Of a stretch of DNA of 64,000 nucleotides, positions 1 to 64,000 are shown piece by piece (the first letter of the stretch is position 1; every line of letters starts with the position of its first letter). Source of the DNA: Leucocoprinus leucothites. Taxonomy: Eukaryota > Basidiomycota > Agaricomycetes > Agaricales > Agaricaceae. The stretch lies in the NCBI GenBank assembly GCA_013368445.1, contig JAACJO010000020.1, positions 1 through 64,000 of the forward strand, written 5' to 3'. A model generated the notes under the pieces. The model saw only the letters and a list, made by a program, of their open reading frames with translations, did no database searches and was not told where the DNA came from. A program made the translations under genes and the position numbers.

Positions 1-935
1 CTTGAAGCAGCAGTGGATGCGTGTCTTGATTGGTGAAGGCAAAAGCAGCTGGGTTCTTTTTCAAGAACTCGACGAGGAATTCATACTGAGGGAAGGTGCA
101 TTGCACCCATTGGGTGCGGATAGGGTAAAGGGGGCAATAGCATAAGATGTGATGTTGTGTTTCCAAGTGGTGTCCACAACAACAGGATTTGGGCTCAAGG
201 GGGAAGAATCTTTTGCGATATGCTCCAATAGGGGCATGATTGAGAATAGCACGAGTCATGCGTGTGCATAGTGATGGTGACTCGTTGGCTAGAGGAAGCC
301 AGGTGCCCCTTTGATGCAAGTGGGAATGAGGAACTTGCAATTCTTTTTAGAAAGAAGGAAACCGTTGCCGCAGTACTTCTTCTTCCAGAATGTGGACTCC
401 CAGGATTTCTGGCAGTTGTTGGTGGCTTTGTGTCACAAGAAGTCGAGAGTGGCACCCGTATGAGGAGGGGCATGTATGCGCATGTTAGTGACATCATTGT
501 GAACTTTGAGATGGGGCTTCCAGCACCACTTAGAAGGGACATCCCAGAAGTCGATGGAGCAAGATGGTTTGGCCGCAAGCCAATTGGATAGAAGTCGGCA
601 GACTTGGATGGAGTGTGACTGGCTCAAGTGGATAGAGGGGTTGACTGCCAGCTTGGCTGCTGGGAGACAGTCAGTGATGAGAATGATATGGTTGCATTGG
701 AGGGAGATGGCTTTAGCAATACTGATGCGGATGGAGTAGAGTTCAGCATCTGTGGAAGACGCCTGGCTGCTTGCCTGTTTTGCATGGGACACTTGTCATC
801 CACCGCAATATAAATGTGCCACTGAAACTGCCTGAAGGGAACCTACAAGTGGAATAGAGGCATCAGTAACAACTGAAATACAATTACGATCTGAAGAGGA
901 AGAGGAGAAAACAGAGTCAAGAGATGATACATGTT

Positions 936-3900
936 CTTCCATTGAAAGTCATGACAATTCGGTTATCGATCTCATTTTTTGCGCTAACAATTCCACCTCC
1001 CATATTATTGATGTTAATTCGAGGCTTCCATCGGATCACGCACCATTAATTATGGATCTTCCAATCTGCCCAGATTATATTAACTATAAAAAATGCGTAC
1101 TACCAAAAGATAGCGATGAAGAGATGGCTTTCACTTCCCAAGTCTCTGAGCATCTAGCGGCCCTTGACTGTTCGGACATTCATTCCACCTCTCGTCTGAA
1201 TGATATCTCTGACTCCATTTCTCAAATCTTTAATGAATCTTGGAACATGAACTCTAAAACTGTATGGATCACTAACCAGTCAAAGGAATGGTGGAACCCC
1301 CACTGTTCTGAGACTCTTCTTACCTACAGAAGAACAAAAGATCGAAAAGATTGGCAAGCATTCAGAGTGGCAACCAGAACTGCCAAACGCTCTTTCTTTG
1401 ATACATGCATTCATGAAATCGCATCGACCAACAAACGACCCTGGGACCTCATAGAATGGGTAAAACAATGCAAACTCCCTGCCATTGAGGGTATCCACTA
1501 TCAAGGATGACCTTGCAATGATCTTCCGGACCTATGGAACGCACTCCATTCATCATATAACTCAGCATCTGGCTGACCGGTAAGCCCTAACATTCTGAAT
1601 GAAATAAAATCCCTTCCCCCCCGTTCCTGGGCAAACTTCTCCATCCTTGAACTCACCAAATCCCTCTCTTCATGCGCTAACTCTTCAGCACCCGGGCCTG
1701 ATCACGTCTCCTGGAAACATCTAAAGTCCATTGTTGCCCACAATGAATGCCTCAAAAACATAATACTCATTGCTAACGTGTGCGTACGTCTCTCTTACTG
1801 GCCGAGTCACTTCAAGGACTCGGTCTCTATCATCATTCCCAAGCCGAATAAACCGGCCTATGATACACCGAAAGCGTTTCATCCTATTGTTCTACTAAAC
1901 ACTTTAGGTAAATTAATTGAGAAGATGATTGCTCGCCGCATGCAGTATGAAGCGGTGTCTCTAGATGTTCTCCACCCTAATCAAATGGGCGGAGTTATCC
2001 AACAATCCACTGAGGATGCAGGAGTATTCCTCACTCATATCATTTGGGCCGGATGGGCTAAAGGTATGATTACCAGTGTTTGTGCTTTTGATATCGCCCA
2101 ATTCTTCCCCTCCCTAAACCACGAAATCCTTACTAACATTCTACGACGACAGGGGTTCACCCCAGAACTCATTAATTTTTTCTCACACTACCTCATAGGT
2201 TGATCCACTCAATTCATGTGGAACACTTTCCTATCCGATGCCCATGACACGGATGTTGGCGTAGGGCAAGGCTCCACTTTATCACCCATCCTATCCGCGC
2301 TCTATCTAGCGCCCCTCATGTTCATGTTCGACCAACATGCTCGACTACAGTCTATCCCTTCTTCCCTTTTATCATTTGTCGATGATGGGCTTTGTATATC
2401 TCAAGTGAAGAACTACACTGACACAATTTCTTCTCTCAAACTAGCCTATTCCATCATCAATTCCATATGCACCAATCTTGGACTTGTCGTTGAACATGAC
2501 AAGTCTGAGGTCTTTCATTTCTCCCGACGTCAAAACGACTCTAATCCCCCCCTCGATCTATCCGACGTTGGTGGCCCTTTACTACATCCTAAACGTGTCT
2601 GGCAGTACTTAGGTTTTTACTTCGACCGTCGTCTATCATTTCAAGAACACGTTCGGTATTACTCTACCAAAGCATTATCCACAGTGAAAGCTATGGGTAT
2701 GCTAGGTAACTCCACCCGAGGCCTTCTCCCTCTACAGAAACGCCTGCTCTATAGGTCATGCGTTGTCCCTGTGGCTACGTATGGCTTCCGACTCTGGTAC
2801 TTTGAAGGTGCTCGTAACAAGGCGCTTCTCAAATCCTTATCATCAATGCAGAGGTGAGCAGCTCTTTGGATTACAGGTGCCTTCCGTACTTCTCCTTCAG
2901 GTGGTGCTGAAAGTATTGCGGGACTTATCCCAATCCACCTTCATCTCCGTAAACTAGCTATTCGTTCATCATATCGAGTCTCTACCCTACCCTCCAATCA
3001 TGCGCTATGCTCTCTTTTATTGGATAGTTTCTCTCTTAACTCTCCCCCTCATCCCCAATCACTTCGCTTTCTCACTCTGGCCAAAAAAGCCAAAGTCAAA
3101 GGCCCTCTTATTGATGTAGATAGTTCTCTTTCTCATCTCTCTGACTTCTTTTCTCCATTCACTCCTGAATCAAAACCTGGGTCTCGTCTCATGGACATCT
3201 TTCCTGATTCTATTCACTTTCACCCTTGCAATCGCTCGGATAAACAAGAAATGTATAAACATGTATCGACTCTTGAATCTGTTTTTTCCTCTTCTTCTTC
3301 TAATCATAATTGCATTTCAGTTGTTACTGATGCCTCTGTCCCACTTGTAGGTTCCCTTCAGGCGGTATTGGCGGCACACATATATCACGGTGGATGACAA
3401 GTGTCCCATGCAAAACAGGCTAGTGGTCGAGCATTGTCTACTGATGCTGAACTCTATTCCATTCGCATTGGCATCGCCAAGGCCATCTCCCTCCAGTGCA
3501 ATCACATCATCCTCATTACCGATTGTCTCCCAGCAGCCAAGCTGGCAGTCAATCCTTCTATTCACTCATGTCAATCACATTCCATCCAAGTCTGCAGACT
3601 TCTATCTGATTGGATTGCAGCCAAACCTCCTCGCTCCATCGACTTCTGGGATGTCCCTTCCAAATGGCGATGGAAGCCCCACCTTAAAGTCCACAACGAC
3701 GTCACCACCACACGTATACATGCCCCCCCTCATTTAGGCACCACTCTTGACTTCTTGCGACGCAAAATCACCAACGACTGCCAGAAATCATGGGAGTCCA
3801 CCTTTTGGAAGAAAAAGTATCGCGGCAGCAGCTTCCTTCTTTCCAAAAAGAATCGCAAATTCCTCATTCCCACATACATCAAAGGGGGCACCTGGCTCCC

Positions 3901-4282
3901 CTTAGCCAATGAGTCGCCATCACTATGCACATGCATGACCCGCGCTATCCTCAACCATGCTCCTATCGGAGCTTATCACAAGAGGTTCTTCCCCCTTGAG
4001 CCCAAGTCCTGTCGATGTGGCCATCATCTGGAAACACGACATCATATCCTGTGTTACTGCCCCTATATCCCTTCCACACTCAATGGGTGCAATGCGCTTT
4101 CCCTCAGTATGAATTCCTCGTCGAGTTCTTAAAGAAAAACCTGGCTGCTTTTTGCCTTCACCAATCATGACACGCGTCCACCGCCACCTCAAGCTCCTGT
4201 GCCCGCTGAACCTAATGAAGGTGAACTATATTCTCTCATCTCATCTCTTCTCTTTTCCTTTGAGACCGATCTCTGTGTATGA
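936..4282 (+). pseudogene. LINE-A A-2 ORF2, 5'-truncated and broken
   Basis: It starts mid-endonuclease (DLIFCANNSTS... at about 968, then SDHAPLIMDLP). The reverse transcriptase spans about 1440-2860, with FVDDGLCIS near 2378-2404. RNase H is at about 3310-3560 (VVTDASVPL, DAELYSIRIGIAKAI, ITDCLPAAKL). A C-terminal Cys/His finger follows (CRCGHHLETRHHILCYC, about 4009-4060). The stop is TGA at 4280-4282. In-frame TGA codons at 1508-1510, 1573-1575 and 2201-2203, plus frameshifts, inactivate it. The longest clean pieces are 1052-1510, 1778-2203, 2216-2857 and 3401-4132. Confidence 0.88.
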
Positions 4283-4487
4283 CACCTTGTTCAATAGTCT
4301 CTTTTGAGTCTTATCTATGTTGCTGGACTAATCATGTATAGTCTCTGTCTTAAGTGGTCGAAGACCGCTTCGTGTACCCCAGCTTGCTGTAGTGTACCAT
4401 CTGTTTGTAATATTTAGTTGAAAGCGGACTGTGATCGAGCACCGCTATACAAATTCATTGATTTAAAAAAAAAAAAAAAAAAAAAAA
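936..4487 (+). mobile_element. LINE-A copy A-2, 5'-truncated, inserted in A-1
   Basis: A plus-strand LINE-A that begins inside the endonuclease domain and ends with the complete 3' UTR and a run of about 24 A (4465-4488). A 14-bp TSD (AGATGATACATGTT) brackets it at 922-935 and 4488-4501, and A-1 RNase H sequence continues across. This is the textbook product of target-primed reverse transcription that stopped early. The 3' UTR (4283-4464) holds no gene. Confidence 0.92.
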
Positions 4488-5690
4488 AGATGATACATGT
4501 TTATACATCTCGTGTTTGTCTGAGTGATTACAAGGATGAAAGTGAATGGAATCAGAAAAGATGTCCATGAGACAAGATCCAGGCTTAGGTTCGAGAGTGA
4601 AAGGGGAGAAAGAATCAGAAAGATGAGAAAGCGAGCTATCTACATCAATAAGAGGGCCTTTGATTTTAGCTTTTTTGGCTGGAGTGAGAAGACGAAGCAA
4701 TTGGGGGTGAGGGGAAGAATTAAGAGAGAAACAATCAGATAAAAGGGAACATAACACATGATTGGAGGGTAAAGTAGAAGCTCAGTATGATGAATGAATA
4801 GCTAATTTATGAAGATGGAGGTGGATTGGAATAAGTCCAGCAATACTTTCGGCACCACCAGAAGGAGAAGTATGAAAAGCACCTGTGATCCAAAGAGCCA
4901 CACGTTTCTGCATGGATGATAAGGACTTGAGAAGTGATTTGTTATGAGCACCTTCAAAGTACCATAGTCGGAACCCATACATGGCCACTGGGACGATGCA
5001 TGACCTATAGAGAAGTTGCTTCTGGAGAGGGAGGAGGCCTTGGGTGGAATTACCTAGCATTCCCATAGCTTTCACAGTGGATAATGCTTTTGTGGAGTAA
5101 TATTGGACATGCTCTTGGAAAGAGAGTTGACAATCAAAGTAGAAGCCGAGATATCACCAAAAGCATTTTGGGTGAAGAAGGGGGCTGCCGACGCCGGAAA
5201 GGTCAAGAGGGGGATTGGAATTGTTATACCATTGGGAAAAGTGGAAAACCTCAGATTTGTCATGTTCAATGACAAGTCCAAGATCAGTGCAGATGGAATT
5301 AATGATGGAATAGGCTGCTTTGAGGGAAGAGATAGTGTCAGTGTAACTCTTCACTTGAGATATACAAAGCCCATCATCGACAAAAGATAGAAGGGAAGAG
5401 GGGATTGATTGTAGATGAGCGTGTTGGTCGAACATGAACATGAGGGGCACCAAGTATAGCACAGATAAGATAGGGGATAAAGCCAAACCTTGCCCTATGC
5501 CAACATCCGCGTCATGGGCATCAGACAAGAAAGTGTTCCACATGAACTGTGTGGAACGACCTATGAGGTAGTGTGAGAAGAATTTAACAATTTCTGGGGT
5601 GAACCCCTGTTGTTGTAAAATGTTAGTAAGAATGTCGTGGTTGAGGGAGGGGAAGAATTGGGCGATGTCAAAGGCGCATACACTAGTGAT

Positions 5691-6621
5691 TTTTATTTAT
5701 TTATTTATTTATTTATTCAGTGGACCCCAAAGGGGTCCAAATTTATAACGCGGTGTGCGGTAGCAGTCCACACCCGACTATCTACTACAGGGAACCAATA
5801 CCACTACTGACTACACAGGAGTAAACAACCGGGAATATATAATAGTCCTGTCCGAGACAATATGTGAAACGATAGCAGAAGGGGGCTAGGCATGTAACAA
5901 AATATAAGGAATGAAACATATACCAATATCACTGCATCTGATGGCAGGCCTTGTGGTTGGTGAGAGCCCATCCGGCAACCGGCAATGGATGGGGGACGAT
6001 GCGTTGACACTAGGGAGCTCCCCCTAGGCCCAGGGCCGACCAGCCACACCAGAATGACTTTGCAGCCAATCCCAATCAAACCGGTGGCGCCAGAACATGC
6101 ACTTGCAGTCAGTAGCAGCATGTTCCTTGCCGCAATTAATGCACTTGATATGAGGACAGGGTTCCCTGGCAGGTGTGGGCTGAATGGGAGGGCTAGCCTT
6201 TAGCAACCCATTACAGCAGGAGGAAGTGGTGCGGTGATTCTTGGACCAATGTGGCCTGCCGCATTGTGAGCACCTGAGCGCGCGGTTGCGACAGGTGGTG
6301 GTAGTGTGGCCCCATCGCCAGCATCGTTGACACTGGGGGGTCCCGGGGTGAGCACGTGCAGCCTTGATCATAGACTGTACACCATCAAAGTTGAGGTATT
6401 TGCCGACCAGGCACTTGGCATTAGCACCTGACTGAGAATCCCAAAGATCGACCCAAACAGTGGTGGTGTCGGCTTTGGCGGAGTTGCGCATGATGCGCAC
6501 GGAGGATACATTAGCAAATGTCTCCTTGAAGGGAGACAGATGCATACAGTTGGTGACGTGTTGCGGAGTGGTGCAGATGCCACTTGTGTAGTAAGGGACA
6601 TCCAGGATCTTGAGGTAAGAT
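5691..6621 (-). mobile_element. Half-LINE family C copy C-1, 5'-truncated, inserted in A-1
   Basis: Minus-strand 3' portion of a family C element: the last third of ORF1, the complete 3' UTR and a tail made of about seven TTTA units (plus strand, 5691-5719) instead of plain poly-T. A 15-bp TSD with one mismatch (GCATACACTAGTGAT at 5676-5690, GCATATACTAGTGAT at 6622-6636) brackets it. A hairpin-forming GGACCCC...GGGGTCC pair sits beside the tail at 5722-5738. The 3' UTR is at about 5740-6023. Confidence 0.9.
6024..6621 (-). pseudogene. Family C gag-like ORF1, C-terminal third (C-1)
   Basis: This fragment of 173 or more codons has no internal stop. It carries LYSILKDVPYY-type sequence, the conserved VDLWDSQSGANAK motif and three knuckles (CQRCWRWGHTTTTC, CSQCGRPHWSKNH, CINCGKEHAATDCKC). 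It ends ...GRPWA with TAG at 6026-6024. The knuckles are intact here, which makes it the cleanest C-terminal half of family C in the minus orientation. It is a truncated insertion, not a gene. Confidence 0.85.
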
Positions 6622-9526
6622 GCATATACTAGTGATCATACCTTTAGCCCATCTGGCCCAAATAATGTGGGTGAGGAATACTCCTGCATCTTCAGTAGAG
6701 CATTGGATCACTCCACCCATTTGGTTAGGGTGAAGGACATCTAAAGATACCACTTCATATTGCATTTGTTGTGTGATCATCTTTTCAATAAGTTTGCCTA
6801 GAGTGTTTAGTAGAACAATGGGGCGAAACACTTTAGGAGTATCATAGGCCAGTTTATTCAGCTTGGGAATGATGATAGAGACCGAGTCTTTGAAGTGACT
6901 CGGCCAGTGAGAGAGACAAATACATGTGTTAGCAATGAGTAGTATGTTATTGAGGCAGTCATTATGGGCAATGATAGATTTCAAATGTTTCCAGGAGACA
7001 TGATCAGGCCCAGGCGCTGAGGAGTTAGTACAGGATGAGAGAGATTCAGTGAGTTTGAGGGCAGAGAATTTGGCCCAGGAACAGGGAGGAAGGGATTTTA
7101 TTTCTTTCAAAATGTTAGGGCTTACCAGTCGACCAGATGCTGAATTGTAAGACGAATGAAGTGCATTCCACAAATCCGGGAGATCATTGCAGGGATGCCC
7201 CTGATAATGAATACCCTTGATGGCAGGGAGTTTGCATTGTTTAACCCATTCCATGAGATCCCAGGGTCGTTTGTTGGTTGAGGCAATCTTGTGGATGTGT
7301 TCATCAAAGAAAGAATGTTTGGCAGCTCAAGTAGTCACTCTGAATGTCTGCCAGTCTTTTCAATCCTTTGTTCTCCTATAAGTAAGAAGAGTCTTGGAAC
7401 AATGGGAGGACCACCATTCCTTCGACTGGTTAGTGATCCATACAGTTTTAGAGTTCGTAATCCATGATTCAGAAAAGATTCGAGAAATAGAGTCAGAGAT
7501 ATTGTTCAGACAAGAGGTAGAGTGAATGTTTGAACAATCAAGTGCCGCTAGATGCTCAGAGACCTGGGAAACAAAAGTAGTCTCTTCATTGCTATCTTTC
7601 AGTAGTACACATTTTTGATAGTTAATATAATCTGGGCAAATAGGAAGATCAATAATCAAAGGCGCATGATCCAAAGGCAGCCTTGACTCAGCATCAATGA
7701 TATGGGAGATAGAATTATTGGCACAAAAAGTGAGATCGATAACTGAATTGTCATGACTTTCAATGGGAGAGAAATGGATAGGAGAAAATATGGTCAGTAC
7801 CGACATAGTAAGATTGAAACAATCCACTAACTCCATTAGAGTTATCACAGTTTGAGGGGTGTGGGTGACTGAGGGATCCCAATCTGGAGAACAACAATTG
7901 AAGTCACCCCCCATATACACAATATTAGGAATGTCGATGAAGTTAGTTGAAAGGAAATTTATTGCCGAAGATGACAAGTCAGAATATATGTTTAAAAAGT
8001 AAATATAGTTACCCTGGTTAAATAATCCCAAAATTTGTATATCACAATGGTTAACCCACTCCTGTCAAAGGATGGGTCTCATACAAAGTAGCTGTCTGTG
8101 AACATAAGTCAGAGTATGGGGTCAGGGGTCATTAGGCTTAGTAGGGCAGACCATACACAGCCACTTAGGGTAAATAGGAGCACCTATGACATCATCCCCT
8201 TCAGGGTTAGTTGTAGAGGGTGCTTTTTGGATATGATTCCATGGAGGTTCCTGTAGAAAAAAGATGTCGAAGTCCAGCTTCTTGGACTCAAGAATGGTGT
8301 TAACCAGGGCATAAGATCATCCCACATTTTGCAAATAGATACAAACAGAAGAAATAGGATTGTTCTTACCAGACATATTTAAACTGCAACTCTGCCACCA
8401 GAGTGATTGGAATTAGCGTGGACAGCACATGCAGTGTGTGATTCGGCAGCTTTGTTAGAATGCCAGGTCCAGTCGAACCTGTTTTTCCAGAAAGGACACT
8501 TATTGTCATTAGCATGATGATTGCCTCTGCAATTGAGGCATTTGAAGTTCTCGAGATGAGGACATGGGATGCCATTGGGAGTGGCATTGCGAGGGAGGTT
8601 TGATTTAGGATTGGCCTTGCAGCACCAGACCATGGATCAATGGTTCTCAACATGATGAGGGCCACCACAGATTTGACAGTGTGCACCAAGGGCACGACAT
8701 GCATGAGTGGGGTGACCCCAGCGCCAACAGTTCCTACACTGAGCTACACCCAGGTGCATACTGGTTGCATGGATAGTGCCGATATGATGGCTGAAGTTAA
8801 TAGTTCAGTTGACCAACGTCTTGGCCTTGGTACTATTTTGGGAGTCCCAGATGTCAAACCACACAACAGCCGTGTCCGATTTAGGGGAAGCTTTCATGAC
8901 ATGAGGACGAGCGGTAAGGATAATATTTTCGAAAAGTGGTGATTGGCTGAGGGCCTACTCAACGAAAGCGGGGGAAAGAGGGTTTGAAGAATTGGCTACC
9001 CAATAAGGGACACCAACAATTTTTAGGAAGGATTTTGATTGTGGGAGGCAGGGCTCAATAGGGATAGCATCTCCTAATTGCCAGGCTTTCTTCAGCCAAG
9101 ACTTAATAGTATCGAGGTCGGTAAGGGTAGTGACACCCGAGGTGGCAATGGAAATGCCATTATATGATTCGTGGACCGATTCAACATGAAGTTTGGATTG
9201 GGCAGCAATAAGACTGCAGTTACAGAATTCAGCTGCCTTATTAAAATCCTTGATTTGGTCAGCAATGATGTTTCCCTTGAAAGGGATAAGAACTTGGCGA
9301 CAAGTTGGCCCATGCATTGTTATTTTGGGTTTAGTGCATTGGGCACCTGTGGTTGAAGGTTCAGGTGCCTGAGGTTGGGCACTCCCAAAACCTGCCTTGT
9401 ACATGGCAAGGACTTTGTCATACGATAGCTCAGGGAAGGCAAGTATCATTTCTCACATCTTGACCCCATTGATGTTGGGGGAGTTAGAAGAGGAAGCCGC
9501 AGGCTGGGCACCCCATTGGGCGGCAT

Positions 9527-10127
9527 TGTCAAGAACTAGGTTACTAAGGACGGGAAACGAAGCCGATGTTCAAGACCGGGTGTCTAAGACAGGGGAACAG
9601 AGATGACTGATCCGGTCGATGAACACGGGAGCGGGTCTTGGCCTCAACTTATGTGTTGTGCCACTACTGACGCTGACCCGGATTTCGGAAACGGATAGAG
9701 GCGGGAGGGCGAAGAGAGAGCAGAGATCAGACAGAGTAGTAACACGTGACTTAGTCGATTATCAGACTGAGGAATATGGTACAAGTTCGACTACTTATAT
9801 ACGAGGCGGAGGATAGGGTCGGATAGCAAGAAACAAAGACATAACAGAAAAAGGATAAGAGGATAATAAGCGTCCGACATTTCGGAAAGGCTAGAAGAAT
9901 AATAATATCCGACATCGGAAGAAGACTAGAAATGACAAGAGGAATGAAATATGACATGACGTGAGAAAGTCCGAACACAACGCGCCAGAAGCCAAAGGGT
10001 AAAGAAGAAGAGTGGAGCGAATGGAGTGGAAGCGAGCCGAAGCGATAGGACGGAAGAGCGGGATGCGTAAAAGATTCTAAGTTGAGAAATTATCAGCCGG
10101 GCCGGTAGCGAGGATCGGGTCGTGACA
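9527..10127 (-). repeat. 3' LTR of the gypsy element
   Basis: 601 bp, same termini as the other LTR. The only difference I can find is GGAGGATAGG here against GGATAGG in the right copy (3 bp). It sits directly after the polypurine tract. The stretch holds no protein gene; the small frames in it are the same in both LTRs and are non-coding. Confidence 0.94.
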
Positions 10128-10128
10128 G

Positions 10129-10140
10129 TATTCCCCCCTT
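10129..10140 (-). promoter_or_regulatory. 3' polypurine tract
   Basis: The sense strand reads AAGGGGGGAATA, followed by C and then the 3' LTR (TGTCACG...). The polypurine run directly before the 3' LTR is the expected primer for plus-strand DNA synthesis. Confidence 0.82.
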
Positions 10141-10196
10141 AGGGCTGAGCCCTCGAAGCCCCGTGATCTGATCGTGGGAATTAATTTCAAACTCCG

Positions 10197-10202
10197 TATA
10201 AA
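10197..10202 (+). promoter_or_regulatory. TATA box of the antisense cargo gene
   Basis: TATAAA on the plus strand, 54 bp before the start codon at 10256. It is followed by a pyrimidine-rich stretch (CTTTTTCTTTCTTAACCTCC) and the start context CTACCATGG. TATA, CT-rich tract and good start context are typical of fungal promoters. It is outside the LTR (which ends at 10127), so the gene seems to have its own promoter. Confidence 0.6.
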
Positions 10203-10255
10203 TTCCGTTCTGCAAAAAATTTAAGCTTTTTCTTTCTTAACCTCCTTACTCTACC

Positions 10256-11516
10256 ATGGCGTCTAACTCGCAGACACAACGATCCGAACCGGCGTCCGAC
10301 ATCGATTTTGAGGAGGCTCTCGCCATGCTGGACGCAGAGGACGCACGCGAGCGAGCCGAGGAAGAGGAGAGGAGGAAGCGGGAAGCCGAAGAAGTGGCGA
10401 GGAAACGGAGGGTCGAGGAAGAAAGAGAGAAGAAGAGGGAGAAGTTGCGAAAGATGAAAGAGGTGAAAGAAGCAGAGAAGAAGAGAGCCGAGGAGGAGGA
10501 GCGGAAGCGGAAGGAGGAGGAGGACGAAAGGCTGCGGAAGGAGTTGGAGGCGGCGGCGGCTTTGGAAGCGAGAGAGAGAGAGAGAGAGAGAGAGAAGGGA
10601 AAGGGAAAAGGAAAGGAGAAGACAGGAGAGTCCGTTCCCGTCAAGCGGAAAGCGGACGCAGAGGCCGGGCCTGCGACGAAGAAGACGAAAAGGAATGCGC
10701 CCACGATGGGCACGAGAGAACCCCCGCCTCCAAGGGCGGCCGCCGCAAATGTCGGAAAAGGGATCGACCGAGGGCCTACCCCTGGTCCTTCCCGAGTGTC
10801 CACCAGTGACGGCGGGTCGTATGCCCCTGATCGTGACTCGGACGTCGAGATCGAGGATACCCCCAAGAAGAAACGGGGGAACTACGACGAGAAGGGTAGG
10901 AAGGTGAAGATGGGCGGCAAGAACGAGTGCGGGCGGTGTCGGCGGTTGGGCAAGGACTGCAAGATGCAGTCAGGCGAGTAAGTTTATTCTTCCGTTTTCC
11001 GATATCGGATCGCGGCTGATCTTCCATAGCAACAAGTTCATGTGTGAGGCGTGCAATAGCTCAAAGCAGCGTTGCACGTTCCCCTCTGAGGCAGACAAGG
11101 CGCCTCACGAACAGACATACGACTTGATCGTCGAGACCCGCGCCACGCGAACGGTGATGATGGAGTTGGTGGCGGAGGTGAAGGAGTTGCGGGCCGAGAT
11201 TGGGAGTCGGCAGGATAGGGCGTTGAGATCGGCGCGGCGGGGTAACGCGCAGAGGCACGAACTCGTGGAGGAGTTCAAGGCCTTCTTTGAGCGCTGTATG
11301 TTCGATGGGCACTTGATGAGCGACGCGAAGTTTGAGGAGGAGAAGAAGAAGGAAAAGGAGGAGTGGCTGAAGGCCCAAGCCGCATCGAAGAAATCGGGTG
11401 AAGGCACAACGTCGGGAGCCGCGGAATCTGGGTCGGGTGGATCGAAAGCGGATGAAGGGCCTGAAGAGGATGAGGGAGATGAGGAGGAAGATGAAGGTGA
11501 GAGTGGAAAGGAGTAG
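10256..11516 (+). CDS. Antisense cargo gene: coiled-coil protein with a Zn2Cys6-type cluster, spliced
   Basis: Exons at 10256-10977 and 11030-11516 give 402 residues once the 52-bp intron is removed. Residues 20-135 are a Glu/Arg/Lys-rich coiled coil. Basic patches (KRKADAE, KKTKRN, about 124-146) look like nuclear localisation signals. Cysteines 225, 228, 235, 246, 249 and 256 give C-x2-C-x6-C-x10-C-x2-C-x6-C, the spacing of fungal binuclear zinc clusters. The intron splits the cluster between the third and fourth cysteines. A heptad-like stretch (VMMELVAEVKELRAEI) and an acidic tail follow. It is convergent with pol, 316 bp apart, and inside the element. The order resembles a DNA-binding regulator: inferred, not known. 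Confidence 0.88.
10978..11029 (+). other. Intron of the antisense cargo gene
   Basis: Donor GTAAGT at 10978, branch-like CTGAT at 11016-11020, acceptor CATAG ending at 11029; 52 bp, a usual length for basidiomycetes. Without splicing, TAA follows codon 241 at once. With splicing the downstream 161 codons are joined in frame and the six-cysteine cluster is completed, which argues strongly that the intron is real. On the pol-sense RNA these splice signals are not functional, so the intron can persist through reverse transcription. Confidence 0.88.
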
Positions 11517-11832
11517 TCGCCCGTCTCTTCTCCTCGGTTTTTCGTTTTCTTGGACTGTTGTGTTGCATACTGGATTTGTGAATCTTTGATAGTTGACAAT
11601 GTGATGCCTGTTCCTGTGCCTTGAAGTGTGAAGAATTGAGCCGAACGCTAAGACCGGATAGAAAGCTGGCAAAATAAGAATTGTTAAGTCCAAGTAGCCG
11701 AACTGCGATACAGGGTAACTAAGCTTGAAGATGAGAATAATCAATGGAGAAAAGTTCACGGTAGAAGTGTTGACAGAAGGAAGTTAGTCCGGAGAGAAGA
11801 GACGAAAAGAGTAACATGAGCCGATATGGGGT
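11517..11832. other. Spacer between cargo gene and pol stop
   Basis: This 316-bp stretch lies between two converging stop codons (11516 on plus, 11833 on minus). It should contain the 3' ends of the cargo mRNA and the tail of the gag-pol message. I see no further gene; the longer minus frame across 11061-11759 is a shadow of exon 2. Confidence 0.6.
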
Positions 11833-14800
11833 CTAGGATAACGGAAGTGGACCAGGCTTGTGAGGATAAGTAGCATGGAAATCAGCGACGAGTTCAGCCG
11901 CATGCGCGAGCTCGGTTGCGGGTAGCCAGGACGATTCTTCTTCAGTATCTTCATAACCCGACCAAAAGACCTTGTACAGGAGTTTACAAGCACGACGACG
12001 GTCGATTTTAGAGTCAACGATGCGGTCGATTTCGTATTCCGGTTCACCATCGATGACGACGGGTGCGGGAGCCGGTTCCGTACGATCGGAAAATGGGTTG
12101 GGTGTGGACGGTTCGAGCATGGACACATGGAAGACTGGGTGAACAGCACGCATGGAATTGGGGAGTCGAAGGGTAAATGAGTGAGAACCAGGCTGAGCAA
12201 TGATTTCGTATGGACCGAGGTAACGTTCGGAAAGCTTCTTGGAGGGGCGAGTGGTGCGGAAGAACTGAGCTTTCACGAAGACTTTCTGGCCGACCTGGAA
12301 GTCAGGAGCTGGTAACCGTCTTGCATCCGCGGATCGTTGATACCGTTTCTGCGCCTCGGATATTTCAGCTTTGAGTGTGGTGTGTAGGTCGTCGAGATCG
12401 ACTGCGAAGTCGCGGGCACGGGCCGACGCGATATCGCGCTCCGGATAGACTGTGAGGTTGGGGTGGTAACCCTTGTTGGCGAAGAAGGGAGAGATTCCGG
12501 TGGTAGCACTGGGGGCGTTGTTGTAAGCGAATTCTGCGAGTGGAAGGAGGTCGGACCAGTTGTCTTGCTGGTAATTGCAGTAAACGCGAAGATATTGCTC
12601 TAATGTCTGGTTGGTACGTTCCGTCTGTCCGTCGCCTTCAGGGTGATAACCCGAAGTGAAATGTAGGCGCATGTCCAGAGCCTTGCCCAGGGATCGGAAG
12701 AAGTGGGATACGAACTCTGAACCGCGATCAGATGTGACGTGAGAGGGAACACCGTGCTTAGAGAATACATGAATGACGAAGAGCCGAGCCAGTTCTGCGG
12801 AAGTAATGGTGTCATGGGTGGGAATGAAGATAGCCTGTTTGGAGAGTCGGTCGACGACTACGAGGATAGAGTCGAAGCCAGAAGAGGTCGGCAGTTTTTC
12901 AATGAAGTCCATAGAGATCGAGTTCCAAGGGCGTTCGGGAATAGGAAGTTGCTTGAGATTTCCATAGGGCTTATGACGCTGAGGTTTGGATCGCATACAA
13001 GTGACGCATGATTTGCAGAAATCCTTGACCTCGGATCGGATATTCGGCCAAGTGTACTCGCGTCGGATGAGCTCCAGAGTCTTGTTCTGTCCGAAATGGC
13101 CAGAGAGGATGTGATCGTGTTTATATTGAAGGACTCGGAGTCGAAGATTGTTGACATCGGGTACATAGATTCTGCCATCGAGCCTTAGGAAGCCAGTGGA
13201 GTCAACCGACCAGCGACCTTCGGGTAAGGAAATGTGGGTGGATGCGATCGGATCCTGCGGAAGCGAGGTGAGGATGTCGGAGTGGAGGTTTTCAAGATCT
13301 AATATGGTGGCTGCGCGAAGGGAAGGAGTGGAAAAATATGTAGCTCGAACGGAAGCTGAGAGTTGTTCATGGGTGAAGACAGGCCGGAAATTGTGTGGAT
13401 TGACTGAAGCGTAGCCATTATTCCCCCCTTTAGGGTAGACGTCCCATCGTCTAGTGAGAGCGTCGGGTTTTGTTCCGAGTCGGCCGGGTCGGAAACGGAT
13501 AATGAGGTTGAACTGGGAGAGGAACTCGGACCAGCGAGCCTGTCGACGGGTGAGGATCTTGGTGGTGCAGAAGTATTCAAGATTTTTGTGATCGGTAACC
13601 ACGTCGATAGGGAGAGAGGCCCCTTCGAGGTAATGCCGCCAGATGCGGAAAGCCTCGAAGATAGCTAGGAGCTCCTTGTCATGAGTATCATAGTTGGACT
13701 CGGCCGTGTTGAAGGTGCGGGAATGGAAGGCAATAGGATGAACTTCGTTGTCATCCGTCACGATGGACAGGATGGCGGCTAGGGCATAATCGGAGGCATC
13801 GGTCTCGATGATGATTTGGGAGTCGGGGATCCAATGAGTGAGGATGGGAGCTGTGGTAAACGCTTCCTTGAGAGAGTCGAAAGCTTCACGACATTTGTTG
13901 TCAAAGTTCCACTTAGCCGATTTACGGGTCAGGCGCGTAAGCGGGACGACGATGTCCGAATAGTTGTAGATGAAGCGTCGATAGAAGTTTGCGAAACCTA
14001 GGAAGGACTGTATGTCCTTGACCTTCTTAGGTTCGGGCCACTCTTGGATAACCTTGATTTTGTCTTCCGACATTTTGAGGCCGGCTGGGGAGAGGATGTA
14101 TCCGAGGTATTCGACAGAATCGGAATGGAATTCGCATTTATCCGCTTTAGCATATAGGCCATGCTTGCGGAGCCGCTTGAGGACGTCTCGTACATGTTTA
14201 CTGTGCGAGTCGAGATCGTCGGAGTAGATGAGGATATCGTCAAGATAGACCGTCACGCAGACATCAAGGAGATCAGAGAAGATGTCGTTCATAAACCGTT
14301 GGAAGGCTGCGGGTGCATTGGTCAGACCGAACGGCATGACAAGCCACTCAAAGGAGCCGTAGCGGGTCCTGAAGGCTGTCTTCCATTCGTCGCCTTCAGC
14401 GATGCGGACGAGGTGGTAGGCATGGCGGAGGTCAATCTTGCTGTAAATGCGGGCTTTGCGGGGAGAGTCGAGAAGGTCGGAAATGAGCGGAAGTGGATAA
14501 CGATCCTTTTTGGTAAGCCGATTGAGCCCACGGAAGTCGACACAAAGTCGAAGTGAACCGTCTTTCTTCCGAACGAAGAGAACGGGTGCGCCGTGAGGCG
14601 AAGAAGTGGGACGGATAAATCCAATGTTGACGTGCTCGTCGATGAACTCGCGGAGAGCCTCAAGCTCGGATGGAGAAAGGGAGTAAATGGTGCCAACGGG
14701 AGGTTGAGCATCTTCTTCAAGGTTGATCTTGAGGTCATAGGGGCGATGCGGGGCGAGAGTATCAGCACGAGCCTTGCTGAAGACGTCGGCAAATTCGTGA

Positions 14801-15606
14801 TATTCACTGGGCACATTAGAGAGATCTGCTGACTCGTCTGAGACACGAGCCGAGCCAGCGGAAGCGGATGTCGAGTTCAAATTGAGATGGAAGTTTACTG
14901 AGCCAGGAAGACGTGAAGCGCGAATAAAAGCAGGAGCGTTGATGAGCGAAATGTGAGGACGCGCAGGAACAGAATCAGAAGTGGACGAAGGGGTCCCAGA
15001 TGGTGATGAATCCAGAGGAAGGGCGTCAGCCGTCGGGCTAGAATCGGATGACGATGCAGAAACCGCCGTAGAAGCGGATGCGACGCGAACAGAAGGGGCA
15101 GGAGTATCCGGCAAATGTGATCGGAATGTAATACTGCTCGAAGCCCAGTCAATCAACGGATTGTAGCGGGTGAGCCAGTTGTGTCCAAGAACCACAGAGC
15201 AAGAAGAATCGAGCCGGGTGACATACAAGTCAAGGGTCATAGATTCACCACTAGGAAAAGTAACAGGCAAGTTCACTAACTCAGTAATATAACTATTCGA
15301 CGATCCGTCAAATAGGCGAAGCTCGATCGGAGGGATAGGAGAGGTCGGAAGGGAATGAGTGCGGGTGAATTCAGAATCAATAAAGCAATGGGTAGAGCCG
15401 GAGTCGACGAGAGCACTGAAGAGGAGCCGTTGGATATTATCGGATGAGCAAATTGAAGAAGAAGAAAGTGAAACAGAAAGGGAATTGGGATCGGAAAGAG
15501 CGGACGCATTGAGGCGGAGGAGACTCTCTGGTGCACAGATGAGCTCAACGCGACCCTCAGTCTGTGCGGAGTCCTGAGGGCCGCTCCCTATTTTTCCGAA
15601 CTCTTT
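11833..15606 (-). CDS. pol: Pol polyprotein of the gypsy element (PR-RT-RH-IN-chromodomain)
   Basis: About 1257 residues from the frameshift window (residue 1 at 15606) to the stop at 11833. Protease: LVDSGSTHCFID, with the DSG at about 68-70. Reverse transcriptase about 330-520: RLCVDFRGLN, MPFGLTNAPAAF, active site VYLDDILIYSDD. RNase H about 590-690: ETDASDYALAAIL, FHSRTF, VVTDHKNLEYF. Integrase: zinc domain with HDHILSGH...CKSCVTC, then catalytic D, D and E in SMDFIEKLP, VTSDRGSEF and YHPEGDGQTERTNQ. A GPY-type module follows (ERYLGPYEIIAQPGSH). The C-terminal chromodomain (EYEIDRIVDSKI, LYKVFWSGYEDTEEESSWLP) probably guides integration to particular chromatin. No lesion is seen. Confidence 0.96.
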   Translation of the reverse strand, partial: KEFGKIGSGPQDSAQTEGRVELICAPESLLRLNASALSDPNSLSVSLSSSSICSSDNIQRLLFSALVDSGSTHCFIDSEFTRTHSLPTSPIPPIELRLFDGSSNSYITELVNLPVTFPSGESMTLDLYVTRLDSSCSVVLGHNWLTRYNPLIDWASSSITFRSHLPDTPAPSVRVASASTAVSASSSDSSPTADALPLDSSPSGTPSSTSDSVPARPHISLINAPAFIRASRLPGSVNFHLNLNSTSASAGSARVSDESADLSNVPSEYHEFADVFSKARADTLAPHRPYDLKINLEEDAQPPVGTIYSLSPSELEALREFIDEHVNIGFIRPTSSPHGAPVLFVRKKDGSLRLCVDFRGLNRLTKKDRYPLPLISDLLDSPRKARIYSKIDLRHAYHLVRIAEGDEWKTAFRTRYGSFEWLVMPFGLTNAPAAFQRFMNDIFSDLLDVCVTVYLDDILIYSDDLDSHSKHVRDVLKRLRKHGLYAKADKCEFHSDSVEYLGYILSPAGLKMSEDKIKVIQEWPEPKKVKDIQSFLGFANFYRRFIYNYSDIVVPLTRLTRKSAKWNFDNKCREAFDSLKEAFTTAPILTHWIPDSQIIIETDASDYALAAILSIVTDDNEVHPIAFHSRTFNTAESNYDTHDKELLAIFEAFRIWRHYLEGASLPIDVVTDHKNLEYFCTTKILTRRQARWSEFLSQFNLIIRFRPGRLGTKPDALTRRWDVYPKGGNNGYASVNPHNFRPVFTHEQLSASVRATYFSTPSLRAATILDLENLHSDILTSLPQDPIASTHISLPEGRWSVDSTGFLRLDGRIYVPDVNNLRLRVLQYKHDHILSGHFGQNKTLELIRREYTWPNIRSEVKDFCKSCVTCMRSKPQRHKPYGNLKQLPIPERPWNSISMDFIEKLPTSSGFDSILVVVDRLSKQAIFIPTHDTITSAELARLFVIHVFSKHGVPSHVTSDRGSEFVSHFFRSLGKALDMRLHFTSGYHPEGDGQTERTNQTLEQYLRVYCNYQQDNWSDLLPLAEFAYNNAPSATTGISPFFANKGYHPNLTVYPERDIASARARDFAVDLDDLHTTLKAEISEAQKRYQRSADARRLPAPDFQVGQKVFVKAQFFRTTRPSKKLSERYLGPYEIIAQPGSHSFTLRLPNSMRAVHPVFHVSMLEPSTPNPFSDRTEPAPAPVVIDGEPEYEIDRIVDSKIDRRRACKLLYKVFWSGYEDTEEESSWLPATELAHAAELVADFHATYPHKPGPLPLS
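13419..13430 (-). promoter_or_regulatory. Possible central polypurine tract inside pol
   Basis: On the sense (minus) strand this reads AAGGGGGGAATA, identical to the 12 nt next to the 3' LTR (10140-10129). Here it encodes the PKGGNN of DVYPKGGNNGYA between RNase H and integrase. A second plus-strand start at such a site is known in Ty1 and lentiviruses; for this element it is an inference from the repeat of the motif. Confidence 0.5.
15588..15606 (-). promoter_or_regulatory. Gag-pol frameshift window
   Basis: The pol frame is -1 relative to gag. It is closed by TGA at 15609-15607 and gag is closed by TAG at 15590-15588, so the shift must happen within these 19 nt. The window holds AAAGAGTTC followed by GGAAAAATAG. 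The five-A run in front of the gag stop is the obvious slip site, although it is not a perfect X XXY YYZ heptamer in the gag frame. A -1 frameshift is inferred; a minor splice or stop-bypass route is not excluded. Confidence 0.7.
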
Positions 15607-17183
15607 TCAGAGTCCTTGGCGGGAGCCGCATCGGCCTTGCGGATCTTGGCCCTGTTCTGCTTCCTATGGCATTGGTCGACCTTGTGACCTTTACCACCGC
15701 AGAACAAGCAGAGGTCTTCATCGATACGGCGTTTGCGCTCTTCGGGAGTCAATTTGCCGTCCTTGCCTAGCTTGTCGGAAATATCCGGTTTCGTGGGACG
15801 GGTCGAAGGGCGTTGCTGGTTAGAGGTGGATGGAGCGGGGGTAGTGGATTTGGAGGGGGCCTGAGAGGTATTGCGATTGTTGTTGCTGCCGCTGTTGTTG
15901 TTGTTGCTGTTGTTGTTGCCCCGATCAAAGTTAGATGGTTGTGACGAAGAGCCGCGTTGGGAATTAGGCTGAGGGTTATTCGAGGAGTTGGAGGGTTTGG
16001 ATTGCTTGCGCTCGGCAAGATCCTTTTCCGCGGCACGGGCACGTGCTCTTTCGCGATCGCGTTCCCAATAGCGACCATCAATGAGCATAGCCGTACGGAG
16101 CATCTCCTGGAAGGTGTTGGGTTTACCCTGTTCGCGGACACTGATAGGGTCCTGAATGCGATTAGGGAGACCCTTATAGTAGCGATGGCAGAGGACCTCG
16201 TCACCCCAGCCGAGCTGTGCAGCGTACTTCATAAAGTCAATGTTGTAAGTGGCGATCTTATCGCCCGATTTCATCCGCAGGTTATCAAGAAGTTCAGCCG
16301 CTTCTGACTTCGGGTTGGCAACCCCAAAGTGCGTGCGGAGCTCGCGGGTAAAAGCATCCCAATCCGTGATCCAATCATGGAAGACGCCTTGCTCCTCCTG
16401 AGTGAGAGCAACCTCGAACCAGTCTAGAGCTACGCCGGTGAGGTAAGTCATTGCGAAGTTGACCTTTTGGCTATCTTCCTGGAACTGAGTTGGGTTGGCG
16501 CGGAAGTAGAGACGGCATTGGATGAGGAAGGTGTTGAGCTTGTCCGGGTCTGTTCCGCTGAACGTATCCGGAAGGCGAGCTTTATTAACGGGAGCCGCGT
16601 TAGGTTGGGGACGGTGGTCGAGGTTATCAGCGAGGCGGGATAAAGCATCGGCTAAGCGATCTTGAAAGCGATCACGACGACGAGGACGAGGTGGGGGAGC
16701 AGGAAGGTCGTCGGATGAGGAAGAGGATGAGTCGTCGTCGTCTGGGTCATTATCGTCGGGGTCGTCGGGATTCTCGGGGCTACCGAGGTGATCTTCGATG
16801 TCTTCCCAATCGTCGTTCTCGTCATCCTGGTGGGGAGGATCAACATAGTCGAGACCATCCTCGTCACCCGGTTCTGAAGGACCGGATGGATCCCGATCGG
16901 GTGGCATACCGCCAGGAGGTGCAGGAGTGCTAGGAGGACGAGTGTCACGACGGCGAGGCAACGGACGAGTAGGACGAGGGATTTGAGAGGGTTGGGGAGT
17001 TGAAGGCAAGTTGGGGTTTAGACGGCGTGAACGGCGGATACGACTAGGAATACGATTATTTCCCGAACTGCGAGTGGAGCTTTCAGCCGGGGTAGCAGGG
17101 ACAGAGTTGGAGCGTTTCGGCTCCTGAGTGGTGGAAGTGGTGGCAGCGGGCTGACGCCGTACTGCGGTGCGGGTGTTTGCCAT
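15588..17183 (-). CDS. gag: Gag polyprotein of the gypsy element
   Basis: 531 residues, starting at ATG 17183-17181, only about 50 nt downstream of the priming site. Residues 1-180 are Pro/Arg- and Asp/Glu-rich and look disordered. About 200-375 is a retrotransposon Gag/capsid domain (LPDTFSGTDPDKLNTFL, ALDWFEVAL, YNIDFMKYAAQLGW). About 375-480 is charged, then Asn/Ser/Gln-rich. A CCHC zinc knuckle (CLFCGGKGHKVDQC) lies at 492-505. The protein forms the virus-like particle and binds element RNA. It ends in TAG at 15590-15588, overlapping pol by 19 nt. Fully open, with typical length for chromoviruses. Confidence 0.94.
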   Translation of the reverse strand: MANTRTAVRRQPAATTSTTQEPKRSNSVPATPAESSTRSSGNNRIPSRIRRSRRLNPNLPSTPQPSQIPRPTRPLPRRRDTRPPSTPAPPGGMPPDRDPSGPSEPGDEDGLDYVDPPHQDDENDDWEDIEDHLGSPENPDDPDDNDPDDDDSSSSSSDDLPAPPPRPRRRDRFQDRLADALSRLADNLDHRPQPNAAPVNKARLPDTFSGTDPDKLNTFLIQCRLYFRANPTQFQEDSQKVNFAMTYLTGVALDWFEVALTQEEQGVFHDWITDWDAFTRELRTHFGVANPKSEAAELLDNLRMKSGDKIATYNIDFMKYAAQLGWGDEVLCHRYYKGLPNRIQDPISVREQGKPNTFQEMLRTAMLIDGRYWERDRERARARAAEKDLAERKQSKPSNSSNNPQPNSQRGSSSQPSNFDRGNNNSNNNNSGSNNNRNTSQAPSKSTTPAPSTSNQQRPSTRPTKPDISDKLGKDGKLTPEERKRRIDEDLCLFCGGKGHKVDQCHRKQNRAKIRKADAAPAKDSEKSSEK

Positions 17184-17234
17184 GACGAAGACAAGAGAAG
17201 GGAGCAGAGGGATGATGCGACAGTAGCGAGGCGT

Positions 17235-17245
17235 AGTCTGATAAT
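17235..17245 (-). promoter_or_regulatory. Self-priming primer-binding site
   Basis: Two bases inside the 5' LTR the element's sense strand reads ATTATCAGACT. This is the exact reverse complement of AGTCTGATAAT at the predicted 5' end of the transcript (17489-17479, 33 nt after the TATA box). Tf1/sushi-type elements prime minus-strand DNA synthesis with the first 11 nt of their own mRNA annealed here instead of a tRNA. No TGG-type tRNA complement is seen next to the LTR. The match is direct; the mechanism is inferred from the Tf1 family. Confidence 0.82.
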
Positions 17246-17247
17246 AC

Positions 17248-17845
17248 TGTCAAGAACTAGGTTACTAAGGACGGGAAACGAAGCCGATGTTCAAGACCGG
17301 GTGTCTAAGACAGGGGAACAGAGATGACTGATCCGGTCGATGAACACGGGAGCGGGTCTTGGCCTCAACTTATGTGTTGTGCCACTACTGACGCTGACCC
17401 GGATTTCGGAAACGGATAGAGGCGGGAGGGCGAAGAGAGAGCAGAGATCAGACAGAGTAGTAACACGTGACTTAGTCGATTATCAGACTGAGGAATATGG
17501 TACAAGTTCGACTACTTATATACGAGGCGGATAGGGTCGGATAGCAAGAAACAAAGACATAACAGAAAAAGGATAAGAGGATAATAAGCGTCCGACATTT
17601 CGGAAAGGCTAGAAGAATAATAATATCCGACATCGGAAGAAGACTAGAAATGACAAGAGGAATGAAATATGACATGACGTGAGAAAGTCCGAACACAACG
17701 CGCCAGAAGCCAAAGGGTAAAGAAGAAGAGTGGAGCGAATGGAGTGGAAGCGAGCCGAAGCGATAGGACGGAAGAGCGGGATGCGTAAAAGATTCTAAGT
17801 TGAGAAATTATCAGCCGGGCCGGTAGCGAGGATCGGGTCGTGACA
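17248..17845 (-). repeat. 5' LTR of the gypsy element
   Basis: 598 bp, bounded by TGTCA...TGACA inverted termini. On the minus strand it has a TATA box (TATATAA at 17522-17516), and 33 nt further on the 11-mer AGTCTGATAAT (17489-17479), which I take as the start of the transcript (R region). The U3/R boundary is inferred from that spacing. Confidence 0.94.
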
Positions 17846-19537
17846 GGCATCAGCGAATGACACATTCTTCTTGTTGAAGTGTTCCATAAGGGGTTTGGTG
17901 GATGCCTTACAGTTAGGAGGGGGAATGGGGGGTAGTATATTAGAGGTGCCCTTAGGGTTAGGTTTTGACGGCTGAGCCTGGCCATCAGAAGAAGGGCGCC
18001 CAACTGAGCATTCAAAGTTTTCATTCCCATTCCTTGGGGACATGTGATTGGAAGGTGGAGGGGGGCCCGGGAGATGCGAATAGGACCGGCAGGCTTGGAA
18101 GACATGATGTCATTCTTTGCCTTTTGGGAGTCTGACACAGACGAGATGTCATGTGCCTTACCAGAAGACAAGACATCATTCTGGGGGATAGGAAGGGTGC
18201 CCTCAGTGGGAGGGGTTTGATCAATGTTCATTTGATCATCATTGATATGAGCTGTGGGTTTAGTTTGCCCAATGACAATGCCAGGTGGAAATAGGGGGGT
18301 AGGGATGAGAGACGGAGAAGGTTTACTTGCCTTTTTACCCTTCCCTTTACCCTTAGGAGGGGGGGAAGAGTCTGTCATGGGGATATCAGAAGGAGGGCTG
18401 TAATAGTGCCTCAGTGCTTCAACGATCGTGAGTCCGCTTTCGCTGTTGATGGGTAAGCGGTCCCAGCCTGACTCAAACATAGTGGTGAGTAAGCAGTAGA
18501 TCAGTTCCCCCATTTGGGGAAACCTCGGGTCTTTCTCACTGGGCCGCAATCCAAGAGCGGTATGGTGTCTGAAGAAGTTCATAACATATTTGAGTGCTTC
18601 AATCGCTTTATAGGCAGCTTCACCGACAACAACAATTTCTTCAGTGGCCATGTTTGATGGATCCTTGAGATCTGGAAGATGTGGCTGTGCAGGCCTAGGC
18701 TCCTGTGGCTGTGCAGTGATGTCACCAGTGACATCATGTGTGATGTCAGGTATGACACCATTAGTGTTAGAAGATCCGGCAAGGAAGGTAGCCGGAGTGC
18801 TGGTTGGCACAGCATTCACTGACTCAGCAGATCCATGGATCACATGAGGCATCCTTGAGGTGGGTGGGGGTCCAAACTGTCTATTGACTGGTTCCCTGTC
18901 TTTGAATACCCCATCCTCTATGTCACCCTACGCATCCCTGCGAGAGCTTAGATTCAAAGGGTCAGGAGGTTGAAACTCACCTATAAATCCCTCTCCGAAT
19001 GGGCAGTAGGGGATAGGCGATTTGAAGCCATCATATGCACTAAGTGATGCAGTTCTTGAGATGGCCTTGGGGGTAATGTCCAGTCCTCTACGAGAATCCC
19101 GAGCATGAGATCGCTTGGCATGTGAAGAGGGAGGAGGGGGAGTTCTGAAGGATGAGTGTGATGCTATATGCAATAGTGTAGCTTGAGCAGCAGAGGGTGA
19201 AGAAGGGGGGGAAGTTGACACCGACGAATCAGAATCGCTCTCACCGCTCTCCTCTTCTTGATCAGGGCCAGCCCTCGATGGGGCAGCAGACTTGGCATCG
19301 TCTTGTACAGAATGCCTGGTCGATTTGATGGATAAAGCGGGAGATTTCAAGCAGTTGTGCTTGTTGATTGAGATACGTGGTTTGGTGTCAGCGAGGTTCA
19401 TAGGGTCCAAAGATGGCGGTGGGGAACCCTTAAGGTCCACCCAGTGCGATGGTGTAGTCATTTCAATAGTATTCATAGTCAATGCATATGTAGACACCGT
19501 CAAAGAAATCGATGATGGTGGTTAGAGGGAAAGGAGG

Positions 19538-21824
19538 ATGTCCCTTCTTGTCCTCTTACCACCACCATCTCTTGAGTTGGTGTCTTAGTTTGAGTCCAAT
19601 ACCACATTGTCTACACTAGTGAAACATGGGTAGGCAAAAGTCTAAAGCTATTAGTTGCAAGATCACGAACATGGACCTCAACTCTGACATCATGTCCGGT
19701 GATGACAAGCTGGATATGACTGAAGAGGCCCCCATGCCCTCCTCCTCCACCCAGCCAACCTGCACGATGGCGGATTTCAAGGCTCTGGCTGCTTCCATGA
19801 GGGCTGATGTTCAGTCGCCCTCACCCCTCCCCTTGGTGCCCACTGATGTTCCATCGCTGGCGCCTACTACTCAGCCTCCAGTGACCTTTGGTCCCAAGGC
19901 CCCTCTTGTTGCTGGTGGTACTACATACTACCCAGTCCCCACTCCTCCCCTGATTGTGCCATCTACCCCGTTGTCCTCCACTGGGACCATGCCTGGAGAT
20001 GATGCTGTGGCCAAGCAGGCTTTCAACAGCCTCAAGAAGTTCTCCCACTTCATGCAAGAGCTTCCTGACGATTCCCTCCTTGATGAGGACTATGCCAAGG
20101 TGTATGCTAGCTATCTTGCCAGTGCCATCTATGAATTTGAGATGAGCGGGCACAGGAGTGCACACATTTCCATGGGTGAACAGTGGGCCAGCCGTGGCTG
20201 GACCACCTTTTGCTCCTTCATGCAGGGCTTCACCCAGTTCAATGAGCTGGAAGCCTCCCCTAAAGACACACATGTTGTCCATGAGGTGACCCATGGATCC
20301 ACTGACAAAGCGGAACCATGTGACATCAACATGGGCTCCCCCAAGGCGCCCAAACAAATGCCCAAGGCACTGCAGCCTGCCCCGGCCCATCCCTCTGTAC
20401 TGCCCAAGCAAGCACCTCATAAGGCACATGCTAGTGGCCCCCCTCAAGCACCCACAAAGATGCCCATCCCCACTTCTGCTCCAGTGCCTGATCAGCACTC
20501 ATTTGCAGAAGCCACTTGTTCCGGTGCTTCAGCACTGCCTGTGTCGCTTATCAAGCTGGCTCAGGCAAACCCCTCCCTTGACCCTGATTGTGTCACTGCA
20601 ATGCATCAGGCTGCCACTGCCACTGCCGGCTCTGCCAAGAAGCCGTGCATGACCACTGCTGGGCCTACCCACTGCCAACTGTTCCTTGATTTCACTGGGG
20701 ATGCCAGTGAGATCACCTATCTCCACCACAAGGCCATGCACCTTCTCAACAATGCCCTCTCGTGTGCCAAGTCTTCCTTGTGCATTGAGAATATCACCAA
20801 GGTGTACAGCACTATTGCACTGTACACCTCCGCTGTACCCTCAGACACCGACATCGCTGTCATTGAGTCTGCCATCCCCTCCGTCTTCACCGCCCCATTC
20901 GAGCTGAAGATGCGCCACCCCAGGTCGAGGTCTTATCTCAAGATCCTCAATGTCCCCTTCCATGTGAACGGCATCCATATTATGCCAGTTCAGATCACTG
21001 ATCGCATGTGATTGTCTCCATTCAAGGACACTTTCGCCAACATTTCATCTGTGTGCATTATGTGTAACTCCCCCAAGGCCGACACCGCAACCATCTGGTT
21101 TGACCTATGGGACTCTCAGTCAGGAGCTAGTGCCAAGAAGCTCCTCAACAAGTACCTTGACTTCAACAGTATGTAGGCTGTTATCAAACCCGCCTGTGCC
21201 CATCCCAGTGTCCCTCAGTGCCAGCATCGCTGGCGCTTTGGTCACTCTACTCCCACCTGCTGCAATTGTGCACTCAGGTATTCCCAGTGTGGTGGTCCTT
21301 ACCATAGTGAGAACCATCGCTCCACATCATCATGCTCTAAGGGGAGTCTGAAGGCAAACCCCCCTATCTTGCCCACACCCACTGGGGAGCCCTGTGGCAC
21401 ATCTCATGTATCAACTGCAAGGGCAACTATGCAGCTGATAATCGAAAGTGCCTGTTCTGGCGCCACTGGTTTGACCATGATTGGCTTGGCCATCACAAGG
21501 AGGACAATAGGAGGCCCCGGTAGTAGGTCATGCACCTGCTTCAATGCATCTTCCAACCCTGTCAGTACGTCGCTAGGGCCACACATGCATATAAGCTTAC
21601 TGTTAGAGGTCTGTGAGTTGGACTTTAGTTTCATTTCTTTGTTACTATGCCACATCTCTTTGCCATTGAGTAGTGTACTATATTTGGACAGGACTTTATC
21701 TATTCTCATCTCTGTAGTATTTGGTTTAGGTAGCAGTACTTAGGCCCTGTATTATGTTGGTGAGTGCAGACTGTGACCGGGCACGGTGTAATAAATTATT
21801 GATTTAAAAAAAAAAAGAAAAAAA
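19538..21824 (+). mobile_element. Half-LINE family B copy B-1, full length
   Basis: 2.29 kb. It starts with the family 5' motif (TCCTCTTACCACCACCATC), has an 88-nt 5' UTR, one gag-like ORF, a 3' UTR of about 280 nt (21524-21806) and an A-rich tail. The terminal 3' block (GTGCAGACTGTGACCGGGCAC ... TAAATTATTGATTT) resembles that of LINE-A. There is no endonuclease or polymerase sequence. Its 5' end abuts the 5' end of A-1 head to head at 19537/19538. No TSD is visible because both flanks are themselves element ends. Confidence 0.85.
19626..21523 (+). pseudogene. Family B gag-like ORF1 (B-1), broken
   Basis: About 630 codons. It begins MGRQKSKAISC, matching the MGxxxS N-myristoylation pattern. 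A Pro-rich linker is followed by a helical block (FNSLKKFSHFMQELPDDSLLDEDYAKVYASYLASAIYEFEM). The conserved core comes next: MHQAATATA, GPTHCQLFLDFTGDASEITYLHHKAMHLLNNAL, RSRSYLKILNVPFHVNGI, LWDSQSGASAKKLLNKYLDF. Degraded zinc knuckles follow (CQHRWRFGHSTPTC: the second Cys of the first knuckle is now Arg). In-frame TGA at 21009-21011 and TAG near 21174, plus a frameshift near 21391, break it. Residues 1-461 are clean. Confidence 0.85.
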
Positions 21825-23110
21825 GGATAGACCTCCGCTGTCTCCTCCGGGTCAACTGAGGAGTCTGTTGAGACCTGGGCTCTTGCTGGGCTCCATTTCT
21901 TTTCCCAGTACATTGGGAGTGTTCCCCAAGACCCTCTTCCAGAGGCCACCACTACCATGATTGTCCTGACCCTTATCACATTTGTTGTGGAGATCTTCAA
22001 CCGAGGCCAGGGTGACATGGCCCTCATCAGCAAGCGAATGCAAGCCCATGGATGGGCCACATTCGCAGATTTCATCTGGGATTTTATTTTATTTTATTTT
22101 ATTTTATTTTATTTTATTTTAAATCAGTGGACCCTGAAGGGAATTTCATCTGGGATTGTCCCTCCAGAGTTGAGGAGGCCCACCCTAAACATACACATGT
22201 CACCCATGAGGTGATCCATGGATCTGCTAACAAAGCAGAACCACGTGACATCAACATGGGCTCCCCTAAGGTGCCCAAACAAATGCCCAAGGCACCATGG
22301 CCTGCCCTGGCCTGTCCCCCTGTACCACCCAAGCAAGCGCCTCCTAAGGTGTGCGCTAGTGGCCCCCCCATTTGAGCGCCCATGAAGGTGCCAATCCCTA
22401 CCTCTGTTCTGGCACCATGCCAGCACTCGTTTGCAGAGGCTGCTCATTTAGGCACTTCAGTGTCTCCTGTGTCACTCATCAAGCTGGCACAGGAAAACCC
22501 CTCCCTCGAGCCTGAGTGCATTGCTGCTATGCACCAGGCTGCCACTGCTACTGCCAGCACTGCCAAGAAGCCACATATGACTAATGCTGGCCCTACACAC
22601 CACCGGCTTTTCCTTGATTTCATCGGTGATGCTGGTGAAATCTCTTACCTCCACCACAAGGCCATGTGCCTTATCAACAACTCACTCTCATGTGCCAAGT
22701 CTGGCTTGCACATTGAGAACATCTCAAAGGCATACGACACCATTGCATTGTACACCTCTGCCATCCCCTCTGACTCTGACATCACCATCATTGAGTCAGC
22801 CATTCCCTCAGCCTTCAGCACTCACTTTGAGCTGAAGACCCACCACCCCAGGTCCAGGTCTTACCTCAAGATCCTGGACATCCCCTTCCACATGAATGGT
22901 GTGTGCATCATGCCGACTCTCATCACTGATTGCATGTGTCTGTCTCCCTTCAAGGAGACATTCGCCCACCTATCCTCCATGCGCATCATGTGCAACTCCC
23001 CCAAGGCCAACACCACTACCGTCTGGTTCAACTTATGGGATTCTCAATCAGGAGCCAATGCTAAGAAGCTCCTCAACAAGTACCTCCACTTCAACGGAGT
23101 CCAGGCTGTG
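21825..23110 (+). mobile_element. Half-LINE family E fragment E-1
   Basis: Plus-strand internal part of family E, truncated at both ends: upstream by the tail of B-1, downstream by the start of D-1. The only content is gag-like ORF1 sequence. It carries the 60-bp micro-insertion at 22083-22142. Family E is recognised by comparing this piece with E-2 (45414-46487, minus). Confidence 0.78.
21825..23110 (+). pseudogene. Family E gag-like ORF1 fragment (E-1)
   Basis: It starts in the Pro/Ser region, then a helical block (ITFVVEIFNRGQGDMALISKRMQAHGWATFADF). After the micro-insertion come ...ADKAEPRDINMGSPKVPKQMP, a 253-codon clean piece from 22382 (MHQAATATASTAKKPHMTNAGPTHHRLFLDF, RSRSYLKILDIPFHMNGV, FNLWDSQSGANAKKLLNKYLHF) and an abrupt end before the zinc knuckles. 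TGA at 22375-22377 is in frame with the preceding piece. Confidence 0.8.
22083..22142 (-). mobile_element. 60-bp micro-insertion: LINE 3' end plus TTTTA tail
   Basis: About eight TTTTA units followed by AAATCAGTGGACCCTGAAGGG, which matches the last 21 nt of family C 3' ends (compare 5720-5740). It is bracketed by the exact 14-bp repeat ATTTCATCTGGGAT at 22069-22082 and 22143-22156, which occurs once at this place in the family E sequence. So this is a genuine, extremely truncated retrotransposition event, not a simple microsatellite. Confidence 0.9.
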
Positions 23111-24129
23111 CATTCCTCCTTGACCTCTTACCACTACCATTGAAAGTTGGTGTTTGATTAGATGTCTAGTTACACATCATATCCTACCTATTCTACATGG
23201 GTAAATGAAAGTCCAAAGCTAAACAGGCTGTACGCCAAACAACCAAGTCCACCAACGCTTCCGATGATGAACTCAACATTGCCGAGATGTCCGAGGACAA
23301 ACATCTCAACCCATACAATGACCCATGTAATGTCTGCGGCTTCTCTGGACCTTGGTCCTCCATCCCTCCTGAGGCTGACCTTGAGTCACCTCCTCGCCCA
23401 GTGTCTGGTGACACTTTGTCCCTCGCACCTACTACTCAACCTCTGGTAGCTTTGAGCCCTGTAGGTCCCTCCACCACTGCCCCCAGCAGCCTTATCGCAC
23501 CTCTGGCTGGTCCCTCTACTCCCTCTTCTGTCGGATTGAACTTGGAGGAGGAGGTAGTGATCGCCTATGAAGGTCTCTGACAATTCAGCTGTTGGATGGC
23601 CCATCTTGATCCCACTGCCATCATAACTGATATGGCCAAACACTCATTCGCTCTCTACCTCATTCAGAAAGAGAGGCTGGGACGATACCCAACTCTCCTC
23701 GGTTCTACAGAAGCAGGGGTGGCCTATGGTCGACTCCTTCCTTCGCTCTGGGGGCTTTTCAACTGGCCCTAATCAACCACACGGTGACCACGAGTCATCC
23801 TGTGGATCTGCTGACAAAGTGGGTCCATGTGACATCAGCATGGGTGACCCCGAAGTGCCCAAACAACTGCTCCTGGATCATTAGCCTGCCCTGGCCTGTC
23901 CCACTCTACCACCCAAGCAAGTGCCTTCCAAAGCACGTGCTAGTGGCCCTCCCCAAGCTAGGGTTAGGTCTGATGGCCAAGCCTAGTGAGCGCCCACCAA
24001 AGTGCCCCCTCCTCCCATCTCAGTCAAGAAGTCCTTCACCAAGGCAGCCCACCCTGCCAGGGTTGTGTCACTGATCAAGCTGGTGCAATCCCACCCTGAT
24101 CTCGACCCTGATCGCATCACTGCCATGCA

Positions 24130-24163
<34 letters not shown>

Positions 24164-24626
24164 ATGAATTTATATAGCAGTACTCGATCGCAGTCCACAT
24201 TCAACTAAATATTACAAACAGATGGTATGCTACAGCAAGCTGGGGTATATAAAGCAGTCAAAGACCACTTAAGACAAAGACTATACATGATTAGTCCAGT
24301 AAAATAGAAGAGACTCGAGAGAGACTATAGAATGGGGTGTTATATACAGAGATCGGACTCAAATGAAAAGAGAAAAGAGGAAATGAAAGAATAAAGTTCA
24401 CCTTCATTTGGTTTGGTGGGCACAGGAGCTTGAAGCAGCGGTGGACGCATGTCATGATTGGTGAAGGCAAAAGCAGCTGGGAAATTTTTCAAGAACTCAA
24501 CAAGGAATTCGTACGGAGGGAATGCACATTGCACCCATTGAGTGCAGATGGGGGGGGGTCAAAAAATTCCTTTCCCTCTAACCACCATCATTGATTTCTT
24601 TGAAGGTGTCTACATACACATTGACT

Positions 24627-27400
24627 ATGAATACTACTGTAATGACTATGCCATTGCACTGGGTGGACCTTAAGGGTTCTCCACTGCCATCTTCAGACCC
24701 TATGAACCTTGCCAACACTGAAACACATGTCTCAATCAACAAGCGTGACTGCTCAAATTCTCCTGCACTATCCATCAAATCAACCAGGCATTCTGTTCAA
24801 GACGATGCCAAGTCTGCTGCCCCATCAAGGGCTGGCTCTGATCAAGAAGAGGAGAACAGTGAGAGCGATTCTGACTTGTCGGTTTCAACTTCCCCCCCTT
24901 CTTCACCCTCTACTGCCTGAGCTACATTATCACATGTAGCATCACACTCATCCTTCAGAACTCCCCCTCCTCCCTCTTCACGTGCCAAGCGATCTCATGC
25001 TTATGATTCTCGTAGAGGACTGGACACTACCCCCAAAGCCATCTCAAGAACTGTGTCGTTGAGTGTGTATGATGGCTTCAAATCACCTATCCCTTTCCAC
25101 CCATTTGGAGAGGGATTTATAGGTGAGTTTCAACCTCCTGACCCTTTGAATCTAAGCTCTCATGGGGACACGTGGGGTGACATAGAGGATGGGGTATTCA
25201 AAAATGGGGAGCCAGTCAATAGACAATTTGGACCCCTACCCACCTTAAGGCTGCCTCACGCGATCCATGGATCTGCTGAGTCAGCAAATGCTGTGCCAAC
25301 TGGCACTCTGGCCACCTTCCTTGCTAGATCTTCTAACACTAATGACGTCACACCTGATGTCACATATGATATCACTGGTGACATCACTGCACAGCCGCAG
25401 GAGCCTAGGCCTGCACAGCCACATCTTCTGGATCTCAAGGATCCATCAAACACTGCCACCGAAGAAATTGTTATTGTTGGTGAAACTGCCTATAAAGTGC
25501 TTGAGGCGCTTAAATATAATATGAATTTCTTTAAACATCATGCTGCACTGGGCTTACGGCCTGGCATGAAAGATCCAATGGTTCCCCAAATGGGGGAACC
25601 GATTTATTGCTTACTTATTACTATATTTGAGATAGGCTGGGACCACTTACCCATCAATGGTGAAAACGGACTCATGATCATTGAAGCATTGAGGCACTAT
25701 TATGGCCCTCCTTCCAATATCCCTATGACGGACTCTTCCCCCCCTCCTAAGGGTAAAGGGAAGGGAAAAAAGGTGCATAAACCTTCTCCGTCTTTCATCC
25801 CTACCCCCCTATTTCCACCTGGCATTGTTGTCGGGCAAACTAAACCCACAGCTCGTATCAATGACAACCAAATGAACATCGACCAAGCCCCTCCTGCCGA
25901 GGGCATCCTCCCTCCCCCCCAGAATGACATCTTGTCTTCTAGTAAGGCACGTGACATTTTGTCCATGTCAGGCTCCCGGAAGGCAAAGAATGACATTGCA
26001 TCTTCTAAGCCTGTTTGTCCTATTCGCATCTCCTGGGCCCCTCCTCCACCTTCCAATCACATGACTCCAAGGAACAGGAATGGAAATTTCAAGTGCTCAG
26101 TTGGGTGCCCTTCTTCTGATGGCCAGGCTCAGCCATCAAAACCTAACCCTAAGGGCACCTCTGATATGCCACCCCCCATTCCCCCTCCTGACCATAAGGC
26201 ATCCACCAAACCCCTTACGGAACACTTTAACAAGAAGAATGTGTTGTTCGCAGATACTGCCCAACAGGGTGCCCAGCCAGCGGCTTCCTCTTCCAACTCT
26301 CCCAATATTGACAGGGTCAAGATGCGAGAAATGATACTCACCTTCCCTGAGCTACCATATGACAAAGTCCTTGCGATGTACAAGGCAGGCTTCAGTAACA
26401 CCCAATCTCAGGTGTCTGAGTCTTCACCCACAAGCACTCAATACGCTAAACCCAAGATGACAACACACAGACCTACACGCTGTCAAGTCCTTATCCCGTT
26501 TGAGGGAAACATTATTGCAGATTGCATTAAAGATTTCAACAAAGCAACTGAATTTTGCAACCATGGTCTAACTGCCACCCAGTCCAAACTCTGTGTCAAA
26601 TCCATCCACAAATATATAATGGCATTTCCATTGCCACCTTAGGCATTGCCACCCCCACCGATCTTGACACCATTAAGTCCTGGCTAAAGAAAGCCTGGCA
26701 ATTAGGAGATGCCATCCCTATTGAGCCCTGTCTCCCACAATCAAAATCCTTCTTAAAAATTGTTGGCATTCCTTATTGGGTAGCCAATTCATCAAACCCC
26801 CTTTTCCCCACTTTTGTCAAGCAGGCCCTTGGTCAATCATTGCTCTTCAAAAATGTTATCCTTGCTGCTCATCCTCATGTCATGAAAGCTTCCCCTAAGT
26901 CAGACATGGCTGTTGTGTAGTTCGATATCTGGGATTCCCAAAATGGTACTAAGGCCAAGACATTGGTCAACTGAACTATTAACTTTGGTCGTCATATCGG
27001 CACTATCTGCATGACCAGTATGCACCTGGGTGTAGCTCAGTGTAGGAACTGTTGGCGCTGGGGTCACCCCACTCATGCATGTCGTGCCCTTGGTGCACGC
27101 TGTCAAATCTGTGGTGGCCCTCATCATGTTGAGAACCATTGATCCATGGCCTGGTGCTGCAAGGCCAATCCCAGATCAAACCCCCCTCGTGATGCCACTC
27201 CTGATGGCATCCCATGTCCTCACCTCGAGAACTTCAAATGCCTCAATTGTAGAGGCAATTATCATGCTAACGACAATAAATGTCCTTTCTGGAGAAATAG
27301 GTTTGACTGAACCTGGCATTCTAACAAAGCTGCCAAATCATGTACTGCACGTGCTGTCCACACTAATTCCAATTGCTCCGGTGGCAGAGTTGCAGTTTAA
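24627..27400 (+). pseudogene. LINE-A A-4 ORF1 (gag-like), broken
   Basis: About 925 codons from ATG 24627. N-terminal Ser/Asp-rich region (SESDLSVSTSPPSSP), VYDGFKSPIPFHPFGEGFIG, a helical block (EEIVIVGETAYKVLEALKY...MGEPIYCLL), a Pro-rich linker with KGKGKGKK, then FADTAQQGAQPAASSSNSP, FLKIVGIPYWVANSS, DIWDSQNGTKAKTLV and three knuckles (CRNCWRWGHPTHAC, CQICGGPHHVENH, CLNCRGNHHANDNKC). Stops at 24918-24920, 26640-26642 and 26918-26920, among others. The 529-codon frame 25053-26642 is the longest clean ORF1 piece of family A. Stop TAA at 27398-27400. Confidence 0.87.
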
Positions 27401-27405
27401 ATATG
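27398..27405 (+). promoter_or_regulatory. ORF1-ORF2 junction TAAATATG (A-4)
   Basis: The ORF1 stop TAA is followed by AT and the ORF2 start ATG. The same arrangement is kept at 8381-8374 and 58504-58497 in two other copies. Stop and start two bases apart suggest ORF2 is made by termination and reinitiation, as proposed for several LINEs. Confidence 0.65.
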
Positions 27406-30400
27406 TCTGGTAAGAACAATCCTATTTCTTCTGTTCATATCTATTCGCAAAACATGGGATGATCTTATGCCCTGGTTGACACCATTCTTGAGTCCAAGAA
27501 GCTGGACTTCGACATCTTTTTTCTACAGGAACCTCCATGGAATCACATCCGAAAAGCACCCTCTATGACTAGCCCTGAAGGGGATGATGTCATAGGTGCT
27601 CCTATTTACCCTGAGTGGCTGTGTATGGTCTGCCCTACTAAGCCTAATGACCCTCGACCTCATACTCTGACTTACATTCATAGACGACTACTTCACATGA
27701 GACCCATCCTTCGACAGGAGTGGGTTAACCATCGGGACATACAAATCTTGGGATTATTCAACCAGGGTAATTATATCAATTTGCTTAACATATATTCTGA
27801 CTTGTCATCATTGGCAATTAACTTTCTTTCGATGAACTTCATCAACATCCCTAGTATTGTATATATGGGAGGCGACTTTAACTGTCACTCTCCAGAGTGG
27901 GACCCCTCAGTCTCCCATACCCCTCATTCCACCATAACTCTAATGGAGCTAGTGGACTGCTTCAATCTTACAAGGTCGACACCGACCAACTTCTCTCCAA
28001 CCCATTTTTCTCCCATAAGAGATCATGACAACTTGGTTATCGACCTAATATTCTGTGCCAATAACTCTACTCCCCATATCATTGACGCTAATTCAAGACT
28101 ACCTTTGGATCATGCACCCTTGATTATCAACCTTCCAATTCATCTGGATTATATTAATTATAAAAAGCATGTATTGCCAAAAGATAGTGATGAAGAGACT
28201 GCTTTCATTTCCCAGGTCTCAGAGCATCTAGCAGCTCTTGATTGTTCGAACATCCATGCTACTGCTTGTCTGAACACTATCTCTGACTCCATTTCTCGAA
28301 TCTTCTCTGAATCATGGAATACGAACTCTAAAACTGTATGGATTACTAACAGGTCAAAGGAATGGTGGTCCCCCCACTGTTCTGAGACTCTTCTTACTTA
28401 CAGAAGAACAAAGGATTGAAAAGACTGGCAGGCATTCAGAGCAGCTACTTGAGCCGCCAAATGCTCTTTCTTTGATGAACGCATTCATGAGATTGTGTCA
28501 ACCAACAAATGACCCTGGGATCTCATGGAATGGGTTAAACAATGCAAACTCCCTGCCATCGAGGGTATTTGTTATCAAGGGCGACCCTGTAATGATCTCC
28601 CAGACTTATGGAATACACTCCATTCATCATATAATTCAGCATCCGGTCGACCGGTAAGCCCTAGCATTCTAAATGAAATGAAATCCCTCCCTCCCCACTC
28701 TTGGGCGAACTTCTCCACCCTTGAACTCACTGAATCTCTCTCTTCATGTACTAACTTTTCAGCACCTGGACCCAATCACATCTCCTGGAAACATCTGAAA
28801 TCTATCGTTGCCCACAACAATTGCCTCAAGAATATATTACTCATTGCTAACGCATGCGTACATCTCTCTCACTGGCCGAGTCACTTCAAAGACTTGGTCT
28901 CTATCATCATTCCCAAGCCGAATAAACCGGCCTATGATACCCCAAAAGCATTTCATCCTATTGTTCTACTAAACACTCTAGGAAAGCTAATCGAGAAGAT
29001 GATCATGTGACGCACGCAGTATGAGGCAGTATCTCTAGAAGTCCTTCACCCCAACCAAATGGGTGGAGTGATCCAATGTTCTACTGAGGATGCAGGAGTA
29101 TTCCTTACCCACATTATTCGGGCCAGATGGGCCAAAGGTATGATCACTAGTGTCTGCGCCTTTGACATTGCCCAATTCTTCCCCTCCCTGAACCACAAAA
29201 TTCTCACTAACATAATACAATGCCAGGGGTTTGCCCCAGAAATCATAAATTTCTTCTCACACTACCTCATAGGTTGTTCCACACAGTTCATGTGGAACAC
29301 TTTCTTGTCTGATGCCCATGATGCAGATGTTGGCATAGGGCAAGGTTCGGCTTTATCTCCTATCTTATCTGCGCTCTACTTGGTGCCCCTCATGTTCATG
29401 TTCGATCAACACACTTGCTTACAATCTATTCCCTCTTCCCTTCTATCTTTTGTCGATGATGGGCTTTGTATATCTCAGACAAAGAGTTACACTGACAATA
29501 TTTCTTCCCTCAAAGCAGCCTACTCCATCATTAACTCCATCTGCACTGATCTCGGACTTGTTGTCGAACATGACAAATCTGAGGTTTTCCACTTCTCCTG
29601 ATGACATAACAATTCTAATCCCCCTCTCAACCTCTCTGACATCGGCGGCCCCCTCCTTCACCCAAAATGCTTTTGGCGATATCTCAGCTTCTTGTTAAGC
29701 ACGCAAACACTATGGGTAAGAAGCCGACATCTGGGACCGGATGGACAGAGATGGTACAGAGGTAAGGCAGGAGCCGGTCTTCAGACGCAGGAGCAGGCCG
29801 TGGCCTCAACTTATGTGTTGTGCCAACTACTGACGCTTGACCCAAATTTCAGACTAGATAAGAGAGCAGAGGACGAACAGAGAGCAGAGGAAAGTAGCAT
29901 ATCACTAAGTTGATTATCAGACTGCCCCATCCAAGTACAAAGTTGTGCTACTTATATACGATGCGGAATATAGGATCAGATAAGGAAAACAAGCAAAGTA
30001 GTAAACGGAGAAATAATCAAAGTGGAGTCTGCAAATTTTACAAGGCTAGAAGATATAAAATTTACTATTAAACAGTTGTCAGAAAAATTTGACAAGGCAG
30101 TATGAATTAATAAAATGGAAGGTGTCAGAATAAGTCCGAAGGTGAAAGACCAATAAAAACCGAAGTAACCGATATGCAAGAATGGATAGGATTTCATGAA
30201 AATATTACCAAGTTCAAACCGTCAGCCATTCTTGAGGCCCGGCTCGTGACACTTCTACTTTGATTGTCGACTCTCTTTCCAAGAGCATATCCGATACTAC
30301 TCCACCAAAGCATTATCCACTGTGAAAGCCATGGGTATGCTAGGCAATTCCACCCGAGGCCTCCTCCCTCTCCAGAAATGACTTCTCTATAGGTCATGCA

Positions 30401-31918
30401 TCGTCCCAGTGGCCACGTATGGATTCTGACTATGGTACTTTGAAGGCACTCATAACAAGGCACTTCTCAAGTCCTTATCATCTATGCAGAGATGTGCAGC
30501 TCTTTGGATTACAGGCACTTTTCATACTTCTCCTTCTGGTGGTGCCAAAAGTATTGCTGGACTTATTCCAATTCACCTCCATCTTCATAAATTAGCTATT
30601 CATTCTTCATATCGAGTCTCTACTTTACCCTCTAATCATGTGTTATGTTTCCTTTTATCTGATCGTTTCTCTCTTAATTCCTCCCCTCATCCCCAATTGC
30701 TTCATCTTCTCACTCTGGCCAAAAAAGCTAAAATCAAAGGCCCCCTTATTGATGTAGATAGTTCTCTCTCTCATCTTTCCGATTCCTTCTCCCCTTTCGC
30801 TCTCGAATCTAAGCCTGGATTCCATCTCATGGACATCTTTTCTGATTCCATTCACTTTCATCCTTGTAATCACTCAGACAAACATGAGATGTATAAACAT
30901 GTATCATCTCTCGATTCTGTTTTCTCCTCTTCCTCTTCAGATCATAATTGTATTTCAGTTGTTACTGATGCCTCTGTTCCACTTGTAGGTTCCCTTCAGG
31001 CAGTTTCAGCGGCACATCTATATTGCAGTGGATGACAAGTGTCCCATGCAAAACAGGCAAGCGGCCAGGCATCTTCTACAGATGCTGAACTTTACTCCAT
31101 CCACATTGGTATTGCTAAAGCCATCTCCCTCCAATGCAACCATATCATTCTTATCACCGACTGTCTCCCAGCAGCCAAGCTGGCAGTCAACCCCTCTATC
31201 CACTTGAGCCAGTCACACTCCATCCAAGTATGCCGACTTCTATCCGACTGGCTTGTGGCCAAACCATCTCGCTCTATCAACTTCTGGGACATCTCTTCCA
31301 AGTGGCACTGGAAGCCCCATCTCAAAGTTCACAATGACGTCACTACCATGTGCATACATGCCCCTCCTCATACAGGTGCCACTCTCAACTTCTTGCAATG
31401 CAAAGCCACCAACAACTGCCAGAAGTCCTGGGAATCCACATTCTGGAAGAAGAAGTACCACAGCAATGGTTTCCTTCTTTCTAAAAAGAATTGCAAATTC
31501 CTCATACCCACTTACATCAGGGGGGGCACCTGGCTTCCACTAGCCAACAAGTCACCATCATTATGCACTCACATGACTCGTGCTATTCTCAATCATGCTC
31601 CTATTAGAGCATATCATGAAAGGTTTTTCCCCCTCGAGCCCAAATCCTGTCATTGTGGACATCACTTGGAAACATGACATCACATATTGTGCTATTGCCC
31701 ACTTTACCCCATCTGCACTCAATGGGTGCAATGCGCCTTCCCTCAGTATGTTCCTTGTCGAGTTCTTGAAAAAGAACCTGGCTGCTTTTGCCTTTACCAA
31801 TCAAGACATGTGTCCACTGCTGCTTCAAACTCCTGTGCCCACCAAACCAAATGAAGGTGAACTAGATCCTTTCATTTCCCCTTTTTTCTTTTTGTTTGAG
31901 TCTGATCTCTGTGTATAA
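27403..31918 (+). pseudogene. LINE-A A-4 ORF2: APE, RT, RNase H (broken)
   Basis: ATG at 27403-27405, stop TAA 31916-31918; about 1310 codons once the solo LTR is removed. Endonuclease about 27430-28160 (LQEPPWNHI, YMGGDFNCHSPEWDPS, LDHAPLIINLP). Reverse transcriptase about 28520-29690 and 30260-30540 (SAPGPNHISWKHLK, FDIAQFFPSLNH, FVDDGLCIS near 29445). RNase H about 30950-31250 (VVTDASVPL, DAELYSIHIGIAKAI, ITDCLPAAKL). Finger CHCGHHLET near 31650. Lesions include TGA at 27460-27462 (a GGA-TGA where other copies read Gly-Tyr), TGA 28417-28419, and the LTR insertion in the RT/thumb region. Confidence 0.88.
29693..30251 (-). repeat. Solo LTR G-1 of a second gypsy subfamily
   Basis: 559 bp, TGTTAAGC...CGTGACA, with 5-bp TSD CTTCT (29688-29692, 30252-30256), inserted in ORF2 of A-4. 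It shares blocks with the intact element's LTRs (GGCCTCAACTTATGTGTTGTG, GATTATCAGACT, CTACTTATATACGA) but is clearly diverged. The self-priming 11-mer is kept at 29913-29923. The internal part was lost, presumably by LTR-LTR recombination. No gene inside. Confidence 0.92.
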
Positions 31919-33965
31919 CACCCCGTTCTATAGTCTCTCTTGAGTCTTTTCTATTTTACTGGACTAATCATATATAGTCTTTGTTTTAAGCAGTCTCTGA
32001 CCACTTCATGTACCCCAGCTTGCTGTAGTGTACCATCTGTTTGTAATATTTAGTTGAAAGCAGACTGTGATTGAGCACTGCTATATAAATTCATTGATTT
32101 AATTAAAAAAAATAAAAAAAAAGAGTGCAGATGGGGTAGAGGGGACAATAGCATAAGATGTGATGTCATGTTTCCAGGCGATGTCCACAGTGACAGGATT
32201 TAGCCTCGAGGGGGAAGAACCTTTCATAATATGCCCCAATAGGGGCATGGTTAAGAATAGCACAAGTCATGCGTGCGCATAATGATGGTGACTCATTGGC
32301 TAGTGGAAGCCAGGTGCCCCCTTTGATGTAAGTGGGTATGAGGAACTTGCGATTCTTTTTTGAAAGAAGGAAACCGTTGCCATGGTACTTCTTCTTCCAG
32401 AATGTGGAGGACTCCCAGGATTTCTGGCAGTCGTTGGTGGCTTTGTGTCGCAAGAAGTCAAGAGTGGCACCTGTATGAGGAGGGGTGTGTATGTGCATGG
32501 TAGTGATGTCATTGTGGACTTTGAGATGGGGCTTACAGCGCCACTTGGAAGGGACATCCCAGAAGTCGATGGAGCGAGATGGTTTGGTCGCAAGCCAGTC
32601 GGATAAAAGTCGGCATACTTGGATAGAGTGTGACTGGCTCGAGTGGATAGAGGAGTCGACTGCCAGCTTGGCTACTGGGAGACAGTCGGTGATGAGGATG
32701 ATATGGTTGCATTGGAGGGAGATGGCTTTTGCAATACCAATGCGAATGGAGTAGAGTTCAGTGTTAGTGGAAGATGCCCAGCTGCTTGCTTGTTTTGCAT
32801 GGGACACTTGTTGTCCACTGCGATATAAATGTGCCACCGAAACCGCCTGAAGGGAACCTATGAGTGGAACAGAGGCCTCAGTAACAACCAAAATACAATT
32901 ACGATTGGAAGAAGAAGAGGAGAAAACAGAATCAAGAGATGATACATGTTTATACATCTCGTGTTTGTCCAAGTGATTACAAGGATGAAAGTGAATAGAA
33001 TCAGAAAAGATGTCCATGAGACGGAAGCCAGGCTTGGATTCTGGAGCAAAAGGGGAGAAAGAGTCGGAAAAATGAGAAAGAAAACTATCTACATCAACGA
33101 GTGGGCCTTTTATTTTGGCTTTATTGGCCAGGGTAAGAAGGCGAAGTGATTGGGGATGGGGGGGAAGAATTAAGAGAGAAACAATCAGATAAAAGAGAAC
33201 ATAATGCATGATTAGAGGGTAAAGTAGAGACTTGATATGATGAGTGAATAGCTAATTTATGAAGATGTAGGTGAATTGGGATAAGTCCAGCAATACTTTC
33301 AATGCCGCCAGAAGGAGAAGTGCAAAAGGCACCTGTAATCCAAAGAGCCACACGTCTTTGCATAGATGATAGGGACTTGAGAAGCGCCTTGTTATGAGTG
33401 CCTTCAAAGAACCATAGTCGGAAGCCATATGTGGCCACTGGTACAATGCACAACCTATAGAGAAGTCATTTCTGGAGAGGAAGGAGCCCTCGGGTGGAGT
33501 TACCTAGCATACCCATGGCTTCCACTGTGGATAATGCTTTGGTAGAGTAATATCGGACATGTTCTTGGAATGATTGTCAACAATCAAAGTAGAAGCCAAG
33601 GTACTGCCAGAAGTGTTTTGGGTGAAGGAGAGGGCCACCAATGTGGGAAAGGTCGAGTGGGGGGTTGGAGTCATTGTGGTGATGGGAGAAGTGGAAGACC
33701 TCAGATTTGTCATGTTCCATGACAAGTCTGAGGTCAGTGCAAATGGAGTTGATGATTGAGTAGGCTGCTTTAAGGGAAGAAATGGTGTCAGTGTAACTCT
33801 TCACTTGAGATATACAAAGCCTATCACCAACAAAAGATAGAAGAGAAGAGGGAATAGACTGTAAACAAGCACATTGGTCAAACATGAACATGAGGGGTGC
33901 CAAATAAAGTGCGGATAGAATGGGAGATAAAGCTGAGCCTTGCCCTATGCCAACATCTGCATTGT

Positions 33966-34191
33966 TGTTAGATTATGACCAGCTTCAGCCTCACCCCCTT
34001 TGTCCAAATGGGGATAGTTGTAGTCACATGACCATACTGCACACAGACCATGTAGCTAGGTATATAAGGAGGGCCTCAGCCTCCCAATTGATTATCTTCT
34101 TCCCTACTTTTGTGTGTGTGTCAGTGTCAGTGTCTGAGCTTTCCTCTACTCTCTTATCATCCTCTACTCTCTATCCTTTTACATTCTAACA
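33966..34191. repeat. Solo LTR, probably Ty1/copia, in A-3
   Basis: 226 bp, TGTTAGATTATG...ATTCTAACA, with imperfect 5-bp TSD ATTGT/ATCGT (33961-33965, 34192-34196). The 5-bp inverted termini, short length and internal TATATAAGGAGG (34070-34081) followed by a CT-rich tract fit a copia-type LTR read on the plus strand. It interrupts the RT part of A-3 ORF2, and the LINE sequence resumes in register. The superfamily is inferred from termini and size. Confidence 0.85.
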
Positions 34192-37100
34192 ATCGTGGGT
34201 GTTAGATAAGAAAGTGTTCCACATGAATTGTGTGGATCAACCTATGAGATAATGTGAAAAGAAATTAACAATTTCTGGGGCGAATCCCTGGTGTCATAAT
34301 ATGTTAGTAAGGATATTGTGATTCAGAGAGGGGAAAAATTGGGCAATGTCAAAGGTGCAAACACTAGTGATCATACCTTTGGCCCATCCAGCCTGAATAA
34401 TGTGAGTGAGGAATACTCCTGCATCCTCGGTAGAGCATTGGATCACTCCACCCATTTGGTTGGGGTGAAGGACTTCTAGAGATACCACCTCATATTGCAT
34501 ATGTCATGCGATCATCTTCTCAATTAGTTTTCCTAAAGTGTTTAGTAGAACAATGGGATGAAATGCTTTTGGAGTATCATAGGCCAGTTTATTTGGCTTG
34601 GGAATGATGATAGAAACCGAGTCTTTGAAGTGACTCGGCCAGTGAGAGAGATGTACACATGCGTTAGCAATGAGTAATATGTTCTTGAGGCAATTGTTGT
34701 GGGCAACGATAGATTTCAGATGTTTCCAGGAGATGTGATCAGGCCCGGGTGCTGAAAAGTTAGTACATGAAGATAAAGATTCAGTGAGTTCAAGGGCAGA
34801 GAATTTAGTCCATGGATGGGGAGGGAGGGATTTCATTTCATTTAGAATGCTAGGGCTTACCGGTTGACTGGATGCTGAATTATATGATGAATGGAGTGCA
34901 TTCCACAAGTCCGGGAGGTCATTACAGGGTTGCCCTTGATAACGAATACCCTTGATGGCAGGGAGTTTGCATTGTTTGACCCATTCCATGAGGTCCCAGG
35001 GTCATTTGTTGGTTGACATGATCTCATGAATGTGTTCATCAAAAAAGGAGCATTTAGTGGCTCGAGTAGCCACTCTAAATGCCCGCCAATCTTTTTGATC
35101 CTTTGTTCTTCTGTAAGTGAGAAGAGTCTCAGAGCAGTGGGGGGACCACCATTCCTTTGACCTTAGAGTTTGTATTCCATGATTCAGAGAAGATTCAAGA
35201 AATAGAATCAGAGATATTGTTCAGACAAGCAATAGAATGAATGTTCAAACAATTGAGAGCCGCTAGATGCTCTGAGACCTGGGAAATGAAAGCAGTCTCT
35301 TCATCACTATCTTTTGGCAGTACTCGTTTTTTATAATTAATATAATCCGGACAAATTAAGGTGCATGGTCTGAAGGTAGTCTCAAATCAACGTCACTGCC
35401 ATGCATCAGGCCACCCAAGCTACTGCTCCCACTGCCCGGAAGCCGTGCATGACAACTGCAGGCCCTACCCACCGCCAACTCTTCCTTGACTTTGTCGGCA
35501 GTGCCGATGAAGTCACCTATCTCCACCACAAGGCTATGCACCTTCTCAACGACTCCCTCTCCCATGCCAAGTTGATCTTGTGTGTGGAGAATATCACCAA
35601 GGCATACAGCACGATTGTGCTGCACACCTCCTCCATTCCCTCTGACACTGACTGCGACATCATTGAGTCCTCTATCCCCTCTGTCTTTACTGCCCCCTTT
35701 GTGATCAAGATGTGCTGCCCCAGGTTGAGGTCCTACCTCAAGGTCCTCAATGTCCCTTACTTCATGAACAGTGTCCACATCACGCCGAATCACATAACTG
35801 ACTGCATGTGATTGTCTGCCTTCAAGGACATTTTTGCAGATGTCTCTTCCATGCGCATCATGCACAACTCCACCAGAGCTGACACTGCTACCATCTGGTT
35901 CGACCTCTGGGACTCTCAATCAGGAGTGAGTGCCAAGAAGCTCCTGGGCAAGTACCTCCACTTCAAGGGTGTTCAGTCCGTAATCCGGGCTGCGCATGCT
36001 CATCCAGGCAGTCCTCAGTGTCAGTGTTGCTGGCACTGGGGGCACTCTACCTCATCGTGCCACACCTGTGTGCTGTAATGCGCCACCTGTGGTGGTCCTC
36101 ATTGTACTGAGAACCACCACTCCCACTCGAGCTGTTGTAAGGGGAGTCCGAAGGCCAATCCACCCATCCCACCCACCGCTGCTGAGGATCCCTGTCCTCA
36201 CATCAAGTGCATCAACTGTGCCAAGCCACATGCAGCTGACAATCACAAATGCCCATTCTGGCAACACCGGTTTGACCGGCTTTGGCTTGAAAACCATCAC
36301 CACGATGCCACTTGGTCGCATCTGTAGGGTTCTTTTTTTTTTTTTTATTTAAAAATTAATGATTTATTACACGGTGCTTGGTCGCAGTCCATGCTCACCA
36401 ACATAATACAGGGGCTAAGTACTGCTACCTAAGCCAAATACTACAAAGATGAGAATAGATAAAGTCCTGTCCGAATATAGTACACTACTCGATGGCAAAG
36501 AGATGTGGCATAGTAACAAAGAGATGAAACTAAAGTCCAACTCGCAGACCTCTAACAGTAAGCTTACATGCATGTGTAGCCCTAGCGACGTACCAATGGG
36601 GTTGGAAGATGCATTGAAGCAGGTACACAACCTACTACTGGGGCCTCCTATTGTCCTCCTTGTGACAGCTAAGCCAATCATGGTTGAACTAGTGGTGCCA
36701 GAACAGGCACTTTTGATCATCAGCTGCATGGTCGCCCTTGCAGTTGATACATGAGATGTGGGGACAGGGCTCCCTGGCGGGTGTGGGCAGGATAGGGGGG
36801 TTTGCCTTTGGACTCCCCTTACAGCATGACATTGTGGAGTGATGGTTCTCACTATGGTGAGGACCACCACACTGGGAACACCTGAGTGCACGATTGCAGC
36901 AGGTGGGAGTAGAGTGACCAAAGCACCAGCAACACTGGCACTGAGGGACACTGGGATGGGTATGGGTGGGTTTGATAGCAGCCTGCATACTGTTGAAGTC
37001 AAGGTACTTGTTGATGAGCTTCTTGGCACCAGCTCCTGACTGAGAGTCCCATAGGTTGAACCAAATGGTTGCAGTGTCAGCCTTGGGGGAGTTGCGCATA

Positions 37101-37942
37101 ATGCACACAGATGAAATGTTGGTGAAAGTGTCCTTGAATGGAGACAATCGCATGTGATCAGTGATCTGAACTGGCGTAATATGGATGCTATTCACATGGA
37201 AGGGGACATTGAGGATCTTGAGATAAGACCTCGACCTGGGGTGGCGCATCTTCAGCTCGAATGGGGCGGTGAAGACGGAGGGGATAGCAGACTCAACGAC
37301 AGTGATGTCGGAGTCTGAGGGTACGTTAGAGGTGTACAGTGCAATAGTGCTGTATGCCTTGGTGATATTCTCAATGCACAAGGAAGACTTGGCATACAAG
37401 AGGGCATTGTTGAGAAGGTGCATGGCCTTGTGGTGGAGATAGGTGATCTCACTGGCATCCCCAGTGAAATCAAGGAACAGTTGGCAGTGGGTAGGCCCAG
37501 CAGTGGTCATGCACGGCTTCTTGGCAGAGCTGGCAGTGGCAGTAGCAGCCTGATGCATCGCAGTGACATGATCAGGGTCAAGGGAGGGGTTTGCCTGTGC
37601 CAGCTTGATGAGCGACTCAGATGGTGCTGAAGTGCTGGAACAAGTGGCTTCTGCAAACGAGTGCTGATGAGGCACTGGAGCAGAAGTGGGGATGGGCGCC
37701 TTTGTGGGTGCTTGAGGGGGGCCACTAGCGCGCGCCTTAGGAGGTGCTTGCTTGGGCAGTATAGGGGGATGGGCTGTGGTGGGCCGTGGTGCCTTGGGCA
37801 TTTGTTTGGGTGCCTTGGGGGAGCCCATGTTGATGTCATGTGGTTCTGCTTTGTCAGCAGATCCATGGGTTGCCTCATGGACAATGCATGTGTCTTTAGG
37901 GGAGGCTTCTAGCTCATTGAACTGGGTAAAGCCCTGCATGAA

Positions 37943-40276
37943 CATCCCTCCTTGTCCTCTTACCACCACCATCGAAAGTTGGTGTTTGTTCTGAGGCATT
38001 CTTACATCATTTATCTATGCTACTATGGGTAGACACAAGTCTAGAAACACTGCAAACCAGTTTGCAGTGCTTGAATCTGAGTCTGCCGTGTCCAACAACA
38101 AGCTCAACATCGCTGAGATGGCTGAAGACAACCACCTCGACCCCTACAACAACCCTCTCAATGTGCAAGGGTTCTTTGGCTCCCCCCAGGCTGACGTTTT
38201 GTCGCCTGGCCCCTTCCAACTGACTGCTGACATTCCATCGCAGTTGGTTGCTCCTCCAGTGGCTGACATTTTGTTACCACTCAAACCCTTCACAGCCGGT
38301 GGAACCACCTTCTACCCTGTCAACACTCCCCCTGCTGTGCCTGAATCAGTGACCTCCTCCAAGGGAAAGAAGAAGGAGCTCACCCCAAAGTGCGCTCTTA
38401 CCAACCTCCAGACCTTCCTCAAGTGGTTAGAGGAATGCTCTGACTCCCACTCCTCCATCGCAGAGGAAGATGCTTCCACGGCCATCACATGCCTTGCTAA
38501 GGCAGCCATCATCATCATCGACAACCTCGAACTTGACGGCGCCCCCCTCTCCTCACACTTGCTCAGCTCTCGTAGGCTGATCAATTTTGGGGATGTAATG
38601 TACAACCTCAGGCACAAGTGTGGACTGCCTGAGACCAGCCCTAAAGCAACGTGTGTCATCCACAAAGCGACCCATGGATCCACTGACTCAGCGGGTCCAT
38701 GTGACATCGACATGGGTTCCCCCAAGGCACCCACTCTACCACCCCCAGATCGTCGGCCCACCCCGGCCCGTCCCTCCTTACCACCCAAGCCAGTGCCTGC
38801 AAAGGCCTATGCTAGTGGCAAAGGGCCCATTCAGGTGCCCCCTGCTCCTAAGGTTAGGTCTGATGGCCAAGCCCAGTGAGTGCCCATCCCACCCTTGGCG
38901 GCTAAGAAGTCATTCGCTAAGGTTGTCCATACCCCAGTGTCTGCGGCAGTGCTTATCAAGCTAGCCTAGTCCCACTCCACCCTTGAGCCTGATCACGTCA
39001 CTGCGATGCATCAGGCTGCCCTTGCTGATGCACCTTCTGTGAAGAAGCCATGCATGACCATGTCAGGCCCCACCCAATGCCAACTCTTCCTTGATTTCAC
39101 TGGCAGTGCCAGTGATATCACCTACCCCCACCACAAGGCCATGTGCCTCCTGAACGACTCCCTCACTCACGCAAAGAGCTCGCTTTGCATTGAGAACATT
39201 GCCTGGGTGTACGACACCATTTTGTTGTACACCAGCTCTGTCGCCACTGACACTGATACATTAGTGATCAAATCCTCCCTCTCTTCAGCCTTCACAGCCC
39301 TGTTTGAGCTGAAGACCAAGCATCCCAGGTCCAGGTCTTACCTCAAGATCCTGGATGTCCCTTACTATACAAGTGGTATCCGCACCACTCTGCAACACAT
39401 CACTGACCATATGCACCTGTCTCCCTTCAAGGAGACTTTTGCTAATGTATCCTCCATGCGCATCATGCGCAACTCCGCCAAAGCTGACACCACCACCATT
39501 TGGGTCAACCTTTGGGATTCTCAGTCCGGCGCCAATGCTAAGCACCTGGTCGGCAAATACCTCAACTTCGACAGTGTGCAGTCCATAATAAAGGCTGCAT
39601 GCGCTCATCCCGGGACCCCCCAGTGTCAACGATGCTGGCATTGGGGCCACACTACCACCACCTGTTGCAATTGTGCACTCAGGTGCTCACAATGTGGTGG
39701 GCCACATCAGTCTGAGAATCACTGCACCACCTCCTCCTGCTGTAAGGGGTTGCCAAAGGCTAACCCCCCCATTCAGTCCACACCCACTGGGGAACCCTGT
39801 CCCCACATTAAGTGCATCAATTGCGGCAAGGAACATGCTGCTACTGACCACAAGTGTGCATTCTGGCACCACCGGTTTGATCGGGATTGGCTACAAAGTC
39901 ATTCTGGTTCTGCTGGTCAGCCCTGGGCCTAGGGGGAGCTCCCTAGCGTCAATGTATCATTCCCCATCCACTGCCTGTCGCCGGGTGGGCTCTCACCAAC
40001 CACAAGGCCTGCCATCAGATGCAGTGATATCGGTATATGTTTCATTTCTTTGTATTTTGTCACATGTCTAGCCCCCCTTCTGCTGTTGTTTTGTGTATTG
40101 TCTCAGACAGGACTATTATATATTCCCGGTTGTTTACTCTTGTGTAGTCAGTAGTGGTATCAGTTCCCTGTAGTAGATAGTCAGGTGCAGACTGCTATTG
40201 CACACTGTGTTATAAATTGGCGACCCCTCCAGGGTTGCACTTGATTTTTAAAAAAAGAAAAAAAAAAAAAAAAAAA
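37943..40276 (+). mobile_element. Half-LINE family C copy C-2, full length, inserted in B-2
   Basis: 2.33 kb from CATCCCTCCTTGTCCTC to an A-rich tail (40247-40276). TSD GCCCTGCATGAA at 37931-37942 and 40277-40288. 82-nt 5' UTR, single ORF1, 3' UTR 39933-40246 with the terminal block GTGCAGACTGCTATTGCACAC...TATAAATT...CTTGATTTTT. No polymerase. It is the reference full-length family C copy. Confidence 0.91.
38025..39932 (+). pseudogene. Family C gag-like ORF1 (C-2), two stops
   Basis: 635 codons. N-terminus MGRHKSRNTANQF (MGxxxS pattern). Helical block (ALTNLQTFLKWLEECSDSHSSIAEEDASTAITCLAKAAIIIIDNLEL), Pro-rich linker, then MHQAALADAPSVKKPCMT, QLFLDFTGSASDITYPHHKAMCLLNDSL, RSRSYLKILDVPYYTSGI, VNLWDSQSGANAKHLVGKYLNF, knuckles CQRCWHWGHTTTTC, CSQCGGPHQSENH, CINCGKEHAATDHKC. 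Only two in-frame stops, TGA 38877-38879 (Arg CGA in the inferred ancestor) and TAG 38967-38969. It ends at TAG 39930-39932. Confidence 0.9.
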
Positions 40277-40966
40277 GCCCTGCATGAAGGAGTGAAAGGT
40301 GGTCCAGCTGTGGCTGGCCCACTGTTCACCCATGGAAATGCATGCACTCCCATGCCCACTCATCTCAAATTCATAGACAGCACTGGCAAGATAGCTAGCA
40401 CACACCTTGGCATAGTCCTTGTTGAGGAGGGAATCATCAGGAAGCTCTTGCATGAAGTGCGAGAACTTCTTGAGGCTGTTGAAAGCCTGCTTGGCTGCAG
40501 TATTGTCTCCAGGCATGGTCCCAGTGGAGGACAATGGGGTGGATGGCACAATCAGGGGAGGGGTGGGGACTGGGTAGTATGTAGTACCACCAGCGACAAG
40601 AGGGGCCTTGGGACCAAAGGTCACTGGAGGCTGAGTAGTAGGCGCCAGCGATGGAACATCAGCGGGCACCGAGGGGAGGGGTGAGGGTGACTGAACGTCA
40701 GCCCTCATGGAAGCAACCAGAGCCTTGAAATCTGCCATCATGCAGGTCGGCTGGGTGGAGGTGGAGGGCATGGGGGCCTCTTCGGTCATATCTAGCTTGT
40801 CATCACTGGACACAATGTCAGAGTTGAGGTCCATGTTTGCAATCTTGCAACTAATAGCTTTAGACTTTTGCCTACCCATGTTTCACTAGTGTAGACAATG
40901 TGGTATTGTACTCAAACTAAGACACCAACTCAAGAGATGGTGGTGGTAAGAGGACAAGAAGGGATG

Positions 40967-41903
40967 CTCCGGTCCAGGTCTTACCTCAAGATCCTGGACA
41001 TCCCTTACTACATGAGTGGCATATGCACCACTCTACAACATGTCACCAACTGTATGCATCTGTCTCCCTTCAAGGAGACATTCGCTAACATATCCTCCAT
41101 GCACATTATGCACAACTCTGCCAAAGCTGACACTGCCACTGTTTGGATCGACCTTTGGGATTCTCAGTCCAGCACCAATGCTAAGCACCTGGTCAGCAAA
41201 TACCTCAACTTCGATGGCATACAGTCTATGATCAAGGCTGCACATGCTCATCCCGGGACCCCCCAGTGTCAACGATGCTGGTGTGGGGCCACACTACCAC
41301 CACCTGCCACAACCGCGTGCTCAGGTGCTCACAATGCAGTGGGCCACATCGGTCCAAGAATCACCACACCACCTCCTCCTGCTGTAAGAGATTGCCGAAG
41401 GCTAGCCCTCCCATTCAGCCCACACCTGCCAGGGAACCCTGTCCCCATATCAAGTACATTAATTGTGGCAAGGAACATGCTGCTACTGACTGCAAGTGCA
41501 TGTTCTGGCGCCACTGGTTTGATCGGGATTGGCTGCAAAGTCATTCTGGTTCTGCTGGTCAGCCCTGGGCCTAGGGGGAGCTCCCTAGTATCAACGCATT
41601 GTCCCCCATCCATTGCTGGTCACTGGATGGGCTCCTACCAGCCACAAGACCTGCCATCAGATGCAGTGATATCAGTATATGTTTCATTTCTCTGTATTTC
41701 ATCACATGCCTAGCCCCCTTCTACTGTTGTTTTGTGTATTGTCTCGGACAGGACTATTATATATTCCTGGTTGTTTACTCTTGCATAGTCAGTAGTGGTA
41801 TTGGTTCCCTGTAGTAGATAGTTGGGTGTGGACTGCTATCGTGCACCACGTTATAAATTTGGACCCCTTCAGGGTCCACTGATTTTTATTTTTTTTAAAA
41901 AAA
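40967..41903 (+). mobile_element. Family C fragment C-3, 5'-truncated
   Basis: Begins CTCCGGTCCAGGTCTTACC directly after the 5' end of B-2 and runs to a T/A-rich tail at 41903. ORF1 C-terminus to 41574, 3' UTR 41575-41880 with the hairpin GGACCCC...AGGGTCC. I could not find a TSD. Confidence 0.82.
40971..41574 (+). pseudogene. Family C gag-like ORF1, C-terminal part (C-3)
   Basis: RSRSYLKILDIPYYMSGI, IDLWDSQSSTNAKHLVSKYLNF, first knuckle CQRCW then a 1-base loss that shifts frame (GGTGTGGGGCC at 41279), so the rest (CSQCSGPHRSKNH, NCGKEHAATDCKC) continues in the frame of 41266-41574. Ends in TAG 41572-41574. Confidence 0.82.
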
Positions 41904-42735
41904 GGACATTTTCGCAGATGTCTCTTCTGTGCACATCATGTGCAATTCCACCAGAGCCAACACCACCACCATCTGGTTCAACCTCTGGGACTCTCAATCA
42001 GGAGCAAGCGCCAAGAAGCTCTTGGGCAAGTACCTCCACTTCGAGGGTGTTCAGTCTGTCATCTGGGCCCCACACGCTCATCCAGGCAGTCCACAGTGTC
42101 AGCGTTGCTGGCAATGGGGACACTCTACCTCATTGTGCCACACCTGTGCACTGCAATGCACCGCTTGCAGCGGTCTTCACTGTACTGAGAACCACCACTC
42201 CCACTCAAGCTATTATAAGGGGAGTCCAAAGGCCAATCCCCCCATTCTATCCACCACTGCTGAGGATCCCTGTCCTCACATCAAGTGTGTCAACTGCTCC
42301 AAGTTGCATGCAGCTGACAATTGCAAATGCCCATTCTGGCAACACCAGTTTGACCAGCTTTGGCTTGAAAACCATCGCCATGATGCCACCCAGTTGTGTC
42401 TGTAGGGTTCTCTTCCCTACAGGTTGCATTGTCTGCCCCCACACTGTGGGTGATGGGCCCTGGAGATCCATACCGTGCACCTCCATCTGCCAGTAAAACA
42501 GAACAACCCGACTTGTATTGTAGTATGCTTTCATCTCGAACTATGTACTACTGTGTCAAGATGTTGTTTGTACTAGGCAGACTTCAGACTTGTATTTATA
42601 CCTAGCTATGTAGATGTGTAGTTGGTAGCAGTACTTTCTGCATGTTGTAGTAGTTGGGCGCAGACTGCTATCACATACCGCATTATAAATTTGCGACCCC
42701 TCTGGGGTCACATTGATTTTTTTTTTAAAAAAAAA
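41904..42735 (+). mobile_element. Family D fragment D-2, 5'-truncated
   Basis: Starts GGACATTTTCGCAGATG after the tail of C-3 and ends in an A run at 42727-42735. Complete 3' UTR 42406-42726 with the perfect hairpin GACCCC-TCT-GGGGTC. No TSD found; both flanks are other element ends. Confidence 0.82.
41905..42405 (+). pseudogene. Family D gag-like ORF1, C-terminal part (D-2)
   Basis: About 165 codons without a stop: MCNSTRANTTTIWFNLWDSQSGASAKKLLGKYLHF, knuckles CQRCWQWGHSTSLC, CTACSGLHCTENH, CVNCSKLHAADNCKC. Ends TQLCL with TAG 42403-42405. It shows the natural C-terminus of family D. Confidence 0.84.
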
Positions 42736-44276
42736 GAATGGAGGGTGGCATTTCAGAGGCTCCCTTAGGGTTAGGTTTTGATGGCTGAGCCTGGCCATCA
42801 GAAGAAGGGCACCTAACTGAACACTCAAAGTTTCTATTCCTGTTTCTTGGAGTCATGTGATTGGAAGGTGGAGGAGGGGCCCAGGAGACGCAGATAGGAC
42901 TGGCAGGCTTAGAAGACAGAAAGTCATTCTTTGCCTTGCAGGAGCCTGACACAGATGGAACATCATGTGCCTTATCAGAAGATGAAACCTCATGCTGGGG
43001 AAGGGGAAAAGTGCCCTCGCCTGGAGGGGCTTGGTCAATGTTCATGTAGTCATCATCAATATGAGCTGTGGGATTAGTTTGCCCAACAACAATGCCAGGC
43101 AGGAATAGGGGGTTGGGATGAAAGATGGAGAAGATTTACATGCCTTCTTTCCTTTGCCTTTGCCTTTTGGAGGAGGGGAGGAATCTGTCATGGGGATGTT
43201 GGAAAGAGGGCTAAAATATTGTCTCAGCACCTCAACAATCATGAGACTGCTTTCGCTGTTGATAGGTAAGCGGTCCCAGCCTGACTCAAACATAGTGGTG
43301 AGTAAACAGTAGATTGGCTCCCCCATTTGGGGAACCCTCAGGTCTTTTCACTAGGTCATAAACCCAGCGCAGCGCAATGTTTAAAGAAATTTATGATATA
43401 TTTAAGCACCTTGAGCACTTTGTATGCAGCTTTATCTACAATAACTGTTTCTTTGGTGGCTGTGTTTGATGGATCCTTATGACCCGGAAGTTGTGGCTGT
43501 GCAGGCCTAGATTCCTGCAGCTGTGTTGTGATGTCACCAGTGACATCAGGTATGACATCATTGGTATCAGATGATCCAGCAAAGAAAGTAGCCAGAGTAC
43601 CAGATAGCACAGCATTTGCTGACTCAGCAGATCCATGGATCACATGAGGCAGCCTCGTGGTGGGTGGGGGTCCAAAGAACATATTGACAGGTACCCTGTC
43701 CTTGAGTATCCCATCCTCTTGGTCACTCTATGCATCCCTGCAAGAGTTCAAATTTAAAGGACCAGGTGGTTGGAGCTCACCTACGAACCCTTCTCCAAAC
43801 AGGTGAAAGGGGATAGGCAATTTGAAGCCATCATATACACTCATCAACACAGTTCTTGAGATGGCCTTGGGAGTGGTATCCAAACCTCTATGAGACTCAT
43901 GAACACAAGCTTGCTTGGCGTGTGAAAAGGGAGGAGGGGGAGTTCTAAAAGATGAGTGTGATGCTGTATGTGATAGTGTAACAGGGACATTGATGGGTGA
44001 TGGAGGGGGGGAGATTGAGACAGATGAATCAGATTCACTCTCACCGCTCTCTTCTTCTTGGTCAGAGCTAGCCCTGGAGGAGGCAGCAGACTTGGCATCA
44101 TCTTGAATAGAGTACCTAGTCGATTTGATAAATAGCACAGGAGAGTTTGAGCAATTGCACTTGCTGAATGAGACATGTGTTTTGGTGTCGGCAAGGTTCA
44201 TGGGGTCCAAAAACAGCAGAGGGGTACCTTTAAGGTCCACCCAATGTGATGGTGCAGTCATATTGGTATAATCCAT
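42736..44276 (-). pseudogene. LINE-A A-5 ORF1, N-terminal two thirds
   Basis: ATG 44276-44274 (MDYTNMTAPSHWVDLKG). SESESDSSVSISPPPSP, VYDGFKLPIPFHLFGEGFVG, ETVIVDKAAYKVLKVLKYIINFF, MGEPIYCLLTTMFESGWDRL, KGKGKGKK and CSVRCPSSDGQAQPSKPNPKG are all recognisable. Clean pieces are 43728-44312, 43356-43682, 43042-43326 and 42725-43045. It is interrupted by a stop at the boundary near 43728 and by frameshifts. Confidence 0.84.
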
Positions 44277-44337
44277 AGTCAATAATGTAGTAGACACCAT
44301 CAAAGAAATCAATGATGGTGGTAAGAGGGAAAGGAGG
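42736..44337 (-). mobile_element. LINE-A fragment A-5 (5' part)
   Basis: Minus-strand 5' end of LINE-A: complete 5' terminus at 44337, ORF1 down to the Pro-rich linker (EMPPSIL) where it is cut at the D-2 tail. No ORF2. Confidence 0.84.
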
Positions 44338-44493
44338 ATGTCTACAAGTATTTGTAGATAGTTCTCTCTCTCATCTTTCTGAATCTTTCTCTTCCTTCGC
44401 TCCTGAATCCAAGCCTGGATCCTGTCTCATGGACATCTTTTCTAATTCCATTCACTTCCATCCCTGCAATCACTTGGACAAACATGAGATATA
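44338..44493 (+). pseudogene. LINE-A fragment A-6 (ORF2, before RNase H)
   Basis: A 156-bp plus-strand piece equivalent to about 30760-30890 of A-4 (DSSLSHLSESFSSFAPESKPGSCLMDIFSNSIHFHPCNH). It ends abruptly at solo LTR G-2. Too short to say which copy it came from. Confidence 0.78.
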
Positions 44494-45052
44494 TGTTAAG
44501 CGTGCAAACGCTATGGGTGGGGAGCCGACGTCAAGGACCGGTTGGACAGAGGTATGACAGAGGTAAGGCAGGAGCCGGTCGTCAGATGCGGGAGCGGGTT
44601 GTGGCCTCAACTTATGTGTTGTGCCAACTACTGATGCTTGACCCGGATTTCAGGCAAGATAAGAGAACTGAGGATGAACAGAGAGCAGAGGAAAGTAGCG
44701 TATCGCTAAGTTGATTATCAGACTGAGGAATCCAAGTACAAAGTCGTGCTACTTATATACGATGCTGGATATAGGATCAGATAAGGAAAACAAGCAAAGT
44801 AGTAAATGGAGAAATAATCAAAGTGGAGTCCGCAAATTTTACAAGGCTAGAAGATAGAAAATTTACTATTAAACAGTTGTCAGAAAATTTCAACAAGGCG
44901 GTATGAATTAATAAAATGGAAGGTGTCAGAATAAGTCCGAAGGCGAAAGACCGATACAAACTGAAGTAACCGATATTCGAAAACGGATAGGAGTTCATGA
45001 AAATAATACCAAGTTCGAACCGTCAGCTGTTCTTGAGGTTCGGCTCATGACA
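44494..45052 (-). repeat. Solo LTR G-2 of the second gypsy subfamily, no TSD
   Basis: 559 bp, TGTTAAGCGTGC...CATGACA, the same length as G-1 and closely similar. The self-priming 11-mer is at 44714-44724 and CTACTTATATACGATG follows. The flanking 5-mers are ATATA and GAGTG, not a duplication, and the flanks belong to different parts and strands of LINE-A. Confidence 0.92.
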
Positions 45053-45413
45053 GAGTGTGATGCTGCACGCAAGAGTGTAGTGGGGGCAGCAGTGGGTGAT
45101 GGAGGGGGGGAGATTGAGATTGATGAGTCAGAATCACTCTCACCACTCTCTTCTTCTTGGTCAGAGCCAGCCCTGGATGGGGTAGCAGACTTGGCATTGT
45201 CTTAGATAGAATGCCTAGTCGATTTGATAGATAGCACAGGAGATTTAGAACGGTTGTGCTTGTTGAGTGAGACATGTGTTTCAGTGTTGGTGAGGTTCAT
45301 GGGGTCTGAAGATGGTGGTGGGGAACCCTTAAGGTCCACCCAATGCAATGGTGTAGTCATTTCAATAGTATTCATAGCCAATATGTATGTAGACACCATC
45401 AAAGAAATCAATG
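45053..45413 (-). pseudogene. LINE-A fragment A-7 (ORF1 N-terminus)
   Basis: Minus-strand piece with MNTIEMTTPLHWVDLKGSPPPSSDPMNLTNTETHVSLNKHN (ATG 45375-45373) and the downstream Ser/Asp-rich stretch, cut at the LTR. The 5' UTR is truncated at 45413 where E-2 starts. Confidence 0.8.
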
Positions 45414-46402
45414 CTTCTTGACAGGGCTGGCGGTAGCAGTGGCAGCCTGGTGCATAGCAGCAATGCACTCAGGCTCGAGGGAAGGGTTTTCCTGTGCTAG
45501 CTTGATGAGCAACACAGGAGATGCCGAAGTGCCTAAACAAGCAGCCTCCGCAAACAAGTGCTGGTGAGGCACTGGAGCAGAGGTAGGGATTGGCACCTTT
45601 GCAGGTACTTGAATGGGGAGGCCACTAGCACACACCTTAGAGGGCGCTTGCTTGGGCAGTACAGGGGGACAGGCTAGGGCAGGCTGCGGTGCCTTGGGCA
45701 TTTGTTTGGGCACCTTTGGGGAGCCCATGTCAATGTCACATGGTTCTGCTTTGTCAGCAGATCCATGGGTCACCTCATGGGCAATGTGCATACATTTAGG
45801 GCGGGCCTCCTCAACTCTAGAGGCACAGTCCCAGATGAAATCTGCAAATGTGGCCCATCCCTGGGCTCACATTTGCTTGCTGATGAGGGCTGTGTCACCT
45901 TGGCCCTGGTTGAAGATCTCTGCAACCATCACGACGAGAGTCAGAATGATTACAGTAGTGGTGGCCTCTGAAAGAGGGCCTGGGGAACACTCCTGATGAA
46001 GCAGGAGAAGAAATGGAGCCCAGCAAGAGCCCAAGTCTCAACAGACTCCTCAGTTGACCTGGAGGAGACGGCAGATGGCAGTGCTGGGGGAGGGGGGTTC
46101 TTCACTGGGTAGAACGTCTGTCCACTGGCAGTGAAGGGTTTTGGAGATGGTGATAGAACGTCAGCAGCAGGGGGAGGTACTAGCTGTGACAGAATGTCAG
46201 CAGCAGGCAGGGAGGAGAGTTCAGGTGACAAAATGTCAGCCTGGGGAGATCCAAAGAACCTGTGAATGTTGCAGAGATCATCGTAGGGGTCGAGATGCTC
46301 ATCTTTGGACATCTCAGTGATGTTGAGCTTGTTGGCAGAAGCTTTGGCAGACTTAGTAGTTTGGTGGGGGGGCTTGTTAGACTTAGACTTTCGCTTGCCC
46401 AT
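45414..46402 (-). pseudogene. Family E gag-like ORF1, N-terminal half (E-2)
   Basis: ATG 46402-46400, MGKRKSKSNKPPH (MGxxxS pattern). ADKLNITEMSKDEHLDPYDDL-type sequence, Pro/Ser-rich region, then a frameshift near 45970. Clean piece 45408-45791 (AHEVTHGSADKAEPCDIDMGSPKVPKQMP...LIKLAQENPSLEPECIAAMHQ). It establishes the N-terminus of family E, which E-1 lacks. Confidence 0.8.
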
Positions 46403-46487
46403 GTAGAATAGGCAGGAATACGATGTAAACTAGATGTCTTAAAACACACCAACTAAGAGATGGTGGTGGTAAGAGGTCAAGGAGGAA
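45414..46487 (-). mobile_element. Half-LINE family E fragment E-2 with complete 5' end
   Basis: Minus strand. The 5' end near 46487 carries the family start motif (rc of TCCTTGACCTCTTACCACC). It includes the 5' UTR, the start of ORF1 and about half of it, and is cut at 45414 (CTTCTTGACAGGG) in the MHQAATATAS region. No 3' end of family E is present anywhere in the window. Confidence 0.82.
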
Positions 46488-46490
46488 TGC

Positions 46491-46694
46491 CCTTCCTATG
46501 CTTCCACTCTCCTGATTGACAACAAGTCTGGGATTGATGTTTCCAAGAATCCTGAGCATCATGGTTGCATGAAGCACCTGGATCTGCAGTTCTACTGGCT
46601 CCGGGATGCTGTACAGTCTGCTTTCATTGCTCCAGAGTACATCCCCACCAGCCAGAATGTGGCAGACTTGTTTACCAAGGTAGTTCTGCTCTAG
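46491..46694 (+). pseudogene. Copia RNase H, C-terminal fragment
   Basis: Translates as ...STLLIDNKSGIDVSKNPEHH, KHLDLQFYWLRDAV, IAPEYIPTSQNVADLFTK then VVLL-stop. DNKS, the KHLD..Y..R block and ADLFTK are signatures of the Ty1/copia RNase H end. The usual ...FTKPL continuation is altered. Open from 46491 to TAG 46692-46694 but without a start. Confidence 0.86.
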
Positions 46695-46796
46695 ATGATG
46701 GAGTTTGCAGTTCCCATGCTAGGATTGACTTGCTAGAGGATGTAGCTGTCGATTTTGGTGTTTCCAACAACTTGTGGACTTGTCAGATCAAGGGGG

Positions 46797-47099
46797 TGTG
46801 TCAGATGTCCTCTGGACAGTCTACAAGCATTTGTGATTGATTTGTTGATATGTGAAGTTAGAGTTGATGCAGAGGTTGCTTAGTCAGTTGTAGATCACCT
46901 GACTGGATGTTCAACTCTCCTATGACGCTTTCTTGACTCTCAGTCATTTACAATTGTCCACAGGTGAGTACAAGTCTCTATCTTGTTAATACAGTCATTT
47001 ACAGTTGTCCACAGATTCCTGTGTGAGTTGTGAGCTCCCTGGGCAATTTCTCTGGTTTCTAGGACCTCCTACACATCCCCTGTGTGTCACCTTCTAACA
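46797..47099 (+). repeat. Copia 3' LTR
   Basis: 303 bp directly after the polypurine tract, ending CTAACA. It contains a tandem-like repetition of CAGTCATTTACA(G/A)TTGTCCACAG at 46943-46964 and 46993-47014. It is not the same LTR family as the 226-bp solo LTR at 33966. The right border is set by the return of LINE-A sequence. Confidence 0.72.
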
Positions 47100-47578
47100 G
47101 AGACCACAGGTTGAGTTGCCTAGCATACCCATAGCTTTCACTGTGGATAATGCTTTGGTGGAGTAATATCAAACATGCTCTTGAAACAAGAGTCAACGGT
47201 CGAAGTAGACACTAAGGTATCTCTAGAAGGGTTTTGGATAGAGGAGGGGGCCACTGATGTTGGATAAGTCAAGTGGGGGATTGGAATTGTTATGATGGCA
47301 AGAGAAATGGAAGACCTCAGATTTGTTGTGTTCAACGACTAATCCAAAGTTGGTGTATATGGAGTTAATAATGGAATATGCTAATTTGAGGGAAGAAATA
47401 GTGTCAGTGTAGTTCTTCACTTGAGATATACAAAGCCCATCATCAACAAAAGATAAGAGGGAAGAAGGGATAGATTGTAGGCGAGCACATTGATCAAACA
47501 TGAACATGAGAGGCACCAAGTAGAGTGCTGAAAGGATGGGTGAGAGAGTTGAACCTTGCCCTATGCCAACATCCATGT
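47100..47578 (-). pseudogene. LINE-A fragment A-8 (ORF2 reverse transcriptase)
   Basis: Minus-strand piece covering VGIGQGSTLSPILSALYLVPLMF, SFVDDGLCISQVKNYTDTI, LGLVVEHNKSEVFHFS and the following thumb region. The catalytic FVDD (near 47445) is intact but the domain is cut on both sides. Confidence 0.84.
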
Positions 47579-47759
47579 CTTTTTTTTTTTTTTAAAAAAA
47601 TCAATGAATTTATATAGTGGTGCTCGATCACAGTCCGCTTTTAACTAAATGATACAAACAGATGGTACACTATGGCAAGCTGGGGTACACAAAGCAGTCA
47701 AAGACCGCTTAAGACAGAGACTATATATGATTAGTCCAGCAAAATAGAGAAGACTCAGA
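47579..47759 (-). mobile_element. LINE-A fragment A-9 (3' end only)
   Basis: Poly-T/A start (47579-47600), then about 160 bp of LINE-A 3' UTR on the minus strand (TTTATATAGTGGTGCTCGATCACAGTCC...). It is a very short 5'-truncated insertion or a remnant of the element whose RT lies at 47100-47578; no TSD supports either view. Confidence 0.75.
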
Positions 47760-47825
47760 AACCATCCTTCTTTCCCTCTAACCACTATCATCGATTTCTT
47801 TGACGGTGTCTACATACATATTGGC

Positions 47826-49956
47826 TATGAATACTACTGAAATAACTACACCATCGCACTAGGTGGACCTTAAGGGTACCCCACCACTGTCTTTGGACCC
47901 TATGAACCTTGCTGATACTGAAACACATGTCTCATTCAGCAAGTGTGACTGCTCAAACTCTCCTGTGCTATCTATCAAATCGACTAGGCACTCTATTCAA
48001 GATGATGCCAAGTCTGCTGCCTCCTCCAGGGCTGGCTCCAACTAAGAAGAAGAGAGTGGTGAGAGCAAATCTGATTTGTCTATTTCAATCTCCCCCCCTC
48101 CATCACCCATCACTGTCCCTGCTACACTATCATGTGCAGCATCACACTCATCTCTTAGAACTCCCCCTCCTCCCTCTTCACGCACCAAGTGAGCTCATAC
48201 TTGTGAGTCTCATAGAGGTCTGGACACCACCCCCAAGGCCATCTCAAGAACTGTGTCGATGAGTGCATATGATGGCTTCAAATCACCTATCCCCTTTTGC
48301 CCATTTGGAGAAGGGTTCATAGGTGAGCTCCAACCACCTGATCCTTTAAATCTGAACTCTTGTGGGGACACATGGAGTGACCAAGAGGATGGGATACTCA
48401 AAGACAGGGTACCTGTCAATAGGTTCTTTGGACCCCCACCCACCTCAAGGCTGCCTCATGCGATCCATGGATCTGCTGAGTCAGCAAATGCTGTGCCATC
48501 TGGCACTCTGGCTACTTTTTTTGCTGGTTCATCCAATACTAATGACGTCATACCTGACATTACAACACAGCTGCAGGAGTCTAGGCCTGCACAGCCACAA
48601 CTTCTGCATCTCAAGGCCCCATCAAACACAGCCACCGAAGAAATGATTATCATTGGTGAAGCTGCATACAAAGTGCTTGAGGCGCTTAAATATGTTACAA
48701 ATTTCTTTAAACATCGTGCTGCACTGGGTTTATGACCTGGTGAAAAAGACTTGAGGGTTCCCCAAATGGGGGAGCCAATCTATTGTTTACTTACCACTAT
48801 GTTTAAGTCAGGCTGGGACTGCTTGTCTATCAATGGTGAAAGTGGTCTCATAATTGTTGAGGCACTGAGACAATATCTTAGCCCCCCTTCCAACATCCCC
48901 ATGACAGATTCCTCCCCCCCTCCAAGAGGCAAGGGCAAAGGAAAGAAGGTATGTAAACTTTCTCCATCTTTCATCCCAACCCCCCTATTTCTGTCTGGTA
49001 TTGTCTTCGGGCAAACTAATCCCACAGCTCGTATCAATGACAACCACATGAACATCGACCAAGCCCCTCCAGACAAGGGCACTCTTCCCCTTCCTCAGAA
49101 TGACATTTCATCTTCTAATAAAGCACATGATGTTCTGTCTGTTTCAGGCTCCTGCAAGGCAAGGAATGACGTTATGTCTTCTAAGCCTGCCGGTCCTATC
49201 CATGTCTCCTGGGCCCCTCCTCCACTTTCCAATCACATGACTCCAAGGAACAGGAGTGGAAACTTTGAGTGTTCAGTTGGGTGCCCTTCTTCTGATGGCC
49301 AGGCTCAGCCATCAAAACCTAACCCTAAGGGAGCCTCTGAAATGCCACCCTCCATTCCCCCTCCTGACTGTAAGGCATCCATCAAACCCCTTACAAAAAA
49401 CTTCAACAAGAAGAATGTGTCATTCACTGATGCCGCCTGACGGGGTGTCCAGCCAGCAGCTTCCTCTTCCAACTCCCCCAACATTGATGGGGTTAAGATG
49501 TGCAAAATGATACTTGCATTCCCCAAACTCTCATATGATAAAGTCCTTGCCATGTACAAGGCAGGCTTTGGTAGCGCCCAACCTCAGGTGCCTGAGCCTC
49601 CAATCACAAGCACTCAACGTGCTAAACCCAAAATGACAATGCATGGGCCCACTTGTCACCAAGTCCTTATCCCTTTCAAGGGAAATATTATCGCAGATCA
49701 CATTGAAGACTTCAATAAAGCAACTGAATTCTGTAATTGCAGTCTCACTGCCACTCAATCTAAACTTCACATTGAATCTGTCTGTGAATCATACAATGGC
49801 ATTTCCATTGCCACTCCCACTGACCTTGACACTATTAAATCCTGGCTGAAAAAAGCCTGGCAATTAGGAGATGCTATCCCCATTGAGCCCCATCTTCCAC
49901 AATTGAAGTCTTTCCTCAAAATCATTGGTGTCCCTTATTGGATAGCCAATTCTTCC
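47826..49956 (+). pseudogene. LINE-A A-10 ORF1, broken and truncated
   Basis: ATG 47826-47828 (MNTTEITTPSH-like), with an early frameshift and stop (TAA 48043-48045). Then MSMSAYDGFKSPIPFCPFGEGFIGELQP, EEMIIIGEAAYKVLEALKYVTNFF, stop TGA 48733-48735, MGEPIYCLLTTMFKSGWDCL, KGKGKGKK, NVSFTDAA-TGA (49438-49440), MCKMILAFPKLSYDKVLAMYKAGF, FLKIIGVPYWIANSS. The WDSQ block and knuckles are missing because of the break after B-3. Confidence 0.85.
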
Positions 49957-51562
49957 ATCCCTCCTTGACCTCTTACCACCACCATCTATTTGTTGGTGTG
50001 AAGTTAGACATCTAGTGTACACCATTTCTACCTATCTAATATGGGCAGACATAAATCTAAAGCTATCGCTCATGAAATTGTGAACATGGATCTTGACTCC
50101 AACATCGCGTCCAGTGATGACAAGCTCAACATGATCAAAGAGGTCCCAAGGCCCTCCACCTCCACCCAGCCGACCTGCACAATGATGGATTTCAAGGCTC
50201 TAGTCGCTTCCATGAGGGCTGACATTCAGTTGCCCTCACCTCTCCCCTCAGTGCCCGCTGATGTTCCATCGCTGGCACCTACTACTCAGCCTCTGGTGAC
50301 CTTTGGTCCCAAGGCCCCTCTCGTCGCTGGTAGTACCACATACTACCCAGTCCCCACTCCTTCCCAATTGCGCCATCCACCCCATTGTCCTCCACTGGGA
50401 CCATGCCTGGAGACGATGCCGCAGCCAAGTGGGCTTTCAACAGCCTCAAGAAGTTCTCGCGCTTCATGCGAGAGCTTCCTGACAATTCCCTCCTCAATGA
50501 GGACTATGCCAAGGCGTGCATTAGCTATTTTGCCAGTGCTGTCTATGAATTCGAGATGAGCAGGCATGGGAGTGCATGCATTTCCATGGGCAAACAGTGG
50601 GCCAGCCACAGCTGGACCACCTTTCACTCCTTCATGCAGGGCTTCACTCAGTTCAATGAGCTGGAAGCCTCCCCTAATGACACACATGTCATCCATAAGG
50701 CAACCCATGGATCTGCTGACAAAGTGGAACCATTTGACATCGACATGGGCTCCCCCAAGGCACCCAAGCAAATGCCCAAGGCACCACGGCCTGCCCCAGC
50801 CCATCCTTCTGTACTACCCAAGCAAGCGCCCCCTAAGGCACATGCTAGTGGCCCCCCTCAAGCACCCATAAAGGTGCCCATCCCCACTTCTGCTCCAGCA
50901 CCTCATCAGCGCTCGTTTGCGGAAGCCACTCATTCCAGGGCTTCAGTGCCACCTGCGTTGGTCATCAAGCTGGCACAGGCAAACCCCTCCCTCAACCCTG
51001 ATCACATTGCCATGATGCATCAGGCCACCACTGCCACCACTGGCTCTGCCAAGAAGCTATGCATGACCACTGCCAGGCCCACCCACCAGCAATTGTTCCT
51101 TGATTTCACTGGGGATGCCAGTGAGATCACCTATCTCCACCACAAGGCCATGCACCTTCTCAACAATGCCCTCTCACATGCCAAGTCTTCCTTGCGTGTT
51201 GAGAATATCACCAAGGCGTACAGCACTATTGCACTGTACACCTCTGCCATACCCTCGGACTCCGACATCACTGTCATCGAGTCTGCTATCCCCTCCATCT
51301 TTACTACCCCATTCGAGCTGAAGATGCACCACCCCAGGTCAAGGTCTTATCTCAAGATCCTCAATGTCCCCTTCCACGTGAATGGTATCTGTATTATGCC
51401 AGTTCAGATCACCGATCGCATGCAATTGTCTCCATTCAAGGACACTTTTGCTAACATTTCATCTGTGTGCATTATGTGCAACTCCCCCAGGCCGACACTG
51501 CAACCATTTGTTTCAACCTATGGGACTCTCAGTTATGAGCTGGCACCAAGAAGCTCCTCAAC

Positions 51563-53787
51563 ATCCCTCCTTGTCCTCTTACCACCACCATTGAAAGTTG
51601 GTGTTTGTTCTGAGGCATTCTTACATCATCTATCTACGCTACTATGGGTAGATGCAAGTCTAGAAACACTGCAAACCAGTTTGCAGCACTCAAATCTGAG
51701 TCCACCATGTCCGACGACAAGCTCAACATCACTGAGATGGCCGAAGATGACCACCTCAACCCCTATGACAACCCTCTCAATGTGCGAGGGTTCTTTGGCT
51801 CCCCCCAAGCTGACATTTCGTTGCCTGGCCCCTCCCAACTGACTGCTGATGTTCCATTGCTGTCAGTTGCTCCCCCAGTGGCTGACATCTTGTCACCACT
51901 AAAACCCTTCACAGCCGGTGGAACCACCTTCTACCCTGTCGATGCTCCCCCTGTTGTGCCCGAGTCAGTGACCTCCTCCAAGGGAAAGAAGAAGGAGCTC
52001 ACCCCAAAGTGCACTCTCTCCAGCCTCCAGACATTCCTCAAGTGGTTAGAGGATTGTGCCGAATCCCACTCCTCCATCGCAGAGGAAGATGCTTCTGTGG
52101 CCGTCACATGCCTTGCTAAGGTGGCCTTTGTCATCATCAATGAGCTGAAACTTGACGGCACCCCCCTCTCCTTGCACTTGCTCAACTCTTGTGGGTTGAT
52201 CAATTTTGGAGATGCAATGTACGACCTCAGGTGCAAGCGTGGGCTGCCTGAGGCTGGCCCTAAAGCAACATGTGTTGTCCATGAGGCGACCTATGGATCC
52301 ACTGACTCAGCAGGTCCACATGACATCGACATGGGTTCCCCAAAGGTGCCCACTCTACCACCCCTGGATTGTTGGCCCATCCCTCCTTACTGCCCAAGCC
52401 AGCGCCTGCAAAGGCCCACACTAGTGGCAAAGCACCCATTCAAGCACCCTCCGCTCCTAAGGTTAGGTCTGATGGCCAAGCCTGGCGAGCACCCATCCCA
52501 CCCTCGGTGGCTAAGAAGTTGTTCACTGAGGTTGCCCATACCCTGGCATCTGTGGCAGCACTTATCAAGCTAGCCCAGTCCCACCCCACCCTCAAGCCTG
52601 ATTGCATCACTGCAATGCATCAGGCTGCCCTTGCTGATGCACCTTCTGCGAAGAAGCCATGTATGACCATGTTGGGTCCCACCCAGTGCCAACTCCTCCT
52701 CGATTTCACTGGCAGTGCTGGTGATATCACTTACCTCCACCACAAGGCCATGCGCCTCCTTAATGACTCCCTCACTTGTGTGAAGAGTTCCCTTCATGTT
52801 GAGAACATTGCCCAGGCATATGACACTATTTCGTTGTACACCAACTCCGTTGCCACCGATGCTGATGCATTGGTGATTGAATCCTCCCTCTCCTCAGCCT
52901 TCACCACCCCATTCAAGCTGAAGACCAAGTGTCCCAGGTCCAGGTCCTACCTCAAGATCCTGGATGTCCCTTACTACACGAGTGGCATCCACACCACTCC
53001 ACAACACATCACTGACCGTATGTGTCTATCTCCCTTCAAGGAGGTATTTGCTAACATCTCTTCTGTGTGCATCATACGCAACTCTGCCAAAGCCGACACC
53101 ACCACCGTTTGGGTCGACCTTTGGGATTCTCAGTCCGGCACCAACACTAAGCACCTGGTCGGCAAATACCTCAACTTTGACAGCATTCAGTCTATGATCA
53201 GGGCTACATGCACTCACTCTGGGACCCCCCAGTGTCAACGATGCTGGTGTTGGGGCCACACTACCACCACCTGTCGCAACTGTGCTCTCAGGTGTTCACA
53301 ATGTGGTGGGCCACATCGGTCCGAGAATTACCGCACCACCTCCTCCTGCTGTAAGGGGTTGCCAAAGGCTAACCCCCCCATTCAGCCCATACCCACTGGG
53401 GAACCCTGTCCCCATATTAAGTGCGTCAATTGTGGCAAGGAACATGCTGCTACTGACCACAAGTGTGCATTCTGGCACCATTGGTTCGATCAGGATTGGC
53501 TGCAAAGTCATTCTGGCTCTGCTAGTCAGCCCTGGGCCTAGGGGGAGCTCCCTAGTATCAACACATCATCCCCCATCCATTGCCGGTTGCTGGATGGGCT
53601 CCCACCAACCACAAGGCCTGCCATCAGATGCAGTGATATTGGTATATGTCTTATTTCTTTGTATTTTGTTACATGCCTAGCCCCTTCTACTGTCAATTCG
53701 TGTATTGTCTTGGACAGGACCTTTATATATTCCCAGTTGTTTACTCTTGTGTAGTCAGTAGCAGTATCGGTTCCCTGTAGTAGATAT
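51563..53787 (+). mobile_element. Half-LINE family C copy C-4 in B-3, lacking its 3' tail
   Basis: Complete 5' end (ATCCCTCCTTGTCCTCTTACC), ORF1, most of the 3' UTR, then a cut at CCTGTAGTAGATA without the last 80 nt or so or poly-A. No TSD. The flanking B-3 sequence lacks about 60 bp compared with B-1, so a deletion removed the 3' junction after insertion. Confidence 0.85.
51644..53541 (+). pseudogene. Family C gag-like ORF1 (C-4), one frameshift
   Basis: ATG 51644, MGRCKSRNTANQF. Frame 1 runs to about 52375 (LSSLQTFLKWLEDCAESHSSIAEEDASVAVTCLAKVAFVIINELKL). An 8-base loss relative to C-2 near 52378 shifts the frame, and 52369-53541 is then open for 390 codons with KKPCMTMLGPTQCQLLLDF, RSRSYLKILDVPYYTSGI, VDLWDSQSGTNTKHLVGKYLNF and three intact knuckles (CQRCWCWGHTTTTC, CSQCGGPHRSENY with His to Tyr, CVNCGKEHAATDHKC). 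Stop TAG 53539-53541. The longest clean family C C-terminus. Confidence 0.89.
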
Positions 53788-54275
53788 TGCCCACCCTAGT
53801 GTCCCTCAGTGCCAGCGCTGTTGGCACTTTGATCACTCTACTCCCACCTGCCACAACCATGCACTCAGGTGTTCCCAGTGTGGTGGTCCTCACCATAGTG
53901 AGAACCATTGCTCCACATTGTTGTGCTGTAAGGGGAGTCCGAAGGCAAACCCCCCTATCCTACCCACACCTGCTGGAGAGCCCTGTCCCCATATCTCATG
54001 TATCAACTGCAAGGGTGACCATGTAGCTGATGATTGAAAGTGCCTGTTCTGGCACCACCAGTTCAACCATGATTGGCTTAGCCATCACAAGGAGGACAAT
54101 AGGAGGCCCTGGTAGTAGGTTGTGTGCCTACTTCAACACATCTTCCAACCCTGTTGGTACATCACTAGGGCCACACACACATGTAAGCTTACTGTTAGAG
54201 GTCTGTGAGTTGGACTTTAGTTTCATTTCTTTGTTACTATGCCATGTCTCTTTGCTGTCAAGTAGTGTACTATAT

Positions 54276-56574
54276 CATCCCTCCTTGACCTCTTACTACC
54301 ACCATTGAAAGTTGGTGTTTGATTAGACATCTAGTTTTACATTGTATTCTACCCATTCTACATGGGTAAACAAAAGTCTAAAGCCAACTGGCCACCACCT
54401 TGCTCCACCGAGTCCATCAACACTTCTGACAATGAGCTCAACCTCCCCGAGATGTCCAAGGATGAACATCTTGACCCATATGATGACCCATGCAATGTCC
54501 ACAGCTTCTCTGGACCTCGGTCCTCCATCCCTGAGGCTGACTTTGGGTCACCTCCTTGCCCAGTGCCTGGTGACATTGTGTCCCCCATGCCTACTACTCA
54601 ACCTCCGGTGGCTTTAAGCCCTGCAGGTCCCTCCTCTGCTGTCCCCAGCAGCTCTATTGCACCCTGGGCTGGCCCCTCTGCTCCCTCTTCCATCGGACCT
54701 GACTTGGAGGAGGAGGCTCTTGCCACCTATGAAGGCCTTTGTCAATTTGGGAGATGGTTATCAAATCTTGATCCTGCTGCTGTCATGACTGACATGGCCC
54801 AATGCTCATTTGCTCTCTACATCATTGGGAGCGCTTGGGAATTTAGGAAGAGGGGCTGAGATGATACCCAGCTTACTCCAATGTTTCAGAAGCAGGGGTG
54901 GCCTATGGTCAACTCCTTCCTTCACTCTGGGGGCTTTTTGACCAGCCCTAATCAACCACATGGCGACCACAAGTTGTCCCATAGATCCACTGACAAAGTG
55001 GGTCCATGTGACATCAGCATAGGTGACCCTGAAGTGCCCAAACAAACACCCCTAGATCATCAGCCCTCCCCAGCCCGTCCCACTCTACTGCCCAAGCAAG
55101 TGCCTGCTAAAGCATGTGCTAGTGGCCCTCCCCAAGCTAGGGTTAGGTCTGATGGCCAAGCCCAGCAAGTGCCCACCAAAGCGCCCCCTCCTCCTACCTT
55201 GGTCAAGAAGTCTTTTGCCAAGGTGGCCCGCCCTGCTGGGGTTGTGTCACTGATCAAGTTGGCACAGTCCCACCCCAATCTCGACCCTGATCACATCACT
55301 GCCATGCATCAGGCTGCTCAAGCCACTGCTCCCACCACCTGTAAGCCATGCATGACAACCATGGGTCCCACCCACCACCAGCTCTTCCTTGACTTTGTCA
55401 GCAGTGCCGATGAAGTCACTTATCTCTATCACAAGGCCTTGCGCCTTCTTAACGACTCCCTCTCCTGTGCCAAGTCTATCTTGCACATGGAAAACATCAC
55501 TAAGGCATACAGTACCATCGCACTGCACACCTCCTCTGTTCCCTCTGACTCCAACTGCAACATCATTGAGTCCTCCATCTCCTCTGTCTTTACTGCTCCC
55601 TTTGCGATCAAGATGTGCTGCCCCAGGTCAAGGTCCTACCTCAAGGTCCTCAACATCCCTTACTTCATGAATGGTGTACACATCATGCTGAATCACATGA
55701 CTGACTGCATGTGATTGTCTGCCTTCAAGGACATTTTTGCAGATGTTTCCTCCATGCACATCATGCGCAATTCCACCAGAGCTGACACTGCCACTGTCTG
55801 GTTCGACCTCTGGGACTCTCAATCAGGAGCAAGTGCCAAGAAGCTCCTGGGCAAGTACCTCCACTTCGAGGGTGTTCAGTCTGTGATCTGGGCTGCATGC
55901 ACTCACCCAGGCAGTCCTCAGTGTCAGCATTGCTGGCACTGGGGGCACTCTACCTCATTGTGCTGTGCCTGTGCATTGCAATGTGCCACCTGTGGCTGTC
56001 CTCATTGTACTGAGAACCACCGCTCCCACTCAAGCTGTTGTAAGGGGAGTCTGAAGGTGAATCCCCCTATTCTGCCCACTGCTGCCAAGGATCCCTGTCC
56101 TTACATCAAGTGCGTCAACTGTGCCAAGTCACATGCAGCTGACAATTGCAAGTGCCCATTCTGGCGACACCAGTTTGACTAGCTTTGGCTTGAAAACCAT
56201 CGCTGCGATGCCGCTCAGTCGTGTCTGTAGGGTTCTCTTCCCTACAGGTTGCATTGCCCACCCCCACACTATGTGTGGTGGGCCCTGGAGATCCATGCCA
56301 TGCACCTTCCATCTGCCAGCAAAACAGAACAGCCCAACTTATATTGTAGTATGCTTTCATTTCGAACTATGTACCACTGTGTGAAGATGTTGTTTGTACT
56401 AGGTGGACTTCGGACTTGTATTTATACCTAGCTATGTAGATGTGTAGTTGGTAGCAGTACTTTCTGCATGTTGTAGTAGTTGGGCGTGGACTGCTATTGT
56501 GCACCATGTTATAAATTTGCAACCCCTCTGGGGCTGCATTGATTTTTCAAAAAAAAAAAAAAAAAAAAAAAAAA
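54276..56574 (+). mobile_element. Half-LINE family D copy D-3, full length, in B-3
   Basis: 2.30 kb from CATCCCTCCTTGACCTC to an A run of 26 (56549-56574). TSD GTAGTGTACTATAT / GTAGTATACTATAT (54262-54275, 56575-56588). 5' UTR of 86 nt, ORF1, 3' UTR 56231-56548 with the hairpin CCCC-TCT-GGGG. It is the reference full-length plus-strand copy of family D. Confidence 0.92.
54362..56230 (+). pseudogene. Family D gag-like ORF1 (D-3), three stops
   Basis: 622 codons from ATG 54362, MGKQKSKANWPPP (MGxxxSK, as in known myristoylated proteins). LEEEALATYEGLCQFGRWLSNL helical block, Pro-rich linker, MHQAAQATAPTTCKPCMTT, QLFLDFVSSADEVTYLYHKALRLLNDSL, RSRSYLKVLNIPYFMNGV, FDLWDSQSGASAKKLLGKYLHF, knuckles CQHCWHWGHSTSLC, CATCGCPHCTENH, CVNCAKSHAADNCKC. 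In-frame TGA at 54857-54859 and 55712-55714, TAG 56180-56182; natural stop TAG 56228-56230. No frameshift, so point mutations alone silence it. Confidence 0.9.
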
Positions 56575-56756
56575 GTAGTATACTATATTTGGACAGGACT
56601 TTATCTATTCTCATCTTTGTAGTATTTGGTTTAGGTAGCAGTACTTAGGCCCTGTATTCTGTTGGTGAGCATGGACTGCAACCGGGCACTGCATAATAAA
56701 CCATTGATTTTTCTTTTTTTTTAAAAAAAAAAAAGGTAGCCAATTCTTCCAACCCC

Positions 56757-58499
56757 CTACCTTTGGCCCATCCAGCCTGAATGATGTGAGTGAGGAAGAC
56801 TCCTGTGTCCTCAGTAGAGCATTGGATTACCCCACCCATTTGGTTTGGATGAAGGACATTTAGAGATACCACTTCAAACTGCATGCGATGTGCAATCATC
56901 TTCTCAATTAGTTTCCCTAGAGTGCTTAGTAGGATGATAGGACGAAATGCTTTAGGGGTATCATAGGCCAGTTTATTCGGCTTGGGAATGATGATAGAGA
57001 CTGAGTCCTTGAAGTGACTCAGCCAGTGAGAGAGACGTATACACACATTAGCAATGAGTAAGATGTTCTTGAGGCAATCATTATAAGCAACAATAGACTT
57101 CAGATGTTTCCAGGAGATATGATCAGGGCCAGGTGCTGATGAGTTAGTACAAGACGAGAGGGATTCAGTGAGTTTGAGCATAGAGAAGTTCACCCAGGAA
57201 TGGGGAGGAAGAGATTTCATTTCATTTAAAACATGAGGGCTTACTAGATGACCCACCCAATGCAGAGTTGTATGACAAGTGAAGTGCATTCCATAAGTCT
57301 GGAAGATCATTGCAAGGGTGTCCTTGATACCAAATACCCTTGATGGCAGGGAGTTTCTGTTGCTTGACCCACTCCATAAGATCCCAGGGTCGTTTGTTGG
57401 TGGATGCAATTTCATAAATATGTTCATCAAAGAAAGAATGTTTAGCAGCTTGGGTAGCTGCCCTGAACGTTCTCCAGTCTTTTTGATCCTTGGTTCTCCT
57501 GTAAGTAAGTAAGATCTCAGAGTAGTGAGGATTCCACCATTCTTTTGACCAGTTAGTGATCCATACAGTTTTAGAATTCATGTTCCAAGAATCAGAGAAG
57601 ATATAGGAAATAGAGTTGGAAATATTGTCCAAACAAGAGGTGGAGTGAATGTTCAAAGAATTAATGGCTGCTAGATGCTCTGAAACCTGAGAAATAAAGG
57701 CAGTTTCTTCATCACTATCATTTGGCAGTACACCTTTATTATAATTAATACGATCCAACTGAATTGGAAGGTCAATGAGTAAGGGAGCATGATCCAAAGG
57801 TAACCTTGAATTCACATCAATGATGTAATGAATAGAGTCATTGGCACAAAAAATTAAATCGATAATGGAATTATCATGTTCTTCAATTGAAGAGAAATGG
57901 GTGGGGTGGAAAACAGTTGGGGTAGATCTGGTAAGATTGAAACAATCCACTAACTCCATCAGAGTTATGGTGGATCTAGGAAGATGGGAGGCTAGTGGGT
58001 CCCATTCAGGAGAGCAACAATTGAAATCACCTCCCATATATACAATATTAGGAATATCAACAAAGTTTGTTGAAAGAAAATTAATTGCCCATGACGATGA
58101 ATCAGAATAAATGTTAAGAAAATGGATATATTTACCCTGATTGAACAAACCCAGGATTTGTATATCACAATGATTGACCCACTCCTGTTGAAGGATGGGT
58201 CTCATATGAAGTAATTGTCTGTGAACATAAGTCAGAGTACAGGGTCGGGGGTTGTTAGGCTTGGTAGGGCAAACCATACACAGCCACTCAGGGTGAATGG
58301 GAGCACCTATGACATCATCCCCTTCAGGGTTAGTCATAGAGGGTGCTTTGCAGATGTGATTCCATGGGGGTTCCTGTAGAAAAAGGATGTCAAAGTCCAA
58401 CTTCTTGGACTCAAGAATAGTGTTGACCAGGGCATAAGAGTATCCCATGTTTTGCGAATAGATATGAACAGAAGAAATAGTATTGTTCTTACCAGACAT
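56757..58499 (-). pseudogene. LINE-A A-11 ORF2: complete endonuclease, partial RT
   Basis: ATG 58499-58497, MSGKNNTISSVHIYSQNMGYSYALV. The 425-codon clean frame 57222-58499 includes the entire AP endonuclease: QNMGYSYA, LQEPPWNHI, YMGGDFNCCSPEWDP and the SRLPLDHAPLLIDLP block; this is the best-preserved endonuclease in the window. The RT continues in another frame (56645-57430) as SAPGPDHISWKHLK, FKDSVSIIIPKPNKL and stops before FVDD. A frameshift lies near 57230-57260. Confidence 0.88.
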
Positions 58500-58501
58500 A
58501 T

Positions 58502-59917
58502 TTAGGCTGCAACTCCACCACCAGAGTGATTGGTATTGGTGCAGACAGCACGTGCAGTGTGTGACTCGGTGGCTTTGTTAGAGTGCCAGGTCCAGTCAAA
58601 CCTGTTTCTCCAAAATGGACATTTAGTACCGTTAGCATGATGATCGCCTTTGCAATTAAGGTATTTGAAGTTCTCGAGATAAGGACATGGGTTGCCATCA
58701 GGAGTGGCGTCGCGAGGGGGATTTAATTTAGGATTGGCTTTACAGCACTAGGCCATGGATCGATGGTTCTCAATACAGTGAGGGCTACCACATATTTGAC
58801 AGCAGGTGCCAAGGGCGTGACATGCATGAGTGGGGTGACCCCACCACCATCAATTCCTGCATTGTGCAACACCAGGGTGCATACTGGTGGTGCGGATGGT
58901 GCCAATGTGTCAGCCAAAGTTAATAGTGTGGTTGACCAATGTCTTGGCCTTGGTACTACATTGGGAGTCCCAAATGTCAAACCATACAATGGCTGTATCC
59001 AACCTAGGGGAGGCTTTCATAATGCGAGGATGAGCAGCAAGGATGACATTTTCAAAGAGTGATGATTGGCCGAGGGCTTGCTTAACATAAGCAGGGGAGA
59101 GGGAGTTGGAAGAGTTGGCTACCCAATAAGGGACGCTGATGATTTTGAGGAAAAATTTGGATTGTGGGAGACAGGGCTTGATGGGGATAGCATCTCCTAA
59201 TTGCCAGACTTTTTTCAGCCAGGATTTAATAGTGTCAAGGTCAGTAGGAGTGACAATGGAAATGCCATTGTATGATTCACAGACAGATTCGATGCGAAGT
59301 TTGGATTGAGTGGCAGTGAGACTGCGATTACAGAATTCAGTCGCTTTATTGAAGTCTTCAATGTGATCTGCAATAATATTTCCCTCGAAAGGGATAAGGA
59401 CTTGGTGACAAGTGGGCCCATGTGTTGTTATTTTGGGTTTGGCACATTGAGTGCTTGTGATTGAGGGCTCAGGTGCCTGAGGTTGGGTGCTACTAAAGCC
59501 TGCATTGTACATGGCAAGGACTTTGTCATATGAGAGTTCAGAGAATGCAAGTATCATTTTGCACATCTTAACCCCGTCAATGTTGGGGGAGTTGGAAGAG
59601 GAAGCCACTGGCTGGACACCCTGTTGGGCAGCATCAGCAAACGACACATTCTTCTTGTTGAAGTTTTCTGTAAGGGGTTTGATGGATGCCTTATGGTCAG
59701 GAGGGGGAATGGGGGGCGGCATTTCAGAGGTGCCCTTGGGGTTAGGTTTTGATGGCTGAGCCTGGCCATCAGAAGAGGGGTGCCCAACTGAGCACTCGAA
59801 GTTTCCATTCCCATTCCTTGGAGTCACATGATTGGAGGGTGGAGGAGGAGCCTGGAAGACACAGATAGGACCAGCAGGCTTGGAAGACAAAATGTCATTC
59901 CTTGCCTTTCAGGAGCC
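58502..59917 (-). pseudogene. LINE-A A-11 ORF1, C-terminal half
   Basis: FADAAQQGVQPVASSSNSPNIDGVKM, AFSELSYDKVLAMYNAGF, FLKIISVPYWVANSS, VWFDIWDSQCSTKAKTLVNHTINFG in the 326-codon clean frame 58910-59890. The knuckle part (58502-58900) is shifted and damaged. TAA at 58504-58502 keeps the two-base spacing to the ORF2 start. Confidence 0.85.
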
Positions 59918-59976
59918 TTGCTATAAATTTAGACCCCTCTGGGGTCCACTGAATTAAAAAAAAAAAAAAAAAAAAA
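59918..59976 (+). mobile_element. Tail-only LINE fragment
   Basis: About 38 nt of a family C/D-like 3' terminus (CTATAAATTTAGACCCCTCT...GGGGTCCACTGAATT, a hairpin) and 21 A. No TSD visible; it is followed directly by the ORF1 start of D-4, which has lost its 5' UTR and the AT of the start codon. Confidence 0.75.
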
Positions 59977-60303
59977 GGTAAACGAACATCTAAAGCTAAC
60001 CGACCACTGCCTTGCTCCACTGAGTTCATCAATGCCTCCAATGACAAGCTCAACCTCCCCGAGATGTCTGAGGATGAACATCTCAACCCATACAACGACC
60101 TGCACAATGTTCATGGCTTTTCTGGACCTCAGTCCTCTATCCCTGAGGCTGACCTTGAGTTGGCTCCTTGTGTGGTGCCTGGTGACATTTTGTCCCTTGT
60201 GTCTACTACTCAACCTCCGGTGGCTTTGAGCCCTGCAAGTCCCTCCACTGCCACTCCCAGTGGCTCTATCGCACCCCAGGTTGGCCCCTCTGCTCCCTCT
60301 TCC

Positions 60304-62585
60304 TTTTTTTTCTTTTTTGTTCAATGCAACCCCTCCGGGGTCACAAATTTATAATGTAGTGCATGATAGCAGTCTGCACCCAACTACTACAACATGCAGA
60401 AAGTACTGCTACCAACTACACATCTACATAGCTAGGTATAAATACAAGTCCGAAGTCCGCCTAGTACAAACAACATCTTCACATAGTGGTATATAGTTTG
60501 AAATGAAAGCATACTACAATACAAGTTGGGCTGTTCTGATTTGCTGGTGGATGGAAAGTGCACAGCATGGATCTCCAGGGCCCACCACGTGCAGTGCGGG
60601 GGCAGACAATGCAACCTGTAGGGAAGAGAACCCTACAAATGCAACTGGGCAGCATCATAGCGATGGTTTTCAAGCCAAAGCCGGTCAAACCAGTGTTGCC
60701 AGAATGGGCATTTGCAATTGTCAGCTCCATGTCACTTGGCACAGTTGACACACTTGATGTGAGGACAGGGATCCTCGGTGGCAGTGGGTAGAATGGGAGG
60801 ATTGGCCTTTGGACTCCCCTTACAACAGCTTGAGTGGGAGTGGTGGTTCTCAGTATAATGAGGACCGCCACAGGTGGCACATTGTAATGCATGGGCATGG
60901 CACAATGAGGTAGAGTGCCCCCAGCACCAGCAATGCTGACACTAAGGACTGCCTGGGTGAGTGCGCACAGCCTGGATCATGGACTGAACACCCTCGAAGT
61001 GGAGGTACTTGCCCAGGAGCTTCTTGGCACTTGCTCCTGATTGAGAGTCCCAGAGGTCGAACCAGACAGTGGCAGTGTCGGCTCTGGTGGAGTTGTGCAT
61101 GATGCATATGCAAGAAACATCTGCGAAAATATCCTTAAAGGTGGACAATTGCATGCGGTCAGTCATGTGATTTGGTGTGATGCAGACACTGTTCACAAAG
61201 GGACTTTGAGGACTTTGAGGTAGGACCTTGACCTGGGGCAGCGCATCTTGATCACAAAGGGAGTGGTAAAGATAGAGGGGATGGAGGACTCAATGACATT
61301 GCAGTCAGTGTCAGAGGGAACAGAGGAGGTGTGCAGCACAATCATGCTGTACACCTTGGTGATATTCTCCACATGCAAGATCAACTTGGCACAGGAGAGG
61401 GAGTCGTTGAGAAGGTGCATGGCCTTGTGGTGGAGATAAGTGACTTCATTGGCACTGCTGATGAAGTTGAGGAAGAGTTGGCAGTGGGTGGGGCCCACAG
61501 TTGTCATGCACAGCTTCTGGGTGGTGGGAGTGGCAGCTTGGGCAGCCTGATGCATGGCAGTGATGCAATCAGGGTTGAGATTGGGGTGGGACTGTGCCAA
61601 CTTGATCAGTGATGCAACCCCAGCAGGGCAGACCACCTTGGCAAAAGACTTCTTGACCAAGGTGGGAGGAGGGGGCACTTTGGTGGGCACTCACTGGGCT
61701 TGGCCATCAGACCTAACCCTAGCTTGGGGAGGGCCACTAGTGTGCACTTTAGTAGGCGCTTGCTTGGGCAGTAGAGTAGGATGGGCTGGGGTGGGCTGAC
61801 AATCCAGGGGCATTTGTTTGGGCGCTTCAGGGTCACCCATGCTGATGTCACATGGACCCTCTTTGTCAGTGGATCTGTGGGACAACTTGTGGTTGCCATA
61901 TGGTTGATTAGGGCTGGTCGAAAAGCCCCCAGAGCAAAGGAAGGAGTTGACCGTAGGCCACCCCTGCTTCTGAAACATTGGAGTGAGCTGGGTATCAGCC
62001 CGGCCCCTCTTCCTGAATTCCCACACACTCCGAACAATGTAGAGAGTGAATGAGTGTCAGGCCATGTCGGTCATAGCCGCAGTGGGATCGAGATTCGTGA
62101 ACCATCTCCCGAAATGATGAAGACCTTCATAGGCAGCAAGGGCCTCCTCCTCCAAGTCAGGTCCAACAGAAAAGGGAGCAGAGGGGCCAGCCCAGGGTGC
62201 AATAGAGCTGCTGGGAGCGGCAGTGGAGAGACCTGCAGGGCTTAAAGCCACTGGAGGTTGAGTAGTAGGTGTGAGAGATAGAACGTCACCAGGCACCAGG
62301 CAAGGAGGCAACTCAAAGTCAGCCTCAGGGGGGATGGTAGACCAAGATCCAGAGAAGCTGCAGACATTGCACGGGTCGTCATATGGGTCAAGATGTTCAT
62401 CCTCGGACATCTTGGGGAGGTTGAGCTCATCATCAGAAGTGTTGACAGACTCAGTGGAGCAAGGTGGTGGCCAGTTAGCTTTAGACTTTTGTTTACCCAT
62501 GTAAAATAGGTAGAATACGATGTAAAACTAAATGTCTAATCAAACACCAACTTTTGATGGTGGTGGTAAGAGGTCAAGGAGGATG
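60304..62585 (-). mobile_element. Half-LINE family D copy D-5, full length, inserted in D-4
   Basis: 2.28 kb on the minus strand: T-rich tail (60304-60320), hairpin ACCCCTCCGGGGT (60330-60342), 3' UTR to 60632, ORF1, 5' end at about 62580 (rc of CCTCCTTGACCTCTTACCACCACCATC). 15-bp TSD at 60289-60303 and 62586-62600. An element inserted in its own family in the opposite direction, leaving a 2-kb imperfect inverted arrangement with the following D-4. Confidence 0.93.
60633..62500 (-). pseudogene. Family D gag-like ORF1 (D-5), broken
   Basis: ATG 62500-62498, MGKQKSKANWPPP. Clean to 62057 (ending MTDMA-stop), then 62026-61691 (WEFRKRGRADTQLTPMFQKQGW...), stop, then 61690-61193 (KKSFAKVVCPAGVASLIKL, QLFLNFISSANEVTYLHHKAMHLLNDSL, RSRSYLKVLKVPL). 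A frameshift near 61200 follows, then 61196-60942 (MNSVCITPNHMTDRMQLSTFKDIF with CAA 61151-61149 in place of CGA; FDLWDSQSGASAKKLLGKYLHF). Knuckle region to TAG 60635-60633. Confidence 0.87.
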
Positions 62586-64000
62586 TCTGCTCCCTCTTCC
62601 ATTGGACCTGACTTGGAGGAGGAGGCCCTCACCACCTATGAAGGTCTCTGTCAATTTGGGAGATGGTTCTCAAATCCTGATCCTGCTGCTGCCATGACTG
62701 ACACAGCCCGATGCTCATTCACTCTCTACATCATTGGGAGTGTGTGGGAATTCAGGAAGAGGGGCTGGACTGATACCCAGCTCACTCCGATGTTTCAGAA
62801 GCAGGGTTGGCCTACAGTCAACTCCTTCCTTCGCTCTGAGGGCTTTTCAACTGGCCCTAATCAACCACACAGCAACCATGAGTCATCCTATAGATCTGCT
62901 GACAAAGTGGGTCCATGTGACATCAACATGGGTGACCCTGAAGTGCCCAAACAAACACCCACAGATCATTGGCCCACCCTGGCCTGTCCTACCTTACCAC
63001 CCAAGCAAGTGCCTGCTAAAGCACATGCTAGTGGCCCTCCCCAAGCTAGGGTTAGGTCTGATGGTCAAGCCCAGCAAGCGCCCACCAAAGTGCCTCCTCC
63101 TCCCACCTTGGCCAAGAAGTCCTTTGCCAAAGTGGCCCACCCTGCCAGGGTTGTGTCACTAATCAAGCTGGTGCAGTCCCACCCTGATCTTGACCCTGAT
63201 CGCATGGCACAAGCTGCCACTCCTGCCACTCAGAAGCCGTGCATAACAACTGCGGGCCCCACCCACTGCCAACTCTTCCTCAACTTCGTCGGCAGTGCCA
63301 ATGAAGTCACTTATCTCCACCACAAGGCCATGCACCTTCTCAATGACTCCCTCTCCCATGCCAAGTCAATCTTGTGTGTGGAGAATATAACCAAGGCATA
63401 CAGCACAATTGCACTGCACACCTCCTCCGTTCCCTCTGATGCCCACTGCGATGTCATTGAGTCCTTCATTCCCTCTGTCTTCACTGCTCCCTTCGCAATC
63501 AAGACACACCACCCCAGGTCAAGGTCCTACCTCAAGGTCCTCAATGTCCCTTATTTCGTGAATGGTGTCCGCATCACACCAAATCATGTAACCGACCGCA
63601 TGTGATTGTCTGCCTTCAAGGACATTTTCGCAGATGTTTCCTCCATGCACATCATGTACAACTCCTCCAGAGCCAACACCACCACCATCTGGTTCAACCT
63701 CTGGGACTCTCAATCAGGAGCAAGCGCCAAGAAGCTCTTGGGCAAGTACCTCCACTTTGAGGGTGTTCAGTCCATGATCCAGGCTGCACATGCTTACCCA
63801 GGCAGTCCTCAGTGTCAGCATTGCTAGTACTGGGGCCACTCTACCTCATCGTGCCATGCCAGTGCATTGCGATACGCCACTTGTGGTGGTCCTCATCGTA
63901 CTGAGAACCACCACTCCCACTTGAGCTGTTGTAAGAGGAGTCCAAAGGCAAATCCCCCCATTTCACCTACTACTGCCGAGGATCCCTGTCCTCACATCAA

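Follow-up and report, generated by a model that had tools for sequence, protein, structure and literature searches.

A spliced antisense gene in a mushroom chromovirus clade encodes a zinc-cluster-like protein that may regulate its own element

Introduction

HBZ of HTLV-1 is a bZIP protein, and to our knowledge the accessory proteins of LTR retrotransposons outside the retroviruses have seldom been shown to be under selection. Among plants, the gypsy elements Retand, Grande and RIRE2 carry antisense open reading frames (ORFs) between pol and the 3' LTR, and the author of that work proposes DNA binding and a regulatory function for the antisense TRP28 ORFs of Retand-type elements (PMC11963269). 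In group 2 of the sunflower Tekay elements, an extra protein predicted to be nuclear is encoded by 500 of 523 elements (PMC11728184).

Here we describe an antisense gene from the mushroom Leucocoprinus leucothites that can be compared with each of these systems. Like the Retand-type ORF, it lies in antisense orientation between pol and the 3' LTR and is kept across a lineage, with a relative present beside 100 of 111 matches to pol. However, its product carries a six-cysteine cluster rather than TRP28 (PF04195), it has a 52-nt intron whereas the term intron does not occur in the main text on the plant ORFs, and it belongs to a chromovirus clade rather than to the non-chromovirus lineage of Retand, Grande and RIRE2 (PMC11963269). 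With HBZ and other retroviral antisense genes it shares a location at the 3' end of an LTR element and, if our proposal is correct, the function of a nuclear regulator, but a TATA box is found in the leader between the LTR and the ATG, whereas retroviral antisense promoters have been placed in the 3' LTR (PMC10186651). Tekay and Athila elements likewise have an extra nuclear-predicted protein, which most members of an LTR family retain; unlike the mushroom gene, the Tekay ORF is located 5' of gag-pol, and the extra Athila proteins are described as env-like or as having a transposase-type domain, with no cysteine cluster described (PMC11728184). Antisense ORFs between pol and the 3' LTR are already known from plants, and the new part appears to be the fungal zinc-cluster version, since no antisense zinc-cluster gene in a fungal LTR element was found in the open-licence literature that we searched.

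Results

The window that we analysed comprises the first 64,000 nucleotides of a 695,087-base contig (C20) from the 47.0 Mb genome of L. leucothites. It contains a minus-strand element with the features that define a Ty3/gypsy chromovirus, including gag, protease, reverse transcriptase, RNase H, integrase, a chromodomain, LTRs and a 5-bp target-site duplication (TSD). The duplication, GGCAT, occupies positions 9522-9526 and, as a matching copy, 17846-17850. It encloses a 3' LTR (9527-10127) and a 5' LTR (17248-17845) that form a direct repeat with no mismatches and a single 3-nt indel, and this near identity suggests that the element inserted recently. Both coding frames are open. The gag gene (15588-17249, minus strand), identified from its reading frame and a Pfam match to a Ty3-type capsid, has in translation a zinc knuckle of its own, CLFCGGKGHKVDQC, and pol (11833-15606, minus strand) has Pfam matches for all domains from protease to chromodomain. 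The two genes overlap by 19 nt (15588-15606, minus strand), with pol in the -1 frame relative to gag, and the end of gag reads GAA AAA TAG, which makes a -1 frameshift likely.

Between pol and the 3' LTR, opposite in orientation to gag-pol, lies a two-exon gene on the plus strand (10256-11516) with 402 codons and a stop. Exon 1 (10256-10977) encodes a long charged helix (residues 15-115), basic patches and the first half of the cysteine cluster, whereas exon 2 (11030-11516) supplies the second half, another helix (residues 261-330) and an acidic tail. The cluster (residues 225-256, positions 10928-11075) is interrupted by the 52-nt intron (10978-11029), which runs GTAAGT...CCATAG. A 128-nt leader (10128-10255) reaches from the LTR to the ATG and holds the polypurine tract of the element as well as a TATAAA box (10197-10202), leaving 53 nt between the box and the ATG.

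The splice sites were chosen by a script that favours long frames, and they agree with three public gene models (P0001, P0003 and P0004) that equal the spliced products of the window and of the copies L033 and L037, respectively. Specifically, P0001 (NCBI hypothetical protein D9756_010445 of L. leucothites, labelled a Zn(2)-C6 domain protein in UniRef) matches the spliced product of the window letter for letter. In the eight open copies that were checked, each of the remaining five frames contains at least two stops. An earlier note, made from the sequence of the window alone, had described a spliced antisense gene within a TSD-bounded gypsy unit, with a 52-nt GTAAGT...TAG intron joining the exons in frame, a characteristic cysteine spacing and a TATA box of its own. 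The coordinates, the TSD and the identity with P0001 bear out this description, and the comparisons below extend it to other copies.

Relatives of the gene fall into three subfamilies, A (which includes the window), B and C. We scanned 29 A and B copies for the two-exon structure, namely the window plus 28 of 34 retrieved loci; in the other six (L019, L023, L025, L028, L030 and L031), the gene is missing its start or a large portion. In 13 of the 29 (5 of 18 A copies and 8 of 11 B copies), the frame runs uninterrupted to the natural stop, and three of the five open A copies, the window among them, are identical in gene sequence. The intron is 52 nt long with a GTAAGT or GTGAGT donor and sits at the same place and phase in 13 of 13 open copies, although its sequence differs between A and B. 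Reverse transcription of the sense RNA should leave an antisense intron in place, and the conservation of this intron therefore argues for a real antisense mRNA over evolutionary time. The leader is also kept in subfamily B. Within the leader, A and B have CTCCGTATAAATTCCG in common, with its spacing preserved, and C lacks this sequence at that place. A TATA-like site in sense orientation in the 3' LTR, TATATAAG, is the reverse complement of the site at 9795.

To relate the gene to its element, we searched the genome with the last 165 residues of pol and scored 150 of 349 candidates, of which 113 match with at least 58% identity and the remaining 37 with 31-39%. Two of the 113, C19:424084 and C21:565782, were dropped because they adjoin listed fragments, leaving 111, several of which are fragments of one pol. 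Manual listing of gene places from an A/B search (109 matches) and a C search (58 matches), with the exon hits of each copy merged, gave 107. Such a place lies within 4.5 kb on the 3' side of 93 of the 111 pol matches (within 1,327 nt for 88 of these), and it accompanies 37 of the 37 matches with pol identity of at least 80%. Seven of the other 18 directly adjoin an antisense gene (C5:2177018, C24:37944, C27:36383, C35:147021, C35:172959, C4:1054014 and C3:834873). As a result, an antisense relative, intact or in many cases decayed, is found 3' of 100 of the 111 matches to the pol C-terminus, whereas none was found on the 3' side of 11. Viewed from the genes, 91 of the 107 places pair with a listed pol match, and 16 have none within 4.5 kb.

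Gypsy copies without the gene, which the earlier note had named as evidence against its proposal, do exist, but they number at most 11 of the 111 plus one internal deletion. Two copies with an open or stop-free pol depart from the common pattern. At L028 (G000:C4:1213877-1219272), pol is open and the LTR is 100% identical to that of the window, but the antisense gene is reduced to an in-frame remnant of 131 residues that has no cysteines, no cluster and no intron; 33 nt at the junction are common to both matched pieces. This remnant could act as a dominant-negative form. At L034, pol is free of stops and the antisense frame has a stop at codon 22. The intact gene may have been lost at these two loci after the elements inserted, or else the protein may act in trans.

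Subfamily C became apparent from 11 pol copies (71-79% identity) for which the A/B search had returned no gene. Within 2.5 kb past pol, two of them have A/B-type genes and nine have an intronless antisense ORF, 285 residues long where intact, with the array C-x2-C-x6-C-x8-C-x2-C-x6-C; at one of the nine loci (L056) only the second half of the cluster is in frame. Between A and C, pol is 76% identical and gag 38% over 341 columns, and the antisense proteins are alike in little beyond the cluster. An hhalign comparison of the C ORF with the A/B proteins covers 40 columns with probabilities of 25% and 14% (E 0.0008 and 0.0019). We consider the C ORF a probable homolog of the A/B gene on the basis of its place and its cysteine array. 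At five loci beside pols of 32-38% identity, the six-cysteine array is found on neither strand. These loci seem to represent two other families of gypsy elements. Past pol they carry sense ORFs, and the two antisense ORFs present (131 and 154 codons) lack the array. From these comparisons of copies, we conclude that a Ty3/gypsy chromovirus clade of L. leucothites carries the antisense gene as a regular component.

A separate observation concerns L061, L062 and L065, which belong to another gypsy family. Immediately beyond pol, where an env-like gene would sit, each carries a sense ORF of 440-454 codons with a CDICHGMGHIKT stretch.

The protein of well-diverged B genes is under purifying selection, as judged from codon comparisons of five genes. 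Seven well-diverged pairs give dN/dS values of 0.073-0.135. In the pair L035-L032, dS is 0.67 and dN is 0.049, with 117 synonymous and 44 non-synonymous changes (Fisher test 4e-51 on rounded site counts), and 114 of 160 nucleotide differences (71%) fall at third positions. The three close pairs (0.62, 0.77 and 1.96) differ at 13, 19 and 8 sites, which are too few to read. Values near 1, set beforehand as speaking against a functional gene, were not found among the well-diverged B copies (0.07-0.14). Pairs between A and B give 0.08-0.28 with saturated silent sites, and pairs within A give 0.36-0.43, which says little because the changes are mostly CpG decay. For pol, dN/dS is 0.05-0.10 among four stop-free copies, with four copies containing stops left out. 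Differences among three C copies are mostly CpG changes spread across all codon positions, a pattern that does not point to selection on C. The sequence evidence as a whole supports a real gene that is intact, spliced and element-borne, has a TATA box of its own, keeps its place across the element clade and is subject to purifying selection.

The five B copies L032, L033, L034, L035 and L037 show unusual silent diversity in the antisense gene. From the antisense ATG to the pol stop, the exons are 7-18% diverged in most pairs, mostly at silent sites, whereas the leader (0-7%), pol (1-4%) and also the LTR (up to 6%) are far closer. Which copies are nearly identical shifts along this block. We entertained selection for silent change and dropped it, as recombination accounts better for a mosaic that differs from copy to copy.

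Zn(2)Cys(6) proteins have the spacing C-x2-C-x6-C-x5-12-C-x2-C-x6-8-C. Residues 225-256 of the A protein, C-x2-C-x6-C-x10-C-x2-C-x6-C as the earlier note had read them, conform to it, and this spacing is kept in subfamily B. Membership of Pfam's Gal4-type family was not supported, in that matches to Zn_clus (PF00172) reach 9.0 bits for the A protein, 13.2 for P0003 and 13.1 for P0004, all below the 21-bit gathering score, and P0002 has no match to this model. We therefore do not place the protein in Pfam's Zn(2)Cys(6) family, although it may function like a member. In Gal4, Lys18, between cysteines 2 and 3, contacts CGG. Its counterpart is Gly232 in A and also Gly in B. In the second half of the cluster, a Lys (Lys253 in A) occupies the equivalent position, which in A, B and C alike is four residues beyond the second C-x2-C.

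An AlphaFold model built from three sequences (mean pLDDT 63.3, pTM 0.23) predicts, with good confidence, one helix at residues 15-115 and another at 261-330. It also places a short helix at each C-x2-C turn, where pLDDT within the cluster is near 50. The predicted layout is helix, linker, short helices at the C-x2-C turns and long helix, and in this monomer prediction the last helix lies at the place of the Zn(2)Cys(6) dimerisation helix. A Foldseek search of the PDB returned a single match, the Zn(2)Cys(6) regulator PUT3, which is not significant (E 3.5, probability 0.07); a VIA-align 2 comparison of the cluster fold covered three chains only. The protein resembles Gal4/PUT3-type regulators in its cysteine spacing, in the long predicted helix after the cluster and in its CGG-rich putative targets, but differs in its Pfam score, in the displaced lysine, in being element-borne and antisense, and in its extra N-terminal charged helix. 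Neither TRP28 (PF04195) nor a bZIP, the domain that sets HBZ apart from this protein, appears among Pfam matches up to E 10. Database searches, whose reach is relatives with short exact words in common, returned three L. leucothites proteins and one from a JGI contig, and thus lend no support to the idea in the earlier note that proteins of this kind abound in mushroom proteomes.

CGG triplets are known targets of Zn(2)Cys(6) proteins. Counts of CGG/CCG are 28 in the A LTR (17.6 expected) and 27 in the B LTR (15.3 expected), and neither count was equalled in 1000 dinucleotide shuffles (0/1000 each). There is no excess in the C LTR (13 versus 12.3), in the A pol piece (25 versus 21.7) or in the A gag piece (29 versus 30.3). 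Of the seven classes of triplet compared, only CGG is conspicuous in the A and B LTRs, with several counts tried and uncorrected; the control pieces from other families in this comparison are putative LTRs. The triplets best kept between the A and B LTRs are CGG/CCG (14/28) and ACT (9/18). The 320 nt between the gene and pol in the window also contain 10 CGG/CCG where 5.2 are expected, which shows that the LTR is not alone in having an excess. These counts fit the view that the CGG-rich LTR is a putative target of the zinc-cluster-like protein.

A longer candidate LTR signal, TCGGA/TCCGA, was rejected: it occurs 7 times in the A LTR (1.7 expected), but 10 times in the control pol piece (2.6 expected). 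When the LTRs at 9527-10127 of the window, L038:1313-1871 and L048:310-856 were compared, a block around TGGCCTCAACTTATGTGTTGTGCC proved to differ hardly at all from A to B, and C has a stretch resembling it; CGGGAGCGGGTC and GACCCGGA flank it in A and B.

Discussion

We propose that the antisense gene encodes a nuclear coiled-coil, HBZ-like regulator that acts on the CGG-rich LTR of its own element and is a standing accessory gene of the chromovirus clade, a reading to which we assign a probability of roughly 0.5. The structure of the gene fits an HBZ-type antisense spliced regulator. In this scheme, the gene would be transcribed from the antisense strand, spliced and translated, and its intron would outlast retrotransposition because the sense genomic RNA would be unable to splice it. 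The basic patches may carry the protein into the nucleus, the long helices may mediate dimerisation, and the zinc-cluster-like domain may bind CGG-rich sites of the LTR. The protein, either a repressor or an activator, would then tune sense gag-pol transcription much as HBZ works in HTLV-1.

This proposal draws on the fixed place and orientation of the gene, purifying selection, the conserved intron and leader, the architecture of the protein and the CGG excess of the LTR. Against it stand the Zn_clus scores below the cut-off, the C LTR, which has no CGG excess despite the six-cysteine ORF, the excess in the stretch between gene and pol, the remnant at L028, and the codon-22 stop at L034 beside a stop-free pol.

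Three other roles, and the absence of any role, have to be weighed against regulation of the LTR. First, VANC of plant VANDAL transposons is an anti-silencing factor, and the mushroom protein might similarly bind the DNA of its own element and prevent or remove host methylation or heterochromatin. The elements do seem to face methylation or a RIP-like process, because decayed A copies change mainly by C>T/G>A at CpG (25 of 27 changes in L011, 47 of 49 in L013 and 52 of 56 in L014). Moreover, the A and B antisense proteins (45-47% identical) and LTRs (61%) have strongly diverged, whereas pol remains about 93% identical in protein over its last three quarters (residues 309-1257) and 79.5% over its first 308 residues. 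Gag has diverged as well (61% and 75% in two stretches), making the antisense gene, the LTR and gag the fast parts of the element, and rapid change is therefore not special to the antisense gene. No known silencing-suppressor domain is found among the Pfam matches. A regulatory or anti-silencing role would be plausible for this protein, but we regard anti-silencing in particular as rather improbable.

Second, cysteine clusters can bind RNA, and a basic cysteine-rich domain could aid export or packaging of the genomic RNA or assembly of particles, in the manner of Rev-like or CERV-like proteins. The helix and cluster are very basic, with a net charge of +9 over residues 205-262. However, gag already possesses a zinc knuckle, accessory genes of the late cycle are usually encoded in sense orientation, and DNA binding is the better match for a Gal4-like cluster with a long helix behind it. 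Consequently, we consider this role unlikely.

Third, the antisense transcript itself might be active, through transcriptional interference or double-stranded RNA, with the protein incidental. The leader would drive transcription towards pol, and retroviral antisense transcripts have both coding and non-coding roles (PMC10186651). The dN/dS values of the B genes and the 71% of changes at third positions point instead to selection on the protein, which makes this explanation very improbable. Finally, a passenger without a role for the element, whether a captured member of a common host gene class such as the Zn(2)Cys(6) genes or a chance ORF, is disfavoured to a like degree, for although 16 of 107 gene places have no listed pol match within 4.5 kb, the constant place beside pol in three diverged subfamilies and purifying selection speak against it, and the database searches, limited in reach, returned no host relative.

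If the LTR-directed regulator is taken as the working model, a broader and more doubtful extension is that the mushroom chromovirus clade encodes its own antisense, intron-bearing zinc-cluster regulators, each of which binds its own LTR and co-diverges with it, giving separate control circuits within one genome. Since this one genome contains numerous copies of the element, three subfamilies that have diverged and a number of open genes, antisense control of a retrotransposon becomes directly testable in a fungus. The gene is also a caution for annotation: some mushroom genes labelled as Zn(2)-C6 domain proteins, among them P0001 in UniRef, belong to retrotransposons.

A last observation concerns positions 1-9450 of the window, where translations read by eye reveal several LINE-like reverse transcriptase copies in both orientations that are about 83% alike (inverted repeats I1, I2 and I3).
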